Assembly (NCBI RefSeq): GCF_014874095.1
Contig: NZ_JADBEB010000001.1
Location: 9,300,001 to 9,364,000, forward strand
Source of the DNA: Plantactinospora soyae
Lineage (GTDB): Bacteria; Actinomycetota; Actinomycetes; Mycobacteriales; Micromonosporaceae
Length of the DNA: 64,000 nt
Direction: 5' to 3'
The stretch's first letter is position 1, and each line of letters begins with the position of its first letter. Under the pieces are notes generated by a model that saw only the letters and a program-made list of their open reading frames with translations, was not told where the DNA came from and did no database searches. This document shows positions 1-64,000 of this stretch, one piece after another. Made by a program: the position numbers and the translations under genes.

Positions 1-1
1 G

Positions 2-583
2 GTGCTGCTCAACGGCTCGGCGATCGGCTGGTACGGCGACACCGGCGACCGGCCGGTCGAGGAGGACGCGCCCGCCGGTGACGGATTCATGGCCGACCTG
101 TGCCGGGTCTGGGAGGCGGCGACCGCTCCCGCCGAGCAGGCCGGCGTCCGGGTGGTACGGCTGCGCAGCGGCCTGCCACTGGACCGGGCGGACGGCTTCC
201 TCAAGCCCCAGCTGCTGCCGTACCGGCTCGGTATCGCCGGCAAGTTCGGCAACGGTCGGCAGTGGATTCCCTGGATCTCGATCGCCGACTGGTTGGCGGC
301 GGTCTCCTTCCTGTTGGCCCGCGACGACATCGCCGGGGCGGTCAACGTCGTCGGCCCGGCGCCAGTCACCAACGCCGAGTTCACCCGGACGCTGGGCCGG
401 GCGCTGAACCGGCCCACCGTGATGCCGGTACCCGGAATCGCGCTGCGGATCCTGCTCGGCGAGATGTCGATCGAGGCGCTGCGCAGCCTTCGGGTACTGC
501 CCGGCGTGTTGAACCGGGCCGGGTTCCGGTTCGCGCATCCAGACCTGGGCGGGGCTCTCCAGGCAGCCCTCAAACGCGAATGA
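2..583 (+). CDS. TIGR01777-family NAD-dependent epimerase, C-terminal part
   Basis: This is the C-terminal 193 residues of an SDR-type epimerase of the TIGR01777 family; the N-terminal Rossmann region with the GxxGxxG motif lies before the window. The family signature S-A-I-G-W-Y-G-D is near the visible start, replacing the usual YxxxK segment, and the W-I-P-W-I-S-I-A-D block and the C-terminal DUF1731-like tail (A-G-F-R-F-x-H-P-D-L) are present. The substrate is not known for most members of the family. The GTG at position 2 is probably internal. The gene ends 78 bases before an unrelated secreted-protein gene. Confidence 0.85.
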   Translation: MLLNGSAIGWYGDTGDRPVEEDAPAGDGFMADLCRVWEAATAPAEQAGVRVVRLRSGLPLDRADGFLKPQLLPYRLGIAGKFGNGRQWIPWISIADWLAAVSFLLARDDIAGAVNVVGPAPVTNAEFTRTLGRALNRPTVMPVPGIALRILLGEMSIEALRSLRVLPGVLNRAGFRFAHPDLGGALQAALKRE

Positions 584-661
584 CCTTTTCGTCCGAATTG
601 AGCTGATTCGTCTTAGTAATCTCCTGAGAAGGCTCATGTCCTACCCCAACAGGAGATTCGC

Positions 662-1213
662 ATGAAAAGGACGTTCTTAGCCACCTGCCTGGCCGGCGTC
701 GCCGTGGCTGCGGCCGTCGGACTTCCCGCACCGGCATCCGCCGACGAGGGGACCACCACCGTCACCCTCAACGTCACCGCCTCCGGCGGGCTCACCATCA
801 CCGTCCCGGCGACGGCCAACCTGGGCAACGGCACCGAGGGCAGCACCATCTCCGGAAACCTGGGCCCGGTCACCGTACTGGACCAGCGTGCCCTGCTGAA
901 CGCGAGTTGGAACGCCACCGTCGTCGCCTCCGACTTCACCACCGGCGGGGGCACGGCTGCGGAGACGATCCCGGCAATCAACGTCCGGTACTGGTCCGGG
1001 CCCGCCACCGGCACCTCCGGGGAGGGCACCTTCACGCCGGGACAGCCGACCGCGGCCGACGCGGAGATCATCAACGTCCCGCAGACGGCGTTTACCCACA
1101 CCGGCGGTTCCGGCAACAACTTCGCTACCTGGAATCCCACCGTGCTGGTCGACGTGCCGGATGCGACCTCTGGCGGCACGTACACCGGGACGGTGACACA
1201 TTCGGTGCTCTGA
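662..1213 (+). CDS. WxL-like secreted surface protein
   Basis: This 183-residue protein has a clear Sec signal peptide (M-K-R-T then a hydrophobic core, cleavage after A-S-A near residue 27). The mature part is rich in Thr, Gly and Val with a beta-strand pattern and contains W-N-A-T-V-V-A-S-D-F and a terminal W-N-P-T-V-L-V-D-V-P motif followed by S-G-G-T-Y-T-G-T. These resemble the paired Trp motifs of WxL surface-domain proteins of Gram-positive bacteria, though the exact W-x-L spacing is degenerate. An AGGAG box at 651-655 lies 6 bases before the ATG. A DUF916-type gene follows 16 bases downstream, the usual partner of WxL proteins, which supports a peptidoglycan-bound surface role. No enzymatic function is suggested. 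Confidence 0.7.
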   Translation: MKRTFLATCLAGVAVAAAVGLPAPASADEGTTTVTLNVTASGGLTITVPATANLGNGTEGSTISGNLGPVTVLDQRALLNASWNATVVASDFTTGGGTAAETIPAINVRYWSGPATGTSGEGTFTPGQPTAADAEIINVPQTAFTHTGGSGNNFATWNPTVLVDVPDATSGGTYTGTVTHSVL

Positions 1214-1229
1214 CCGCGTCCGCCGATGG

Positions 1230-2252
1230 GTGCCGCTGGCCTGCGTCGCCGCCCTCGCCCTGGCGATGCCGGCGGCGCCGGCCTTCGGCGGTCGTGGCGG
1301 CCCGGTGCAACGGGATCCCGAGGCGTCCGGGCTCGGTCTCCAACTCCTGGACATCCCGCTCGCCCGGGTGAAGGATCCCCGGGCGCACGCGTACATCGTG
1401 GACCACGTCAAACCAGGGGCGAGCATCCAGCGCCGGGTCGAGGTCCGGAACACCTCGGGCGAGCACCAGAACGTCGAGTTGTACGCCGGCGCCGCCAAGG
1501 TCGAGAAGAGCGTCTTCACCGCGGTCGACGGTCGTGGCGGCAACGATCTCAGCGACTGGGTGACCTTGGACTCGGACCGGGTCGAACTGGCACCCGGAGC
1601 GAGGAAACGGGTACAGGTCACGGTCGCCGTGCCGGAGACCGCCCCGGCCGGTGAACGGTACGCGGCGATCTGGGCGCAGGTCACCAGCCCGACCAGGAAC
1701 GGCGGCGGCGTCACCCAGGTCCACCGGGTCGGCTTACGCATGTACCTCGACATCGGGATGGGCGGGGAGCCGCCGACCGACTTCCGGATCGACGGCATGG
1801 CGATCGTACCCGGACCCGGGAAATGGCCGGTGGTCACCGCGCGGGTGCACAACACCGGCGGGCGGGCCCTCGACATGGACGGAACCCTGCACCTGGCGAA
1901 CGACTCCGAGACGGTCCGGGCCGGCCCGTTCCGGGTCACCACCGGAGTGACCATCCTGCCGGGCCAGAGCGGCCAGGTCAGCACGTCGGTGGACCAACCG
2001 CTGGCCGCCGGCACCTGGACCGCGCGGCTGACCCTGAGCAGCGGAACCGTACGCCGCACCGCCGAGGCGGAGCTGACCCTGCCTGGCGTGGCCGAGAAGG
2101 CGAAATCGGGCGGGCCAGGTTGGCTGCTCTTCGCCCCGGGCGTCGGCGTGGCACTGCTCCTGTTCGCCGGGCTGCTCGGCTGGCGCCGACTCCGCCGGTC
2201 GCCCCGGCGGCGGTCCAATCCTGAACCAAGGAGCCGGCATTCAGTCAGCTAA
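1230..2252 (+). CDS. DUF916/WxL-partner membrane-anchored surface protein
   Basis: This 340-residue protein resembles the DUF916 peptidoglycan-binding partners of WxL proteins. A signal peptide (alternating L, A and V up to M-P-A-A-P-A-F-G) precedes two Ig-like beta domains. The first, at about residues 30-150, begins with a V-K-P-G-A-S-I-Q-R-R-V-E-V-R-N-T-S-G segment and includes a Y-A-A-I-W-A-Q-V strand. The second spans about residues 180-285. A hydrophobic helix near residues 300-320 is followed by a strongly basic tail, consistent with a single C-terminal membrane anchor. The start is a GTG; upstream in-frame sequence reaches a stop at 1194 without a better start, so the signal peptide may begin slightly differently. 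It is probably co-transcribed with the WxL-like gene. Confidence 0.75.
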   Translation: MPLACVAALALAMPAAPAFGGRGGPVQRDPEASGLGLQLLDIPLARVKDPRAHAYIVDHVKPGASIQRRVEVRNTSGEHQNVELYAGAAKVEKSVFTAVDGRGGNDLSDWVTLDSDRVELAPGARKRVQVTVAVPETAPAGERYAAIWAQVTSPTRNGGGVTQVHRVGLRMYLDIGMGGEPPTDFRIDGMAIVPGPGKWPVVTARVHNTGGRALDMDGTLHLANDSETVRAGPFRVTTGVTILPGQSGQVSTSVDQPLAAGTWTARLTLSSGTVRRTAEAELTLPGVAEKAKSGGPGWLLFAPGVGVALLLFAGLLGWRRLRRSPRRRSNPEPRSRHSVS

Positions 2253-2316
2253 CCCTGCTTAACAGCCGAAATAGCCAAAAAATGTGAGGAACTATGTAAA
2301 AGTAACTTCATCTTCC

Positions 2317-2366
2317 GTACCGGGCATAGCTCCGGTACCCGGGCCGACCTGTCCAGGTCGGCCCGG
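2317..2366 (+). terminator. Two adjacent perfect hairpins upstream of the LPVTG gene
   Basis: Two perfect inverted repeats abut. The first has 7-bp arms at 2317-2323 and 2332-2338 with an 8-base loop. The second has 13-bp arms at 2339-2351 and 2354-2366 with a very tight turn. They follow an AT-rich stretch (2253-2310) after the DUF916-type gene and precede the start at 2420. A terminator for the upstream pair is the simplest reading; a 5' leader attenuator for the sortase substrate gene is also possible. Confidence 0.5.
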
Positions 2367-2419
2367 CCCCGGAAGGTGATCCGCGCCGCGAGTCGGCGCC
2401 ACCAGGGCTGGAGGCAACG

Positions 2420-2869
2420 ATGACTGCGCAGGACCGGACCGGCCGACCGGAGAGCCCGACCCACCCGCGCCGGAGACCTCACCCCGGAGTGGCCCTGCTC
2501 ACCGGCCTGGCGATCGTCACCGCGCCGGTCGTCGCGGCCAGTTGGCCAGCCAGCCGGGCGGCGGTGAGCCAGGCCGCCCCCGCCCCGACATCACCCTCGG
2601 ACAGCGCTCCGGGAAGTGTCACCTTCCGCGTGACACCCGCGACACCGACCGCTCCGCCGACGCCGCAGCCCCCGACGCCCGAACCGACGCCGCAGCCCCC
2701 GACGCCCGAGCCGACGCCGTCCGGTGGCCATCTGCCGGTCACCGGCGGCGACCAGGTTCCCGGCTGGCTGCCGACCCTCGGGGCGCTGCTGGTGCTCGGC
2801 GGCGGCCTGACGATCGTCATCGCCCGCCGCTCGCGGCGCGCGTCGCCCGATTCCACCGGGCAGTACTGA
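2420..2869 (+). CDS. LPxTG-type cell-wall-anchored protein
   Basis: This 149-residue protein has a basic N-terminus, a hydrophobic export segment at residues 24-45, a Pro/Thr-rich stalk with repeated P-T-P-Q-P-P-T-P-E units at about 75-100, and a complete sorting signal: L-P-V-T-G-G near residue 107, a hydrophobic helix, then I-A-R-R-S-R-R. It is therefore a likely sortase substrate covalently linked to peptidoglycan, with almost no globular domain of its own. A GGAGG lies just upstream (G-G-A-G-G then caacg before ATG). It lies after the WxL-like and DUF916-type genes and may belong to the same surface assembly. No sortase gene is in the window. Confidence 0.75.
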   Translation: MTAQDRTGRPESPTHPRRRPHPGVALLTGLAIVTAPVVAASWPASRAAVSQAAPAPTSPSDSAPGSVTFRVTPATPTAPPTPQPPTPEPTPQPPTPEPTPSGGHLPVTGGDQVPGWLPTLGALLVLGGGLTIVIARRSRRASPDSTGQY

Positions 2870-2888
2870 CCTGACCGGGACGGCCGAC

Positions 2889-2922
2889 GGCCCTCGACTC
2901 CGTTCGAGCGGAGTCGAGGGCC
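2889..2922. terminator. Hairpin between convergent genes
   Basis: A 14-bp perfect stem (2889-2902 with 2909-2922) and 6-base loop lie 19 bases after the LPVTG gene and 15 bases before the end of the convergent minus-strand gene. There is no T-tract, as is usual in high-GC actinobacteria. It can serve both strands. Confidence 0.75.
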
Positions 2923-2937
2923 GGCCGGACCGGACCG

Positions 2938-3330
2938 TCAGCAGTCGCGCAACTCCGGGGACTGGTTACGGACCTGCGCGAGCGGCGAGACGAATCGCCG
3001 GTACGTCGCCCCGCCCACCGCCCCCGGTCTGAACGCGGCCACCCGGTGGCAGTTCTGGAACGCGAGTCGTACCCCGAAATGGTGCTCCAGACCACCGCGG
3101 ATCGCGTCGCTGGCCAGCGCGCGGAGCAGTTGACCCCGTTCCGCCTCGCTCGGTGGCGGTACGGCGTGGTCGGCGTAGTCGGCCGTGGTGGCGTGGGCTC
3201 GGGCCGACACCTCCGAGACCACCGCCCAGGCGTACGGCAGGGATCGGCGGACACAGTCGACGAACTCGTCGTCGTCGACCCGGCCGGCTTCGGCCCGCTC
3301 CAGCAGAGCGGCGGGTACGTCCAGGGACAT
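2938..3330 (-). CDS. Small conserved protein beside a CooC/ParA-like ATPase
   Basis: A 130-residue soluble protein beginning M-S-L-D-V-P-A-A-L-L-E-R-A with an acidic helix, a F-V-D-C-V-R-R-S-L-P-Y-A-W segment and a Cys at the C-terminus. It resembles a small conserved actinobacterial protein found next to ATP-binding proteins (the SCO5389 type, from memory and unverified). A strong AGGAGGAGA box precedes the ATG. It lies 80 bases downstream of the ATPase on the same strand, so the two are probably co-transcribed. No catalytic motif is visible and its function is unknown. Confidence 0.7.
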   Translation of the reverse strand: MSLDVPAALLERAEAGRVDDDEFVDCVRRSLPYAWAVVSEVSARAHATTADYADHAVPPPSEAERGQLLRALASDAIRGGLEHHFGVRLAFQNCHRVAAFRPGAVGGATYRRFVSPLAQVRNQSPELRDC

Positions 3331-3410
3331 CTCTTCTCCTCCTGTTGCGATTGGATGGGGATCGGTCCGGTACGGCTCGATCTGCTGCCGCCCGGATGGG
3401 CCGGTACGGA

Positions 3411-4388
3411 TCAGCGGACCGGCACCTGCGGGCCGGGTACGAATCCGGGGTCGACCTGTCCGGCCAGGTCCTCGCCGACCCGGTCGTTGGCCCAGGCGAC
3501 CGCGTTGCGCAGGTGGAACTCCACCGCGTGCCGCTGATATTCGGCCCAGTCCTTGACCTGGGCGTCGACGGTCGTCCGGAGCAGGTCCAGCGCCACCCGG
3601 TTCGCCGGCTCCAGCCCGCCGATCGGTTCCGGTGCGCCCCGCTCCGCGCCCTTGACGTAGCGGGACCGGGTCAGCCAGGTGAGCAGGTCGGCCCCGACGT
3701 GCTGGCGCAGGAAGTCGACGTCGGACGGGTCGTCGACCTTGTTGCCGACGACGAAGACCCGGACGCCGTAGTCGCGGGCGTAGCCGACGTACTGCCGGTA
3801 GACGCCGACGCTGCGCAGGGTCGGCTCGCAGACCAGGAAGGTGGCGTCGAACCGGGTGAACAGCCCGGAGGCGAACGAGTCGGCGCCGGCGGTCATGTCC
3901 ACCACGACGTACTCCCCCGGACCGTCGACCAGGTGGTTGAGCAGCAGTTCCACGGCGCCGACCTTGGCGTGGTAGCAGGACACCCCGAGGTCCTCGGCGC
4001 CGAACGGGCCGGTCACCGCGAGCCGGACGCCGCCGACCCGGCGGACCAGCGCGGCGTAGATCGGGTTGACGCCGTCGACCGGCAGGAACCGGGAGCCGTG
4101 GCCGGGCGGGGTGGTCTTGACCATCGCCGCGGCCGAGGAGATCCGGGGGTTCTCGCCGCGCAGGTACTCCTTGATCTCCCCGAGATGCTCGCCGAGCGCG
4201 GGCAGCCGGGCGGCCTCGGCCTCGGTCGCGCCGAGCGCGGCGCCGAGGTGCTGGTTGATGTCCGCGTCGATGGCGAGCAGCGGCGGTCGGCCGCCGCCGA
4301 CCGGGTCGGCCTCGGCCAGGTAACGGGCGAAGAGGGCGGCCAGGGTGGTCTTGCCACTGCCGCCCTTGCCGACGAACGAGATCTTCAC
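3411..4388 (-). CDS. CooC/MinD/ParA-like P-loop ATPase
   Basis: A 325-residue cytoplasmic ATPase of the SIMIBI (ParA/MinD/CooC) class. The deviant Walker A G-K-G-G-S-G-K-T-T is at residues 6-14, an L-A-I-D-A-D Walker A' element follows, and V-V-V-D-M-T-A-G-A-D is the Walker B region. V-G-N-K-V-D is the nucleotide-specificity motif. CooC relatives insert metals into enzymes and MinD relatives position cell components; nothing local identifies a client. The start chosen is the GTG at 4388 because a perfect AGGAGGA (4403-4397) lies 8 bases upstream. A longer reading to 4409 would translate that ribosome site. It is divergent from the GT-C-like gene at 4507. Confidence 0.8.
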   Translation of the reverse strand: MKISFVGKGGSGKTTLAALFARYLAEADPVGGGRPPLLAIDADINQHLGAALGATEAEAARLPALGEHLGEIKEYLRGENPRISSAAAMVKTTPPGHGSRFLPVDGVNPIYAALVRRVGGVRLAVTGPFGAEDLGVSCYHAKVGAVELLLNHLVDGPGEYVVVDMTAGADSFASGLFTRFDATFLVCEPTLRSVGVYRQYVGYARDYGVRVFVVGNKVDDPSDVDFLRQHVGADLLTWLTRSRYVKGAERGAPEPIGGLEPANRVALDLLRTTVDAQVKDWAEYQRHAVEFHLRNAVAWANDRVGEDLAGQVDPGFVPGPQVPVR

Positions 4389-4493
4389 GGTACGGGTCCT
4401 CCTGTGCACTCTGCGCCGTTAATCCAATTGGAAATCATTTCCATCAGATTCGTCAAGCCCGCCCGGTTGCTCGGCGTGTCGGCGCCAGGTTGG

Positions 4494-4499
4494 TAACCT
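4494..4499 (+). promoter_or_regulatory. Leaderless-type -10 box (TAACCT)
   Basis: TANNNT hexamer 7 bases before the GTG at 4507, with no Shine-Dalgarno sequence between them. This spacing puts transcription start at or next to the start codon. Confidence 0.55.
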
Positions 4500-4506
4500 G
4501 CGGCCC

Positions 4507-6354
4507 GTGCCGCTCTCCTCGTCCGCGCTCGCCGGGCCGACCCCGCAACCGTCGACGCCGCAGCCGCCGACCGCGCCACCCGCCGAACGTCCGCACCGGC
4601 GCCGGATCGACCTGCTCGTCGCGGTCGCCGCGATCGCCGTCGCGTTCTGGGTCACCAGCGGACTCTGGCTCGACCCGAACGGCCGGGCGATCACCGTCAA
4701 CTCCAGCGACCAGGCGCTGTTCGAATGGCTCCTCGCGTACGGCGCACACGCGCTCAGCCACGGCCAGAACCCGTTCTTCACCGACCTGGTGAACTCCCCG
4801 GACGGGGTCAACCTCGCGGTCAACACCTCGGTCACGGTGTACGCGGTCGTCTTCGCCCCGCTGACCTACCTGATCGGGCCACCGGCGACCTTCCTGGTGG
4901 TGCTCACCGCCAACCTCGCCGGCACCGCGTTCGGCTGGTACTGGCTGCTCTCCCGGCACCTCGTCCGCAGCACCCCGGCCGCCGTGCTCGGTGGACTGTT
5001 CATCGGGTTCGCGCCGGGCATGGTCGCGCACGCCAACGGCCACCTGAACTGGAGCGCCGGATGGGTGGCCCCGATGCTGCTCTGGGGCGTACTCCGGCTG
5101 CGCCAGCCCGGCCGGTGGCTGCGCAACGGGCTGCTGCTCGGCGTACTGGTCGCGGTGGCGTTCTCGATCGCCGCCGAGGGACTCTTCTTCACCGCACTCG
5201 CCTGCGGGGTGTTCCTCGGCACCTGGGCACTGGACCGGGGCCGGCGGGCCGAGGCCAGGGCCCTGCTGCCGAACTTCCTGCGCGGGCTCGGGGTCACCGC
5301 CGTGGTGGCGTTCGCGCTGCTGGCGTACCCGCTGTGGATGCACTTCCTCGGCCCGCAGCGGTTCCACGGCACCGGCTTCGATCCGGTCATCCACGCCGAG
5401 GACATCGCCGCGTACGGGGCGTACCCGCAGCGGACCCTGGCCGGACTCGTCGGGCTGGACACCTCGCTGGCGCCCAACCCGACCGAGGAGAACTCCTTCC
5501 TCGGGCTGCCGCTGCTGGTGCTCGCCGTGGCCTGTTTCGGCCTGCTGTGGCGACGCGCCGACCCGGTACGCCGGGCCACCCTGCGGGCGCTCGGGGTGAC
5601 CGCGCTGGTCTTCACCGTGCTCTCCTGGGGACCCCGGGTGAAGATCTTCGAGACGCACACCGACATCCCGCTGCCGTACTCCCTGCTCGGGCACCTGCCG
5701 GTGTTCAACGCGGCACTGCCGTCCCGGCTGGCCCTGGTCGTGGCTCCGGTCGTCGGGCTGCTGCTCGCCCACGCCGTCGACCTGCTCCGGAGCGTTCCGC
5801 TGTCCCGGCGGGCCCGAACCGGCTGGCTGGCCGCCTTCGCGGTGGCGCTGCTGCCGCTCCTTCCGACGACCCTGTTGACCGTGCACCGCGATCCGGTCCC
5901 GGAGTTCATCACCTCCGGCACCTGGCGGCAGTACGTCTCCCCCGGCGGCGTGCTGACCCCGCTGCCGCTGACCCTGGACCTGGCCCCGGACGGGCAGCGC
6001 TGGCAGGCGTACGCCCTGGCGCACCGGCAGGGCGAGTTCGCCATCCCGGCCGGCTTCTTCCTCGGGCCGGGCGGCCCGGACGGGCGCGGCCGGATCGGGC
6101 CGGTGCCCCGACCCACCGACGCGCTGCTGATGGAGGTCGCCCAGACCGGCGACGTGCCGACCATCACCGACGCCGACCGGGTCACCGCCCGGGCCGACCT
6201 GGCCTACTGGGGTGTCGAGCTGGTGGTGCTCACCCCCGAGGCGCACGGTGCGAAGTTCCCGATCCACTGGGAGGAACTGCTCGACGTCGGCACCGCGCTG
6301 TTCGGCGAGCCCGAGCGGGTCTCGGACGTCTGGCTCTGGCGGATCGCGCCCTGA
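4507..6354 (+). CDS. Polytopic membrane protein, GT-C glycosyltransferase-like
   Basis: A 615-residue integral membrane protein with a Pro-rich cytoplasmic start, about ten to eleven hydrophobic helices through residue 460, and a C-terminal soluble extracytoplasmic part. An early loop carries N-S-S-D-Q-A-L-F-E-W-L-L, the position of the acidic residue in GT-C enzymes, and a later loop carries H-A-N-G-H-L-N-W. The layout fits a polyprenyl-phosphate-sugar glycosyltransferase or YfhO-like protein, but donor and acceptor cannot be named. The GTG at 4507 follows a TAACCT -10 box (4494-4499) by 7 bases, so the transcript is probably leaderless. Confidence 0.65.
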   Translation: MPLSSSALAGPTPQPSTPQPPTAPPAERPHRRRIDLLVAVAAIAVAFWVTSGLWLDPNGRAITVNSSDQALFEWLLAYGAHALSHGQNPFFTDLVNSPDGVNLAVNTSVTVYAVVFAPLTYLIGPPATFLVVLTANLAGTAFGWYWLLSRHLVRSTPAAVLGGLFIGFAPGMVAHANGHLNWSAGWVAPMLLWGVLRLRQPGRWLRNGLLLGVLVAVAFSIAAEGLFFTALACGVFLGTWALDRGRRAEARALLPNFLRGLGVTAVVAFALLAYPLWMHFLGPQRFHGTGFDPVIHAEDIAAYGAYPQRTLAGLVGLDTSLAPNPTEENSFLGLPLLVLAVACFGLLWRRADPVRRATLRALGVTALVFTVLSWGPRVKIFETHTDIPLPYSLLGHLPVFNAALPSRLALVVAPVVGLLLAHAVDLLRSVPLSRRARTGWLAAFAVALLPLLPTTLLTVHRDPVPEFITSGTWRQYVSPGGVLTPLPLTLDLAPDGQRWQAYALAHRQGEFAIPAGFFLGPGGPDGRGRIGPVPRPTDALLMEVAQTGDVPTITDADRVTARADLAYWGVELVVLTPEAHGAKFPIHWEELLDVGTALFGEPERVSDVWLWRIAP

Positions 6355-6473
6355 CCGCCCGGTCATCGCACAGACCTCGGCTCGCTCCGACCCGCCGCGT
6401 CACAGTTCGCCCGTCGGCGCGGCGGGCGGCGGTGACTCCGACCACGTACCGGAGCGACCGGCCGGTAGCGAAC

Positions 6474-6479
6474 TAAGCT
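6474..6479 (+). promoter_or_regulatory. Leaderless-type -10 box (TAAGCT) of lipB
   Basis: TAAGCT ends 7 bases before the lipB GTG at 6487. The intervening GGGGAGC is too close to the start to be a normal ribosome site. Confidence 0.55.
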
Positions 6480-6486
6480 GGGGAGC

Positions 6487-7143
6487 GTGACCAGCACAGT
6501 TGCCGGATTGACCAGCGTCCGGGTCGGGACGATCGACTATCTGACCGGCTGGGACGAGCAGCGTCGGGTGCACGAGGCGGTGGTCGCCGGGAAGCGCCCC
6601 GACACCGTCCTGCTGCTCGAACATCCGAGCGTCTACACCGCCGGCAAGCGCACCGAACCCTGGGACCGGCCGATGGACGGTACCCCGGTGATCGACGTGG
6701 ACCGGGGCGGCAAGATCACTTGGCACGGGCCGGGACAGCTCGTCGGCTATCCGATCATCAAGCTGCCCGGGGCGGACAGCGGCCTGCCGGTGGACGTCGT
6801 CGCCTTCGTCCGGCGTACCGAGCAGATGCTCCAGGACGTCTGCGTCGAGCTGGGGCTGACCACCGCCGGCTTCGTCGAGGGCCGCAGCGGGGTCTGGGTA
6901 CCGGCCGACGAGCGGGGACCGGAACGCAAGGTGGCCGCCCTCGGCATCCGGGTGGCCCGGGGCGTGACCCAGCACGGCTTCTCGATCAACTGCGACTGTG
7001 ACCTGTCGGCGTACGACCGGATCGTCGCCTGCGGGCTACGGGACGTCGGCACCACCTCGCTGAGCGCCGAACTCGGCCGCCCGGTGACCGTCGCCGAGGT
7101 CCTCCCGGTGGTGGAACGCCACCTCCCGACTCTTCTTGGTTAG
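6487..7143 (+). CDS. lipB: Octanoyltransferase LipB
   Basis: LipB transfers the octanoyl group from octanoyl-ACP to the lipoyl-domain lysine of dehydrogenase E2 subunits and GcvH. The 218-residue protein is of normal length. It has the BPL/LplA fold motifs [28 protein letters not shown], the conserved Lys in [10 protein letters not shown], and the acyl-thioester Cys in I-V-A-C-G-L. Its TAG stop lies inside the palindromic repeat at 7139-7191. In most actinobacteria lipA follows directly; here a convergent tRNA-synthetase gene intervenes. Confidence 0.95.
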
Positions 7144-7191
7144 GAAGGGCCCCTTCTTCTACAAAAAACGATAAGAAGGGGCCCTTCCTTT
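7139..7191. repeat. Palindromic GGGCCC-arm repeat, copy 1
   Basis: A 17-bp perfect stem (7142-7158 with 7173-7189) and a 14-base A-rich loop. It fills the whole 47-base space between the lipB stop and the convergent aspS stop and overlaps the lipB TAG codon. It probably acts as a bidirectional terminator. Three related copies occur at 25878, 49535 and 51158. Confidence 0.85.
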
Positions 7192-8498
7192 CATGGCGTG
7201 AGCCGGTGGAGGTCGCGGGGGAAGGCGGTGACCTCGCGGACGTTTCCGGCGCCGAGGAGCCGGGCGACCATCCGCTCCAGGCCGAGGGCGAAGCCACCGT
7301 GCGGGGGCATGCCGTGGCGGAAGGCGTCCAGGTAGGACGCGTACGGGGTCGGGTCCTCGCCTCGGGCGGCCAGTGCCGTCAGGTAGTCCTGGTGGCGGTG
7401 CAGGCGTTGGCCGCCGGTGACCAGTTCGACGCCACGGAAGAGCAGGTCGAACCCGTTGGTGTACGCCCGGGTCGGGCCGCCGGACGGGACCTCCGTGGTG
7501 GCGGGGTGGGTGTAGAAGGGGCGTTTCGCCATCGGGTAGCCGGTGACGAAGAGGAAGTCGGAGCCGTGCTCGGTCCGGGCCCACTCGCCGAGGGCGCGTT
7601 CGTGGACCGGGGCGAGGTCCGGCTCGTCCGGCGGGGCACCGGCGATCCAGAGCGCCTCGGTGAAGTGCACGGCGGGGATCTCGGACGGCACCACCGGCAG
7701 CTCCACGCCCAGCGTGGCCAGTACGGCGCCGGCCCGGTCCGGAAGATGTCCGAGCATCCCGGCGAGGGTCGTACGGAGCATCCGCATCACGTCCCGGTGG
7801 TCGGTGACGAAGCCGAACTCGACGTCGAGCGAGGTGTACTGCGCCAGGTGCCGGGTGGTGTCGTGCGGCTCGGCCCGGAACACCGGACCGACCTCGTAGA
7901 CCCGCTCCAGCACGCCGACCAGCATCTGCTTGTAGAACTGCGGCGACTGGGCCAGGTAACCGGGCCGGCCGAAGTAGTCGATGGCGAAGACGTTCGCCCC
8001 ACTCTCGGTGGCGGAGGCCACGATCTTCGGGGTGTGCACCTCGACGAAGCCCAGCCCGTCCAGGGTGGAACGGAAGCCGGCTACCAGCGCGGCGGAGATC
8101 CGGAGCGCGGCGGAGCGGGTCGGGTGGCGCAGCGCCACCGCCGCGTGGTCGAGCTGGGTCGGCAGGGCGGCGGTCAACTCCGGCCGGTACACGTCGAACG
8201 GCGGTGGCACGGCGGGGTCGCCGAGCGGCCGTACCGTGGGCTCGACCAGCTCGACCCCGGCGGGCGCGGCCGGGTTCGCGACCACCCGGCCGGTCACCTC
8301 GACCACCGACTCCTCGGGCAGTTCGGCCAGCCGGGCCCGCAGGTCGGCGTCGGTCACCACGGCCTGGGCCAGGCCGACGCCGTCCCGGACGATCAGGAAC
8401 GTAACGGACTTGAGCTGTCGGCGGCGGTGCACCCAGCCGGCGACCGTGACGGTCGCACCGACGTGCTCGGGCAGGGACGTGGTGCCAAGGCGGGACAT
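7191..8498 (-). CDS. aspS: Archaeal-type aspartyl-tRNA synthetase (probably non-discriminating)
   Basis: A 435-residue class IIb synthetase, much shorter than the bacterial AspRS (about 590) because it lacks the GAD insertion. An N-terminal OB fold carries G-W-V-H-R-R-R-Q-L-K. The catalytic core has motif 2 (V-F-R-A-E-P-H-D-T-T-R-H), L-D-V-E-F-G-F, V-T-G-Y-P-M-A-K-R-P-F-Y-T typical of AspRS rather than AsnRS, and motif 3 G-L-E-R-M-V. Archaeal-type enzymes often charge both tRNA-Asp and tRNA-Asn. The start is the ATG at 8498, with CGAGGAG at 8513-8507; upstream in-frame sequence is leader RNA. A T-box with a GAC specifier precedes it. It sits between lipB and lipA on the opposite strand. Whether a bacterial AspRS exists elsewhere cannot be seen. 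Confidence 0.9.
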   Translation of the reverse strand: MSRLGTTSLPEHVGATVTVAGWVHRRRQLKSVTFLIVRDGVGLAQAVVTDADLRARLAELPEESVVEVTGRVVANPAAPAGVELVEPTVRPLGDPAVPPPFDVYRPELTAALPTQLDHAAVALRHPTRSAALRISAALVAGFRSTLDGLGFVEVHTPKIVASATESGANVFAIDYFGRPGYLAQSPQFYKQMLVGVLERVYEVGPVFRAEPHDTTRHLAQYTSLDVEFGFVTDHRDVMRMLRTTLAGMLGHLPDRAGAVLATLGVELPVVPSEIPAVHFTEALWIAGAPPDEPDLAPVHERALGEWARTEHGSDFLFVTGYPMAKRPFYTHPATTEVPSGGPTRAYTNGFDLLFRGVELVTGGQRLHRHQDYLTALAARGEDPTPYASYLDAFRHGMPPHGGFALGLERMVARLLGAGNVREVTAFPRDLHRLTP

Positions 8499-8812
8499 CG
8501 GTGGTACTCCTCGAAATGTCGCGACGCCCACGGCCGGTGTGGTCCGCGGTACGTCGAGCGGGCCCCGGGGAGTGTGGGCGAGCGGGAACTCGCGGTGCCA
8601 CCACACCTTCACCGCCGCGGTACGGCCGGCGGCCTCGTTCGCGACCCGTGTCGTCGGGCCGGACGGCGGGTTCTACTGAGCGCCGGAGCGCCGTTCTTCC
8701 CGCAGCTCAGGAGGGTCTTCCCAGCCCCGGCCGGAGATCACCTTCCAGCAACGGTGACTTCCTGGACTCCGGTGGTCGAGGTGGTACTCGGCTCCGTCTT
8801 CGCAACGCGGGC
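8499..8812 (-). promoter_or_regulatory. T-box riboswitch with Asp (GAC) specifier upstream of aspS
   Basis: Read on the minus strand. The basal Stem I helix is 8795-8792 with 8713-8710. The specifier loop has the AGTA element at 8788-8785 opposite GAA (8720-8718), followed by GAC (8717-8715), an Asp codon. Upper helices are 8772-8767 with 8736-8731 and 8757-8753 with 8742-8738. AGTAGAA lies at 8677-8671. The T-box GTGGTGGCACCGCG (8604-8591) matches the consensus at 12 of 14 positions; its TGGC bulge pairs with GCCA, as expected for a G discriminator. Antisequestrator helices are 8606-8601 with 8577-8572 and 8593-8589 with 8582-8578. A competing 8-bp helix pairs 8607-8600 with 8543-8536. ACTCC at 8573-8569 can pair with GGAGT of the Shine-Dalgarno region. 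No terminator with a U-tract is seen, so translational control is likely. A TACGCT -10 box lies at 8818-8813. Confidence 0.82.
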
Positions 8813-8930
8813 AGCGTAGCCACGCCCGCCGGAGCTCCGGTACCGAATATCCGCTTCCGGCGTGAGTGGCATCACCCGGCTCGGCGCGTGAGTCCGGTCG
8901 CCTCTGGTCGATCGACCGGGCCGTTCCGCG

Positions 8931-8936
8931 TAGGCT
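8931..8936 (+). promoter_or_regulatory. Leaderless-type -10 box (TAGGCT) of lipA
   Basis: TAGGCT ends 7 bases before the GTG at 8944, supporting that start over the alternative GTG at 9001. Confidence 0.5.
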
Positions 8937-8943
8937 CGGATTC

Positions 8944-10041
8944 GTGACCATCGAGCACTCCGCGCCATCCACCGCCGCTGAAGTCGGACGGGTGAGCGTC
9001 GTGACCGCACCGGAGACCCGTACCGGTGCTCCCGGCACTCCCGTCGCTCCCGAGGGACGCCGGCTGCTGCGGGTCGAGGCCCGCAACGCCGCGACCCCGA
9101 TCGAGCGCAAACCGCCGTGGATCAAGGTCAAGGCGAAGATGGGACCCGAGTACACCCAGCTACGCGGTCTGGTCTCCCGGGAAGGGCTGCACACGGTCTG
9201 CCAGGAAGCCGGCTGCCCTAACATCTACGAGTGCTGGGAAGACCGGGAGGCGACCTTCCTGATCGGCGGCGACCAGTGCACCCGCCGGTGTGACTTCTGC
9301 CAGATCGACACCGGCAAGCCGGCCGACTTCGACGCGGACGAGCCCCGCCGGGTCGCCGAGTCGGTCGTCGCGATGGGCCTGCGGTACGCCACCATCACCG
9401 GCGTGGCCCGGGACGACCTGCCGGACGGCGGCGCCTGGCTCTACGCCGAGACGGTCCGGCAGATCCACGCGCTGACCCCGCGGGACCGGTCGATCGCTGC
9501 CGGCGAGGGCGCGGTCGGCGCCCTGGACGCGCTGCCGCACTGCGGCGTGGAGCTGCTGATCCCCGACTTCAACGCGAACCCGGAGCAGCTCGCCGAGGTG
9601 TTCGGCGCCCGCCCGGAGGTGCTCGCGCACAACGTGGAGACCGTGCCGCGGATCTTCAAGCGGATCCGGCCGGCGTTCCGGTACGAGCGGTCGCTCGACG
9701 TGATCACCCAGGCCCGGACCGCCGGGCTGGTGACCAAGTCCAACCTGATCCTCGGGCTCGGCGAGGAGCGGTCCGAGGTCTCCCAGGCCCTGCGCGACCT
9801 GCACGCCGCCGGTTGTGAGCTGATCACCATCACCCAGTACCTGCGGCCGACCCCACGGCACCACCCGGTCGAGCGCTGGGTCAAGCCGGAGGAGTTCGTC
9901 GAGCTGCGCGAGGAGGCCGAGGAGATCGGCTTCGCCGGGGTGATGAGCGGGCCGCTGGTGCGCTCGTCGTACCGGGCCGGCCGGCTCTACCAGCAGGCCG
10001 TCGAGGCTCGGACGGCACCGGCTCCGGCCGCGCTGCGGTAA
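8944..10041 (+). CDS. lipA: Lipoyl synthase LipA
   Basis: LipA is a radical-SAM enzyme that inserts two sulfur atoms into the protein-bound octanoyl chain made by LipB. It has the auxiliary-cluster motif [12 protein letters not shown], the radical-SAM motif C-T-R-R-C-D-F-C, and the C-terminal R-S-S-Y whose Ser ligates the auxiliary [4Fe-4S] cluster. Starting at GTG 8944 it has 365 residues, slightly longer than usual because of an N-terminal extension. GTG 9001 would give a more typical length, but only 8944 has a well-placed -10 box. It is separated from lipB by aspS and its leader. Confidence 0.95.
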
Positions 10042-10198
10042 CCGCTCCGCCACCGGCCTCCACCGGCCCTTTTGCACCGTTCCGCCCGGGCTCGACAGCC
10101 CTGTGGCGCAACGGACCCGACGTGTTGAACCGTGTTAGATTCCGGCCGTCCTCTGCCGGGTAGTTGCCGGCGACACGTCGAAGGTGATGAATAGAAGC

Positions 10199-11674
<1,476 letters not shown>

Positions 11675-11731
11675 CCCACGCCTGTCCCATCGTGACGCGG
11701 CCGACCGGCCGGGGCAACGGCCGGTCCACCG

Positions 11732-14674
11732 TCATCGGGTCGATCCGTCGGTCACCCGGGTGCCCGCGTCGAGCAGTCCGAGCCGGTGCGCCACCGCCGC
11801 CGCCTCGATCCGGTTCGCCACGTCCAGCTTGGCGATGATCCGGGAGACGTGCACACTCGCCGTCTTGGGCGAGATGTAGAGCCGCTCGGCGATCCGGCTG
11901 TTGCTGTGTCCCTCCGCGACCAGCCCCAGTACCTCCCGCTCCCGCGCGGTGAGCAGGTCCGTACCGGGCGTCGACCCGGGCGCGGCCCGCAGCCCGAGCC
12001 GCCGGGCCAGCACCTCCGCCCGCTCCCCCAGCGGTACGGCAGACAACTGAGCGGCGATCGCCGACACCTCCTCGATCGCGCTCGCGGCGAGCGGACGGTC
12101 CCCGGCCGACGCCGCCGCCTCGGCCAACGAGAGCAGTGCCCGCCCGAGCGGGTACGGCTGACCATCCACCCGCCAGGCCGCCACCGTCTCCTGCCAGGCC
12201 GCCACCGCCGTACCCGGGCCGGCGAAACTGGCCGACACCTGCGCCGCACACGCCAACTCGGCCGGATAGCGGGCGACCACCCCGCCGGCCACCGCGCGGA
12301 CCTGCTCGGCCAGCGTCTCGTCGCCGGACAGCACCGCCGCCCGGGCGGCAGCGGCCAGAGCGGGCCAGCCGTACCGGGGATCGGTGTCGAGCCGGCGGTC
12401 GAGGAGGGCCCGGGCGGCGGCCACCGCCTGCGGAACGTCTCCGGCCGTGAGCGCCGCCTCGACCCGCAGCTCGTAGAGCGGCAACTCCAGCGGCAGGAAC
12501 GGCCGGCGGAGGAAACCCAGCGCCCTGGAGACCAGTTCGTCGGTGCCGGCCTGGCCCCGGGCCAGCCGCAGCCCGGCCCGTAGTTGCAGCCAGTGGTATC
12601 CGGTGATGCCCGGCAGGTCCAGTCGGGCGGCCTGCCCGCAGAGTTCGTCGGCCTCGTCCCAGCGGCCGAGCGCGATCAGCGCCTCGGCCTGGTTGGAGAG
12701 GAGGAACGCACCGGTGGACCGGCTGATCCCCACCCGCCTCGCCTCGGCGAAACCGGCCGCCGCCGCCTCGGCCGACTCGGCGTACCGGCCGAGCTCGCAG
12801 AGCGTGTCGGAGGCGACCACCAGCGAGGTCACCACCGCTTCCGGGTCGTTTGCCGCGCGGGCCAGCTGCTCGGCGCGGCGCAGGTCGGCCAGCCCGCTCT
12901 CCGCCGAGGCCTGGCGGGTACAGACCCATCCGGCGGCGAGCGTCGCGCTCAGCACGGCGTCCTCGTCACCCAGCGCCGTCGCGGCGGCCACTGCCTCCCC
13001 GACGATTCGGCCCCCCTCGGCCCGGTCCACCCGGGCCATCTGGAAGGCGACCTCGGCGAGCAGCCGGATCCGTTGTGGATCGTCGCTGATGTCGCGCACC
13101 AGGTCGTACGCCTGGCGCAGCTCGTCGGTGCCGTCGTTCTTGCCCAGGATCCGGAGCAGCCGGCCGCGCAGCAGCAACACCCTGGCCGTACGCACCGGTT
13201 CCGCGTCACGGTCCAGCTCGGCCAGCATGGCGCGGGTCAGCGCCAGCCCCCGGCTGTAGTCGCCGGCGGTCGACACCGCCGACAGGGTCGCCTCCAGCAG
13301 GGCAAGGTGATCCCGGCCCAGCCGTTGTGCCGCGTCCGGCACCTGCTCCCAGAGTTCGAGCATCCGCTCCAGCAGCCGCCCCTGCTCGGCGTAGGCGTAC
13401 CGGGATCCGGCGGCCTCGGCGGCGGCCCAGGCAGCGGTCAGCGCCCGGGGGTAGTCGTGTGCGGCGTACCAGTGGTGGGCCAGCTCGGCCGGGGCACGGC
13501 CGTCGGCGACGAGCTGGGGCTGCGCCTCGATGGCGGCCGCGTACCGGGCGTGCAGCCGGGCGTGCTCCCCAGGCAGCAGATCCTCGTGTACGGCTTCCCG
13601 GACCAGCGCGTGCCGGAACTCGTACCCGCCGTCCGGATCGGCGACGACGAGCTGCGCGGCGACGGCGGCCCGGAGCGCGTCCTCCAGCTCGGTCTCCGGC
13701 ACTCCGGCGACCTCGGCGAGCAGTTCGTGGGCGATCCGGGTGCCGCCGGCACCGGCGATCCGCAGCACCCGCTGGGCCGGTTCGGGCAGCCGGTCGACCC
13801 GGGCCAGCAGCAGGTCGCGCAGGGTGTCGGGCAGGTCGGCGCAGCCGGCCGGATCGCTGGCGGCGGCGAGTTCCTCGACGAAGAACGGGTTTCCCTGGGT
13901 CCGGTCGTGGATGGTGTCGATCGCCCGGTCGCTCGGCTCGAACCCGAACAGGTCGGCCAGGACCTGACCGGTGCCCTCCCGGTCCAGCCGGTCCAGTTCG
14001 ACCCGCTCGACGCCACGGGCCCGGTCCAGTTCACCGAGGAACGGTCGCAGTGGATGGCCCCGGTGCAGCTCGTCCGAGCGGTACGTGCAGATCAACAGCA
14101 CCTGCGGGGGCCGGACGGCCCGGGACAGGAAGGCGATCAGGTCCCGGGTCGACCGGTCGGCCCAGTGCAGGTCCTCGATCACCAGCACCAGCGGGCGTTC
14201 GGCGGCGAGCCGGGAGAAGAGGCCGGCGACCAGCTCGAACAGGTAACCCCGGTGTGGATCCAGGGACAGCTCGGGGCCGCCGTGTCCGCCCAGGCCGGTC
14301 CGGACGTCGCCGGCCCCCGTCGGCCCGGCGGCGAGCCGGCCCAGCTCGGGCAGGAGCCGGGCGAACTCCCGTTCGTACCCGTCGAACGCCGCCGGGCCGT
14401 CCCGGCGCAGTACCTGACGCAGTACGGCGGCGAACGGCGCGAACGGCAGCCCCTGCTCGCCGAGCTCCAGGCACTGGCCGACGAGGACCTGATTGCCCCC
14501 GGCGACCGCGTACCTGCCGAACTCCTCGATCAACCGGGTCTTGCCTACCCCGGCCTCGCCGCCGACCAGCAACGCCGCCGGCTCGTCGGCACGGACCCGC
14601 TTCAGCGCGTCGCGCAGGATGGCGAGTTCGGGTTGACGGCCGACGAGGGCGGTGCTGGCGGCGCGAGTGGTCAC
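11732..14674 (-). CDS. LAL-type (large ATP-binding LuxR) transcriptional regulator
   Basis: A 980-residue regulator of the MalT/LAL class. It begins A-L-V-G-R-Q-P-E-L followed by Walker A G-G-E-A-G-V-G-K-T-R and Walker B L-V-L-V-I-E-D-L-H-W-A-D. A long helical TPR-like middle region follows. A C-terminal LuxR helix-turn-helix has L-T-A-R-E-R-E-V-L-G-L-V-A-E-G-H-S-N and then the I-S-P-K-T-A-S-V-H-V recognition helix. Such proteins activate transcription when a small ligand is sensed; the ligand and targets are not evident. The start chosen is GTG 14674, immediately before the conserved V-G-R motif. The open frame runs up to 15067, but that part is low-complexity and overlaps a small gene. Confidence 0.85.
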   Translation of the reverse strand: MTTRAASTALVGRQPELAILRDALKRVRADEPAALLVGGEAGVGKTRLIEEFGRYAVAGGNQVLVGQCLELGEQGLPFAPFAAVLRQVLRRDGPAAFDGYEREFARLLPELGRLAAGPTGAGDVRTGLGGHGGPELSLDPHRGYLFELVAGLFSRLAAERPLVLVIEDLHWADRSTRDLIAFLSRAVRPPQVLLICTYRSDELHRGHPLRPFLGELDRARGVERVELDRLDREGTGQVLADLFGFEPSDRAIDTIHDRTQGNPFFVEELAAASDPAGCADLPDTLRDLLLARVDRLPEPAQRVLRIAGAGGTRIAHELLAEVAGVPETELEDALRAAVAAQLVVADPDGGYEFRHALVREAVHEDLLPGEHARLHARYAAAIEAQPQLVADGRAPAELAHHWYAAHDYPRALTAAWAAAEAAGSRYAYAEQGRLLERMLELWEQVPDAAQRLGRDHLALLEATLSAVSTAGDYSRGLALTRAMLAELDRDAEPVRTARVLLLRGRLLRILGKNDGTDELRQAYDLVRDISDDPQRIRLLAEVAFQMARVDRAEGGRIVGEAVAAATALGDEDAVLSATLAAGWVCTRQASAESGLADLRRAEQLARAANDPEAVVTSLVVASDTLCELGRYAESAEAAAAGFAEARRVGISRSTGAFLLSNQAEALIALGRWDEADELCGQAARLDLPGITGYHWLQLRAGLRLARGQAGTDELVSRALGFLRRPFLPLELPLYELRVEAALTAGDVPQAVAAARALLDRRLDTDPRYGWPALAAAARAAVLSGDETLAEQVRAVAGGVVARYPAELACAAQVSASFAGPGTAVAAWQETVAAWRVDGQPYPLGRALLSLAEAAASAGDRPLAASAIEEVSAIAAQLSAVPLGERAEVLARRLGLRAAPGSTPGTDLLTAREREVLGLVAEGHSNSRIAERLYISPKTASVHVSRIIAKLDVANRIEAAAVAHRLGLLDAGTRVTDGSTR

Positions 14675-14805
14675 AGGTTCGAGAATGCCACGCCGCTCGG
14701 ATTGATCGAGTACCCGAGCCCGCTGGTCGGAACGATCACCGGCCCGGGGCCCGGGTCCCGGGACGGTGTCGGTCACCTGCGCACCGGAGCCCGGAACGGT
14801 GCCGA

Positions 14806-14988
14806 TCACTTGTGTGCCGGGTCCCGGGACGCGGCGGAATCGAGCGGATGGCCACCGGCGGACCTGGCGCGGTTTCGCCCAAAGCGGCGTACCGAGCGTG
14901 CCAACCGGGCGGCGTCGGCCTCGGCCAGCAGTTCGTCGATGTGGGTACGGTGCAGGCTGAGCAGGAAGTGCGCGTCTGTGCTGAACAT
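14806..14988 (-). CDS. Small basic protein upstream of the LAL regulator
   Basis: A 60-residue protein starting M-F-S-T-D-A-H-F-L-L-S-L-H and continuing with an amphipathic helix (H-I-D-E-L-L-A-E-A-D-A-A-R-L-A-R) and an Arg-rich end. A GGAG box lies 7 bases before the ATG at 14988. Short proteins of this style are common and uncharacterised in actinobacteria. It lies 131 bases upstream of the LAL regulator on the same strand and may be co-transcribed. Function unknown. Confidence 0.5.
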   Translation of the reverse strand: MFSTDAHFLLSLHRTHIDELLAEADAARLARSVRRFGRNRARSAGGHPLDSAASRDPAHK

Positions 14989-15218
14989 CGCTGAGCTCCA
15001 TTTCGGTTCGCTTCTCTTCGCTGATGTCCACACTTCGCCCGAAGGCACCGTCACCGCATTGGTGCACCGCCTCATGTCCGACCGGGCAGCCTCCTTACTT
15101 CCGGGTCGCCACGGGTACTTCCGGCCGTAAGGTCCTTACCCGGCCTGCCCTTACCCGGCCTGCCGTCTCCGCCGGAGTTGGGCACCGGCCGGGGATCAGG
15201 CGACGGCACCCGGCCCAC

Positions 15219-15224
15219 TAGACT
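15219..15224 (+). promoter_or_regulatory. Leaderless-type -10 box (TAGACT)
   Basis: TAGACT ends 7 bases before the ATG at 15232, with no ribosome site between. Confidence 0.55.
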
Positions 15225-15231
15225 CCGACGC

Positions 15232-15924
15232 ATGGCAAAGGCGCAGGAGAAGGTGTCGTTCGGCCAGCGGCTGAAGCAGATCGGGATGGTGTTCTCGTTC
15301 ACCGCCAAACGCGACAAGTGGTTTGTGCCGCTCGGCGTCGTCGCGGTACTGGTCCCGCTCGCGCTCACCGTGGTCGCGGTCATGCAGTGGGGCTGGCTGT
15401 GGCTGCCGATCGGAATCCTGATCGCCCTGCTCGGCCTGCTGATCGTGCTGAACCTGCGCTCGAACAAGGCGATGATGAACGCCGCCGAGGGGCAGCCGGG
15501 CGCGGCGGCCCAGATTCTGGAGAGCATGCGGGGGGACTGGCGGGTCACCCCGGCCGTCAGCTCGACCACCCAGATGGACATGGTGCACCTGGTCGTCGGC
15601 AAGCCCGGCGTGATCCTGCTCGCCGAGGGCAACCCGCAGCGGACCCGTGGCCTGCTCGGCCAGGAGAAGCGGCGGCTGTCCAAGGTCATCGGCACGGCTC
15701 CGCTGTACGACTACCTCATCGGTCAGGGTGACGACGAGCTGTCGATCCGCAAGCTGCGGATGACCCTGATGCGGCTGCCACGCAACCTCAGCGGCAAGGA
15801 CGTGAACGCGCTCGACAAGCGGCTCAAGGCGCTCTCCGCCGCCCGGCCGCAGATGCCCAAGGGCGCGATCCCGAAGAACATGCGCCCGTCCAAGGGTGCC
15901 TTCCGGCAGCAGCGCGGTCGCTAA
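15232..15924 (+). CDS. DUF4191-family membrane protein
   Basis: A 230-residue protein of the actinobacterial DUF4191 family, normally found immediately after lipA (Rv2219 in M. tuberculosis). M-A-K-A-Q-E-K-V-S-F-G-Q is a typical start. Two hydrophobic helices at about residues 37-57 and 60-80 are followed by a soluble, basic cytoplasmic domain with a V-V-G-K-P-G-V-I-L-L segment and a Lys/Arg-rich tail. Function is unknown. Its position supports the conserved locus even though FAD-oxidoreductase and LAL genes separate it from lipA. The start is set by the leaderless -10 box at 15219. Confidence 0.85.
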   Translation: MAKAQEKVSFGQRLKQIGMVFSFTAKRDKWFVPLGVVAVLVPLALTVVAVMQWGWLWLPIGILIALLGLLIVLNLRSNKAMMNAAEGQPGAAAQILESMRGDWRVTPAVSSTTQMDMVHLVVGKPGVILLAEGNPQRTRGLLGQEKRRLSKVIGTAPLYDYLIGQGDDELSIRKLRMTLMRLPRNLSGKDVNALDKRLKALSAARPQMPKGAIPKNMRPSKGAFRQQRGR

Positions 15925-15944
15925 CCAGGGGCGGACCGCGCACC

Positions 15945-16733
15945 GTGCCCGACCTGTACGCCCGGGACGGCACCCGACTCGCCCTGCACGACTTCGGCGG
16001 TTCCGGCGCCCCGGTGCTGCTACTTCCGGGCCTGTGCGGCCACGCCGGCGAATGGTCGGCCACCGTCAGCGGGCTCACCGGTGCGTACCACGGGTACGCG
16101 CTCGATCCGCGCGGTCACGGCGACAGCGAACGCCGCCCGACCGACGTCTCCCGGGACGCGCACGTGGCGGACACGGCGGCGGCGCTCGGTCTGCTCGGCC
16201 CGGCGGTCGTGATCGGCCAGTCCCTGGGTGGGCACACCGCCTTCCTGACCGCCGCCCGCCATCCCGAACTGGTGACCGGGCTGGTCCTGATCGAAGCCGG
16301 TCCGCAGGGACCGGATGACGGCACCCCGGACCGGATCGACCGCTGGCTCGGCGAGTGGCCGGTGCCGTTCCCCGACCAGGCCACCGCCGCCCGCCATCTC
16401 GGCGGCGGACTCGTCGGGTCGGCGTGGGCGAGTGGGCTGCGCCGGCGGGACGACGGCTGGTACCCGGCGTTCGACCGGGACGTCATGGTCGCCACGATCG
16501 CCGCCGCCGCTCCGCGCTGGGACGAGTTCGCCCGGATCAGCTGCCCGACCCTGGTGGTGAGGGGCGGGGCGGGCTCCCTGGACGCCGACGAGTACGCCCG
16601 GATGAGCCGCCATCCAATGGTCACCGCCGTCGAGATACCGGGTGGCGGGCACGACGTACATCTGGACAGTCCGGAGCGGTGGCGGAAGGAACTCGCCGAC
16701 TTTCTCGCCCGCCTCGGGTCAGCGGGTTCCTGA
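15945..16733 (+). CDS. Alpha/beta-fold hydrolase
   Basis: A 262-residue alpha/beta hydrolase. L-L-L-P-G-L-C-G-H forms the oxyanion region, G-Q-S-L-G-G is the nucleophile elbow, an acidic residue lies in S-L-D-A-D-E, and the catalytic His is in G-G-G-H-D-V-H-L. All three catalytic positions are present, so it should be active; ester, lactone or other substrate cannot be decided. It starts with GTG 20 bases after the DUF4191 stop and is probably co-transcribed with it. It ends 15 bases past the stop of the convergent RDD gene, so the two 3' ends overlap. Confidence 0.8.
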   Translation: MPDLYARDGTRLALHDFGGSGAPVLLLPGLCGHAGEWSATVSGLTGAYHGYALDPRGHGDSERRPTDVSRDAHVADTAAALGLLGPAVVIGQSLGGHTAFLTAARHPELVTGLVLIEAGPQGPDDGTPDRIDRWLGEWPVPFPDQATAARHLGGGLVGSAWASGLRRRDDGWYPAFDRDVMVATIAAAAPRWDEFARISCPTLVVRGGAGSLDADEYARMSRHPMVTAVEIPGGGHDVHLDSPERWRKELADFLARLGSAGS

Positions 16734-17138
16734 AGTACCCGGTACGGCGACGATGATCGACCCCGCCGCCCGGTCGTGCAGGCCGCGCCGGTCCCCGTCC
16801 ATGATCAACGCCGGCACCACCAGGCCGAGCAGTGCGCCACGGAGCAGCCCACGGAGGATGCCGATCCGCCCACCGTCGGCGTACGAGACGCACCGCAGCC
16901 GGCACACCCACATCCCGGGCGTCTGCGCGAAGAGGCCGGCGAAGAAGCCGTACACGGCGATCAGGGTGACGACCGGCGCCCAGTTGTCGCGGAGCGGGTC
17001 GGTGAAGAGGTTGGTGGCCAGGAGGCAGAGCACCCAGTCGATGGTCAACGCGCCGAACCGGCGCGCCAGGCTCGGCGTCGGGTCGATCGGGTCGGCCGCC
17101 GGCGTGAGCGGGGCGGCACCGTCCTGCTGTCTCACCAC
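16719..17138 (-). CDS. RDD-family membrane protein
   Basis: A 139-residue membrane protein of the RDD family, matching the position of the RDD protein beside DUF4191 and glnA1 in mycobacteria. It has the Arg after S-L-A-R-R-F-G-A-L, an I-D-W helix start, a second helix, Q-T-P-G-M-W-V-C-R-L-R, a third helix, and D-R-R-G-L-H-D-R-A-A-G-S at the end, all typical of the family. Family members include small-molecule exporters and antiporter-like proteins, but most are unassigned. The start is either of two adjacent GTG codons (17138 or 17135). A GATACT box lies about 10 bases upstream. Confidence 0.75.
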   Translation of the reverse strand: MVRQQDGAAPLTPAADPIDPTPSLARRFGALTIDWVLCLLATNLFTDPLRDNWAPVVTLIAVYGFFAGLFAQTPGMWVCRLRCVSYADGGRIGILRGLLRGALLGLVVPALIMDGDRRGLHDRAAGSIIVAVPGTSGTR

Positions 17139-17368
17139 GGCAAGCCAGAGTATCGGCAGGTCGTGATCACCGTACCGGCGCCCTTGTCCGCTGGGTCGCC
17201 GGTCACCCGGTGTCCGACGCACCGGCGGGGGCCGACAGACCGGCGGGCCGGCGGGGCGCTGGGCCGGCAGGGCCGGAACGTGGCAAAGGGCGCGAAGCGG
17301 CCGAACGGGGTATCATCCCGAAGAAGCCCGGGTTGAACCACCAGCGGAGATCACGCTCCGCAGATGAC

Positions 17369-17406
17369 GTAACACGGCAGAAACATCAGAGACATGCTCG
17401 GGCAAT
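17369..17406 (+). promoter_or_regulatory. GlnR box upstream of glnA
   Basis: GTAAC at 17369-17373, 6 bases, then GAAAC at 17380-17384: an exact match to the GlnR half-site pair (gTnAC-n6-GaAAC). Weaker GACAT (17391) and GCAAT (17402) follow at the same 11-base period. It ends about 60 bases before the glnA start. GlnR is the nitrogen regulator of actinobacterial glnA. Confidence 0.75.
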
Positions 17407-17464
17407 CGCGTGGCCATAGCGTCGCCTACCAGCCTAGCCATCAGTGGACGTGCCAGGAGGACGT

Positions 17465-18889
17465 GTGTTCGCCAACCCCGAGGAACTCCTGCGATACCTC
17501 AAGAACGAGGACGTAAAGTTCGTCGACGTACGCTTTTGTGACCTGCCCGGCGTGATGCAGCACTTCAACCTGCCGGTCGAGTCCTTCGACGAATCGGTCT
17601 TCACCGACGGTCTCGCCTTCGACGGATCCTCGATCCGCGGCTTCCAGGCGATCCACGAGTCGGACATGCTGTTGCTGCCCGATGTCGCCACCGCGTTCAT
17701 CGATCCGTTCCGGACCCAGAAGACGCTCGCACTCAACTTCTTCATCCACGACCCGTTCACCCGGGAGCCGTACTCGCGTGACCCGCGGAACGTGGCGAAG
17801 AAGGCCGAGGCGTACCTTGCCGCCAGCGGCATCGCCGACACCGCCTACTTCGGTGCGGAGGCGGAGTTCTACATCTTCGACTCCATCCGGCACGAGACCT
17901 CGGCGAACCAGGCCTTCTACTACATCGACTCGATCGAGGGCGCCTGGAACACCGGCCGCGAGGAAGAGGGCGGCAACCGGGGCTACAAGACCGCCTACAA
18001 GGGTGGGTACTTCCCGGTCCCGCCGGTCGACCACTACGCCGACCTGCGTGACGGCATCGTCCGGCGCCTGATCGACTCGGGTTTCACCGTCGAGCGCTCG
18101 CACCACGAGGTGGGTACGGCCGGCCAGGCGGAGATCAACTACAGGTTCTCCACCCTGCTGCACGCCGGTGACCAGCTCCAGCTCTTCAAGTACATCGTCA
18201 AGAACGAGGCGTGGGCCGCCGGCAAGACGGCGACCTTCATGCCCAAGCCGCTCTTCGGCGACAACGGCTCCGGTATGCACACCCACCAGAGCCTCTGGCT
18301 GAACGGCGAGCCGCTGTTCTACGACGAGACCGGGTACGCCGGGCTCTCCGACACCGCACGCTGGTACATCGGCGGCCTGCTGCACCACGCCCCGTCGCTG
18401 CTCGCCTTCACCAACCCGACCATCAACTCGTACCGCCGGCTGGTGCCCGGCTTCGAGGCGCCGGTCAACCTGGTCTACTCGCAGCGGAACCGGTCCGCCT
18501 GCACCCGTATCCCGGTGACCGGCAGCAACGCCAAGGCGAAGCGGGTCGAGTTCCGGGTGCCGGACCCGTCGGCGAACGTCTACCTCGCCTTCTCGGCGAT
18601 GATGATGGCCGGCCTCGACGGCATCAAGAGCAAGATCGAGCCGCCGGAGCCGATCGACAAGGACCTCTACGACCTTCCGCCGGAGGAGTGGGGCTCGGTC
18701 AAGCAGGTGCCGGGCTCGCTGCCCGCCGTGCTCGACTCGCTCGAGGCCGACCACGACTTCCTGCTGGAGGGTGGCGTCTTCACCCCCGACCTCATCTCCA
18801 CCTGGGTCGACTGGAAGCGGACCAACGAGGTCGACCCGGTCCGTCTGCGGCCGACCCCGCACGAGTTCGCGATGTACTACGACTGCTAG
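17465..18889 (+). CDS. glnA: Glutamine synthetase type I (GlnA1), adenylylatable
   Basis: GlnA1 makes glutamine from glutamate, ammonia and ATP as a dodecamer. The 474-residue length is typical of GSI-beta. The N-terminal [10 protein letters not shown] loop, the metal and glutamate-binding [19 protein letters not shown], the ATP region [14 protein letters not shown], and R-V-E-F-R-V-P-D are all present. The adenylylation site is intact in D-L-Y-D-L-P-P-E-E, Tyr402, so GlnE (26496-29603) should control it. The start is GTG 17465, placed 4 bases after AGGAGG (17455-17460). Transcription is probably GlnR-controlled. Confidence 0.97.
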
Positions 18890-18904
18890 AGCTACAAGCT
18901 GTTG

Positions 18905-18988
18905 ACCCGGGGGTCGCACCCCGGGTACGACATCGGCGTCAGCGGCGCGCTGTCGACCAACCGCCACGGGCGGGGTCGGCAGCGCGCC
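18905..18988 (+). terminator. Double hairpin after glnA
   Basis: An 8-bp perfect stem (18905-18912 with 18919-18926) is followed by a 15-bp stem with one G-U pair (18944-18958 with 18974-18988). They lie 16-100 bases after the glnA stop and probably form its terminator. Confidence 0.7.
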
Positions 18989-19088
18989 GTGCTGCGTCCG
19001 GTGCACCGAAAGGCCGACGGGCAACGGGCAACGGGCAACGATCGGCGATCGCGGGGTTGCCGATGCTCCGCCCGGGGTAGTGGGTCCC

Positions 19089-19133
19089 CGGATCCACGAC
19101 CGTCCACCCCGGATCCACGATCGTCCACCCCCT
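19089..19133 (+). repeat. Two-unit tandem repeat before a small gene
   Basis: Two near-identical units of about 22 bp built on CCCGGATCCACGA and CGTCCACC, differing at one base, lie between glnA and the small membrane-protein gene. Confidence 0.6.
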
Positions 19134-19150
19134 GAGCCCGGAGGCCAGCC

Positions 19151-19297
19151 ATGACCGTCTCGCTATTCCTCTACATCCTCGGCACCATCGGCCTCGCGCT
19201 CGAAGCGGTCGGCGTCCGGGTCCCGCGCGTCTCGCTCGGCTGGCTCGGCCTGACCCTGATCGCCTTCACCGCACTGGTCCTGCCCGAGATCGACTGA
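19151..19297 (+). CDS. 48-residue two-helix membrane protein
   Basis: A small protein of 48 residues with two hydrophobic segments, one starting V-S-L-F-L-Y-I-L-G-T-I-G-L-A and one W-L-G-L-T-L-I-A-F-T-A-L-V-L-P, joined by a short turn V-R-V-P-R-V. GGAGG lies 7 bases before the ATG. The hydrophobic pattern and ribosome site make it credible as a gene. It probably sits in the cytoplasmic membrane as a hairpin. Function unknown. Its last codons and stop match the first unit of a 17-bp repeat that continues downstream. Confidence 0.6.
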   Translation: MTVSLFLYILGTIGLALEAVGVRVPRVSLGWLGLTLIAFTALVLPEID

Positions 19298-19323
19298 CAC
19301 CTCCTGCCAAGGTCGATCGACGT

Positions 19324-19408
19324 CCGAGATCGACTGACGGCCGGGATCGAGTGACGCCTGAGGCTGATTGACGCCTGGAGATCGACTGACGCCCGGAGAT
19401 CGACTAAT
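19324..19408 (+). repeat. 17-bp imperfect tandem repeat
   Basis: About five units of CC(G/T)GAGATCGACTGACG at 16-18 base spacing, with another unit at 19284 overlapping the end of the small membrane-protein gene. The array stops before the padR promoter. Confidence 0.65.
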
Positions 19409-19442
19409 CCACGAGACACTCCGACCGATAGCTTCTCCACCG

Positions 19443-19466
19443 GTATAGCTTCGTCACCGATATACT
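19443..19466 (+). promoter_or_regulatory. padR promoter with GTATA/TATAC inverted repeat
   Basis: TATACT (19461-19466) is a -10 box 6 bases before the ATG at 19473. GTATA (19443-19447) and TATAC (19461-19465) form an inverted repeat with a 13-base spacer overlapping it, a plausible autoregulatory PadR site. Confidence 0.45.
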
Positions 19467-19472
19467 GCCGAC

Positions 19473-19865
19473 ATGACCGCACCCACGCCACTTCGGGAAC
19501 CCACGTTCCTGATCCTGACCGCGCTCGCCCGCGAGCCGATGCACGGCTACGGCATCGTCAACGAGGTAGCCGCCCTCTCCGACGGACGACTGGCCCTGCG
19601 CCCGGGAACGCTCTACGGCGCCCTCGACCGGCTCACCGACGAGGGCCTGGTCGAGCCGGACCGGGAAGAGATCGTCGGTGGCCGGCTGCGCCGGTACTAC
19701 CGGCTGACCGAGGGCGGCACCGCCGCGCTGACCATCGAGACCGAGCGGCTGCGCCGCAACGTCGAGGCGGCCAGCGAACGGCTCCGGGAGCGTGCCGCCC
19801 GGGCCCGGCGGACGACCACCGTGCGTCCGTCGCCAGCCGTTCGCCTCGCCGGGGGTGTCGCATGA
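19473..19865 (+). CDS. PadR-family transcriptional regulator
   Basis: A 130-residue PadR regulator. The winged-helix domain occupies residues 8-80 with L-I-L-T-A-L-A-R-E-P-M-H-G-Y-G-I, the characteristic L-R-P-G-T-L-Y-G-A-L-D-R-L recognition helix, and R-R-Y-Y-R-L-T-E-G-G wing. A short C-terminal helix for dimerisation follows. Its stop overlaps the start of the next gene by 4 bases (ATGA), so the two are translationally coupled. This arrangement is typical of PadR plus HAAS-type membrane protein pairs, in which PadR controls its own operon. Confidence 0.9.
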   Translation: MTAPTPLREPTFLILTALAREPMHGYGIVNEVAALSDGRLALRPGTLYGALDRLTDEGLVEPDREEIVGGRLRRYYRLTEGGTAALTIETERLRRNVEAASERLRERAARARRTTTVRPSPAVRLAGGVA

Positions 19866-20962
19866 CCGGCCCGACCGACCCCGACAGCACCGAGGCCGTG
19901 GACCGGTCCGACACAGACACCCCCGGCAGTACGACATTGGAGCGCCGCTACCGGCGACTGCTGTACGCGTACCCGCGCCGCTACCGCGCCGTCCGGGGCG
20001 ACGAGCTCGTCGGGACGTACCTCGACCTGGCTGGAGCGGAGCGGAGCTGGCCCTCGCCGCACGACGCCGCCGACGTGCTGCGCGGCGGGATCCGCGAGCG
20101 ACTGCGCGAGCGGGGCGCGACCGGCCTGCTCGCGGGCCTGCCGATCGCCGCGATGTTCGCCCTGGGCTCGCTGACCGCGCTCGCGGTGTTCCTGCTGTAC
20201 CAGGTCGAGTTGACGCCGTACCCGGACGGGGTGGTGACCGAGCCGGTGGGCCCGGTGAAGACCTTCGGGGCCTTCGTCTGGGCCGGCTGGCTGCTGGCCG
20301 GCCTCGCCACGGCGGTGTTGCCGGGACGCTGGGCCCGGCGGGCCGTCCTCGTCGCCCTGCTGCTGACCGTCGGCACCCTGCCTGCGTCCGCGCTGACCGG
20401 GCTGTCCCGGCCACCGCTCTTCGTGCTCCTGCCGGTGCTCGCGTTGGGCCTGACCACGCTGGCCCTGCCCGACCGACCGGGCTGGATCGGCCGGATCATG
20501 CCAGCGCTCGTCGCGCTGATCGGCACCGGCGTGGCCCTGCTCTTCGAGCGGGCCGAGACCGGCGGGGACTGGTTCACCTCGTACTACTCGACGAAGGAAA
20601 TCCTGCTCATGGCGGCCGGGATCGTTCTCGGGCTCGCCCTGCTCGTCGGGCTCGGCCGGGCGACCGTCGCGGACAACCGGAGCCTCTGGGCGTTCCTGGT
20701 GCTGCTCACCCCGGTCGGCCTGCTCGGAGTCCGGCAGATCGCCGAGGCGTACTGGTGGAACGTGAACATGCCCCGGCTCGTCGCGACCTCGGCCGCGCTC
20801 GTCCTGATCGGCGGGGGCATCCTGCTCGCGGCGATCGTCGCGCAGGGCGTACGGCACCGGGCGACCCGACAGCGAACGGCAGCCGGCCCGTGCCCGACCT
20901 GCGGACACGTACCCGAGGTCGCGGCGCGGACCAGCACCGCCACCCCCGGCACCGCCATCTGA
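19862..20962 (+). CDS. PadR-coupled multi-pass membrane protein
   Basis: A 366-residue protein with a soluble N-terminal domain (Y-R-R-L-L-Y-A-Y-P-R-R-Y-R, resembling HAAS-type domains paired with PadR) at residues 28-80, then about eight hydrophobic helices, and a C-terminal C-P-T-C-G-H knuckle that may bind zinc. It is coupled to padR by a 4-base overlap. It may be a membrane sensor or a target of the PadR regulator; no transport or catalytic motif is seen. Confidence 0.7.
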   Translation: MTGPTDPDSTEAVDRSDTDTPGSTTLERRYRRLLYAYPRRYRAVRGDELVGTYLDLAGAERSWPSPHDAADVLRGGIRERLRERGATGLLAGLPIAAMFALGSLTALAVFLLYQVELTPYPDGVVTEPVGPVKTFGAFVWAGWLLAGLATAVLPGRWARRAVLVALLLTVGTLPASALTGLSRPPLFVLLPVLALGLTTLALPDRPGWIGRIMPALVALIGTGVALLFERAETGGDWFTSYYSTKEILLMAAGIVLGLALLVGLGRATVADNRSLWAFLVLLTPVGLLGVRQIAEAYWWNVNMPRLVATSAALVLIGGGILLAAIVAQGVRHRATRQRTAAGPCPTCGHVPEVAARTSTATPGTAI

Positions 20963-20976
20963 ACGGCCCTTGGGCA

Positions 20977-21012
20977 CACAGAAACCCCGACCGGGAGGTG
21001 GGGTTTTCTGTG
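20977..21012 (+). terminator. Terminator after the PadR operon
   Basis: Arms at 20977-20988 and 21000-21012 pair with a single bulged T. The stem starts 15 bases after the stop codon. Confidence 0.75.
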
Positions 21013-21152
21013 CTCCTGGTCCCGGTACGTCTCAAGGGCGCGTTGAACCGGCCCGGCGTCCTCGCGATCGCCAACCGGGTCGCCGAGGACCGAGGTGACG
21101 CGGGGCGGGCGCCAGCCCACCCCGCGTCTTGTCGTAGGGACGTGTGCCCCCG

Positions 21153-22178
21153 TTAGCTGGTCTGGCCCGCTGCGTTCACGATCCGGCCGGCCAGCCGGGT
21201 CAAGATGACCTGGATATCGCCCTTCTTCACATGGACCGGTTCGCCCTGGACGGAGCCGGCGGGGGTGGTCTCGTCGGTGTTGAGGTCGATGTCCTTGGCG
21301 GCCACGGATCGGTAGCCGATGAACTCATGGCTGCCCGGGTCGAGGAGCAGATCCTCCTGCCGCCACCCGTCCTGAAGGCGGCCGACCGCCGTCGCCGTAC
21401 GGCCGTCGATGCTGACCGGGCTCGGTGCCTGGTCGACACCGGGGATCAGGGCGGCCGCTCGCAGCAGCGCCGCCGTCACCGCGGGCGGGAGCAGGTTGTC
21501 CCGCAGGATCGTGGAGATCGCGTTGAACAGGCCGGTGTTCCGTTGCTCCTCGGTGTCCACGTTGAAGGGGCCCGTCCTGGCCCGCAACCAGTCGAGCAGC
21601 GCGTGCGGATCGGTAGGCAGCCCGGCCAGCGTCGGATAGTCCGTCGGGGGGAAACGGGTCAGTCCCGGGGACTCGTCGAAGATCTCGAGCGCCCCGTCAA
21701 CGATCACGGCGGCTTGCTTGCCGTCGGCCCGGCTCCACCGCTGCGTAATTACCTCCGGCTTCAGCCCCTTGCTCTCGACGTACGTGTCCGAGTTGACAAC
21801 CCTGATCTCGACATAGGTCCACTGGTCGGGTCGCGGTGGCGTGAACGGCTGTGCCTCGGCGTACGCGGCAGCCAGCTCGAAGGTCACGGCCGCAGACCCG
21901 GACGCTCCGGACGGCTCGTCCGGCTCCTTGCCGAGGCCACCGACGGTGACGAGGCCGACCACCAGGGCGGCTGCGGCCACCGTGGCGATGCCGGATCGCA
22001 ACGCCCAGCCGCGCGGGCGCCAACCGCGAGCCTTGACCCGCTTCCGTACGGGCACCTCCGCGACGTCGGTCCGCGCGATCCTGGCCATCAGCGCCGCCCG
22101 CGCCCGGTCCTGCGCGTCCGGCGACGGCGGCTCGACCCCGTGCCAGCACTCACGCAGGGTCGTGATGTTGTCGGTCAC
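21153..22178 (-). CDS. CU044_5270-like membrane protein paired with an ECF sigma factor
   Basis: A 341-residue protein with a cytoplasmic N-terminal region (about 55 residues), one transmembrane helix (A-T-V-A-A-A-A-L-V-V-G-L-V-T-V-G), and a large extracytoplasmic domain. This is the layout of the actinobacterial CU044_5270 family, usually encoded directly after an ECF sigma factor and likely to act as its anti-sigma or sensor. No zinc-binding anti-sigma motif (HxxxCxxC) is visible, so inhibition by the classical ZAS mechanism is not supported. The GTG start overlaps the sigma-factor stop by 4 bases. Confidence 0.75.
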   Translation of the reverse strand: MTDNITTLRECWHGVEPPSPDAQDRARAALMARIARTDVAEVPVRKRVKARGWRPRGWALRSGIATVAAAALVVGLVTVGGLGKEPDEPSGASGSAAVTFELAAAYAEAQPFTPPRPDQWTYVEIRVVNSDTYVESKGLKPEVITQRWSRADGKQAAVIVDGALEIFDESPGLTRFPPTDYPTLAGLPTDPHALLDWLRARTGPFNVDTEEQRNTGLFNAISTILRDNLLPPAVTAALLRAAALIPGVDQAPSPVSIDGRTATAVGRLQDGWRQEDLLLDPGSHEFIGYRSVAAKDIDLNTDETTPAGSVQGEPVHVKKGDIQVILTRLAGRIVNAAGQTS

Positions 22179-22792
22179 TCGAAATCCCTTCCAATTGCCG
22201 TAGGGTCAGCGCCACCCAGCGCCACCTGCAACCCCTTGCGTGCCCGATGGAGCCGTGAACGGACGGTGCCGGCCGGAATCTCCAGCGCGCGGGCAATTTC
22301 CTCACCTGTCAGGTCCGCCCAGGCGACCAGGAGCAGCACCTCCCGATCGGAGGGTGCGATCTCGTGCAGCGCCGCCGCGAGCCGACCGCGAACGGCCTCC
22401 GCGTCCAGCCGGATGGCGAGTTGGTCGGCGTCGACGTCGAGGTTGGCGTCGGCCGTCGCGAGATGTTCCGCGCGGGCGAACGCCCGGTACCGCCGGGCCT
22501 CTGCCCGCTCGTGGCCGGCGATGAGATTGGACGCGATGCCGTACAGCCAGGGCCGGGCGCTGTTCTGGGCCGTGTCGTACCGCCGCCACTTGTCGAACGC
22601 GACCAGGAAGGTCTCCGCGGCCACGTCGTCGGCCAGGTCCCGCCCCAGCCGCCGGCTCGCGTATCCGTGGATCGCGGGGTAGTAACGATCGAAGATCGCC
22701 TCGAACGCCGCCGGATCCCCGTGCATCCGGCCGATGATCTCGGCATCGGTGACCTCCGCGGCGGTGCTCGCGTCTTGTGTCACCACACCCAT
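22175..22792 (-). CDS. ECF-family RNA polymerase sigma factor
   Basis: A 205-residue sigma-70 family factor with sigma2 (F-D-R-Y-Y-P-A-I-H-G-Y-A, then D-D-V-A-A-E-T-F-L-V-A-F) and sigma4 (L-L-L-V-A-W-A-D-L-T-G-E-E-I-A, G-T-V-R-S-R-L-H-R-A). No C-terminal SnoaL extension is present. GGAGA lies 5 bases before the ATG. A 7-bp hairpin (22815-22821 with 22831-22837) lies in the upstream region. It is translationally coupled to the CU044_5270-like gene, its probable regulator. Confidence 0.9.
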   Translation of the reverse strand: MGVVTQDASTAAEVTDAEIIGRMHGDPAAFEAIFDRYYPAIHGYASRRLGRDLADDVAAETFLVAFDKWRRYDTAQNSARPWLYGIASNLIAGHERAEARRYRAFARAEHLATADANLDVDADQLAIRLDAEAVRGRLAAALHEIAPSDREVLLLVAWADLTGEEIARALEIPAGTVRSRLHRARKGLQVALGGADPTAIGRDFE

Positions 22793-23011
22793 AAATTCTC
22801 CATTCGCGTCACATGCCCCCGTACCCGACGCGGGGGCTTGTCTCTACTCCGCCGATGGCGACAGGAGTGTTCGCGGATGTGGAGGGGCGAGGCGGCGGCG
22901 TTCCCGCAAGTAGGCGGGCTCATCTGGCTGACGGCCGGTGGGTCCGCCACACCTGACTATGCATACGCCGTTCGCGAGGACGGTCCGATCGCGAGGACGG
23001 TCCGAGCCTGC

Positions 23012-24538
23012 CTACGACAGCGCGAGGTGGGCGAGGAGTTCGCGTACCACCTCGACCAGCAGGTCGATGTCCGCCTCGGTCGTCTGCCAGTTCACGATCG
23101 CGGGACGGAGGGCGACCCGGCCGTCGTAGACGGTGGTTCCGGCGAAGACCCGCCCGTCCGCGAGCAGCGCCGCACCGAGCCGGCGGTTGAGATCGTCCAG
23201 TTCACCGGCGGGCAGGTGCGGCGGACGGGCCCGGAAACAGACGATGCAGAGCGGTACCTCGGCGAGCCGTTCCAGGTCCGGTGCCTCGTCGACCAGCCGG
23301 GCGAGCCGCTGGGCGAGGTCGAGCTGCCGCTCCACCATCGCCCGGTGGCCGTCGCGCCCGTACGCCGCCAGGGTCGCCCAGATCGGCATCGACCGGGCCC
23401 GCCGGGACGACTCCGGACCGTGCGCGGCGTAGTCCACCGGCCCGGCCGGCACCGCCGGCTGGACCGAACGGGCCGAACTGGGACGCGACCCGGTCGAGCC
23501 GCCGACCTCCGCCGACCACAGTGGACTGCCCGGACCCGGCAGGTACGCCGCACCGGGCATCCCGAACGCCGCCGGCAACCGGGACGGCTCCCGGACGAAG
23601 GCGAACCCACTTTCGTACGGCACGTTGAGCCACTTGTGCGCGTCACAGGCGATCGAGTCGGCCCGCTCGACCCCGCGTACCAGGTCGGCGGTGCGCGGGG
23701 ACAGCGCGGCGAAGAGCCCGAACGCCCCGTCGACGTGCAGCCAGGCGCCGTACCGCTCGGCGATGTCGGCGAGCGTGTCGATCGGGTCGAAGTGGCCGGC
23801 GTTGACCTCACCCGCGTTGGCGATCAGTACGGCCGGTCCGGCCAGCTCGGCGAGGCGCCGCTCGATGGCCGGCAGGTCGACGCGGCCGACCCGGTCCCGC
23901 GCGTACACCTCGACCGTGTCCCGACCGTGCCCGAGCATCTGCAACGCCTTACGGGAGCTGGCGTGCAGGTAGCCGCCGGAGAGCACCGGCATCCGGGGCA
24001 ACCCGGTCAGCCCGTCGGCGGCCACGTCCACGTCGTGCTGCTCGGCCCACCAGTGCGTGGCGACACCCAGCGAGGTGAAGTTCGCGAACGTGGCGCTGGT
24101 GACCAGGACCCCGCCGTACGACTCCGGCAGCCCGAACAGCTCGCGGAGCCAGCGCAGCGCGATCGTCTCCACCTCGGTGGCCAGTGGTGAGGCCGTCCAG
24201 GACACGGCGTTCTGGTCCAGCAGTGCCGTGGTCCAGTCGGCAGCGAGGGCGGCCGGGGTGGCACCGCCGACGACGAAGTGGAAGAACCGTGGCCCGGCCG
24301 AGTGCGTGGCGACGGTGGTACCGATCCGGAGCAGCCGCTCCAGCGCCGCGACCGATCCGACGCCCTTCTCCGGCAGCCGGCCGCCGTCGGCCAGGTCGGA
24401 GAGTTCGGCCAGCAGCGGCTCGGTGGCCGGATCGTGCACCGGCCGGTCGGCGAGCGAGGCCAGGTACGGCACGGCGGCGCCGTACACCTGGCGCAGCACC
24501 GCCTCCGCCGAGTCCCGATCGTGCAGCGGATCGCCCAT
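23012..24538 (-). CDS. PLP-dependent group II decarboxylase
   Basis: A 508-residue enzyme of the glutamate/aromatic-amino-acid decarboxylase fold. The PLP-binding lysine is Lys302 in C-D-A-H-K-W-L-N, preceded by the H-V-D-G-A-F cofactor segment. The substrate-side loop H-F-V-V-G-G and A-T-F-A-N-F are typical. Which amino acid or amino-acid-like compound is decarboxylated cannot be told. GGGAGG lies before the chosen ATG at 24538; an upstream in-frame start would extend into noncoding-like sequence. It stands alone on the minus strand. Confidence 0.85.
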   Translation of the reverse strand: MGDPLHDRDSAEAVLRQVYGAAVPYLASLADRPVHDPATEPLLAELSDLADGGRLPEKGVGSVAALERLLRIGTTVATHSAGPRFFHFVVGGATPAALAADWTTALLDQNAVSWTASPLATEVETIALRWLRELFGLPESYGGVLVTSATFANFTSLGVATHWWAEQHDVDVAADGLTGLPRMPVLSGGYLHASSRKALQMLGHGRDTVEVYARDRVGRVDLPAIERRLAELAGPAVLIANAGEVNAGHFDPIDTLADIAERYGAWLHVDGAFGLFAALSPRTADLVRGVERADSIACDAHKWLNVPYESGFAFVREPSRLPAAFGMPGAAYLPGPGSPLWSAEVGGSTGSRPSSARSVQPAVPAGPVDYAAHGPESSRRARSMPIWATLAAYGRDGHRAMVERQLDLAQRLARLVDEAPDLERLAEVPLCIVCFRARPPHLPAGELDDLNRRLGAALLADGRVFAGTTVYDGRVALRPAIVNWQTTEADIDLLVEVVRELLAHLALS

Positions 24539-24697
24539 ACCGACCTCCCGTACTGGCCCACGCCCTCGTCCGCCCACCCTGACACCTCGGCGCCTGCCTC
24601 GGCAGGGGCCAATTCACCGGTGGTGGTCGGCGTGCTGTCCACGACGGCCTCGGCCAGCGGCGCGGCCTCGCACCAGCGTGGCGGCCGAGTTCGTCAC

Positions 24698-26503
24698 TCA
24701 GTCGGCGCAGCGTGGAGCGGCCGCGGTCAGGCTGCCGGTGATCCGGTAGCGGCCGGGCTGCGGGACCCGGAGCACGGTCCAGTCGCCGTACGGAGCCAGG
24801 CAGGCCGGCAGGACCGTCGCGGTGGGGTCGGTCGGGCGGACGGGTACCCCGTCTGGGCCGAACGGGCCCGTCACTCGCAGCCAGCGCGACCAGCGGAGCC
24901 GGACCAGGATCTCGCCGCCGGCCGGTACGTCGATCGTCAGCTCCGCCGAGGTGGCCCGGACGAGTTCGGCCCCGCCCCGCTCAGCACCCGGCCCCGGTCC
25001 CCCGCTCTCGTCCGGCAGATCACCGCCGCCCGGCGTCGCACCCGACCGGATACTCTCCACAATGGACGGAGCGCCGGTCACCGCGTACAGGGTCCAGTCG
25101 CGGTGCTGCCAGATCGGCGTCAGGTACGGCAGCCCGGCCCGGATCAGCTCCGCCTCCCGGCGACCGACCCAGGACGGCTTCGCATCCGCCAGCGCCACGT
25201 AGCCGACGCCGTTGTCCCGCAGCCACCGGCCGTACGAGTCCGCGTCCACGCTGCCGTCCAGGAAGAGCCGGTTGTACGCCTGGTCGACCTGGCGCAGCCA
25301 GCCCCGGGCCAGCGGTGCGGCCTCCGGCAGGTACGCCGCCTCCCAGTAGTTCGCGGTCGGCACCACCTCGATCCGGCCGGGTGGACGACGGGCGAGTTCG
25401 GCCATCAGCGGCTGGAAGTAGCTCCGTGACGCGGTCGGGTCGCCGGCCGCCCGAAGGTCGGCCACCAGCACCGGTGGCTCCACCACCGTCACCAGCACCA
25501 GCGCGCCGGCCAGGGCGGCGCCGGCCACCCGGGGCGACCAGCGCCGGGCCAGCCCGACCGGCAGCGCCCCGTAGCCCACCAGCACCGGCAGCGCGAACAT
25601 CGCGGCGAGCCGGGTCGCGTTGAGCCCGACCGGCGTACGGACCGCGAACGCCGCCAGCACCCCCAGCGTGGCCAGGATCGCACCGATCCGTACCGCCCGT
25701 CGCGACACCAGCACCGCGACCAGCGCACTCGCGACGGCGGCGGTGACGGTGTCCGAGAGGCTGATGTTCATCCAGCCCCCCGAACCGAATACCAGTCCCA
25801 GCCCGGCCACCGGAACTCCGGCGCCGAGCGCCAGCGCCGCACCGTCGAGCACAGTGCGCCGCGCGTGCCTCAGGTGTGAAAAGGGGGCCCTTCTTCTACA
25901 GAAAGCGATAACAAGGGGCCCTTCCTTGCACGCCAGCGCGACCCCGGCGAGGCCGACGAAAAGCCCGGCGACCGGGCTGGCGGCGCCGGCCAGTAGGGCG
26001 GCGGTGCCGGCGGCGAGCCGGCGGGGTACCGGGCGGGGGGTGGTCAGCGCCAGCAGGGCGAGAAGGCCGAAGGCGACGCCGACCGCGTAGGTGATCCGGC
26101 CGGAGACGAGGTTGCCGGCTATGCAGGCGGCGCCGACCAGTGCACCGGCCAGGGGGCGGCGGGCGGCGGTACGGACCAGGAGCAGCGCCAGCGCCGCCGC
26201 CGAGACGAGCAGGGCGAGGACGCCCGCCAGGCGGGGGCCGAGCGAGTCCCCGCCGAGCCAGTCCATCAGCGGCGGGGTGACGAGGCTGTAGCCGTACGGC
26301 GACACGCCCCCGTACCAGCCGAGGTCCAGGGGCGCGAAGCCGTGCCGGGCGAAGAAGTTGGCCCGGGCGACCTGCGCGGACAGATCGGTGCCGAGAGGGG
26401 GTGCCAGCAGGAACACCCCGCCCAGCAGCACCGCCAGCCCGACCGCGCCGAGCACGGTGCGGATCGGACCGGCCGGCGACACCGTCCGGCGCTGATCAGG
26501 CAT
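24698..26503 (-). CDS. Polytopic membrane protein translationally coupled to glnE
   Basis: A 601-residue membrane protein with about ten helices through residue 355, then an extracytoplasmic part (A-N-Y-W-E-A-A-Y-L-P-E-A near residue 380) and a terminal beta domain. The layout suggests a GT-C-like or YfhO-like glycan protein, but the substrate is unknown. Its ATG at 26503 overlaps the glnE stop by 8 bases. Residues about 192-209 (K-E-G-P-L-V-I-A-F-C-R-R-R-A-P-F) are encoded by palindromic repeat copy 2. They sit between two transmembrane segments without breaking the frame. Confidence 0.6.
   Translation of the reverse strand: MPDQRRTVSPAGPIRTVLGAVGLAVLLGGVFLLAPPLGTDLSAQVARANFFARHGFAPLDLGWYGGVSPYGYSLVTPPLMDWLGGDSLGPRLAGVLALLVSAAALALLLVRTAARRPLAGALVGAACIAGNLVSGRITYAVGVAFGLLALLALTTPRPVPRRLAAGTAALLAGAASPVAGLFVGLAGVALACKEGPLVIAFCRRRAPFSHLRHARRTVLDGAALALGAGVPVAGLGLVFGSGGWMNISLSDTVTAAVASALVAVLVSRRAVRIGAILATLGVLAAFAVRTPVGLNATRLAAMFALPVLVGYGALPVGLARRWSPRVAGAALAGALVLVTVVEPPVLVADLRAAGDPTASRSYFQPLMAELARRPPGRIEVVPTANYWEAAYLPEAAPLARGWLRQVDQAYNRLFLDGSVDADSYGRWLRDNGVGYVALADAKPSWVGRREAELIRAGLPYLTPIWQHRDWTLYAVTGAPSIVESIRSGATPGGGDLPDESGGPGPGAERGGAELVRATSAELTIDVPAGGEILVRLRWSRWLRVTGPFGPDGVPVRPTDPTATVLPACLAPYGDWTVLRVPQPGRYRITGSLTAAAPRCAD
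25878..25929. repeat. Palindromic GGGCCC-arm repeat, copy 2, inside a gene
   Basis: Same arms and loop core (TACAGAAAGCGATAA) as the copy at 51158, but less perfectly paired. It lies wholly within the membrane-protein gene and adds about 17 in-frame codons. Confidence 0.8.
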
Positions 26504-29500
26504 TGAGTACGCGTTCCGCAGCGGCCCGGCTGCGCCGCGCGGTTCGCAGGTAGTCGTCGAGGAACTCGCCCGGATCGTCGGCACCGAGCAGTCGGACCAC
26601 GCCGGCGAGTTCGACCCCGTGCCGGGGCAACTGGTCGCCGGCCCGGCCGCGTACCAGCATCAACGCGTTGCGTACCTGCGCCGCCATGGTCCAGCCGGCG
26701 GCCATCGCGGCGGCGTCGGCGGCGTCGACGACGTCGGCCTCCCGGGCGGCGGCCAGCGCGTCGAGGGTACGGGTGCAGCGCAGTTCCGGCAGCGTGCCGG
26801 CGTGCCGGAGCTGCATCAACTGCACCGCCCACTCCACGTCGGCCAGCCCGCCCCGGCCCAGTTTGGTATTGGTCGCCGGATCGGCGTTCCGGGGCAGCCG
26901 CTCGGTCTCCACCCGGGCCTTGATCCGCCGGATCTCCACCACCTGCTCCCGGGTCAGTCCCTGCTCCGGATAGCGGACCGGATCGGCGACGGCCTCGAAC
27001 TCGGTGCCGAGATCGGCGTCGCCGCAGACGTACCGGGCACGCAGCAGGGCCTGCGCCTCCCAGACCTTCGACCAGCGGGCGTAGTACTGCGCGTACGCGG
27101 CCAGGCTGCGGACCAGCGGCCCCTGCCGGCCCTCGGGGCGCAGGTCGGCGTCGACTCCGAGCGGCGGATCGGGCGCCGGCATCCCGAGCAGCCGGCGCAG
27201 CTCCTCGGCGATTCCCCGGGCCGCCGTACTCGCCGCGTCCTCGGCCACTCCCGGTGGGGGGTCGTAGACGAACAGCACGTCGGCGTCGGAGAGGTAGTTC
27301 ATCTCGTACCCGCCGAGCCGGCCCACACCGATGACCGCGAACCGGAGTCCGGGCATCGTCGGCTGGGTCGCCCGGGCCACCCGCAGCGCCGCCCCGAGGG
27401 TGGCGTCGGTGACGGCGGAGAGCGCCGCGCCGACCGCGGTGACATCAAACATCGCCGCGTCTGCCGTACCCCGTTCCGGGCGGACCGGCGGCACCGGTCC
27501 GGTCCCGCCGCTCGGACGGGCCGGGGTCAGCGAACCGGCCTGGTGGAGCACGTCGGCACAGGCGACCCGGATCAGTTCCCGGCTGCGTAGCGCCCGGACC
27601 GCCCGGATCGCCTCGGTCGGGTTGGCCGGCTGCGGTCCCCGGCCGCCGAGGTGCCGGTCGGCCGCGGCGGCCAGCCCGTCGCGCAGTACGTCGGTGCCGC
27701 GTGGGGTCAGTTCGGCGTCCTCGGCGAGCAGCCGGAGCGCCTCCGGGTCCCGGGCCAGCAGGTCCGCGACGTAGCGGGAACCGGCCAGGATCCGGGCCAA
27801 CCGGCGGGCCACCGGCCCCTCGTCACGCAGCAGCCGCAGGTACCACGGGGTGCCGCCGAGCTTGTCGGAGACCGTCCGGTAGTTGAGCAGTCCCCGGTCG
27901 GGCTCCGGCGCGTCGGCGAACTCCTGGAGCAGCACCGGAAGCAGGGTCCGCTGGATCGCCGCCGTCCGGGTCAGCCCGCCGGTGAGGGCCTCCAGGTGAC
28001 GCAGCGCCCGAACCGGATCGCCGAATCCGAGGATCTCCAGTCGCTCCCGGGCCGCCTCCGGGGTCATCCGCAGGCCGTCGGCCGGTACCCGGGCGACCGA
28101 CTCCAGCAGCGGCCGGTAGAGCAGTTTGGCGTGCAGTCGACGTACCTCGGTGGCATGCCCGACCCAGTCGGCCCGGAACGCCTCGACGGCGCTCTGGCCC
28201 GGCGATGCGGTGTAGCCGAGCGCGTGGGCCAGCCAACGCAGCGCGGGCGGATCCGCCGGCACGGTGTGGGTACGCCGCAGGCCCTGCAACTGGAGCCGGT
28301 GTTCGACGCCACGCAGGAACCTGTACCCGCGCAACAGAGCCTCACCGTCGGCCCGGCCGACGTAGCCGCCCGCGACCAGCGCCCGAAGTGCCGGAAGCGT
28401 GCCCCGGGACCGCAGCGACTCGTCGACCCGCCCGTGTACGAGCTGGAGGAGCTGTACGGCGAACTCGATGTCCCGCAGCCCACCCGGACCGCGCTTGATC
28501 TCGCGCTCCAGCTCCTTGGGTGGGATGTTGTCGATGATCTTCCGGCGCATGGACCGAACGTCCTCGACGGCCTCCGGACGCTCCGCCGCCCGCCAGACCA
28601 GCGGGGCGAGCTGGTCGATCCACTCCCCGGCCAACTCGGCGTCCCCGGCCGCCGGACGTGCCTTGAGCAGCGCCTGGAACTCCCAGGTCCGGGCCCACCG
28701 TCGGTAGTAGGCGAGATGACTGGCGAGGGTACGCACCAGCGGGCCACGGTTCCCCTCGGGCCGCAGCGCGGCATCCACCGGCCAGGCCACCAGCCCACAG
28801 ATGTGGATCAACCGGGTCGCGATCTGGGTGGCGGCGGGCAGGTCCTCGTCCGTCGCGGCCACGAAGATGACGTCGACGTCGGAGACGTAGTTCAGCTCGT
28901 CGCCGCCGCACTTGCCCATCGCCACCACGGCGAGCCGGGGCACCGGGGTACCGTCCGCCAGCTCGCCGACCGCGATGTCGTACGCCGCGCCCAGGGTGGC
29001 ATCGGCCAGCGCGGAGATCGCCGCCATGGTCTGCTCCAGGCCGCGCCCGCCGGTCAGGTCGGCCGCCGCGATCCGCAGCAGGGCCAGCCGGTACGCCTGC
29101 CGCAGCGCGGCCACCGCCGGCAGCCGCCGAGCGGTATCCGTCTCGGTGGCGCCTTCCGGAAACAGCATTCCCTCGGCGCTGGGCGGCAACCCGTCCGCCC
29201 CGGTGGAGAGTGCCTGCCACTGCTCCGGGTTCGCCACCAGGTGGTCGCCGAGCGCCGACGAGGCCCCGAGGACGGCGACCATCCTGCGTCGAAGCCCCGG
29301 GTCGGCGTGCATCCCGGTGATCAGTGCCGAACTGTCCGGGTCGGCGGCCGAGCGGCGTTCCGCCTCCACGATCCGGTGCAGTTGCCGCAGCGCCAGGTCG
29401 GGATCGGCGGCCCGGGACAGCGCGGTGAGCAGTTCGCCGGCCGGCTCGTCGACCGGTTCCAGAGCGACGACGTCCCACAGCCCGAGCCCGTCCGGCCCGA

Positions 29501-29603
29501 GTAGTTCCGTGGCCCGCCCGGCACCGGTCCCGACCCCGCCACCGTCGCCCACCCCGAAGCCGTACCGGGCGAGCCGGCCGGGCGCGCTGGTCGGTCTGGT
29601 CAT
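26496..29603 (-). CDS. glnE: Bifunctional glutamine synthetase adenylyltransferase/deadenylyltransferase GlnE
   Basis: GlnE attaches AMP to, and removes it from, the regulatory tyrosine of GlnA1. The 1035-residue protein has both nucleotidyltransferase domains: N-terminal (G-K-C-G-G-D-E-L-N-Y-V-S-D-V-D-V) and C-terminal (G-V-G-R-L-G-G-Y-E-M-N-Y-L-S-D-A-D-V), each with the paired-Asp active site and an R-P-E-G-(N/R)-x-G-P-L-V-R segment. A regulatory linker lies between them. AGGAGG lies 8 bases before the ATG and overlaps the stop of the upstream amidotransferase gene. The substrate site is intact in GlnA1. Confidence 0.97.
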   Translation of the reverse strand: MTRPTSAPGRLARYGFGVGDGGGVGTGAGRATELLGPDGLGLWDVVALEPVDEPAGELLTALSRAADPDLALRQLHRIVEAERRSAADPDSSALITGMHADPGLRRRMVAVLGASSALGDHLVANPEQWQALSTGADGLPPSAEGMLFPEGATETDTARRLPAVAALRQAYRLALLRIAAADLTGGRGLEQTMAAISALADATLGAAYDIAVGELADGTPVPRLAVVAMGKCGGDELNYVSDVDVIFVAATDEDLPAATQIATRLIHICGLVAWPVDAALRPEGNRGPLVRTLASHLAYYRRWARTWEFQALLKARPAAGDAELAGEWIDQLAPLVWRAAERPEAVEDVRSMRRKIIDNIPPKELEREIKRGPGGLRDIEFAVQLLQLVHGRVDESLRSRGTLPALRALVAGGYVGRADGEALLRGYRFLRGVEHRLQLQGLRRTHTVPADPPALRWLAHALGYTASPGQSAVEAFRADWVGHATEVRRLHAKLLYRPLLESVARVPADGLRMTPEAARERLEILGFGDPVRALRHLEALTGGLTRTAAIQRTLLPVLLQEFADAPEPDRGLLNYRTVSDKLGGTPWYLRLLRDEGPVARRLARILAGSRYVADLLARDPEALRLLAEDAELTPRGTDVLRDGLAAAADRHLGGRGPQPANPTEAIRAVRALRSRELIRVACADVLHQAGSLTPARPSGGTGPVPPVRPERGTADAAMFDVTAVGAALSAVTDATLGAALRVARATQPTMPGLRFAVIGVGRLGGYEMNYLSDADVLFVYDPPPGVAEDAASTAARGIAEELRRLLGMPAPDPPLGVDADLRPEGRQGPLVRSLAAYAQYYARWSKVWEAQALLRARYVCGDADLGTEFEAVADPVRYPEQGLTREQVVEIRRIKARVETERLPRNADPATNTKLGRGGLADVEWAVQLMQLRHAGTLPELRCTRTLDALAAAREADVVDAADAAAMAAGWTMAAQVRNALMLVRGRAGDQLPRHGVELAGVVRLLGADDPGEFLDDYLRTARRSRAAAERVLNA

Positions 29604-29615
29604 CGCCGACGCCTC

Positions 29616-30431
29616 CTAGTGTCCGAGGAGCGGCAGCGTCCGCCGGGGCTCCGCGTCCGGTAGCCGGCCCTGGGCAAGCGCCGCGAACCGGGCGGCGAAC
29701 GGCTGCCACACCTCCTCGACGTCCGGCAGCACCTCGGCGCAGGCGGCCACCACCAGCTCGGGGTCGTAGTCCAGCTCGGCCAGCACCGCCGAGTCGCGCG
29801 CCCAGTCGGCGATCATGTCCGTGTCGCACTCGATGTGAAACTGGAGTCCCCAGGCCCGGTCGCCGAGCCGGAACGCCTGGTGCGGATAGCGGGTCGAGGC
29901 GGCCAGCAGGGTCGCGCCGTGCGGCAGTTCGGTGATCTCGTCGACGTGCCACTGGAGCACGTCGGGGATCATCGGCACATACTTGAACAGCGGATCGCCG
30001 TCGGCCGCGTCCCGCTTACCGACCACGGTCGGCCCGACCTCCGGCCCGGCCTCGCTCCGCTGCACCGTACCGGCATGCGCGGTGGCCAGGAGCTGTGCGC
30101 CGAGACAGATCGCCAGGGTGGGCACCCGGTACCGGACCGCCTTGCGGAGCAGACCCTCCAGGGCCGGGAACCAGGGTGCACCGGGAGAGCCGTCGGGCGC
30201 CGGGTAGGGCTGCTGGTAGCCGCCGAGCACCACCAGCGCGTCGTACCCGGTCAGGTCCTCGGGAAGGCTCTCCCCGGCGTGCGGCCGGAGCACCCGCAGT
30301 TCGAGGCCGGCCTCGGTGAGCCACTCCCCCAGCCGGCGGGCGTCGTCCGTCGGGTCGTTCTCGATCACCAGCGCGATCGCGGTCGCGGTCGCACTCTCGG
30401 TTCCGGTCTCGCTGCCGGTCTCGGTTGTCAC
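29616..30431 (-). CDS. Class I glutamine amidotransferase
   Basis: A 271-residue GATase1 protein. The catalytic Cys is in L-A-I-C-L-G-A-Q-L-L-A, and the His/Glu pair is in G-L-Q-F-H-I-E. The V-V-L-G-G-Y oxyanion segment and Q-W-H-V-D are also present. The single-domain form is of the GuaA-like/peptidase C26 type, and the acceptor is unknown. A short repetitive N-terminal segment (T-E-T-G-S-E-T-G-T-E) precedes the domain. It ends 12 bases before glnE and probably heads the operon. A TAGCCT -10 box lies 7 bases before the GTG. Confidence 0.85.
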   Translation of the reverse strand: MTTETGSETGTESATATAIALVIENDPTDDARRLGEWLTEAGLELRVLRPHAGESLPEDLTGYDALVVLGGYQQPYPAPDGSPGAPWFPALEGLLRKAVRYRVPTLAICLGAQLLATAHAGTVQRSEAGPEVGPTVVGKRDAADGDPLFKYVPMIPDVLQWHVDEITELPHGATLLAASTRYPHQAFRLGDRAWGLQFHIECDTDMIADWARDSAVLAELDYDPELVVAACAEVLPDVEEVWQPFAARFAALAQGRLPDAEPRRTLPLLGH

Positions 30432-30438
30432 GGTGTCG

Positions 30439-30444
30439 AGGCTA
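30439..30444 (-). promoter_or_regulatory. Leaderless-type -10 box (TAGCCT) of the GATase-glnE operon
   Basis: On the minus strand TAGCCT (30444-30439) ends 7 bases before the GTG at 30431. It probably drives the whole operon. Confidence 0.5.
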
Positions 30445-30468
30445 TCCGGTGGCCCCGCCGCACACCGA

Positions 30469-30474
30469 TAGGCT
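30469..30474 (+). promoter_or_regulatory. -10 box (TAGGCT) of the LD-carboxypeptidase gene
   Basis: TAGGCT is followed by a short leader and AGGAGG (30491-30496), which lies 4 bases before the GTG at 30501. It is divergent from the GATase promoter. Confidence 0.45.
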
Positions 30475-30500
30475 CTGGGCCGACTGAACGAGGAGGCACG

Positions 30501-31430
30501 GTGCTCGACGATCAGGCCGTACGCCCACCGGCGCTGCGCCCCGGGGACACGGTGCTGCTGGTGTCACCCTCGGGGCCGACCCGACCGGAACGGGTGGCCC
30601 GGGGCGTGGAACTCCTCACCAGTTGGGGCCTGCGTCCGGTCCTCGCCCCGAACGCGTACGCCCAGCGCGGCTATCTGGCCGGCGACGACGCACTCCGGGC
30701 CGCCGACCTCAACGCCGCCTTCGCCGATCCGGCGGTACGCGGTGTCCTCTGCACCCGAGGCGGCTATGGCGCCCAGCGGGTCGTCGACGCCCTCGACATG
30801 GCGCCGGTCCGAAACGATCCGAAGGTGGTGGCCGGGTTCTCCGACATCACCGCGCTGCAACTCGCGCTCTGGCGCGGCGCCCGGCTGGCCACCGTGCACG
30901 GGCCGGGAGCCGCCTGGCTGGACGAGCGCACCCCGCCGGCCTCGGCAGAGTCGTTGCGCGCCGCGCTGATGAGCACCGAGCCGGTGGTGGTGCACCGGCT
31001 GGCAACCGAGGAGACCGCTCCGGTGCACGTCCCCGGTACGTCCACCGGCCCGCTGATCGGCGGCAACCTCTGCCTGATCGTGTCGTCGTTGGGGACTCCG
31101 GACATGCCGGACCTGACCGGGGCGATCCTGTTGATCGAGGACGTCGGGGAGCCGCCGTACAAGGTCGACCGGATGCTCACCCATCTACGCCGGGCCGGGG
31201 TGCTGGCCGGGGTGGCCGGGGTGGCGGTGGGCCAGTTCACCGACTGCGCCGACAGCTGGGCGATCGGGGTGGCCGAGGTGCTGGCCGAACGGCTGGGTGA
31301 CCTGGGGGTGCCGGTGCTCGGCGGGCTGCCGATCGGGCACGGAGTCGGCCAGCTCACTGTGCCGGTGGGCGTACCCGCGACCCTGGACGCCACCGCCGGC
31401 ACCCTGACCGTCTCCCCCGCCGTACGTTGA
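30501..31430 (+). CDS. Peptidase S66 LD-carboxypeptidase
   Basis: A 309-residue serine peptidase of family S66. LD-carboxypeptidases remove the terminal D-Ala from cell-wall tetrapeptides during peptidoglycan recycling. S66 landmarks are R-G-G-Y-G-A-Q-R, G-F-S-D-I-T-A-L with the nucleophile Ser, L-L-I-E-D-V-G-E-P-P-Y-K with the Glu, and G-L-P-I-G-H-G with the catalytic His. AGGAGG (30491-30496) fixes the GTG start. Microcin-C immunity homologues (MccF) are in the same family and cannot be excluded. Confidence 0.85.
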   Translation: MLDDQAVRPPALRPGDTVLLVSPSGPTRPERVARGVELLTSWGLRPVLAPNAYAQRGYLAGDDALRAADLNAAFADPAVRGVLCTRGGYGAQRVVDALDMAPVRNDPKVVAGFSDITALQLALWRGARLATVHGPGAAWLDERTPPASAESLRAALMSTEPVVVHRLATEETAPVHVPGTSTGPLIGGNLCLIVSSLGTPDMPDLTGAILLIEDVGEPPYKVDRMLTHLRRAGVLAGVAGVAVGQFTDCADSWAIGVAEVLAERLGDLGVPVLGGLPIGHGVGQLTVPVGVPATLDATAGTLTVSPAVR

Positions 31431-31875
31431 GGCTACGCGATTCGAAAACGTCGAGGGACATCCACCGCGCCAGGCTGACACTGCGTCGACAAGCAATCCG
31501 AGGTCATCTGTTGAGCCGATAGCCCACGTGCAGCCCGGAGCATGGATACCGATCAGGAACAACCGTTGTTCCTTCGCAATATCGATCGAGATCCTGCCCC
31601 TGCAGTCTCGATCCTGGCCCCGAAGGAAAGCTGAACCATTGTTTCGATGCCCCGGCCGCTCAACCGGCGACTTCCTCCATTGCAGCCCTCAGCCCTCCCA
31701 TCGCGATGAGATCCGGGTACAGGCGACGCAGGGGCGGGTCCATGTGCCACACGTCAGTCATGACATCTACAGCACCGCAGTGCCCCACCTTTCAACGGGA
31801 ACAGATCTCCCTTTAGCACCGACAGGTCCGACAGGTCCGAGGGAGGATTCCTTCATACCTCCCGTGTCCAGTAAA
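31431..31875. other. Gene-poor, lower-GC segment beyond the Rhs immunity gene
   Basis: These 445 bases hold no credible gene. Short frames on both strands lack ribosome sites and codon bias. Base composition is clearly lower in GC than the rest of the window and matches the adjacent immunity gene. No full repeat of the Rhs tip is visible by eye. It may be decayed toxin/immunity sequence or simply intergenic. Confidence 0.5.
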
Positions 31876-32214
31876 TCATTCGAAATCCCTACCGTAAGGA
31901 AGCCGAAACGCGAATACCGGGACACCTGATTCCGTTGCCATAACGATGCCCTTGAGGCCGTCGTTCGTGCTAAATCGGATCATCTCAAACGTATCGCCTT
32001 CCAGTTTGTCTAGCGCCTCAAGAATTCCGTTTGTCTGAACGGTCAGTGGCGAGTCTGGGGCGAGCCGTTTACGGCGCCGGACATAGATGGCGCGAACCGC
32101 CGCAACCGAAGCGGTTGACCCTTCTGCATCTCGAATCCCCGAGGCACGGACGGCCGAAGAAAACGCCGCCGTACACCACGTTGCAACTGCATCAAACAGG
32201 GTTGAGTCATGCAT
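31876..32214 (-). CDS. Putative immunity protein for the Rhs toxin
   Basis: A 112-residue soluble protein starting M-H-D-S-T-L-F-D-A-V-A, with an R-R-R-K-R basic turn and a C-terminal beta-rich part (F-E-M-I-R-F-S-T-N-D-G, V-P-V-F-A-F-R-L). No family is recognised. Its position, 36 bases after the stop of the Rhs toxin on the same strand, is where polymorphic toxin systems place the cognate immunity gene, and its GC content is visibly lower than its surroundings, as is usual for exchanged tip modules. No clear Shine-Dalgarno sequence is seen. Role as immunity protein is inferred from context only. Confidence 0.6.
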   Translation of the reverse strand: MHDSTLFDAVATWCTAAFSSAVRASGIRDAEGSTASVAAVRAIYVRRRKRLAPDSPLTVQTNGILEALDKLEGDTFEMIRFSTNDGLKGIVMATESGVPVFAFRLPYGRDFE

Positions 32215-32250
32215 CTGGAAGTTCCAATCCGCGCCTCAGGCTCGAGTCAT

Positions 32251-35200
32251 TTAGCATCCGGAGAACGTGGAGCCACCGACACTCGACCGCACTTCCGCGC
32301 CCGTAACCTGGCCACGAATAGTCACTTCACCTTCCTCATACGGGTAGTTAACCCCGTCGACGATCTGTGACGCGACGGACGATCGAGGCACTCGGAGAAC
32401 TACGCCCGGCCCATTGCCCTCTCTGCTGATGTCAAGGGCAATGTCAGGATCGGCGGTCCAGGATGTAAAGTTGCTACGAGTGTTACCACCGGCATGCTTG
32501 TCGGGGTCGTCATGCCCACCCCAGGGTGTCGCGATTCCACGCCGCGCCTCGTCGAGTTTCACATGATCAGACGCCAGGCCACGATAGAGCCAGTCGTCCC
32601 CTTCACTGTTGTGGACCAGGATTGGCGTGTTACCGGCCACCACATAGTACGTGTGGATGGTGTCCACAGTGAGGTTGTGGACCCGCTGGTTCTGGGCAGT
32701 CCACCGCTCGATCGCCGTTATCTGTACGTACGTGCCGGCTGCAGTGCGCAGCAGCGAACCCACCCGCAGGTCCGTGGCATCTATCCAGGCGCCGAGTTCC
32801 GCCGCCCAGAACGGGTGGCCGTCGGTGGCGACGAGCTTCCCGATCCGGTCGCCACGGTCGCCGTCCAGGTCGATCGTTACCCCGACCAGCTTCTTCTCGC
32901 CCTGACCGACGATCAGGTTGGTGACCGGTTGGGCTCCCGTCTCCCCGGTCGTCGGATCGGTGGCGAGCACCAGGTCGCCGACCCGCACGTTCTCGATCGG
33001 CTTCCCGCTGCCGTTCGCCATCAGGACCGCCGTACCGGGAACGAAGCTGTTCTTGCCGGGAACGGAGCAGCTCCCGCCGGGAGTGGTCCGCGCCGGCGCC
33101 GGCGCCGGTCCGTCGGGGCTCATCATCGAGCCGGCGCCGCTTCGACCACCGCCGGCCAGGGCGCCGCCGCTGAGTCGGCCACTCGCGATGCTGGCGATCT
33201 CTTCACGAGCGCCCCGGATCAGGCCCTGTCCGGCACCCCGCAGCCCCTGGCCCAGCCCACGGATACCGGCCCCGAGCGCCTGGCCGGCGACGGAACCGAG
33301 GGCGCCGCCGAGCGCTCCGGTCAGTCCGCCCATGGCCGCCGTGCCCACCAGGTCCCAACCACGCTTGCCGTTCATGTAGCCGGTGACGGCCGAGCCGACC
33401 GCACCGGCGAGTGCGCCGCAGGCGACCGCGCCCACGCCGGTCCAGCCGATGGCCGCACCACAGCCGATCCCTACGACGGCGCCGGCCGCGAATCCGACAA
33501 TCTCGGCGGCGTGGTCCTCGACGAACTGAGTGGCCTTGTCCCACAGCTTCGTCGCACCCTCGATGAGGGGCGCGGCTTCTCGAAGCGCCTCGAGATACAG
33601 CCCCTGCCGGAACTTCGCCGGATCCTTGATCCCGGCCATCGTTACCGCCGTCACGCTCGCCGCGACCTTGATCGAGACGCTCACGACCTTGAGGGCGGTG
33701 AGCAGCGGCGCGGTCAACGCCTTGACCACCGGCAGTTTGGTGAACTTGACGACCTGTTCGACGGCCGCCTTCGCCCGCGCGGTGATCGCCACCTTGGCCC
33801 GGTGCAGCTGTGCCTGCGCGGCCCGGGCCTGCTGCACGGCCCAGTTCTTGAAGTTGCCGGTTCGCAGCGCGTTGACGCCCTCGCCAATCTTGGTGAACGT
33901 GGTCTTGATCGCGCTGACGGTCTTGTTGATGACCCAACTCGCACCGCGGGCTACGAAGCTGTTGAAGGTCTTGAACGCGGACCAGCCCGCCGAGACGGCG
34001 CTCGAGGTGTAGTGCCGCACATTGGAAACTGCCCTGGAGAACCCGCTGCTGATCGAACTGCCGATTGACTTCAAGCTCGGCCAGTGACCGTCCGGGTCGT
34101 CGTAGTCCAGTGGCGCACCGGCACCGTAGGTGTAGCGGTTGGCCAGGATCGAGTCACCCTTGGCGTAGTTGACGCTGTCCCGCGAGGTGAAGGTACCGGT
34201 GCCGGGCTGGTACCAGCGGGCGCCCATGTCGACCTGACCGGTGTCCGGATCGGTCCAGTCACCCTGGAAACCGACGTTGCCGGTGTCACCCGCGCTGTCG
34301 ACCTTCTTTCCGAACGGGTCGTAGGTGCTGGAGTCGGTCAGTGCCGGCAACGCGGTGTCGGCCGGGTCGAAGGCCGCCACCACATCACCGTGGGCATCGC
34401 TGATGACGAGCTGCTTGTCCGACGCACGCCCCACCGCCAGCAACTCGTCGGCGGGGCCCCGGGCGTAGTACTCGACGCCGTCGGAGACCGCCTCGTCGCT
34501 GAGCCCGGCGTACGTGAAGGGGTTACCGCCGCGCTTGGTGAGCCGGTCCATGCCGTCGTAGCTGTAGTTCTGCCCCTCGGCCGAGATGAGCCGGTCGAAG
34601 GCGTCGAAGCTGTAAGGCTCGACCAGTCCGGAGCTGTTCCGGGTCGCGATGTTGCCTCGGGCGCTGTACGTGTAGGTGTAGTCCCCGTCGGAGAGCAGTC
34701 GGTTGCGCTCGTCGAAGGTCGAGGTCTTCGCTCCCGTACGGATCCGGTTGCCGGAGGCGTCCCAGCCGTATCCGACGGTGCCCTCGGGGCCGGTCCAGGA
34801 GGTGAGCCGCCCCGCGTCGTCGTAGGTGTACGTGTTGTTGCCGGCGCCGGCCGTTCCGGCGGTGTTCTTACGGGTCAGATGACCGTTGAGGTCGAACCCG
34901 TAGCCGACCGAGCTGACCGTGCCACCACCGGAGTTGCGCAGGACGTCGCTGTTGACCCTGCCGTAGTCGTCGTACCCGAAGGTCCGGACCCGGCCGCCGC
35001 CGTAGTCGATCGTCTTGACCTCGCCGGCGGCGTCATAGCCGAGTTGCTGCCGCTGCCCGGTGATGCCGTCGGTCATCGAGTCGAGCCGGCCCTTGAGGTA
35101 GCCGAAGGTCGCGGAGCCGGCGGCGTCGGTCCGGGACACCAGGTTGCCGTCGTCGTCGTAGCCGAAGCTCGCCGTGCCGGACGGGCCGGTCGCGGTGAGC

Positions 35201-38200
35201 AGTCCGCCACGGTCGTTGTACGTGAAGGTGTTGGTGCCACCGGGGGCGCTGACGCTGGTCGGCCGGCCCACCTCGTCGTAGCCGAGGGTACGGGCGGTGG
35301 TGGCGCTCCCCCCACCGGAGCCGGTCTCGCCGGTGAGCCGGCCGGCAGCGTCGTAGGTACGTTGCCGGCTCACCCCGCCCGGCGCGCTCAGTTGGGCCGG
35401 ACGGCCCTCGGCGTCGTAGCCGACGGTCCAGGTTCGGTCCGCGGCGGCCGGATGACTCGCGGTGGCCGGATCGATCACGGATTCGGCGAGACCGAGGGTG
35501 TTGTAGGTGTAGATGGTGGAGTTGCGGCGACCGTCGGTGTAGCGGGTGCGGTTGCCGGCCGCGTCGTAGCCGAAGCTCGTGGTGATCGACTCCGTCGCGC
35601 TGACCGGCTCGACCTGCTCGGCCAGCCGGCTGGCCGCGTCGTACCGGTACGTCGTGACCGCGTCGTACGGGTCCTTCGACGAGATCATGTTGCCGGCGAC
35701 GTCGTACCCGTAGGTCTGGGTACGCAGCACCGTGTTGTCGGGCTTGAGGTTGGCGTCACTGGCCCGGTTGCCGAACAGGTCGTAGTTGACCCGGACGGTG
35801 CGGCCGAGCCCGTCGGAGACCCGGACCTGCCGGCCGGAGGAGTCGTAACCGAACAGTCTCGCCTCGCCGGTCGGTGCGGTGGTGCGGATGACGTCACCGA
35901 CCGCGTCGTGCGCGTTGATCGTCATCGCACCGGTCGGCGAGACCGTCGAGGTGAGGTTGCCGGCGTCGTCGTACACCATCCGGCTGGTGAGGGTCTTCGC
36001 GACCGGCCGACGCTCCAGCCGGGTCTGGGTGACCTGCCGGTCCAGGTCGTCGTAGGTGGACTCGACCCGGGCACCCGTCGGGTCGGTGACCGAAAGCACC
36101 TGCCCGGTTCGGGTGTACGTGTAGTGGGTGACCGCCCGGTCGTCGTTGGTGACGGTCGGCACGTCCTGGCTGGTCAGCCGGCTGAGCTGGTCGTAACTCA
36201 TCCGGGTGGTGCCGCTCCGCCTGATCTGCTCGACCACGTTGCCGAGCCCGTCGTAGCCGGTCCGGACCTCGGGCGTGATCGGTACGGTCATCCCCGGCGG
36301 GGTGTACGTAGGCGCGATCGTGCGTACGGCGCGACCGAGCTTGTCGTACTCCACCTTGGACACCTGGCCACGTGGGTCCCGGACGGCCACCTGGTCGCCG
36401 AAGGCGTTGTAGCCGACCGCGCTGGTCGGGTTGACCACGCCACCCGACACGCCCCCGCTCTCGACGGGTACGGCGGGACCGGTCGATCCGATCTGCCGGC
36501 CGAGTTCGTCGTACTGGAAGCTGGTGGTGAAGGCGGCCTTGGTCGCGCCGGGCACGTTCCCGCGCGGATCGGTGACCGTCAGCCGCAGCCCGCGCCGATC
36601 GTAGGTGTAGCTGGTGATCCGGCTCTCGGTGCCGGCGATGACCTTCTCCTCGAGGACGTTGCCGACCTCGTCGTGGCTGTACTCGACGACCTCGGAGCCC
36701 GCGACGACCGTCCACGGCACGTTGGAGGGCCGGCCGGTCCGGGTGGTCCGGTCGACGTTGCCGTTCAGGTCGTACCGGTAGCTGGTGGTCCGGGCCAGGC
36801 CCGCCGGGTCGACGACGGTGGTACTGACCTTGCCGGCGGCGTCGACCGTGTGCTGGGTGGTCAGCCGGCCGTTCCCCTCGACCTTCCGCACCAGGCTGCC
36901 GGCGCCGTCGTAGGTGTTCTCCTCGATCACATAGTCGCGCTTGCTGCCGTTCGGGTCGCGGAAGTCCTTCAACACCAGCCGGTGCAACCGGTCGTCCCGG
37001 TAGTACTGGTACTCCAGCCGGCGGCCCATCGCGTCGGTGTCGCTGACCATCCGCCCGGCGTGGTCGTAGGAGTAGGAGTGCAGCACCAGGTAGTCGCCGG
37101 TTCCGGTGCCGGGCGAGCCGGCCGGGTCGCTGCGCCAGTTCCGCAGCCGTACCTCGGCGACGTTGTTCCGGGCGGTGTACGCCCAGTCGTACCGGTTGCC
37201 GTTTGGGTCCACCATGGACGTACGGTTGCCGAACCGGTCGTAGCCGTAGCTCGTCTCGTTGCCCTCGGCGTCGACGACCCGGATCGGCCGGTTGTGGTCG
37301 TCGTACTCGGTGCTGCTGACCCGCTCGGGGCCACCGGCGGCGATGTCGGCGAGCGTCACCGTGAGCAGGTTGCCGTCGTCGTCGTAGCCGTTGGTCGTCT
37401 TTGACTGGTGCGTGGTGCTGCTGACCGCGTTGGTGGTGACCGGTCCGACCACCGTTGCCACCCGCCCGTGGGCGTCATAGGTGTAGGTGACGGTGACGCC
37501 GGCCGGATACTTGTCGGAGATCACCTTCTCGGTGGTCTTCCGGCCCAGCGTGTCGTAGGTGTACTCGGTGACCAGCCCGGATGGCTCGGTGACCCGGGCC
37601 AGGTCGCCGTTGGCGTAGTACTCCTGCCGGGTCAGCTTGTTCCGCGCATCCATGCTGGTGGCGAGCAGGCCGCTCGGCGGGCTTCCCCCACCGACCGCAC
37701 TCTCGGTGCCCCGGGTGTAGGTGTGGCTGACCCGGCTGTTGTCGGGGCTGAGCTGGCTGGTCAGTTGGCCGGTCGTCTGGTCGTACGTGTACGAGGTGCG
37801 GTAGGTGTTGTCGGCGGCGTCCCTGGAGCGCTCGTCCCGGGTCTCCGTCGCCAGACTGCTGAGCGGGTTGAACGGGTCGGTCACCGTGGTCGAGTAGCTG
37901 TAGTACGCCGTGTAGCACTCGGTCGCCGTCCGGCAGCTCTTCCGCGTCGCCAGGTTGCCCCGGCTGTCGTAGGTCATCTCGACCGCGTGGCCGTTCTCGT
38001 TGGTGACCTTGCCCTGCTGGCCCTGGTTGTTGTAGGAGAAGGTCCGGATCGCCATGCCGTCCAGCGGATGCCGGACGAAGATCGGACCACCGGACGAGTC
38101 CGGGATGATGGTGCAGAAGGCCGGGTCACCCGGGTCCGGCACGCTACAGACCTCGGTCGGCGGATTGGGCGAGGTGGTCGGTATGCCGCCCGGCCGGTCC

Positions 38201-41200
38201 TCCTCCCGCGTCTCCAGGCCCAGCGGTACGCCCGAGCGGAGCAGCCGCCCGGCCAGCGCGTCGTACTCGTACAGGTGGGGCCGGTTGGCCGGGTCGAGCA
38301 CCTGCACGCTGCGCCGCAGGTCGGTGTCGCCGCCGTAGACGGCGGGCAGGCCGACCTTCCAGGTGCCGCCGTCGCCGTCCGTGTACTCCTTGACCCGGTC
38401 GCTGACGGTGTCGTACTCGACCTCGGAGGCGACCCGGCCGGTCGGCAGGATCACCTTGGTGAGTTGCTGCGCCGCCGGCTTGGCGTACTGGAAGTGCGCC
38501 TCGACGGTGTCCGGGCCGAGCGGGTGGGAGTAGACGGCGGCCTCGTCGATCAGCCCGGCGAAGTGCCGTTGGCCCGCGCCGCCCCAGCCGGGCCAGGCGG
38601 TCGGGTTCGGCACGGCCGCCGCACCGAGCTGGTTGACGGTGAGCAGCGAGTGCTCGATGGTCTGCCCGGTCAGCTTGCCGATCTCTTTGCCGTCCAGGAA
38701 CAGCGTCTGGATGTTGCCCATCGCGGACAGCACGACGTGGTGCCACTTGTCGTCGTTGACCTTGGCCCCGGACGCGATCGTCGTGGTCGTACCGGTGGCG
38801 AACTGGCCACGCAGGAAGCCGTTGGTGTCGGTGTAGAGCACCGGCACCCCGCTGGTCGGCGCGGTGCCGAGCGCCTTGTCCTGGTACCCGAGCAGCGGTC
38901 CACCGGTCTGGGTCAGCCCGATCCTGAACCACAGCTCGACGGCGGCGTCCCGGCTCTTCTTCACCAGCCCCTTCGGAAGTTCGACCTGCGACGAGGTGCC
39001 GTTGAAGCCGACCGCCGTACTGGTCGTACCCTCCAGCACACCCGGCTGGTTGAGAAGCACGTTGCGGTAGGTGCCGGCGTCCTTGCCGAGGTTGATCGCC
39101 ACGTCACTGGCCGCGGAGGTGCCCTCGGCCTCACCGAGCCGGTAATACGAGTCGGGTCGCGCGTCGAGCACCCCGGTCCGGTAGTGCGAGCCGGCGGCGT
39201 ACTCGTAGGTGGTGCACTTGGCGTCGGGGGCACACACCTTGGTCAGCAGTCCGTTGGTGTAGGTGTAGGCCCAGGTGAGCGCCGCGCCGTTGACCGGGTC
39301 GGTGCTGACCGTGCCGATCCGGTCGCCGGACCAGGTGAACCGCAGGGAGCGCCCGGCGGTGTTGCTCTGGCTGTTCGAGACCTGCACGCTGGTCAGCCGA
39401 CGGGCGTTGTCGTACCTGAGCAGGAGCGAGCGGGCCGCGTTGTCGGTGATTTTGACCAGCGTGCCGTCGAGCGCGAAGTGGTGGACCGTGCCGGCGCGGT
39501 CGAGCAGTCGCCACTCGGTGCTGGTCACGGTCAGTTTCGCGAGCCGTCCGGCCGGTGCGGCGTAGCTGCCGTCCGGATTCTTGCCGAACCGCACCTCCTG
39601 GCCGTCCGGATAGCGGACCACCACGTTGCCGGAGCCGTCGTCGTCCGGCGTCAGCCGCACGTCGTACCGGCTCGACCAGCCGGGCCCGAAGACCGACGAG
39701 GTACGCGGATCCAGGCTGTTGTACGTCCGTACCAGGCTCAGCTCCGGTCCGACGGTGGCGACCGCGGCGTCCACGGCCGAGGTGGTGAAGTTGCCGACCT
39801 GGGCGTCGAACTGCCGGCCCTGCTCGGCGCCCGGCGCCCCGGCGATCCGGGAGATGACGTCCGGCTGCGGAACCGAGGTCCGCAGCACCACGTAGTCGGT
39901 GATGACCTCGTTGCCGGCGTCCTTGACGTAGGCCCGCCACGAGTAGTTCTTGCTCCAGACCAGCCGGCCGGCCGGCACCGTCCAGCTGGGCTTCGTCTGG
40001 TAACCGGAGTTGGCGCAGTTGGTCGGGGCACCCGCCTCGGTCTGGTCACAGAGCTCGAACTTGTACTGCAGGGCCAGTCCCGGCGGCGCGTCGGTGTCGA
40101 TCGCCTGAGCCCAGAGCAGCGGGGTCAGCGTCGGCGTCTCGTAGCCGTTCGCCGGATACAGCGCCTGCACCACCGGCTCCACGTCGAAGATCTGGAGCAC
40201 GATCCGGGCGGGCGGCACCTGATGGTCGGTGAAGACGATCCCACCGGTACGGACCATGGTGAAGTCGAGGAAGTACGCCCCGGGCGGCAGTGCCTTGATC
40301 GTCGCGTCCAGCGTCACCCGACCACCCCGGGCCACGTTGCCGGGCAGGTTCGCGGACCGCTGCTGGGTCACCGACGCACCGGTGTTCGCGTTGTAGGCCC
40401 GGTAGGCGAGGTAGTAGGAGCCGGGTGACCAGGCCTCGGCCCCTCGGTTGGTGACCGTGATCTGGACCTTGCCGTCCCGGTTCTGCAGGACAGCCGGATC
40501 CGGGGTCGGCTTCGGGATCTCGTATCCGGCGTTGTACGGGGTGTGCGTGACGTACAGGCTCGGCGGGTTGGCGGTACCGGTGCCGGCGAACGTCTTCCGC
40601 GCCAATTCGTCGTTGGTCGGCGCCCGCAGCGACAGCCCGTGGTTGGCCTGCTGGCCGTTCACCCATCGCTGGACGAGCTTGCGCCCGTTGACACCGAGGT
40701 CGAACATCTCGGCCGCGACCGGGCAGGCCGACTGGGACTGGCCCGTCCCGATGAAGCCGTGCGCGAACGACTTGGTGACCAGCGCGCCACCGACCGCCGG
40801 CCCCGGGTAGGCATAACCACTGCCGGCCGTCCACGAACCGGTGACCGGGTGCACGCTGACCGGTCGGGCGCGACAGGAGGGCGCGTCGTAGTTCACCACG
40901 GAGAGCGCGGCGCCGTAGATGGTGTGGTTCTGCAGCCGGCTGGTCACCCCGCCGAACTTCAGGTACGTCGCGGCGCTTCCGTTTTTCGTCTGGCCGACGA
41001 GCAGCTCGGTCGTGTTCGCGACCGAGTTCCCGCCCTGCACGTACATGGTGCTGTCGGTGGTGAACGCGCCCACCGGCGGCCCGACGGTCGGGTCGACCTC
41101 GACCGGGTACCGGCGGTCCGGATCCTGCAACCAGGTGCCGTCCAGGTCCATCCGCAGCGCGGGCCGGCCATTGTCGGTGACGAGTTGGTAGGTGACCCCG

Positions 41201-42171
41201 GTCGACATGGCCGGGCCGTCCGCGCCCGTGCCGGCGTCGAGCATGTAACCCGGCGGGATGGCGGCGCGCTGCCGGCCCGCCGGGTCGGCCAGCACGACGT
41301 GACCGTCGACGAGGCTGGTGCTCAGACCGTGCAGCTCCAGCGGGAAGAGGTAGGAGCGTGGCGCCTGCGCGGACGCCAGCACCAGGGTTTCCTTCACCCC
41401 GCCCGGCCGTGCCGTCAGGCGCAGGTCCACTCCCGGCCGCACCCCCGGATAGGTGACGGTGTCGCCGTCGACCCGGCCCGGACTCGTGGCGGCGCCGGCC
41501 AGGCCGAACGCCAGCACCTCGCCCCCGTCGAGGGTCAACCGGGCCAGTTGGCCGGCGCTTGCGTCCTCGGCCAGCCGCAGCTCGACCGAGTCGGCGGCGT
41601 TGCGCCAGCCGGAGCCCTCCGGGTCCGGGACCAGGGTGCTGTCGATCGGCGCCCAACTGCCGTCCGGGCGCTGGTAGTTCAGCGGGGATGGCGAGAATTC
41701 GGTGGTCTGGCTGCCGTCGGCGTTGTCGTAGACCCGCTCGTTTCCGCCCCGGCCACTCGGGCGTTCCCGGCTCGTCGCCTTGTCGAAGCCGCCGGACTCC
41801 GCCACCGGCGGATCGGCCACCCTCGCCTCGTTGCGGCCCGGTTTCGGCTGCTGGTCCAGCGTGCGGAGCGGATACTGGCCCCGCAGCGACCGGGGCAGCT
41901 CGCGGTTGACCGAACCACCGGTCAGGTGGGAGCCGCCGGCTGCCGAACCCCAGCGTTGGTCGGGCGCCTTCCCGGCGGTGTGCCGCGCCGCCGGATCCCG
42001 CCAGGAGGCCGGCGCCGCGACGATCCCGCTGCCCGCGAGATTCAGGGCGAGCAGTCCGACGAGCCCGGCCGCGACGCCCGGGCGCCAGACGGACCGGAGG
42101 CGGCGTCGTCGCCGACGCCCCCACGCTGTCCGCTCTGGACGGTCTTCGGACACACGCAATGAAATCGGCAT
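32251..42171 (-). CDS. Secreted Rhs polymorphic toxin with Hint and ADP-ribosyltransferase-like tip
   Basis: A 3306-residue protein. Domains in order: signal peptide (25-55), DNRLRE-like (about 370-520), Ig/CARDB-like (540-660), Rhs entry domain (R-T-Y-N-S-L-D-P-R-T-S near 800), LamG-like (1000-1215), then dozens of Y-D-x-x-G-R Rhs/YD repeats. The Rhs core end is W-Y-Q-P-G-T-G-T-F-T-S-R-D near 2660, followed by an Ala-rich pre-toxin helix region, Hint (about 3040-3187) and the tip (3188-3306). The tip fits an R-S-E class ADP-ribosyltransferase: Arg3197 in L-Y-R-G, Ser3237 in F-T-S-W-T, and Glu3280/Glu3282 in Y-E-E-G-E-V. The usual first Cys of Hint is Lys3040; the nearest Cys is 3035. The first few kb from the C-terminus are lower in GC. 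It is divergent from the Tat-exported protein at 42544. Confidence 0.85.
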   Translation of the reverse strand: MPISLRVSEDRPERTAWGRRRRRRLRSVWRPGVAAGLVGLLALNLAGSGIVAAPASWRDPAARHTAGKAPDQRWGSAAGGSHLTGGSVNRELPRSLRGQYPLRTLDQQPKPGRNEARVADPPVAESGGFDKATSRERPSGRGGNERVYDNADGSQTTEFSPSPLNYQRPDGSWAPIDSTLVPDPEGSGWRNAADSVELRLAEDASAGQLARLTLDGGEVLAFGLAGAATSPGRVDGDTVTYPGVRPGVDLRLTARPGGVKETLVLASAQAPRSYLFPLELHGLSTSLVDGHVVLADPAGRQRAAIPPGYMLDAGTGADGPAMSTGVTYQLVTDNGRPALRMDLDGTWLQDPDRRYPVEVDPTVGPPVGAFTTDSTMYVQGGNSVANTTELLVGQTKNGSAATYLKFGGVTSRLQNHTIYGAALSVVNYDAPSCRARPVSVHPVTGSWTAGSGYAYPGPAVGGALVTKSFAHGFIGTGQSQSACPVAAEMFDLGVNGRKLVQRWVNGQQANHGLSLRAPTNDELARKTFAGTGTANPPSLYVTHTPYNAGYEIPKPTPDPAVLQNRDGKVQITVTNRGAEAWSPGSYYLAYRAYNANTGASVTQQRSANLPGNVARGGRVTLDATIKALPPGAYFLDFTMVRTGGIVFTDHQVPPARIVLQIFDVEPVVQALYPANGYETPTLTPLLWAQAIDTDAPPGLALQYKFELCDQTEAGAPTNCANSGYQTKPSWTVPAGRLVWSKNYSWRAYVKDAGNEVITDYVVLRTSVPQPDVISRIAGAPGAEQGRQFDAQVGNFTTSAVDAAVATVGPELSLVRTYNSLDPRTSSVFGPGWSSRYDVRLTPDDDGSGNVVVRYPDGQEVRFGKNPDGSYAAPAGRLAKLTVTSTEWRLLDRAGTVHHFALDGTLVKITDNAARSLLLRYDNARRLTSVQVSNSQSNTAGRSLRFTWSGDRIGTVSTDPVNGAALTWAYTYTNGLLTKVCAPDAKCTTYEYAAGSHYRTGVLDARPDSYYRLGEAEGTSAASDVAINLGKDAGTYRNVLLNQPGVLEGTTSTAVGFNGTSSQVELPKGLVKKSRDAAVELWFRIGLTQTGGPLLGYQDKALGTAPTSGVPVLYTDTNGFLRGQFATGTTTTIASGAKVNDDKWHHVVLSAMGNIQTLFLDGKEIGKLTGQTIEHSLLTVNQLGAAAVPNPTAWPGWGGAGQRHFAGLIDEAAVYSHPLGPDTVEAHFQYAKPAAQQLTKVILPTGRVASEVEYDTVSDRVKEYTDGDGGTWKVGLPAVYGGDTDLRRSVQVLDPANRPHLYEYDALAGRLLRSGVPLGLETREEDRPGGIPTTSPNPPTEVCSVPDPGDPAFCTIIPDSSGGPIFVRHPLDGMAIRTFSYNNQGQQGKVTNENGHAVEMTYDSRGNLATRKSCRTATECYTAYYSYSTTVTDPFNPLSSLATETRDERSRDAADNTYRTSYTYDQTTGQLTSQLSPDNSRVSHTYTRGTESAVGGGSPPSGLLATSMDARNKLTRQEYYANGDLARVTEPSGLVTEYTYDTLGRKTTEKVISDKYPAGVTVTYTYDAHGRVATVVGPVTTNAVSSTTHQSKTTNGYDDDGNLLTVTLADIAAGGPERVSSTEYDDHNRPIRVVDAEGNETSYGYDRFGNRTSMVDPNGNRYDWAYTARNNVAEVRLRNWRSDPAGSPGTGTGDYLVLHSYSYDHAGRMVSDTDAMGRRLEYQYYRDDRLHRLVLKDFRDPNGSKRDYVIEENTYDGAGSLVRKVEGNGRLTTQHTVDAAGKVSTTVVDPAGLARTTSYRYDLNGNVDRTTRTGRPSNVPWTVVAGSEVVEYSHDEVGNVLEEKVIAGTESRITSYTYDRRGLRLTVTDPRGNVPGATKAAFTTSFQYDELGRQIGSTGPAVPVESGGVSGGVVNPTSAVGYNAFGDQVAVRDPRGQVSKVEYDKLGRAVRTIAPTYTPPGMTVPITPEVRTGYDGLGNVVEQIRRSGTTRMSYDQLSRLTSQDVPTVTNDDRAVTHYTYTRTGQVLSVTDPTGARVESTYDDLDRQVTQTRLERRPVAKTLTSRMVYDDAGNLTSTVSPTGAMTINAHDAVGDVIRTTAPTGEARLFGYDSSGRQVRVSDGLGRTVRVNYDLFGNRASDANLKPDNTVLRTQTYGYDVAGNMISSKDPYDAVTTYRYDAASRLAEQVEPVSATESITTSFGYDAAGNRTRYTDGRRNSTIYTYNTLGLAESVIDPATASHPAAADRTWTVGYDAEGRPAQLSAPGGVSRQRTYDAAGRLTGETGSGGGSATTARTLGYDEVGRPTSVSAPGGTNTFTYNDRGGLLTATGPSGTASFGYDDDGNLVSRTDAAGSATFGYLKGRLDSMTDGITGQRQQLGYDAAGEVKTIDYGGGRVRTFGYDDYGRVNSDVLRNSGGGTVSSVGYGFDLNGHLTRKNTAGTAGAGNNTYTYDDAGRLTSWTGPEGTVGYGWDASGNRIRTGAKTSTFDERNRLLSDGDYTYTYSARGNIATRNSSGLVEPYSFDAFDRLISAEGQNYSYDGMDRLTKRGGNPFTYAGLSDEAVSDGVEYYARGPADELLAVGRASDKQLVISDAHGDVVAAFDPADTALPALTDSSTYDPFGKKVDSAGDTGNVGFQGDWTDPDTGQVDMGARWYQPGTGTFTSRDSVNYAKGDSILANRYTYGAGAPLDYDDPDGHWPSLKSIGSSISSGFSRAVSNVRHYTSSAVSAGWSAFKTFNSFVARGASWVINKTVSAIKTTFTKIGEGVNALRTGNFKNWAVQQARAAQAQLHRAKVAITARAKAAVEQVVKFTKLPVVKALTAPLLTALKVVSVSIKVAASVTAVTMAGIKDPAKFRQGLYLEALREAAPLIEGATKLWDKATQFVEDHAAEIVGFAAGAVVGIGCGAAIGWTGVGAVACGALAGAVGSAVTGYMNGKRGWDLVGTAAMGGLTGALGGALGSVAGQALGAGIRGLGQGLRGAGQGLIRGAREEIASIASGRLSGGALAGGGRSGAGSMMSPDGPAPAPARTTPGGSCSVPGKNSFVPGTAVLMANGSGKPIENVRVGDLVLATDPTTGETGAQPVTNLIVGQGEKKLVGVTIDLDGDRGDRIGKLVATDGHPFWAAELGAWIDATDLRVGSLLRTAAGTYVQITAIERWTAQNQRVHNLTVDTIHTYYVVAGNTPILVHNSEGDDWLYRGLASDHVKLDEARRGIATPWGGHDDPDKHAGGNTRSNFTSWTADPDIALDISREGNGPGVVLRVPRSSVASQIVDGVNYPYEEGEVTIRGQVTGAEVRSSVGGSTFSGC

Positions 42172-42543
42172 CAGACACCCCCGTGCATCTGATTGACTCA
42201 GACGAATGCGATTACCGTGGCAGCACGATCACGAACTGTCAAGTGACCAATCGAACGTGGCGATATCATCCCGAACAAGGCGGCAAACAGACATCGTAGG
42301 CATTGCCGGCAACGACGATAGACCACAGCCCTACCACATACCGCAACTCATTTATCGAACTATAGACAGTCGACGACCCGGTCACATCGGGGTAGCGGCG
42401 GATGACGCGTTCACGCATGATGAAGCCACTCATCGACTGCGGTCAGGCTGTGGTCGGTGGGCGCCGTCTACACGGAGTTACGGAGGCATGGGCGCTTGTC
42501 CATACCAGACCAGTCAATGCCCATTCGGGGAGGGTAACGAACC
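42172..42543. other. Divergent promoter region between Rhs and the beta-propeller gene
   Basis: These 372 bases contain no gene and are lower in GC than the flanks. Both promoters must lie here. The Rhs start has a GGGGG(T)G stretch 4 bases upstream, and GGGGAGGG lies 9 bases before the 42544 GTG. No convincing TANNNT/TTGACN pair or operator stands out. Confidence 0.5.
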
Positions 42544-44571
42544 GTGACGCACACTTCTGATTCGCATCCGAGGACATCCGGTAGACGGAGATTTCTGTCT
42601 CTGGCCACCGCAGCATTCACCACGTTGACCGTCGTCGTCGCCCCGCTGTCACCGACACCGGCACAGGCCGCCGACACCAACGTCTGCGCACCGACCGCAT
42701 CCGTATTCGCCGTATTGTCGAGCGGTCCGCTACGGCGTTACACGCTGAGCAACCCGGGCAGCACCAACACCGGCTGGACGAACGAGCAGGTCGGCCACGC
42801 GGGCTGGCAGAACTTCGGCCGGGTCCTGGCTGGACCGGACAACCGGGTGTACGGGATCGGCTCCACCGGGCTGCTCCGCTACAGGTGGCTCGGTCCCGGA
42901 GCCATCTGGGAGCAGAAGGAGGGTCTGACCGCCTGGCCCATCAGCTCGAACTTCACCGAGTACGCCACCGCCGCGCTCCGGAACAAGATAACCGTCGACG
43001 AGCGGGGCGACTTCTACAGCGTCGACGCCACCGGTCGGCTGCGCTGGAGCCGGTTCGACGAGCCCACGAAGACCTGGCTCGTCGACCGACGGGTGATCGA
43101 CACCGGCTGGGACCGGTACAACCTGATCGTGGCCGCGGGCGACGGCGTGGTCTACGGCCGGGCGGCGAACGGACAGCTCCACCGCAGCCGGTTCGACCCG
43201 CACAGCCAGCGCTGGCTGGTACAGCACCAACTGGTCCACACCGGCAACTGGGGCACCTTCCCCAAGGGCATCTTCTCGGCCGGCGGCGACACCCTCTACG
43301 GCATCCAGGCCGGCGGTAACCTCCTCCAGTACCGCTACCGCGAGGACAACAACAGCTGGGTCATCAACGGCCGGCAGATCGGCGCCGGTTGGCAGGTCTT
43401 CCCCGACGTCGGCGCCAGCACCAACGTCTGCAAGCTGACCGCCTCGCACACCCCGGAGCGGCCGACCGTGCAGGCGGAGAACTACGCCCCGACGGCCGCG
43501 ATGCAGGCGAAACCCAACGGGACCGCGTTGGGCACCCTGGAGTTCGCCCACACCGACAACATCGGCGGGGTCTGGCACGGCACGATGGATCCCAGCAACG
43601 TCAACACCCTGCGCTGGGAGCCGATCGAGGTATCGGACGCCTATGTCGGGAAACCGGCCCTGGTCGACTACACGGACGGCCGGGTCAACATCATCGCCCA
43701 GGGGCTCTCCAGCGATGCGTACCAGCTCGGTCAGGCAACGGCGAACGTGGCCGGCTGGAAACCCTGGCTCAATCTCGGCGGACGGATGTCATCACAGCCA
43801 TCCGCCGTACGCCTCTCCGACAACACCCTCGCGGTGTTCGCCCTGGACGCCGCCGGTGCACCGTGGTTCCGTCAACAGGACGGCACCACCGGTGACCTGA
43901 TGGGGTGGCGCAAGCTCGCCGGTACCGGCTTCACCGGCGCTCCGGTGGTCACCGTCGGCGCCGAACGCGCGGCGTTCCTCACGGTCCGGGACAGCGCCGG
44001 CACCCTGCACACGGCGACCTACAAGGACGGCGCCCTGAGTGCCTGGGTGAGCCTCGGCGGCAGTGGCTTCACCGGAAACGCGTCGGTAGTCGTCCTGCCG
44101 GGGCAGCGCCGGATGGTCTTCGCCCGGCACGGCGACGGCACGGTGCAGACCCAGTTCCAGAACGCCGACGGCACCTTCCCCGGCACCTGGGGGCAGGTCG
44201 GAGATGCCAGCATCACGGCGGCGGGCTCGCCCAGCGCCGCCCTGAGCCCGAACTCCGGTCGGGTCTCCGTGGTCGTCCGTGGCCCGGACGGAATCATCTA
44301 CTACTCGGCGCAGACCGCACAGGGCTCGCAGACCTGGCGGGACTGGATCATCGCCAGGCCCGACTCGGTGTCGGAGTCGTACCCGACCGACCCCACCATG
44401 CTCACCTACCGGGCGAACAACGGCATGAACCTCGGGTTCGTCGTCCGTACCGCCGCCAACGGCGGTCGCCTGTACGAGATCGTCGAACCGCCCGCCCGGG
44501 AGGGCGCCCGGGCCAGCACGGCGGAACCCAGCTTCGTCCGACAGGTGATGCCGGCGCTGCCCACGCGCTGA
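42544..44571 (+). CDS. Tat-exported beta-propeller (tachylectin/PLL-like) protein
   Basis: A 675-residue secreted protein. The N-terminus has a Tat signal (S-G-R-R-R-F-L-S-L) with cleavage after A-Q-A near residue 42. Residues 50-300 contain repeated W/Y-rich blades (S-V-D-A-T-G-R-L-R-W, G-R-A-A-N-G-Q-L-H-R, G-I-Q-A-G-G-N-L-L-Q-Y) of the tachylectin-2 type. Residues 320-650 resemble PLL-like lectin beta-propellers with W-R-K-L-A-G-T-G-F and W-V-S-L-G-G-S-G-F repeats. Such folds bind glycans. It lacks enzymatic motifs. It is divergent from the Rhs gene; co-operation with the toxin is possible but unproven. A GGGAGGG supports the GTG start. Confidence 0.7.
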   Translation: MTHTSDSHPRTSGRRRFLSLATAAFTTLTVVVAPLSPTPAQAADTNVCAPTASVFAVLSSGPLRRYTLSNPGSTNTGWTNEQVGHAGWQNFGRVLAGPDNRVYGIGSTGLLRYRWLGPGAIWEQKEGLTAWPISSNFTEYATAALRNKITVDERGDFYSVDATGRLRWSRFDEPTKTWLVDRRVIDTGWDRYNLIVAAGDGVVYGRAANGQLHRSRFDPHSQRWLVQHQLVHTGNWGTFPKGIFSAGGDTLYGIQAGGNLLQYRYREDNNSWVINGRQIGAGWQVFPDVGASTNVCKLTASHTPERPTVQAENYAPTAAMQAKPNGTALGTLEFAHTDNIGGVWHGTMDPSNVNTLRWEPIEVSDAYVGKPALVDYTDGRVNIIAQGLSSDAYQLGQATANVAGWKPWLNLGGRMSSQPSAVRLSDNTLAVFALDAAGAPWFRQQDGTTGDLMGWRKLAGTGFTGAPVVTVGAERAAFLTVRDSAGTLHTATYKDGALSAWVSLGGSGFTGNASVVVLPGQRRMVFARHGDGTVQTQFQNADGTFPGTWGQVGDASITAAGSPSAALSPNSGRVSVVVRGPDGIIYYSAQTAQGSQTWRDWIIARPDSVSESYPTDPTMLTYRANNGMNLGFVVRTAANGGRLYEIVEPPAREGARASTAEPSFVRQVMPALPTR

Positions 44572-44580
44572 ACCGCTGAA

Positions 44581-44616
44581 CCTGGTCCGCCCGGCGAGCT
44601 GTCCGGGCGGACCAGG
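44581..44616. terminator. Terminator between convergent genes
   Basis: A perfect 14-bp stem (44581-44594 with 44603-44616) and 8-base loop begin 9 bases after the beta-propeller gene and lie before the end of the convergent NACHT gene. Confidence 0.8.
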
Positions 44617-44698
44617 CCGCTGTCCACCCTGGCCAGGGCGACGGTCTCCCGGTCCGGACGGTTCGCCGACCCGCCGTCGGTCGTTCGGCGGCGTACCG

Positions 44699-47600
44699 TC
44701 AGTCGGCGGTGCCTTGCAAGGCCCGCTCGTAGCGGGCGCGTAGCTCCGGATCGGATTTCACGGATGCGGCCAGAGCCGCGAGGGACGGCCCCGAGACGGC
44801 GATGATGGTTTCGGTCTCGGCCAGCCGGACGAACGCCTCGGCAGCGAGTTCCCGATCGACCCCGGAGACGAAGGACTCGTCCAGGGCCTCCACCCCCAGT
44901 AGCGCACCCAGCCGCCTGTCGACGATCCGGTCACGGCCGAGGAAGACCAGGCCACACCGGAGCAGCGCCTCGGCCAACCGGTTATCGGTGACCAGGTACA
45001 AGGGCAGCGACGCCATTACCTGGTACGCCAGCTCGGCCGGCAGGTCCGAGTCGTCGGCGAGCCGATCGAGGACGAGCGCGGTGAACCGGAACAGCACATC
45101 AATGTCGGTCTGGAGTGCGGTCAGTGACCTGGCGACCCGCAGATAGCCGTCCAGGCGTTCGGCCACGGTACGGTCCGGCGACGGGAACATCACGAGCGCG
45201 AGCACGTCGTGCAGCCCGGACCCGGCCCCGGCCTGCGGGGTGACGAGGAAGCCGTTGATCCCCGCCGGATGGGCCGCCACCGCCGGTTCGAGCGCGTGGA
45301 TCAGCACGTCGTCGTCGATCGCACATCGCAGGTACGCCCGGCGGGCGAGCTGAACCCAGGACTGGCCCGGCCGGATGAAGCCAAGCGATCGATCCGGCGG
45401 CAGGCCGTACGTCCACAGCGGGTCGATCGGCCGGGGCTGCCAGGCGACCGGATCGGTGGTGATCCGCAGCGCGATGTCCCGGACGTCGTCGTCGCCGGTA
45501 CGCAGCCGGTCGAGGAGCAGCGTCTCGACCATGCTGCTCCAGTCCTGGCTGCCGAGCTGGGACTGCCACAGCAGGGTCTCCCGGTGCCAGCAGGCCACCA
45601 CGTTGCGGCCGGGATAGAGCCGGCTGCCGTGCAGGGTGCCCGCGGCAGAGAGCGCCAACAGCAGCAGGTTCGCGCTGTACGCGGCGTGCCTGGCCGGTAC
45701 CGGCAGCGGATGGGGCTGGTACGACTCGAACCGCCGGGAGGGCCGGGCGTGGTGGGCCGTCTGGAAGAGCCCGACCAGCAACTCCGTCAGTCCGGCCCGT
45801 CCTTCGGCCGGCACGCCGGACATCAGCCCGGTCAGGAACCCGAGGATCGGCGTCCGCCCGCTCAGCGCCGCGTACGACAGCAGGGCGTGCAGCAGGTCGT
45901 CCTCGGGCGGCCCGCCCCCGAACGACATCGTCGCGGCCGCTTCCCGGGCCGCGATGTCGGTCAGCGCCTGCCAGGCGAACCGGGCGACCAGGAACTCGCC
46001 GAAGGTGGCGTGCAGGAACTCGTACGTCTCCAGCCGGCTGTTGTCGCGCTCCGCCCTCGCGCGGTGCACGAAGAAGAACCGGCCGAGCACGATCTCGGCG
46101 TGCCCCAGCGGCGCGCGCAGGTCGGCGGGCGGGCCGGGCGCCGGCGCCGCGCCGAACAGGGCGAGCAGGTCGGTCTCCAACTGAGCTTCGGTCACCCACT
46201 GGGCGTTGCGGTTGAACATCGCGAAGGCGACCACCGACAGCCGGCGCAGTTCCACCTCGACGGCCCGGTCCACCTCGCCGGGCGGCAGCCCCGGCCGGTG
46301 CTTGACCACCTCCCGATGGGCGAACCGGCGCAGCAGGCGCTCGTAAAGTTCGTCCTTGCGCAGCACACCGGCCGAGCGCAGCGCGTTGCCGTCGGCGTCG
46401 TACAACGCCAGCATCAGCAGCAGCAGCGGCTGCCCGGCCAGCTCGCGATGGGCCAGCACGGTCGGCAGGTCCAGCGGAGCAACCTCACGGGCCACGAACT
46501 CGTCGGCGTTGACGGTGTTCCAGGTCGTCAACCAGGCTGCCACCCGCTCCTCGTCGAACGGCTCCAGCCGCAGCCCGACGCTTCCCTCCGGCGGGCGGGC
46601 CCGGTCGGCGACGCTGGTCCGGCTGGTCACCATGACCACGACCGGTCGGCCCTGGTCGGCCTCGCGACGCTGGAACGCCGCGACCTTGAGCAGGTAGTCG
46701 GTCTGGCTCACCCCGGTCGCCTGGAGCAGTTCGTCGAAGCCGTCGAGGAGCACCACCGGCAGGGCGTCACCGGCCGACCGGACCAGCGCCGGCCAGTCCA
46801 GCCGCTCGCCGGTCGCCGCGCGGACCGCGTACTCGATCTGGTCCTGAAGGTCGGCGGCGGCCGGCACGTCCCGGAGCACCACCCGGACCAGCAGGAAGTC
46901 GGCGGCCGGTAGTTGGGCCGCGAGCACCCGGGTGAGTACGGACTTGCCGGAACCGGGCTGTCCGAGTACCAGTAACGGCGCCTCGACCGCGCCCGGTGTG
47001 GTGAGGTAGCCGGCGAGGAACTCGGACAGATCTTCCCGGACGGGCTGGTCCAGCCACCACGATTCGTCGCTGGGCCGGGCGTCCGACCCGAGTGCGGCCA
47101 CCCGGCACAGTGGTGGCACGTACGCCGCGCCGAGGGTCGGCACCCGGATCCCCGCCGGTACGTCCCCGGACTCGACGATCGACCGGGCCAGTTCCGCCGC
47201 GTACGCCGTCGCCAGCGCGGCCCGCCGATCGTCCGGGGCCCGACCGGTCGAGATGTGTCGAAGCAGCCGTTCGAGATCGCCGAGGGCGGCGGAGAGCTGG
47301 CGGAGTTCGGCCCGGGTCGCGGCATGCTCCCGGAGCCCGGCCCAGAAGGACACCTCGGGAAACTCCCCGGCCAACCGGCCGAGCAGGTCCTGGTGCCGGT
47401 CCACCGCCCTGGCCGGCAGCACCTCGAGGACGGCGTCGAACCGCTGCCACTCGCCGAGACCCAGCCGCTCCCAGGCCGCCAGCCCGGCCACGAACCGCCG
47501 AAGTCGGTCGCCGACGTCCCGGTAGTAGCCCTCCAGGGCGGCCCGAAAGTCCTGGTACGCCTGCTCCGGGGCAGGTGCCGGAACCCCTCCGCCGAAGAAC

Positions 47601-47995
47601 GCCCGCAGCAGCGGCCCGTGGTCGGCCCAGTGTGCCCCGGCCACCGCGACCTGCTCGCGCTCGGTCAGCGCCAGGTCGCCGAACCGCAACGGCAGGTCGG
47701 CCTCGGACAGCGCCTCGAAGAACGCGGTTGCCACGAGCACCCGATGTGCACCCGCCAGCCGCTCGGTCCGGTCGTACCGGGTGAGGCCGGCGCGTCGCTC
47801 CGAGACGGTGCGGACGAGATCGTGGCTGAGCCGGACGAACTCGGCCTTGGCGTCGAAGAGTGCCAGCACCGCCGGCACCGCGACGGCCGTGCCGAGCAGA
47901 GCGCCTCCGGCGAGGGTGTCGAGCGCGCTCAGCACCCGGCTGCGGTCGCCGCCGAGCAGCCGGGCGGCGTGGGCGTAACTCAGCGTCCGGGGCAC
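44699..47995 (-). CDS. NACHT-domain STAND NTPase with N-terminal helical domain
   Basis: A 1098-residue STAND ATPase. The N-terminal helical domain (about 1-110) starts L-S-Y-A-H-A-A-R-L-L-G-G and resembles the NNH-type N-terminal domains of actinobacterial NACHT proteins. The NACHT domain follows with Walker A G-Q-P-G-S-G-K-S near residue 347 and Walker B V-V-L-L-D-G-F-D-E near 415, a sensor T-S-R-T segment, and F-L-H-A-T-F-G-E-F-L-V-A typical of the NACHT C-terminal side. The C-terminal half is helical and unassigned. Bacterial NACHT proteins include antiphage defence sensors, but no nuclease or other effector domain is seen. The start is GTG 47995 with CAGGAGT upstream. Confidence 0.8.
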   Translation of the reverse strand: MPRTLSYAHAARLLGGDRSRVLSALDTLAGGALLGTAVAVPAVLALFDAKAEFVRLSHDLVRTVSERRAGLTRYDRTERLAGAHRVLVATAFFEALSEADLPLRFGDLALTEREQVAVAGAHWADHGPLLRAFFGGGVPAPAPEQAYQDFRAALEGYYRDVGDRLRRFVAGLAAWERLGLGEWQRFDAVLEVLPARAVDRHQDLLGRLAGEFPEVSFWAGLREHAATRAELRQLSAALGDLERLLRHISTGRAPDDRRAALATAYAAELARSIVESGDVPAGIRVPTLGAAYVPPLCRVAALGSDARPSDESWWLDQPVREDLSEFLAGYLTTPGAVEAPLLVLGQPGSGKSVLTRVLAAQLPAADFLLVRVVLRDVPAAADLQDQIEYAVRAATGERLDWPALVRSAGDALPVVLLDGFDELLQATGVSQTDYLLKVAAFQRREADQGRPVVVMVTSRTSVADRARPPEGSVGLRLEPFDEERVAAWLTTWNTVNADEFVAREVAPLDLPTVLAHRELAGQPLLLLMLALYDADGNALRSAGVLRKDELYERLLRRFAHREVVKHRPGLPPGEVDRAVEVELRRLSVVAFAMFNRNAQWVTEAQLETDLLALFGAAPAPGPPADLRAPLGHAEIVLGRFFFVHRARAERDNSRLETYEFLHATFGEFLVARFAWQALTDIAAREAAATMSFGGGPPEDDLLHALLSYAALSGRTPILGFLTGLMSGVPAEGRAGLTELLVGLFQTAHHARPSRRFESYQPHPLPVPARHAAYSANLLLLALSAAGTLHGSRLYPGRNVVACWHRETLLWQSQLGSQDWSSMVETLLLDRLRTGDDDVRDIALRITTDPVAWQPRPIDPLWTYGLPPDRSLGFIRPGQSWVQLARRAYLRCAIDDDVLIHALEPAVAAHPAGINGFLVTPQAGAGSGLHDVLALVMFPSPDRTVAERLDGYLRVARSLTALQTDIDVLFRFTALVLDRLADDSDLPAELAYQVMASLPLYLVTDNRLAEALLRCGLVFLGRDRIVDRRLGALLGVEALDESFVSGVDRELAAEAFVRLAETETIIAVSGPSLAALAASVKSDPELRARYERALQGTAD

Positions 47996-48217
47996 GCGGC
48001 GACTCCTGTCGGTTCGGGATTCTCGGCCCAAGCATTGCCGTACCGGACAACCGGCGGTAGTGGCCGCGGACCGCCCGGACGGGCCCGGACCGGGACGGAA
48101 TTCGGAGTTCCGGCCATGATTCTCAGCCGCCTGCCAGGTCGGCCAGGGTTACCGCACAGGGTGGTGCCGCAGTCTGGGCGACTTGCACGCGCATCGTCGA
48201 CGAGAGGAAAACCGCAG

Positions 48218-48820
48218 ATGAGCAGCCTGCTATCCCGGAAGAGAGTCCTCGGCGGCCTGGTCGCCGCCGGAGTGCTCACGGTGGGCATCGCGGCCCCGGC
48301 CGTGGCGTTCGCCGAGGACGGCGCGACGCCGGCTCCGTCCCCGTCGGCCTCCTCCGACCCCGGTACGACGCCGCAGGGCCAGGATCAGCGTGCGGCGGAT
48401 CGGCGCGGCAAACTGGCCGAGCAACTCGCCACCGAACTGGGCGTTCCGCAGGACAAGGTCGAGGCGGCGCTGACCAAGATCACGCAACAGCGCCAGGCCG
48501 AGCGGAAGGATCAGGGCAGTCCGGATGGGAAGTCGGGAGCGGACCGGGAGGCGTGGCTGAAGACCCGGCTCGACAAGGCGGTGTCGGACGGCAAGCTGAC
48601 CCGGGAGCAGGCCGACGCCATCGTCGCGGCGTTCCAGGCGGGCGTGCTGCCGGCCTGGGGCGGCGGTCCGGGACACCGCGGCGGCTGGACCGGCGCGAAG
48701 CACGACGGATCGAAGCACGAAGGCAGCTGGACCGGCCCGAAGCACGACGGCGCGACGGGCGACGGCGCGACGGGCGGTCCGGCGGACGGTGGCCAGAGCG
48801 ACACCCCGGCCGCGAAGTAG
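48218..48820 (+). CDS. Secreted protein with low-complexity C-terminus
   Basis: A 200-residue protein with a signal peptide (V-L-G-G-L-V-A-A-G-V-L-T-V-G-I-A-A-P-A-V-A) cleaved near residue 32, an acidic Pro/Ser linker, a helical charged region (residues 60-140) including E-A-A-L-T-K-I-T-Q-Q-R and L-T-R-E-Q-A-D-A-I-V-A-A-F-Q, and a Gly/His/Lys tail with H-D-G and W-T-G repeats. GAGAGGA lies 9 bases before the ATG. It resembles uncharacterised exported helical proteins of actinobacteria; a metal-binding role for the His-rich tail is only a guess. Confidence 0.65.
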   Translation: MSSLLSRKRVLGGLVAAGVLTVGIAAPAVAFAEDGATPAPSPSASSDPGTTPQGQDQRAADRRGKLAEQLATELGVPQDKVEAALTKITQQRQAERKDQGSPDGKSGADREAWLKTRLDKAVSDGKLTREQADAIVAAFQAGVLPAWGGGPGHRGGWTGAKHDGSKHEGSWTGPKHDGATGDGATGGPADGGQSDTPAAK

Positions 48821-48907
48821 CCCACCCCCGCCCGGGTCGCGCACCTCTCCCCCGCGCGCTCCGGAACCGTACCCACCGGCGTCTCGGACGGACCGGCGGG
48901 ACGGTAC

Positions 48908-48944
48908 GCGGCGGGACGGCGGTTCCACACCGTCGTCCCGCCGC
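48908..48944. terminator. Terminator between convergent genes
   Basis: A 15-bp stem with one G-U pair (48908-48922 with 48930-48944) and 7-base loop, between the secreted-protein gene and the convergent DUF350 gene. Confidence 0.75.
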
Positions 48945-49026
48945 TGGGCGGGGTACGCCGGTCAGGTGATGCAGGCGCAGACGATTGGGCGGGGTACGCC
49001 GGTCAGGCGATGCAGGCGCAGACGAT
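48945..49026 (-). repeat. 41-bp tandem duplication over the DUF350 3' end
   Basis: Units 48945-48985 and 48986-49026 differ at a single base. The inner unit encodes the last residues and stop of the DUF350 protein; the outer unit lies beyond the stop. Confidence 0.9.
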
Positions 49027-49428
49027 CAGAGCCGCCCCGAAGTGCGTCGCCGCGCTCACCCGGGCCGCCGGATGCGGCTCCTCGGAGCAGATCACCTCAC
49101 CGAGCTTGCCCGGGGTCAGCCAGTCGAGCACCAGGAACGCCAGCGCCATGATGCCGATCCCGATGACTCCGAACAGGACGGTCGAGGCCAGCCCCTTGGC
49201 GAAGTCGGTGTAGCTGGTCAGGATCGCGGTGAAGACGATGCCGGCGATACCGAGCTGGTTGGCCAACAGCAGCAACGACGCGTTCGGGTTGCGCTGGATC
49301 CAGATCAGTTCACGCAGCTTGCCCGGGGTGAGGGCATCTACCAGCACGAATCCGGCTGCCATCAGCGCAATGCCGACCACACCGAACACGATGCTCTGCC
49401 AGGCTCCCGCGAACAGATCCTCGACCAC
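49003..49428 (-). CDS. DUF350-family membrane protein
   Basis: A 141-residue protein of four hydrophobic segments with the family pattern of paired helices and L-T-P-G-K-L repeated (D-A-L-T-P-G-K-L and D-W-L-T-P-G-K-L), a DUF350/YjfL hallmark. It acts in the cytoplasmic membrane; function unknown. The start is GTG 49428 with GGAGG 6 bases upstream, rather than the longer reading to 49503. It lies after glnA2 on the same strand, with repeat copy 3 between. Its 3' end is tandemly duplicated. Confidence 0.8.
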   Translation of the reverse strand: MVEDLFAGAWQSIVFGVVGIALMAAGFVLVDALTPGKLRELIWIQRNPNASLLLLANQLGIAGIVFTAILTSYTDFAKGLASTVLFGVIGIGIMALAFLVLDWLTPGKLGEVICSEEPHPAARVSAATHFGAALIVCACIA

Positions 49429-49534
49429 CGACTGCCTCCAAACGAGGTGTGGACGGCCGCCGGAAGCGGCCGCGGTGGTCAGGACGATAGCGTGCGGTGG
49501 CAAGGCCAGACAGCCCCACGTAGCCCGGGGCGGT

Positions 49535-49588
49535 GTTAGGAAGGGCCCCCGCTACCGCAGAAAGCGGTAGGCGGGGGCCCTTCCTAAC
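49535..49588. repeat. Palindromic GGGCCC-arm repeat, copy 3 (glnA2 terminator)
   Basis: Arms 49535-49558 and 49564-49588 form a 24-bp stem with one bulged G and a 5-base loop, the most stable copy of the four. It lies 12 bases after the glnA2 stop, so it probably terminates glnA2. Its inner arm (GCTACCGC/GCGGTAG) differs from the other copies. Confidence 0.85.
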
Positions 49589-49599
49589 TGACCGAACAG

Positions 49600-50952
49600 T
49601 CAGAGCAGACCCAGGTAACGCTGACGCTCGTACGGGGTGACCTCGCGGCGGTACTGCTCCCACTCGGCGCGCTTGTTCCGGAGGAAGAAGTCGAAGACGT
49701 GCTCACCGAGCACCTCGGCGACCAGTTCCGATCCCGACATCACGTCGATCGCCTCGGCGAGGTTCTCCGGCAGGGACTCGTACCCCATCGCCTTACGCTC
49801 GGCGTTGGACAGCGCCCAGACGTCGTCCTCGGCGCCCGCCGGCAGCTCGTACCCCTCCTCGATGCCTTTCATGCCGGCGCCGAGCAGCACCGCGAAGGCG
49901 AGGTACGGGTTCGTGGCCGAGTCCGGCGAGCGGACCTCGATCCGGGCGGAGTTCGGCTTGCCGTACGCCGGCACCCGCACCAGCGCGGACCGGTTGAGGT
50001 GCCCCCAGCAGACGTACGCCGGGGACTCGGTGATCCGGTCCGGCAGTGCCTGCGGGAACAGCCGCTTGTACGAGTTGACCCACTGGTTGGTGACCGCCGT
50101 GTACTCGCGGGCGTGGGTGAGCAGCCCGGCGATGAAGGCGCGGCCCACCTTGGAGAGCTTCATCGGGTCGCTCGCGTCGTGGAACGCGTTGCGCTCCCCC
50201 TCGAAGAGGGAGAGGTGGGTGTGCATCCCACTGCCCGGCTGGTCGGTGAACGGCTTGGGCATGAAGCTGGCGCGTACTCCGGTGGAGAGCGCGACCTCCT
50301 TGACCATGTGCCGGAACGTCATGATGTTGTCGGCCGTGGTGAGCGCGTCGGCGTAGCGCAGGTCGATCTCCTGCTGGCCCGGCGCGACCTCGTGGTGGCT
50401 GAACTCGACCGAGATGCCGATCCGCTCCAGGGCCAGTACGGCCTGCCGGCGGAAGTCCCGGGCCACCGCGTGGGTGGTGTGCTCGAAGTAGCCGCCCGAG
50501 TCGACCGGCACCGGCACCGAGCCGTCGGCGGGGCCGTTCTCCAGCAGGAAGAACTCGATCTCGGGGTGGGTGTAGAAGGTGAAGCCCTTCTCCGCCGCCC
50601 GGGACAGCGCCCGGCGCAGCACGTGCCGGGGATCGGCCCAGGACGGGCTGCCGTCGGGCAGCAGGATGTCGCAGAACATCCGGGCGCTCTCGCCGCTGAC
50701 CCCGCCCTCGAAGGGAAAGACCTGGAAGGTCGTCGGATCGGGCATGGCGACCATGTCCGACTCGAAGACCCGGGCGAATCCCTCGATCGCGGAACCGTCG
50801 AACCCGATCCCTTCGTCGAAGGCGGCCTCCAGCTCCGCAGGCGCGACTGACACGCTCTTGAGCGTTCCGAGCACGTCGGTGAACCACAACCGGACGAAAC
50901 GGATGTCACGCTCTTCCAGCGTACGGAGCACGAACTCCTGCTGACGGTCCAC
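49600..50952 (-). CDS. glnA2: Glutamine synthetase type I (GlnA2-type)
   Basis: A 450-residue glutamine synthetase of the mycobacterial GlnA2 kind, beginning V-D-R-Q-Q-E-F-V-L-R-T-L-E-E-R-D-I-R-F-V. It has F-D-G-S-A-I-E-G-F, E-I-E-F-F-L, H-H-E-V-A-P-G-Q-Q-E-I, and K-P-F-T-D-Q-P-G-S-G-M-H. No D-L-Y-D-L-P adenylylation motif is present. The C-terminus ends R-Q-R-Y-L-G-L-L. GTG 50952 (with GAGGGG 5 bases upstream) matches the usual start of this protein better than the GTG at 50967. A GlnR-like pair of GTAAC sites lies upstream. It may act in amination or glutamine homeostasis separate from GlnA1. Confidence 0.95.
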   Translation of the reverse strand: MDRQQEFVLRTLEERDIRFVRLWFTDVLGTLKSVSVAPAELEAAFDEGIGFDGSAIEGFARVFESDMVAMPDPTTFQVFPFEGGVSGESARMFCDILLPDGSPSWADPRHVLRRALSRAAEKGFTFYTHPEIEFFLLENGPADGSVPVPVDSGGYFEHTTHAVARDFRRQAVLALERIGISVEFSHHEVAPGQQEIDLRYADALTTADNIMTFRHMVKEVALSTGVRASFMPKPFTDQPGSGMHTHLSLFEGERNAFHDASDPMKLSKVGRAFIAGLLTHAREYTAVTNQWVNSYKRLFPQALPDRITESPAYVCWGHLNRSALVRVPAYGKPNSARIEVRSPDSATNPYLAFAVLLGAGMKGIEEGYELPAGAEDDVWALSNAERKAMGYESLPENLAEAIDVMSGSELVAEVLGEHVFDFFLRNKRAEWEQYRREVTPYERQRYLGLL

Positions 50953-51026
50953 CTCAACCCCTCGCACACGTCGTTCGGACCGGCCCAGCCGGTGTACGGC
51001 CTAGCGGTCCAGTCTTCCCCGGTTCC

Positions 51027-51042
51027 GTTACGCGGACGTTAC
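51027..51042 (-). promoter_or_regulatory. Candidate GlnR half-site pair upstream of glnA2
   Basis: Minus strand GTAAC (51042-51038), 6 bases, GTAAC (51031-51027). This differs from the GlnR consensus GTnAC-n6-GAAAC at one base. It is about 75 bases upstream of the glnA2 start. Confidence 0.45.
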
Positions 51043-51157
51043 GTGAGCTGGACCGCAACGGCTGCGCGGGGTGGCTCGCCGTGCCCGCATGCTGGGCGTT
51101 CATACCAAAGATAGCCGTAACCGCCGTTCTGGCGTTGTCGGGAGCGCGCCCAGCGGT

Positions 51158-51209
51158 GTTAGGAAGGGGCCCTTCCTATACAAAAAGCGATAAGAAGGGG
51201 CCCTTCCTT
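51158..51209. repeat. Palindromic GGGCCC-arm repeat, copy 4
   Basis: GTTAGGAAGGGGCCCTTCC and AGAAGGGGCCCTTCCTT arms surround a TACAAAAAGCGATA core. It lies 53 bases before the nadE start, where a terminator role would be unexpected on the nadE strand unless the promoter lies downstream of it. Confidence 0.85.
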
Positions 51210-51261
51210 GCAGGGTGGAGTGCGGCGCGTCCGGCCGGGACGGCTGGGGCAAGATGAAGGC

Positions 51262-53046
51262 ATGCCGACCTTGCGCATCGCTCTGGCCCAGGTCAATCCG
51301 ACCGTCGGCGACATCGCCGGCAACGCGGCGGTCATCCGGGACCGGTCCCGCGCCGCCGCCGACGCCGACGCGCACCTCGTGGTGTTCCCCGAGATGATGC
51401 TGACCGGGTACCCGGTCGAGGACCTGGTCTTCCGGGACTCCTTCGTCGCCGCCTCCCGGGCGACCCTCGACCAGCTCGCCGTCGACCTCGCCGCGGACGG
51501 CCTCGGCGCGATGCCGGTACTGGTCGGCTATCTCGACGCCGACGGTCCGGCCAGCGCCAACGCCGAGGCCACCCCGGGCCGGGGGCCACGCAACGCCCTC
51601 GCCGTACTGCACGACGGGCGGGTGGCGGCCCGCTACTTCAAGCACCACCTGCCCAACTACGGCGTCTTCGACGAGGACCGCTACTTCGTCCCGGGCGACA
51701 CCCTCACGGTCGTCCGGATCGGCGGTGTCGACGTCGCGCTCACCGTCTGCGAGGACCTGTGGCAGGCCGGCGGCCCGTTCCAGGTCGCCCGCCGCGCCGG
51801 CGTCGGCCTGGTCGTCAACATCAACGGCTCGCCGTACGAGTTGAACAAGGACGACGTACGGCTGCCGCTGATCCGCCGCCGGGCCGCCGAGGCCGACGCG
51901 ACGGTGGCGTACGTCAACACCGTGGGCGCCCAGGACGAGCTGGTCTTCGACGGCGATTCGATGATCGTCGCGCCGGACGGCACCCTGCTGGCCCGCGCCC
52001 CGCAGTTCGTGGAGCAACTGCTGCTGCACGACCTGGAACTGCCCGCCGGCCGCGTCGACGCGCCGACCGGCACCGAGCCCGCCCAGCCGGTTCCGGCAGG
52101 CGCCCGGGAGGACATGGCCATCAGCCGGGTACGGATCAGCGCCGAACTCCCCGCGCCTCCCGGACCACCGGCGGTCGGCGGCGTCACCGAACCGGTCGTC
52201 GACGAGGGCGAGGTGTGGCAGGCGCTGGAGCTGGGGCTGCGCGACTACGTCGACAAGAACGGTTTCCGCTCGGTGGTCCTCGGCCTCTCCGGCGGGATCG
52301 ACTCGTCGGTGGTCGCCGCGATCGCGGTGGACGCGCTCGGTCCGACCCGGGTGGTCGGGGTGTCGATGCCCAGTCAGCACTCCTCCGAGCACTCCCGGGA
52401 GGACGCCGCCGACCTGGCCGCGCGGACCGGGCTCGACTACCGGGTCGAGCCGATCCAGCCGATGGTCGACGGCTTCCTGGCCAACCTGTCGCTGTCCGGG
52501 ATGGCGGTGGAGAACCTCCAGGCCCGGGTCCGTGGGGTGCTGCTGATGGCGTTGTCGAACCAGGAGGGCCACCTCGTCCTGACCACCGGCAACAAGAGCG
52601 AACTGGCGGTCGGCTACTCCACCCTCTACGGCGACTCGGTCGGCGGGTTCAACCCGCTCAAGGACGTCTGGAAGAGCCTGGTGTGGAAGCTGGCTAGCTG
52701 GCGCAACGCGGAGGCGATCCGACGCGGCGAGACCCCGCCGATCCCGGAGAACTCGATCCGGAAGCCGCCGAGCGCGGAACTGAGCCCGGGCCAGTTGGAC
52801 AGCGACACCCTGCCCGACTACTCCGTACTCGACGCGATCCTGGTCGGCTATGTCGACGGCGACCAGGGCCGGGACGACATCGTCGCCGCTGGGCATGATC
52901 CGGAGGTGGTGGACAAGGTGCTGCGGATGGTCGACCTCGCCGAGTACAAGCGCCGGCAGTCCGCCCCGGGTTCGAAGATCTCGATCAAGGCGTTCGGCCG
53001 GGACCGCCGCCTGCCGATCACCAACCGGTGGCGCGAACGCCCGTAG
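51262..53046 (+). CDS. nadE: Glutamine-dependent NAD+ synthetase
   Basis: A 594-residue two-domain enzyme. The N-terminal nitrilase-like glutaminase has the E-K-C triad in F-P-E-M-M-L-T-G-Y-P, F-K-H-H-L-P-N-Y-G, and L-T-V-C-E-D-L-W. The C-terminal synthetase has the P-loop L-G-L-S-G-G-I-D-S-S-V-V. Ammonia released from glutamine is channelled to adenylated nicotinate dinucleotide to make NAD. N-K-S-E-L-A-V-G-Y-S-T-L-Y-G-D-S is a further signature. The ATG at 51262 is preceded by a CAAGAT box at 6 bases, so the transcript may be leaderless. Confidence 0.95.
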   Translation: MPTLRIALAQVNPTVGDIAGNAAVIRDRSRAAADADAHLVVFPEMMLTGYPVEDLVFRDSFVAASRATLDQLAVDLAADGLGAMPVLVGYLDADGPASANAEATPGRGPRNALAVLHDGRVAARYFKHHLPNYGVFDEDRYFVPGDTLTVVRIGGVDVALTVCEDLWQAGGPFQVARRAGVGLVVNINGSPYELNKDDVRLPLIRRRAAEADATVAYVNTVGAQDELVFDGDSMIVAPDGTLLARAPQFVEQLLLHDLELPAGRVDAPTGTEPAQPVPAGAREDMAISRVRISAELPAPPGPPAVGGVTEPVVDEGEVWQALELGLRDYVDKNGFRSVVLGLSGGIDSSVVAAIAVDALGPTRVVGVSMPSQHSSEHSREDAADLAARTGLDYRVEPIQPMVDGFLANLSLSGMAVENLQARVRGVLLMALSNQEGHLVLTTGNKSELAVGYSTLYGDSVGGFNPLKDVWKSLVWKLASWRNAEAIRRGETPPIPENSIRKPPSAELSPGQLDSDTLPDYSVLDAILVGYVDGDQGRDDIVAAGHDPEVVDKVLRMVDLAEYKRRQSAPGSKISIKAFGRDRRLPITNRWRERP

Positions 53047-53219
53047 CGCCGTCAGCCCGTCAGCCGTCAGCCCGTCGGGCGTCGGGCGTCGACGGGCGGT
53101 CGGGCGGGCGGGCGGTGTGACAACCTGCACTCTTCTCTGCCGGTACCGCCGGAAACGGTGGGACGATCGGAAGCGACCCGGGGACCGTGGACGCGGCCTC
53201 GAGGCGAGAGGAGACAAAG

Positions 53220-54077
53220 ATGTCTGAGCAAGGGATGGAGTCCGCCCCGACCGAGGTGGCGACGCTCTACGGCGGGCCGGCGACCCGACGGGTACGGGCC
53301 CGTGACCTGATCGCCGCCAAGGAGCGCGGCGAGCGCTGGCCGATGCTCACCTCGTACGACCAGTACACGGCGGCGATCTTCGACCAGGCCGGAATTCCGG
53401 TGCTGCTGGTCGGTGACTCCGCGGCGAACAACGTCTTCGGCTACCCGACGACGGTGCCGATCACGGTCGACGACCTGCTTCCCCTGGTCCGCGCGGTGGT
53501 ACGGGCGACCGAGTACCCGCTGATCGTCGGCGACCTGCCGTTCGGCTCGTACGAGGAGGGCCCGACGCAGGCGCTGCGCACCGCCGTACGGTTCATGAAG
53601 GAGGGCGGCTGCCACGCGGTGAAACTGGAGGGCGGCCGGCAGGTGGCCGAGCAGATCCGGGTGATCACGAATGCCGGCATCCCGCTGATGGCGCACATCG
53701 GGTTCACCCCGCAGCGGGAGCACACCCTCGGTGGCTACCGGGTGCAGGGCCGGGGCGACGCCGCCGACGACGTACTGGCGGACGCGCTCGCGGTGGCCGA
53801 GGCCGGCGCGTTCGCGGTCGTCCTGGAGATGGTTCCGGGCGAGGTGGCCAAGCGGATCACCCACGAGCTGTCGATCCCCACCATCGGGATCGGGGCCGGG
53901 CCGGACACCGATGCCCAGGTGCTGGTCTGGCAGGACATGGCGGGCCTACGGTCCGGCCGGATGCCCCGGTTCGTCAAGCGCTACGCCGACCTGGCCGGCA
54001 CGCTGGCCGAGGCAACCCAGCGGTTCGCCGCCGAGGTCCGCGACGGCGAGTTCCCGACCGCCGAGCACACCTTCTAG
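53220..54077 (+). CDS. panB: Ketopantoate hydroxymethyltransferase PanB
   Basis: PanB converts alpha-ketoisovalerate and methylene-tetrahydrofolate to ketopantoate, the first step of pantothenate and CoA synthesis. The 285-residue protein has [39 protein letters not shown], and I-P-T-I-G-I-G-A-G. The Asp metal ligands and the catalytic Glu are present. GAGAGGAGA precedes the ATG. It is in the usual position near glnA2 in actinobacteria. A short N-terminal extension (about 25 residues) precedes the core. Confidence 0.97.
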
Positions 54078-54097
54078 TTCCGCGTTTCGCCCGCTAC

Positions 54098-54195
54098 TCC
54101 CCCGACGGGCCGGCGGGTCCGACGGTCGCGCGGCGGACGGACGGCTCCGGCCGACGGACCGCCTTCGACCGGGCGGCTTCCGGTCCGTCGGGGGA
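54098..54195. terminator. Long-range inverted repeat between panB and npdG
   Basis: 11-bp perfect arms (54098-54108 and 54185-54195) surround 76 bases between convergent genes. Weak but plausible terminator. Confidence 0.35.
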
Positions 54196-54206
54196 CGGGG
54201 GACGGG

Positions 54207-54905
54207 TCAGATGTCGGTGACGCGGATTCCGGCGTGCGCCTTGTAACGCTTGTTGATCGCGATCAGGTTGGCGGTGAACGCCTCGACCTGGTGCGCGTTG
54301 CGGAGCCGGCCGGCGTAGATGCCGCGCATCCCCGGGATCCGCGCGACGAGGGCGGCGACCAGTCCGACCAGTTCCCGTTCCTCGGTGCAGATCAGTACGT
54401 CGAGATCGATCCGGTCGACGCGCGGATCGGCCAGCAGCGGGGCACTGACGTGGTTGAAGGCCGAGCAGACCCGGGACTCCGGCAGCAGCGCCGCGGCCTG
54501 CTGCACGGCACTGCCCTCCTCGACCCGCAGCGGGTACGGCCCCTGCTTGTCGAAGCCGAGCGGGTTGACGCAGTCGATGACGACCTTGCCGGCCAGCGGC
54601 TCGCGCAGTGCGGCGATCGTGTCCCGGTGCCCGTCCCACGGCACCGCGATGATGACCACGTCCGAGCGGCTCGACACCTCGACGTTGTCGCCACCGGAGA
54701 CCGCCGCGTCGTCGGGTAGGCCGGGCAGGGCGCCGATCTCTTCCGCCGCCTGGACGGCCCGCGCCGCCGACCGGGACCCGATCAGTACGCGCTGACCCGC
54801 CCGGGCCAGCCGGTACGCCAGCCCCCGCCCCTGGTCACCGGTGCCACCGATGATCCCTACGGTGAGTCCGGAAACGTCGGGTAGCGCACTCACGTCAAAT
54901 GCCAT
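54207..54905 (-). CDS. npdG: F420-dependent NADP reductase (NpdG/FNO)
   Basis: A 232-residue enzyme that exchanges hydride between coenzyme F420 and NADP(H). The NADP fold starts G-I-I-G-G-T-G-D-Q-G-R-G-L-A, with R-S-A-A-R-A binding the 2'-phosphate region. I-I-A-V-P-W-D and D-C-V-N-P-L-G-F are typical. R-L-R-N-A-H-Q-V-E-A-F is the conserved C-terminal part contacting F420. A GAGGATG box lies near the ATG. F420 use is typical of actinobacteria and archaea. Confidence 0.88.
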   Translation of the reverse strand: MAFDVSALPDVSGLTVGIIGGTGDQGRGLAYRLARAGQRVLIGSRSAARAVQAAEEIGALPGLPDDAAVSGGDNVEVSSRSDVVIIAVPWDGHRDTIAALREPLAGKVVIDCVNPLGFDKQGPYPLRVEEGSAVQQAAALLPESRVCSAFNHVSAPLLADPRVDRIDLDVLICTEERELVGLVAALVARIPGMRGIYAGRLRNAHQVEAFTANLIAINKRYKAHAGIRVTDI

Positions 54906-55002
54906 TCCGGCATCCTCGCAAATCCGGCGTCACGCCGGGAGCGCCGGGCCAGATGCGGAACGTCACATCAGCCCGGCGCCGCCTCCGTCGCCCCCGCGTC
55001 AC

Positions 55003-55040
55003 CGCACCGGAACGCCCCCGCTCCGGGGCGTTCCGGTGCG
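55003..55040. terminator. 16-bp perfect hairpin after the histone-like gene
   Basis: Arms 55003-55018 and 55025-55040 pair perfectly around a 6-base loop, just beyond the minus-strand stop at 55045. Confidence 0.8.
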
Positions 55041-55044
55041 GCAC

Positions 55045-55773
55045 TCAACCAATCATCTTCTGGGCGGTCGACCTGGTGGCCTTCCGTCCCGGCGACTTGG
55101 CCGGCGCCTTGCGGGCCGCGGCCTGCTTACTCGGCGCCTTCCGAGCGGTGATCTTCTTTGCCGGCGCGGCGGTCGTCCGCTTCGCCGCCGCGGTTCCCCG
55201 CTTCGCCGGAGCCTTCGTCGCCGACGCCCGCTTCGCGGTGGCCCGCTTCGCCGGAGCCTTCTTGGCCGTGGCCCGCTTCGCCGGAGCCGTCGTCGCCGTC
55301 GACCGCTTCGTCGCGGCCTTCTTCGCCGGTGCCTTCGCCGGAGCCTTCCGGGCGGTGACCTTCTTCGCCGTGGTGCCCGCCTTCCGGACCGCCGTCGTCG
55401 TCCGCTTCGCCGCCGCGGTGGTCCGCTTCGCCGCCGTCGTCGTCTTCTTCGCCGCCGTCGTGCGCTTGGCCGCCGTCGTACGCTTCGCCGTGCCGGCGCG
55501 GCTCGTAGTCGTCCGCGTACCGGTCGTCTTCTTCGCGGTGGCCTTCTTCGCCGGCGCCCGTTTCGCTGTCGCCTTCTTCGCCGGCGCCTTCTTGGCCGCC
55601 GTCGCGCGCTTGGCCGGGGCCTTCTTCGCCGGTGCCTTCTTGGCCACCGACGAACTCGCGGTCCGCCGGGCCGCGGTGCCCTTGCTGGCACCCACGGTCC
55701 GGCTCCGCGCCGCAGTCTTCTTCCCGGCGGCGCTTCTCGCCACCGGGCGGCTGGCCCTGGTTGCTTCGGCCAT
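55045..55773 (-). CDS. Histone H1-like Lys/Ala-rich DNA-binding protein
   Basis: A 242-residue protein composed almost entirely of Lys, Ala, Thr, Arg and Pro with repeated A-P-A-K-(K/R)-A and T-T-A-(A/K)-K-R units, like eukaryotic H1 tails and chlamydial Hc2. It has no HU fold, unlike the mycobacterial HupB. It should bind DNA nonspecifically and compact the nucleoid, possibly regulated by acetylation (inference). AAGGAGG precedes the ATG 7 bases. The DNA is repetitive, so its length is likely variable between strains. Confidence 0.85.
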   Translation of the reverse strand: MAEATRASRPVARSAAGKKTAARSRTVGASKGTAARRTASSSVAKKAPAKKAPAKRATAAKKAPAKKATAKRAPAKKATAKKTTGTRTTTSRAGTAKRTTAAKRTTAAKKTTTAAKRTTAAAKRTTTAVRKAGTTAKKVTARKAPAKAPAKKAATKRSTATTAPAKRATAKKAPAKRATAKRASATKAPAKRGTAAAKRTTAAPAKKITARKAPSKQAAARKAPAKSPGRKATRSTAQKMIG

Positions 55774-55860
55774 CTGTGTTCCTCCTTGCGGGACATGCTC
55801 TCGGGGGTCTCCTCGCGGAGCACCACGGAGTTTCTCGACGCGGGCTGTCGCCGCGCCGGT

Positions 55861-56064
55861 CTAGCGCTCCTCCCCGGCCCAGCGGGCATCCTCGGCATCC
55901 CACGCTTCGTTGCGTTGCCGCACACGCTGCAACGCCTGCTCCGCGTCGGTGGCCGAGGCATAAGGACCGAGCACGTACCTCGCAGGGCACACGTCAGCAC
56001 CGGTCTCTGTCCGGTGATGGCGGATGCACCAGAAGTACTGCACATCACTCCCGCTGTCGCTCAT
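55861..56064 (-). CDS. Small SPOR-like protein
   Basis: A 67-residue protein, V-Q-Y-F-W-C-I-R-H-H-R-T-E, with Y-V-L-G-P-Y-A-S-A-T-D-A-E-Q-A-L and an acidic Trp-rich end. It resembles short actinobacterial SPOR-like proteins. ATG 56064 matches the expected start; the longer frame to 56307 adds low-quality sequence. It lies 87 bases upstream of the histone-like gene on the same strand and may share a transcript. Confidence 0.7.
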   Translation of the reverse strand: MSDSGSDVQYFWCIRHHRTETGADVCPARYVLGPYASATDAEQALQRVRQRNEAWDAEDARWAGEER

Positions 56065-56355
56065 GGGATTACTGTGCACGGCAAACCGACCAAGCGCTAC
56101 CGTTTCACGCAAAATGGCGGGGTGACTTCCACAGTAGACCCCATCGGATAAGCCCGGCCGCGGAATCGGCAAACTGCGGTCGTACTCCGGAAAGGCTTTC
56201 TGCGGCAAGGGATTCACCACCGTCAGCGACGGGCGGACCCCTCGGCGCCGCGCTCTGGAAGGCGCGGGAAAAAATTCCCCACCGGTACGCTCCGCCGACC
56301 GCCTCATCGCCTTGACCTGGCACTTGGCGGCGAAGAATGGAGCACAATTCGCAGT

Positions 56356-56928
56356 GTGAGCATGATGCGACGGGCGGATGGGACAGGGCGGCTTCCCCGG
56401 GTGCTGTCAATCGTCGTGCTGGCCATTCTGCTGCTGCTCGTCGCCAGCGTCGGGCACACCATTCTGACCATCACCACGGAGCCCTCGATCGAGGAACGGG
56501 CGCATAGCGAAGCGGTACGGCGGGCCGCCCTCGTCGGCGACGCACTCGTGCACGGTGTCGCCGACGGCGCGACCGAACTCGGGCAGAGCGCGGCCCGCAA
56601 CGACCGCGTCGACGTGTTGACGGTCGACGGCACCGACCGCCGCCACTCCCCCGGCGTACGGGTCGTCTTCCGGGTGCACGTGACGATGTCCCAACCCGTG
56701 ATGGCCGGCCGGGCGTCGACCGAGATGCGGGTCTGCTTCCGTCAGGTACTCGACCAGGAGCGCCGTGACTTCTCCCGGACCCAGGTGCCGTGTCCGGAGA
56801 CCGCCCCGCCCGACGGAACGTCGACACCGGTGCCGTCGCGGTCGCCGACACCACCGCCGCCGGTGCTCGGGCCACCGACGACGGTTCCTGGTGCACCAGC
56901 GGGAAGTTCGCCGGCCCCGGCCCGCTGA
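56356..56928 (+). CDS. Membrane-anchored protein with Pro-rich tail
   Basis: A 190-residue protein with one N-terminal transmembrane helix (V-L-S-I-V-V-L-A-I-L-L-L-L-V-A-S-V), an alpha/beta extracytoplasmic part including V-R-V-V-F-R-V-H-V and two Cys that may form a disulfide, and a Pro/Ser/Thr-rich end. Start is GTG 56356 or ATG 56362/56365. No family is recognised. A Nudix gene follows 34 bases downstream. Confidence 0.6.
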   Translation: MSMMRRADGTGRLPRVLSIVVLAILLLLVASVGHTILTITTEPSIEERAHSEAVRRAALVGDALVHGVADGATELGQSAARNDRVDVLTVDGTDRRHSPGVRVVFRVHVTMSQPVMAGRASTEMRVCFRQVLDQERRDFSRTQVPCPETAPPDGTSTPVPSRSPTPPPPVLGPPTTVPGAPAGSSPAPAR

Positions 56929-56950
56929 GCCGGCCCATCCGATCAATCGT

Positions 56951-56956
56951 TATCGT
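56951..56956 (+). promoter_or_regulatory. Leaderless-type -10 box (TATCGT) of the Nudix gene
   Basis: TATCGT ends 6 bases before the ATG at 56963; it indicates an independent leaderless promoter. Confidence 0.5.
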
Positions 56957-56962
56957 CGTCGC

Positions 56963-57451
56963 ATGACCGTCCCCGAGTACGTCCGGCGGCTGCGCAAGGC
57001 GGTCGGACACGAGCTGCTCTGGCTGCCCAGCGTCAGCGCGGTGGTGGTGAACGACGCCGGAGAACTGCTGCTCGGCAAGCGCGCCGACGACGGGCGCTGG
57101 TCGGTCATCAGCGGTGTCGTGGAGCCGGACGAACAACCCGCGCAGGCCCTGGTCCGGGAGGTCCACGAGGAGACCGGCGTACGGGTGGCACCCGTACGGG
57201 TGTCGAGCGTGCTGGCTCGTCCGCACACCTATCCCAACGGCGACCAGTGCCAGTTCCTGAACATCGGTTTCCGCTGCCGGTTCCTCGACGGGGTGGCCCG
57301 GGTCAACGACGACGAGTCGGTCGCCGTCGGGTGGTTTTCGCCGGACCGGTTGCCGCCGGTGGACGAGCATGCCCAGATCACCATCGCGCAGGCGCTCGCC
57401 CCGGCCGGAACCGCTACCTGGTTCGCCGCCGACGCCTCCGCCTTCGCCTGA
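56963..57451 (+). CDS. Nudix hydrolase
   Basis: A 162-residue Nudix hydrolase with a complete box: G at the start of G-V-V-E-P-D, Glu in D-E-Q-P, and R-E-V-H-E-E-T-G-V. All metal-binding glutamates are present, so it should cleave a nucleoside diphosphate linked to another moiety. The beginning V-V-V-N-D-A-G-E-L-L-L-G-K-R is typical. The substrate is unknown. Start set by the -10 box at 56951. Confidence 0.88.
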   Translation: MTVPEYVRRLRKAVGHELLWLPSVSAVVVNDAGELLLGKRADDGRWSVISGVVEPDEQPAQALVREVHEETGVRVAPVRVSSVLARPHTYPNGDQCQFLNIGFRCRFLDGVARVNDDESVAVGWFSPDRLPPVDEHAQITIAQALAPAGTATWFAADASAFA

Positions 57452-57608
57452 CTGTGAGCATGGCGGGATCACCTCGACTCAGGGGCGCGGCGGCGCCGAC
57501 CGGTCCCGGTTCGGCGCGGCGGCGGTTCCGGTTCGGCGCGGCACCCGGCCACCGAGCCGGCCCGGGAACGCCGGATCAGCGGCCAGGTGGGTGACACCGT
57601 CCCCGTCG

Positions 57609-58523
57609 CTACGCTCGGCGTCGTCCCGGTCGGGGCCAGCCCTGGGCGCGGGCCATCCGCTCGGCGGTGTCGACGAGCAGCCGTACGGCCGCCGAGGCGG
57701 GCACGGTCCAGGACAGCGCGAGGTCGATGGTCGGCAGGTCGTCGCTGACCACCAGAGCGCAGACCCCGGCCGGAAGATGACCCGTCAGCGAGGCCGGCAG
57801 CAGCATGAAGCCCTGCCGGCTCAGGCTGACGCCGAGGTTCCGCAACCCGGGCAACGGGTTTTCCCACACCTCGAACGCCTCACCCGTACCGCCCAGCACC
57901 GCGAGCACCGTGTCGTGGTAGCGCGGCGCCAGCTGCCGGGGAAAGAACCGGAGCGTCTCGCCGCGCAGCTCACGCAGCTTGACCGTACCGGCGCCGGCCA
58001 GCGGGTGGTCCGCGCCGACCACCACCGTCCAGCGGTCACGCCGCAGGACCCGTGACCCGACTCCGGCCGGTAGGTCGACGCACCGGCCGAGCACCACGTC
58101 GAGCTTCTCCTCGACCAGTGCGGTCGACAACGCCGTGTCCCAACCCTCCTGGGCCTCGACCAGTACTCCGGGGTGGTGCTCGGCGAGGGCCGCGAAGAGT
58201 GCTGGCATCTCGCCGAAGGCTGCGGTGACGGTGTAGCCGATCCGTACCCGACGCACGGCGGGCTCCGCCGCCCGCCGGGTACGTTCGACGGCCTGCTCCG
58301 CGTCGGCCAGGATCTGTCGGGCGGAGGCGATGAACACCAGACCCGCCTCGGTGGGGCGGGTCGGTCGGCGGTGGAACAGCTGGACGCCCAGTTCCCGTTC
58401 CAGTTGCCGGATCTGCCGGCTCAGTGGCGGCTGGCTCATCCGCAGGAGCTGCGCGGCGGCCTCGAACCCACCGGCGTCGCACACCGCGATGACGTAGCGC
58501 ATGAGCCGCAGCTCCACCAGCAT
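57609..58523 (-). CDS. LysR-family transcriptional regulator
   Basis: A 304-residue LysR regulator: N-terminal winged helix (M-R-Y-V-I-A-V-C-D-A-G-G-F, M-S-Q-P-P-L-S-R-Q-I-R-Q-L-E) and a C-terminal effector-binding domain. A TAGTTT box (58535-58530) ends 6 bases before the ATG, suggesting a leaderless transcript. It lies 128 bases downstream of the aldo/keto reductase gene on the same strand; two 21-bp tandem units (58594-58635) lie in the gap. A target gene is not evident. Confidence 0.9.
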   Translation of the reverse strand: MLVELRLMRYVIAVCDAGGFEAAAQLLRMSQPPLSRQIRQLERELGVQLFHRRPTRPTEAGLVFIASARQILADAEQAVERTRRAAEPAVRRVRIGYTVTAAFGEMPALFAALAEHHPGVLVEAQEGWDTALSTALVEEKLDVVLGRCVDLPAGVGSRVLRRDRWTVVVGADHPLAGAGTVKLRELRGETLRFFPRQLAPRYHDTVLAVLGGTGEAFEVWENPLPGLRNLGVSLSRQGFMLLPASLTGHLPAGVCALVVSDDLPTIDLALSWTVPASAAVRLLVDTAERMARAQGWPRPGRRRA

Positions 58524-58593
58524 GCCCGCAAACTACCCGAGCGGCTGGCGTACCGGCCCCGGCCGCCCGGCGCGCGGACCGCCACCTCAGTGC

Positions 58594-58642
58594 CCGACCG
58601 GCAGCTGTCCCCGTCCGACCGGCAGCTGTCCCCGTCCGACCG
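58594..58642. repeat. 21-bp tandem repeat between LysR and aldo/keto reductase genes
   Basis: Two identical units of CCGACCGGCAGCTGTCCCCGT plus a partial third lie upstream of the lysR start and downstream of the reductase stop. Confidence 0.75.
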
Positions 58643-58651
58643 ATGGTGGGC

Positions 58652-59815
58652 TCATGGCCACCAAGGGCTTCGGCGGCGTAGTGCCTCCTGGGCCCGGGAG
58701 ACCAGCCCCGGGTAGTTCTTCTCCGGGTACCACGGCATGGTGCCGATCTGGTCGAAGCCGGGGAACGTCTCCAGGTGCCGACGCATCCGCTCACGCATAT
58801 CCGGGTCGGGCAGTTGCCCGCGCATCGCGGCGACGTTCTCCGCCAGGTGAGCCGGGTTCGAGGTGGCCGGGAGCGCACAGGTCACGGCCGGGTGCGCGAT
58901 CACCCACTTGAGGAAGTACTCCGCCCAGGTGTGCATGCCGGCCTCGCGGGCGAAGTCCGGCACCGGCCGTCCCGCCACCACCCGGTGCAGCCGGGCCTTC
59001 TCCAGCGGCATGTTCACCAGCACCGCAACGCCACGCTCCTGCGCGGCCGGCAGGATCCGCTCCTCGGCCGCCCGGGTGTGGATCGAGTAGTGCACCTGGA
59101 CGACATCGAGTGCGCCACGCTCCAGCCAGGAGGCCAACTGCGGGAAGTAGCTCGGGTCGTGGTGGGAGATCCCGAGCCGGCGGATCCGGCCCTCCTTCTT
59201 AAGCGCGTGCAGCAGGGGTACGACCACGTCGACGTTGACCAGGCTGTGGCAGTGCACGACGTCGAGTGGCGCCCGGCGGGAGAGTCGCCGCATCGAACGG
59301 CTCAGGCTGTATTCGGCGTGCTGGACGTCCCACAGGTAGTCGCCGGTCGACCAGATCTTGTCGGCCACGAACATCCGATCGTTGATCCGCAACTCCGCGG
59401 CGGCCCGTCCCAGGTTGGCCTCTGCCGCCCCGTAGACCGGTGACGAGTCGAAAACCCGTCCGCCCGCCTGCCAGAACGTACGGACGATTTCGGCGTGCGT
59501 GTCCCGCCCCCGGCCGGGCAGCGAGTCGAAGGTCATGAACGTGCCGAGCCCGATCGCCGGCAGTCGTTGCTGGCTGCCCGGGATCGTCCGGGTGATCAGC
59601 TCGGTCTCCGTAGGCGTCGTCTCCGTAGGCGTCGTCTCCGTACCCGCTCGTCGGCTCTGTCCCTGGGCTGGGCCGGCGGCGAGACCGGCACCGACGATGG
59701 CGGCGGCGCCGATGCCGCCGGCCCGGATGATCTCGCGCCGGTTCGGCCGCCATGCGGCTGACTCGCGCCCGGCTGAGGGCTGGGGTTGCTGTTCGGTCTG
59801 CTGCTCGGGGGTCAA
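58652..59815 (-). CDS. Tat-exported aldo/keto reductase
   Basis: A 387-residue AKR. The N-terminal Tat signal N-R-R-E-I-I-R-A-G-G followed by A-A-A-I-V-G-A-G-L-A-A predicts export folded with cofactor. The catalytic tetrad is visible: Asp and Tyr in F-D-S-S-P-V-Y-G, Lys in A-D-K-I-W-S, His in V-V-H-C-H-S. A T-E-T-T-P linker, encoded by 15-bp tandem repeats at 59604-59642, follows the signal. The start is TTG 59815 with GAAGGGAG upstream. A TATACC box and a long hairpin lie further upstream. The substrate is unknown. Confidence 0.8.
   Translation of the reverse strand: MTPEQQTEQQPQPSAGRESAAWRPNRREIIRAGGIGAAAIVGAGLAAGPAQGQSRRAGTETTPTETTPTETELITRTIPGSQQRLPAIGLGTFMTFDSLPGRGRDTHAEIVRTFWQAGGRVFDSSPVYGAAEANLGRAAAELRINDRMFVADKIWSTGDYLWDVQHAEYSLSRSMRRLSRRAPLDVVHCHSLVNVDVVVPLLHALKKEGRIRRLGISHHDPSYFPQLASWLERGALDVVQVHYSIHTRAAEERILPAAQERGVAVLVNMPLEKARLHRVVAGRPVPDFAREAGMHTWAEYFLKWVIAHPAVTCALPATSNPAHLAENVAAMRGQLPDPDMRERMRRHLETFPGFDQIGTMPWYPEKNYPGLVSRAQEALRRRSPWWP
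59604..59642 (-). repeat. 15-bp tandem repeat encoding T-E-T-T-P
   Basis: About 2.6 units of GTCGTCTCCGTAGGC encode the linker after the Tat signal of the aldo/keto reductase. Unit number probably varies between strains. Confidence 0.75.
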
Positions 59816-59942
59816 GGAACGGCTCCCTTCGGTCCACTGCGGATTGCGGTGGTGACGGAGCCAAGGCTGCCCAGTGGGCGCCGGAGCGACCAGATCGGTT
59901 GGGTGTGGTTCGGGACCCGACAGGTATACGAAGTGATCAGGC

Positions 59943-59978
59943 GGGTCGGCCGACCGGGCTGACGGTTTCGGCCGACCC
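59943..59978. terminator. Hairpin between the hydrolase and aldo/keto reductase genes
   Basis: An 11-bp perfect stem (59943-59953 with 59968-59978), 14-base loop. It lies 45 bases after the hydrolase stop and before the reductase promoter. Confidence 0.65.
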
Positions 59979-60022
59979 CGTCGATCACCCGTCCTGGCGC
60001 GGGCGGTTCGTGGCCGCTCGTC

Positions 60023-60739
60023 CTATCGCGGCCGGGCCTGCGGTCGCCCGGCCCAGTACGCCTCGAGCCGATCGGCCAGCTCGGTCGGATGACCGAGCAT
60101 GCCCAGGTGGTCGCCGGGCATCTCGTCCGGCTCGATGCCCAGCCGCTCGCGGGCGAGCCGGCGGGCAAAGCCGACCGGCAGGAACCTGTCGTCACGGTGC
60201 AGCAACACCCTCGTGTGCACCTCGGGCCAGGCCGCGAGCGGCCACGGCTCGCCGAAGGGCCTGCCGGCCTGTTGCCTGCCGTGCCGGAACGCCTCGGCCG
60301 CCAAGTCCGGCGGGAGGTCGTTGGTGAACAGCGAGGCGAGGTCGTCCTCGGCCCGGCCGTCCCGCGCATCCTGCTCCCGCCTGGCCTCCAGGTATCCGGT
60401 GCTGGTCCACCAGTCCTCCGGCTTCTCACCGGGGGTCGGGATCTGTCCGGCCAGCAACACCAGCAGGTCCACCGGGACCCGGTCGCAGACGATCGGCGCA
60501 GTGAACCCACCGAAGGAGTGCGCCACCACCGCCAGGTCGGTCCGGTCGCCGATGGCCGCGATCACGGCGTCGGCGTACTCCGACAGGCCGGCGGACTCGT
60601 CGTCGCAGGGCAGGTCGACCGGCACCACGTCGTGTCCCCGGGCGCGCAGCTCGGCGGCCAGCAGGTGCCAGCACCAGGAGTCGGCTGCGGCGCCGGGGAT
60701 CAGCACGAAGCAGGGCGGGGTCGGTGCGGGCGTGGTCAC
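60023..60739 (-). CDS. Alpha/beta hydrolase in the arsR operon
   Basis: A 238-residue alpha/beta hydrolase starting C-F-V-L-I-P-G-A-A-A-D-S-W-C-W, with nucleophile Ser in H-S-F-G-G and a catalytic His in G-D-H-L-G-M. The C-terminal lid carries an F-R-H-G-R-Q-Q-A-G-R segment. It resembles salicylate/pheromone-esterase-like hydrolases of MES type. Its start overlaps the stop of the SRPBCC gene by 4 bases, so it is the third gene of the operon. Confidence 0.8.
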   Translation of the reverse strand: MTTPAPTPPCFVLIPGAAADSWCWHLLAAELRARGHDVVPVDLPCDDESAGLSEYADAVIAAIGDRTDLAVVAHSFGGFTAPIVCDRVPVDLLVLLAGQIPTPGEKPEDWWTSTGYLEARREQDARDGRAEDDLASLFTNDLPPDLAAEAFRHGRQQAGRPFGEPWPLAAWPEVHTRVLLHRDDRFLPVGFARRLARERLGIEPDEMPGDHLGMLGHPTELADRLEAYWAGRPQARPR

Positions 60740-61227
60740 CGGGCCAGTCCGACCGGTTGCCCGACGGTCGGGAGCTGCTCGGCGAGCCGTACGAACGAAC
60801 TCGACCAGCCGTCCGCCAGGCCCGCGCTCTCTTCGCCCACGCTGACCCCGGCGGCGTGGAACGTCATCTCGGTCCGGGGGCCGAGGTCGGCGAAGGTGAC
60901 GGTCACGACCGCGCGCTCGGCGCCGGCGTTCTCCGGGCCGCTGGCCGGGACCGTGTCAAACACCAGCCGCTCCGGCTCGACGATCTCCCGGTAGACGAAG
61001 GCCACCGGGTACTCGGCGCCGTCGTCGTCACCGACCATCCGGAGTTGCCAGCGACCGCCTGCTCTGACGTCCATCGAGATGGTGGACCGGGGCACCGTGA
61101 TGCCACGCGGCCCGAACCACCGGGCAAGGTGTTCCGGGTCGGTCCAGGCCCGGAAGACGAGTTCGCGCGGTGCGTCGAAGACCCGGGTGATGGTGAACGC
61201 CCGGCTGTCGGGCCGGCTCTCAGTCAT
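60736..61227 (-). CDS. SRPBCC (AHSA1-type) domain protein
   Basis: A 163-residue START/AHSA1 protein: F-D-A-P-R-E-L-V-F-R-A-W-T-D-P-E at the N-terminus and G-G-R-W-Q-L-R-M, the C-terminal helix after S-A-G-L-A-D-G-W-S. Such proteins bind hydrophobic ligands; no catalytic residue is known. Commonly paired with ArsR regulators, as here. It overlaps the arsR stop by 8 bases and the hydrolase start by 4 bases. Confidence 0.88.
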   Translation of the reverse strand: MTESRPDSRAFTITRVFDAPRELVFRAWTDPEHLARWFGPRGITVPRSTISMDVRAGGRWQLRMVGDDDGAEYPVAFVYREIVEPERLVFDTVPASGPENAGAERAVVTVTFADLGPRTEMTFHAAGVSVGEESAGLADGWSSSFVRLAEQLPTVGQPVGLAR

Positions 61228-61558
61228 CCTGCTCGCCCTTCTGGATCTCTCGTAGGTGGTCGGACAGCCTGTCGAAGCTGCCGGACCAGAACTCCTGGTA
61301 CTGCTCCAACCAGTCGACGGCGTCGCGCAACGGTTCGGCCCTGAGTCGGCACGGACGTTGTTGGGCGGTACGCCGTCGGCTGATCAGTCCGGCTCGCTCC
61401 AGCACCTTGAGGTGCTTCGAGACCGCCTGCAGCGTCAACGGCAACGGCGCCGCCAGTTCGTTGACCGTGGCCTCGCCCTCGGCCAGCCGGGCGAGGATCG
61501 CCCGCCGGGTCGGGTCGGCGAGCGCCGCAAAGGTGGAGTCGAGGTGCGCCGACTGCAT
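61220..61558 (-). CDS. ArsR-family transcriptional regulator
   Basis: A 112-residue ArsR winged-helix protein, F-A-A-L-A-D-P-T-R-R-A-I-L, recognition helix L-T-L-Q-A-V-S-K-H-L-K-V-L. No Cys-based metal-binding site is present, so it is not a metal sensor of the classical kind. ATG 61558 has GAGGA 8 bases upstream; ATG 61573 would overlap the operator. It heads an overlapping operon with the SRPBCC and hydrolase genes and probably represses it through the palindrome at 61573-61606. Confidence 0.85.
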   Translation of the reverse strand: MQSAHLDSTFAALADPTRRAILARLAEGEATVNELAAPLPLTLQAVSKHLKVLERAGLISRRRTAQQRPCRLRAEPLRDAVDWLEQYQEFWSGSFDRLSDHLREIQKGEQDD

Positions 61559-61572
61559 GCCAGAAGTCCTCA

Positions 61573-61606
61573 TTCAACCGATCGGCTAATTAACTGATGG
61601 GTTGAA
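61573..61606. promoter_or_regulatory. 34-bp palindromic operator of the arsR operon
   Basis: TTCAACC and GGTTGAA flank a central TAATTA; 14 of 17 positions per half match by symmetry. It overlaps the expected promoter region immediately upstream of arsR and is much more AT-rich than the surroundings. Confidence 0.7.
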
Positions 61607-61752
61607 TATAGGGGCGAAGCCGAACACCCACAAGCCCCGGCCGCATCGGACGGCGGTCGCGGTGGTGCTGGAGAACGGGTCCGGAGAACCGGTCGCGGCG
61701 GTGCCGAGAACGGGTCCCGGAGCCTGCTGGCCGCCGCGCCGAACCGGGCTGC

Positions 61753-62103
61753 CTAGCGCTCCGGCGTCGGCAGGAGCCCGTGTACCTCCGGGTCGACCTT
61801 CAGACCCAGGTCGGGCTGTCCCAGCCAGTCCAGCCGGACCGATGCCGTCTCCGCGCGCTCGGCCAGCTTCAGTTGCAAGCCGTACACGGACAGCAGCAGG
61901 GCCTGGAGGGAATCGACACCGAAGGAGGCCTGCACCGCCTCGTCGCCCAGGCCCAGAATCTGATGGGGGCAGTACCAGTCCCCGCCCGGCAGGACATCCG
62001 GCAGCGGCTTGCCGATCCGCAGGACCACCGGCGTACGGCTGCCCTCCTCGGCGACGGCGTCCACCTGCCGCTCAGCCACAATCTCGCCGAGTTGATAACT
62101 CAT
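61753..62103 (-). CDS. DUF6968-family protein
   Basis: A small protein (116 residues from ATG 62103; 118 from 62109) with V-V-L-R-I-G-K-P, G-G-D-W-Y-C-P-H-Q-I-L-G-L-G-D, and V-D-S-L-Q-A-L-L-L-S, a pattern I recall for the DUF6968 family. Function unknown. GGGGAG lies 9 bases before ATG 62103 but only 3 before 62109, so the former is favoured. Confidence 0.7.
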   Translation of the reverse strand: MSYQLGEIVAERQVDAVAEEGSRTPVVLRIGKPLPDVLPGGDWYCPHQILGLGDEAVQASFGVDSLQALLLSVYGLQLKLAERAETASVRLDWLGQPDLGLKVDPEVHGLLPTPER

Positions 62104-62161
62104 CGTCATGCGCTCCCCAACTCACCTCGGAAATGCGGGACCAGCGTGGCGGCGGTCGCGG

Positions 62162-62281
62162 TCACAGTGGAGCGCCGCCGGTCTCCCGCTTCGACGGCTC
62201 GACGCCCCGGTCGGCCGCCTGGGAGGCCAATGCCGGCGGGTAGTCGTTGACTGGAATTCCCGCGTACGGATCAAGGGCCAC
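62162..62281 (-). CDS. Candidate 39-residue leaderless small protein
   Basis: A short frame, V-A-L-D-P-Y-A-G-I-P-V-N-D-Y-P-P-A-L-A-S then Q-A-A-D-R-G-V-E. A TAGCAT -10 box (62293-62288) ends 6 bases before the GTG, which supports a leaderless start. No family is recognised and coding status is uncertain. Confidence 0.35.
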   Translation of the reverse strand: MALDPYAGIPVNDYPPALASQAADRGVEPSKRETGGAPL

Positions 62282-62363
62282 GGCGCCATGCTAATTGACC
62301 GCTGTGCGTTGGTGCCCGATGGTGGCGAGCCTGCTGGGGCCGTTCTCTGCTTTGAATTTGCGG

Positions 62364-63326
62364 TCAGGGCTGGTCCGCCAGGGCGGCGGTGAAACGCGTC
62401 GCGAGCGTCGCCACCGCGGCCCGGAGTTCCTCGCCACCGTCGACGCGGAAGGCGAACGGGACGTTGGCCAACCACTCCTGCGCGTACATCGTCGGATTGC
62501 TGGTGCTGCCGACCAGGACGCATCCGTCCCCCGACGGCTCGAGCCGTCCCATCGGAGGCCGGATCCACGGGGCCACCTCGGCCAGCGGGGCCTCGAACAC
62601 GACGCGGGTGGGGAACTCCCACCCGGTACCCAGGTTCTCCTCCAGCGCCGCCACCGGGTCGAGGTCGGCGGGCGGCTCGAACTCGTACGCGGTCTGCTGG
62701 ACCGCCCGGATCCGGTCGACCCGGTAGGTACGGACCGCGTCCGCGCGATGGGAGTGACACAGCAGGTACCAGCGACCGTGGCGGACGACGACGGCCCAGG
62801 GATCCACCTCGGTCTCCCACTCGTGGCCGGCCTCGCTCCCATAGGTCACCAGTACGCGACGCCGGAGCGCGACGGCGGCGACGAGTGCGCTGGTGGTGGC
62901 GGGATCGGGACGGGCCGAGCTCCGGTCGGGCGCGGCCGACGCGTGCTCGCGCAGCGTGGCAGCCTGCCGGCCGACGCTCTCGGGCAGCGCCTTGATGACC
63001 TTGGACAGGGCAGAACCGACGAGATCGTTGACGTCGGCGGCCGCGGGCTGACCGTCGAGCACCGCCATGACCAGGCCGAGCGCCTCGGCCTCCGTGAAGA
63101 CGACCGGAGGCAGCCGCGTACCGCGCCGAAACCGGTACCCGCCATGCGGACCCCGAACCGACTCGACGGGGATGCCGGCCTCCCGGAGGATTCCGACATA
63201 TCGCCGCGCGGCCCGCTCCGTGACACCCAGTCGCTCGCCGAGTTCGTCGGCCGTCGTGCCCGGTCGGGCCTGGATAATCTCGATGGCGCGTAGGGCCCTG
63301 GCGGTGGGGCTGAGATCGATCGGCAC
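62364..63326 (-). CDS. YafY-type HTH/WYL transcriptional regulator
   Basis: A 320-residue regulator with an N-terminal HTH (L-R-A-I-E-I-I-Q-A-R-P-G-T-T-A-D-E-L, V-T-E-R-A-A-R-R-Y-V), a WYL domain (V-D-P-W-A-V-V-V-R-H-G-R-W-Y-L-L-C-H-S, R-T-Y-R-V-D-R-I), and a WCX-like C-terminal part. WYL domains bind ligands such as nucleic acids or small molecules. A TAATCT box (63338-63333) ends 6 bases before the GTG. It is divergent from the pentapeptide/DinB gene at 63397, which it may regulate. Confidence 0.88.
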   Translation of the reverse strand: MPIDLSPTARALRAIEIIQARPGTTADELGERLGVTERAARRYVGILREAGIPVESVRGPHGGYRFRRGTRLPPVVFTEAEALGLVMAVLDGQPAAADVNDLVGSALSKVIKALPESVGRQAATLREHASAAPDRSSARPDPATTSALVAAVALRRRVLVTYGSEAGHEWETEVDPWAVVVRHGRWYLLCHSHRADAVRTYRVDRIRAVQQTAYEFEPPADLDPVAALEENLGTGWEFPTRVVFEAPLAEVAPWIRPPMGRLEPSGDGCVLVGSTSNPTMYAQEWLANVPFAFRVDGGEELRAAVATLATRFTAALADQP

Positions 63327-63383
63327 CCGAGCAGATTAGGTGGTCAGGGAAAGAACCGGAAGTCGATCGTCCGGAACTGGTTC

Positions 63384-63389
63384 TAGCGT
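63384..63389 (+). promoter_or_regulatory. Leaderless-type -10 box (TAGCGT)
   Basis: TAGCGT ends 7 bases before the ATG at 63397. Confidence 0.5.
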
Positions 63390-63396
63390 GATCCCC

Positions 63397-64000
63397 ATGA
63401 CCGAGTTCCGCGAGCAGGACCTCACCGGTGTCCGTTTCGAGCGCGTCAATCTCCGGGGCGCGACCTTCCGCAAGGTGTCCCTCGACGACGCCAGGATGCG
63501 TGAGGTCGACCTCACCGGGGCCCGGGTCCACGGCGCCCTGTTCCACAACAGCCGCCTGCGCGGTGTCGAGCTGGTCGATGTCGAGATCAGCGGCGAGGTA
63601 CGGAACGTCGTCGTGAACGGCGTCGACATCGCCCCGTTCGTCGAGGCCGAGCTGAACCGTCGGATGCCCGAGCGGGCGAAAATGAAGCCAGACGACCCCG
63701 ACGGGTTCCGTGAGGCGTGGGCGATCCTGGAACGGCTCTGGGAGGACACTCTCACGCGGGCGAGAAAATTCCCCGAGGCGGCGCTGCACCGCAGCGTCGA
63801 TGGCGAGTGGTCCTTCATCCAAACTCTGCGGCACCTCAACTTCGCCAGCGCCTCCTGGGTGGGCCGGATGATCGTCGGCACCGCCTCGCCGTGGCACCGG
63901 TTGGACCTGCCGTGGGACGAGGCTCCCGGGTGGGACGGTGTCCCGTGGGACCGGGAGGCCCGACCCTCGCTCGACGAGGTGCTTCCGGTCCGACGCGAAC
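63397..64000 (+). CDS. Pentapeptide-repeat/DinB-like protein (cut by window end)
   Basis: The first 201 residues of a protein whose 3' end lies outside the window. Residues 5-60 contain pentapeptide repeats (D-L-T-G-V, N-L-R-G-A, D-L-T-G-A), a right-handed beta-helix pattern. From residue 75 a DinB-like four-helix region follows: F-R-E-A-W-A-I-L-E-R-L-W-E-D, W-S-F-I-Q-T-L-R-H-L-N-F-A with a metal-type His, and P-W-D-E. DinB proteins often act with mycothiol or bacillithiol. It is divergent from the YafY regulator. Confidence 0.78.
   Translation, partial: MTEFREQDLTGVRFERVNLRGATFRKVSLDDARMREVDLTGARVHGALFHNSRLRGVELVDVEISGEVRNVVVNGVDIAPFVEAELNRRMPERAKMKPDDPDGFREAWAILERLWEDTLTRARKFPEAALHRSVDGEWSFIQTLRHLNFASASWVGRMIVGTASPWHRLDLPWDEAPGWDGVPWDREARPSLDEVLPVRRE

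Follow-up and report, generated by a model that had tools for sequence, protein, structure and literature searches.

The window analyzed here, a 64,000-nucleotide stretch of the Plantactinospora soyae genome, carries on its minus strand a gene for an aspartyl-tRNA synthetase (AspRS), aspS2, behind a leader that an earlier note had read as a T-box riboswitch. The locus raises the question of whether this leader is a T-box, which tRNA it would sense, how it would act on the gene and what place such a gene has beside the housekeeping enzyme. Very probably, a tRNA-Asp-specific T-box riboswitch controls the translation of aspS2, a reserve AspRS; here we infer tRNA binding, switching and the reserve role, the last from the distribution of the gene and by analogy.

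At 6487–10041 of the window, aspS2 is flanked by lipB and a lipA-like gene, to both of which it is inverted:

7191..8498, minus strand: aspS2, accessory non-discriminating-type AspRS by its profiles, 435 aa (NF003483; PF00152 and PF01336)
6487..7143, plus strand: lipB, convergent neighbour (NF010925, 319 bits)
8866..10041, plus strand: lipA-like radical SAM gene, divergent neighbour (PF04055, 65.9 bits; LIAS_N, 24.2 bits, missing the cut-off of 27)

The aspS2 protein passes the cut-off of NF003483, aspartate--tRNA(Asn) ligase (522.6 bits, cut-off 353), and stays under that of the related TIGR00458 (339.4 bits, cut-off 368.4). The housekeeping AspRS is separately encoded (G000:C1:5118207-5119955, 709.7 bits). 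Among 101 genomes, an ordinary bacterial AspRS is matched in 100 and is above cut-off in 98, and an aspS2 homologue (E ≤ 1e-30) is found in 47, the copy of G046 being only 40% identical. Judged from these profiles, aspS2 is an accessory, archaeal/non-discriminating-type AspRS and not the housekeeping aspS; the earlier note spoke of an aspS leader, which is corrected here to the leader of the accessory gene. A profile search of the genome found no asparaginyl-tRNA synthetase (asnS) above cut-off, which is consistent with a non-discriminating, tRNA-Asn-charging AspRS. The closest named matches of aspS2 are from Micromonospora, in a genome scan that may leave out own or very near records. When the phylum was sampled evenly, the protein was present at E ≤ 1e-80 in two of 296 genomes, its own and one of the same family, so the gene is not phylum-wide. 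In five relatives without aspS2, the gap between lipB and the lipA-like gene is 10–200 nt (G005, G006, G026) or ~0.6–0.9 kb (G014, G029), and lipA and/or lipB are present at 53 of 73 aspS2 loci (loci of unequal length). As this site occurs both with and without aspS2, the data suggest that the gene and its riboswitch come and go jointly there.

The leader itself (8499–8809, minus strand) is a complete T-box and a true member of the class, with the following elements:

8571..8809, minus strand: T-box leader, full RF00230 match (model 1–219)
8706..8807, minus strand: Stem I in its long form, including the specifier loop and the distal loop (46-sequence alignment A1)
8785..8788, minus strand: AGUA, 5′ strand of the specifier loop (sequence; near-invariant in A1)
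8715..8717, minus strand: specifier GAC (Asp), with GAA before and C after (sequence)
8666..8703, minus strand: Stem II, S-turn-like strands GGGAAGAA / AGUAGAACCC (by eye; the RF00230 alignment agrees, with three non-standard pairs)
8631..8660, minus strand: probable Stem IIA/B pseudoknot region (by eye only)
8611..8633, minus strand: Stem III (RF00230 alignment)
8589..8609, minus strand: antisequestrator 5′ arm with the T-box sequence (helices 99.8% paired in 41 leaders)
8597..8600, minus strand: T-box bulge UGGC, complementing the tRNA-Asp 3′ end GCCA (sequence)
8569..8582, minus strand: antisequestrator 3′ arm, whose terminal ACUCC (8569–8573) is the anti-Shine-Dalgarno (anti-SD) (sequence, pairing across leaders)
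8506..8510, minus strand: Shine-Dalgarno (SD) GGAGU, predicted partner of ACUCC 8569–8573 in the OFF state (duplex energy, permutation test, fold)

Several of these elements had been claimed beforehand. The count of 12 of 14 matching bases agrees with the T-box consensus, and the AGTA/GAA specifier loop with GAC is found where claimed. The TGGC bulge proposed to match the discriminator is the UGGC at 8597–8600, facing GCCA of the host tRNA-Asp, and the mutually exclusive helices are recovered as paired arms, with ACUCC belonging both to the antisequestrator end and to the SD pairing. Note that the specifier is followed on its 3′ side by C in the window, and by C in 34, A in 20 and U in one of 55 rows; a conserved purine at this place is described in a T-box review (PMC7583486), from which the window leader thus differs, the purine being usual but not defining. 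At the putative site of the distal interdigitated T-loop platform (IDTM) of Stem I, AGAGAG and the distal loop are conserved in A1, and the window carries AGGAAG.

Against Rfam RF00230, the leader (8571–8809, minus strand) aligns to model positions 1–219 of 219 with 46.3 bits, corresponding to an E-value of 4.6e-9 for the 561 bases searched and of 1.9e-8 for the whole 9.7-Mb genome. The scan proposed by the earlier note thus returns a match, below the gathering score. An Rfam scan of the window at the gathering threshold lists zero matches, the aspS2 leader included, because 46.3 bits is lower than the gathering score of 93, which is a database threshold and not a biological feature. When the 101 related genomes (own included) are searched with RF00230, 78 give a match at E ≤ 0.01 and none a match of ≥ 93 bits, ileS-type leaders being among those below; the cut-off looks too high for genomes of this group, which suggests that it hides such T-boxes from routine annotation. 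The genome has only two matches at E ≤ 10, the aspS2 leader as the best and an ileS-type leader (E 0.12), so none lies at the housekeeping aspS. This ileS-type leader (L002, G000:C1:9707824-9707988) is an ultrashort Stem I T-box, CCGG-CCAUCA-CCGG, scoring 19.9 bits with RF00230. In single-sequence folding, the minimum free energy of the aspS2 leader is not lower than that of shuffles (z-score 0.25), so free energy alone gives no evidence for a T-box.

Compensatory changes among relatives, suggested earlier as a check, are found in Stem I and in the antisequestrator. Alignment A1 comprises 46 long Stem I rows, excluding duplicates and leaders missed by the pattern (short, broken or lacking a T-box pattern), and its RNAalifold structure has 22 Stem I pairs, with compensatory change at 16. 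The fraction of paired cells is 92.3%, versus 76.5% in shuffles and 33–47% when slid by 1–3 columns, a slide comparison that favours the structure since it came from the same alignment; cells changed on both sides number 154, versus 52 in shuffles. For the antisequestrator (alignment A2, 41 rows, i.e. A1 minus L028, L030, L032, L053 and L054), 99.8% of cells are paired, with both-sided change at three of 12 pairs. These data bear on whether the leader could be a decayed or inactive relic, like the broken copies seen in relatives (Stem I lost in L035, L049 and L058; a decayed Ser T-box at L220). We regard this as exceedingly improbable for the window copy, which has every expected element and whose pairs co-vary among relatives.

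To read the specifier, we used a long Stem I pattern without any demand on the triplet, on 71 rows. All 53 leaders that fit it carry GAC (53/53). The 18 non-fitting rows are the ten short Stem I forms, L031, L057, L055, L035, L049, L058, L017 and L060; GAC is seen by eye in the ten short forms, L031, L057 and L055 (upper Stem I missing), and not in L035, L049 and L058 (Stem I lost), L017 (no T-box) or L060 (GAU or AUC). A narrower pattern gave GAC in 55 of 55 rows, a partly circular count because it admits only GAC or GAU. The codon agrees with the regulated gene, an AspRS, and the host tRNA-Asp has the anticodon GUC, G73 and an encoded CCA, its 3′ end GCCA being the complement of the UGGC bulge. 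At position N of the T-box, 61 of 70 leaders have C and nine have U, both of which can pair with G73.

Could the switch read another tRNA, either Asn or, in a neighbouring register, Thr (ACC) or Arg (AGA)? The synthetase is annotated as an aspartate--tRNA(Asn) ligase and the host tRNA-Asn(GUU) likewise has G73, so the UGGC bulge alone cannot separate Asp from Asn; AGA, moreover, is constant in the long Stem I forms. However, the +1 register varies (ACC in 34, ACA in 20 and ACU in one of 55 rows) and is thus not conserved, and the −1 register is AGA in the long but UGA in the short forms, with GAC retained in both. The same register reads AUC at 15 ileS-type loci of relatives (gene identified by eye), whose leaders have a UGGU bulge, and UCC before serS. 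We therefore consider another tRNA very unlikely and keep tRNA-Asp as the ligand. For the distant Bacillota leaders, the pattern scan did not settle the specifiers. None of the outcomes that the earlier note had set against its reading (no RF00230 match, no covariation, a specifier other than GAC) occurred.

How the T-box would act is indicated by the sequence between the antisequestrator and the gene. The minimum-energy fold of 8496–8609 includes the pairing of ACUCC (8569–8573) with GGAGU (8506–8510), and a scan found no terminator-like site at 8400–9000. A predicted SD sequestrator exclusive with the antisequestrator and the absence of a terminator are class II features. The anti-SD:SD duplex of the window species reaches −9.6 kcal/mol, with seven pairs and an interruption, which falls short of the mean of −11.7 kcal/mol. 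Over 44 leaders (L053 and L054 excluded), this mean for the own partner compares with −10.4 kcal/mol for permuted partners, and 0 of 5000 permutations reach the own-pair energy, although this statistic ignores relatedness. The lack of a terminator together with the species-specific anti-SD/SD match makes translational control of aspS2 the most likely mode, judged from sequence. Transcription attenuation or Rho-dependent termination instead of SD hiding has for it that transcriptional action is typical of most annotated T-boxes, as stated in the review (PMC7583486), and that the related aspS2 leader L053 (Chloroflexota MAG) shows by eye a G+C-rich hairpin and then UUUU, L054 having a similar hairpin with no clear U run. 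At the window locus, the missing terminator-like site and the species-specific match of the SD to the antisequestrator 3′ arm (relatedness ignored) make it an unlikely alternative. The claim of an Asp-responsive, probably translational T-box is thus sustained by GAC in 53/53 leaders, the lack of a terminator and the anti-SD/SD co-variation. A sigma-70 promoter scan found none, which is uninformative for an actinobacterium.

In the translational mechanism that we propose, uncharged tRNA-Asp would accumulate, its anticodon GUC would pair with GAC of Stem I and its free 3′ end GCCA with UGGC, stabilizing the antisequestrator (GGUGUGG:CCACACU plus GCGAG:CUCGC). The antisequestrator would tie up the end of the anti-SD, leaving the SD GGAGU exposed and aspS2 translated. 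The 3′ end of charged tRNA-Asp could not dock, so ACUCC would pair with GGAGU and aspS2 would be off. The enzyme would then serve as an inducible back-up upon failure or inhibition of the housekeeping AspRS, a role that is our favoured guess, by analogy with the reserve synthetases of antibiotic producers.

The leader family around aspS2 is of more interest than the single copy. The upstream region is readable in 45 of the 47 aspS2 genomes, contig ends leaving 88–89 nt in the other two, and a T-box is found in 44 of them, by RF00230 just upstream in 36 and by motif with a shortened Stem I in eight; in G059, there is no T-box in 427 nt upstream. Three forms occur at aspS2: a long Stem I followed by enough space for Stem II (40 rows, including the window), a long Stem I with ≤ 57 nt to the T-box (14 rows) and a short Stem I (10 rows). 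The first two are split by the distance from Stem I to the T-box and not by locating Stem II, and the second is called Stem-II-less because ≤ 57 nt could not hold a Stem II like that of the other leaders. Mapped on an AspRS tree of 66 rows, the short form requires five changes and the Stem-II-less form nine; well-supported branches force at least two and at least four of these, respectively. L045 (leader identical to L019) and L056 (partial) were excluded from both AspRS trees; the first tree took every fourth of the distant loci L064–L112, and L180, L058, L017, L055 and L060 were dropped before the 66-row tree. All 14 Stem-II-less rows have A after the specifier, and of the others six of 39 have A and 33 have C, with U in one further row; a short distance is associated with A at a Fisher value of 1.6e-8, with L031 entered by hand and descent ignored by the test.

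The short forms retain GAC. For most of them, one can draw a hairpin that places GAC in the loop, e.g. GGGG-AGUGACG-CCCC (Nakamurella, L052) or CCGG-UUGACGC-CCGG (L176), L029 and L171 being ambiguous; such hairpins are possible rather than best folds, since the search listed GAC-loop hairpins only. Within L172/L174/L177 and within L016/L019, the GAC stretch is nearly unchanged and the flanks have diverged. S-turn-like Stem II strands are kept in L029 and L176, a single strand (GGUAGAA) in L052, and none was seen by eye in the other seven short forms. In some relatives, Stem I thus appears reduced to a predicted small hairpin with GAC. A leader pared down to such a hairpin and lacking Stem II would hold less than the literature deems necessary, Stem II being called essential in the review (PMC7583486) when Stem I is truncated.

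Several loci deviate in other ways. In the Stem II region of L033, L035, L038, L049 and L058 (Micromonospora group), there is an inverted-repeat element of ~55 nt (GGAAGGGC...TTAAC), next to which L035, L049 and L058 have lost Stem I. L053, L054 and L057, from Chloroflexota and Bacillota MAGs, have GAC T-boxes whose leader ends by eye in a G+C-rich hairpin; these are possibly transcriptional forms of the same switch. Tandem T-box-like motifs stand upstream of the aspS2 homologue at L066, L067, L068, L072, L074 and L075 and, further, at L078, L084, L097, L098 and L106, mostly in Clostridium.

Translational ileS T-boxes of Actinobacteria were reportedly described by Sherwood et al. in 2015. Candidate T-boxes upstream of ileS were listed in an actinobacterial set, with translational control proposed (PMC1262725), and the review treats them likewise (PMC7583486). 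The aspS2 leader shares with them the T-box bulge, the antisequestrator set against an SD sequestrator, the phylum and the lack of a terminator (PMC1262725). It differs in having GAC and UGGC versus AUC and UGGU, in a long Stem I with distal loop versus the ultrashort Stem I of the ileS-type L002 in the same genome, and in its target, which here is an accessory synthetase. A T-box on one of several aspS copies is also shared with Clostridia, C. acetobutylicum aspS being such a case (PMC2494555). Many Bacillota loci have homologous AspRS genes with T-box motifs upstream, but these proteins are mostly ~37–46% identical to aspS2 and their T-boxes are mostly described as transcriptional. The putative reserve role resembles that of the self-resistance or reserve SerRS, IleRS and TrpRS of antibiotic producers, likewise divergent second synthetases expressed when needed, as set out in a review (PMC9437257). 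That review, however, never uses the term T-box, and the neighbours of aspS2 here are lipB and a lipA-like gene.

The earlier note held the T-boxes reported for the phylum to be mainly of the ileS type. A His T-box is also in print for the C. glutamicum his operon in PMC9413887, which states in general terms that T-boxes are broad in Actinobacteria, and Ser T-boxes (UCC) precede spare serS genes. In other surveys, 32 T-boxes are given for 19 genomes filed under Actinobacteria, 18 of them in Symbiobacterium (PMC2494555), 1134 T-boxes are sorted into 18 specificities (PMC3766115), and TBDB scanned Actinobacteria with a class II model (PMC7778990) and may list some of these leaders. No Asp or Ser T-box in Actinobacteria appeared in the open-access literature searched, supplements and per-gene tables aside. 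The window T-box thus belongs to a known class, with an Asp specificity unreported for the translational group in that literature.

R1, a covariance model built on the Stem I of the Asp leaders, matches 70 of 296 genomes of the phylum at E ≤ 0.001. Most of the 30 R1 loci read precede ileS, with AUC by eye, and others include a pheS-like gene (UUC); two are cut by contig ends. In the Streptomyces-like genus of G224, R1 matches 86 of 295 genomes at E ≤ 1e-5, and at ≥ 67 bits there are 45 places in 35 genomes, all of which were read, with GAC at 30 and UCC at 15 (L248, L250, L251–L253, L259–L264, L268–L270 and L220). The genes scanned after GAC encode AspRS of the NF003483 family (L257, L251, L258), that of L257 being 38% identical to the window protein, and those after UCC encode SerRS (TIGR00414, 367 bits at L254 and 390 bits at L251; L254 and L248 are the same place, a spare SerRS); the other genes were assigned by eye, if at all. 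UCC and GAC units lie ~3 kb apart in five genomes (G551, G429, G661, G500, G622). A UGGA bulge, unable to pair with G73, occurs in four of 30 Streptomyces-like leaders (L226, L230, L232, L240), which counts against the reading. In this genus, RNA of the same kind stands before spare genes for two synthetases, AspRS (GAC) and SerRS (UCC).

We advance only tentatively, and as a doubtful generalization, that in high-GC actinobacteria a translational T-box serves as an alarm on reserve synthetases (Asp, Ser) sensing failure of the housekeeping enzyme, and that at aspS2 the sensor was repeatedly reduced, some leaders keeping just one specifier hairpin and the antisequestrator, without the elbow-binding distal Stem I or a recognisable Stem II. 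If the main reading of aspS2 is right, tRNA-sensing RNA control in Actinobacteria would extend from ileS (and his) to spare Asp and Ser synthetases, in families rich in antibiotic makers, and the aspS2 leader would be a ready-made sensor for AspRS inhibitors. The three architectures at aspS2 (a long Stem I with or without space for Stem II, and a short Stem I) would likewise form a natural series for probing the minimal needs of a T-box.

Two further observations concern Stem I of this type. At L220, the UCC copy in G224 noted above, Stem I is kept and the T-box is gone, beside an apparent remnant of a synthetase gene. In deep actinobacterial lineages, an R1-like Stem I stands before genes that by eye are citramalate-synthase-like or ilvD-like (L206, L210).
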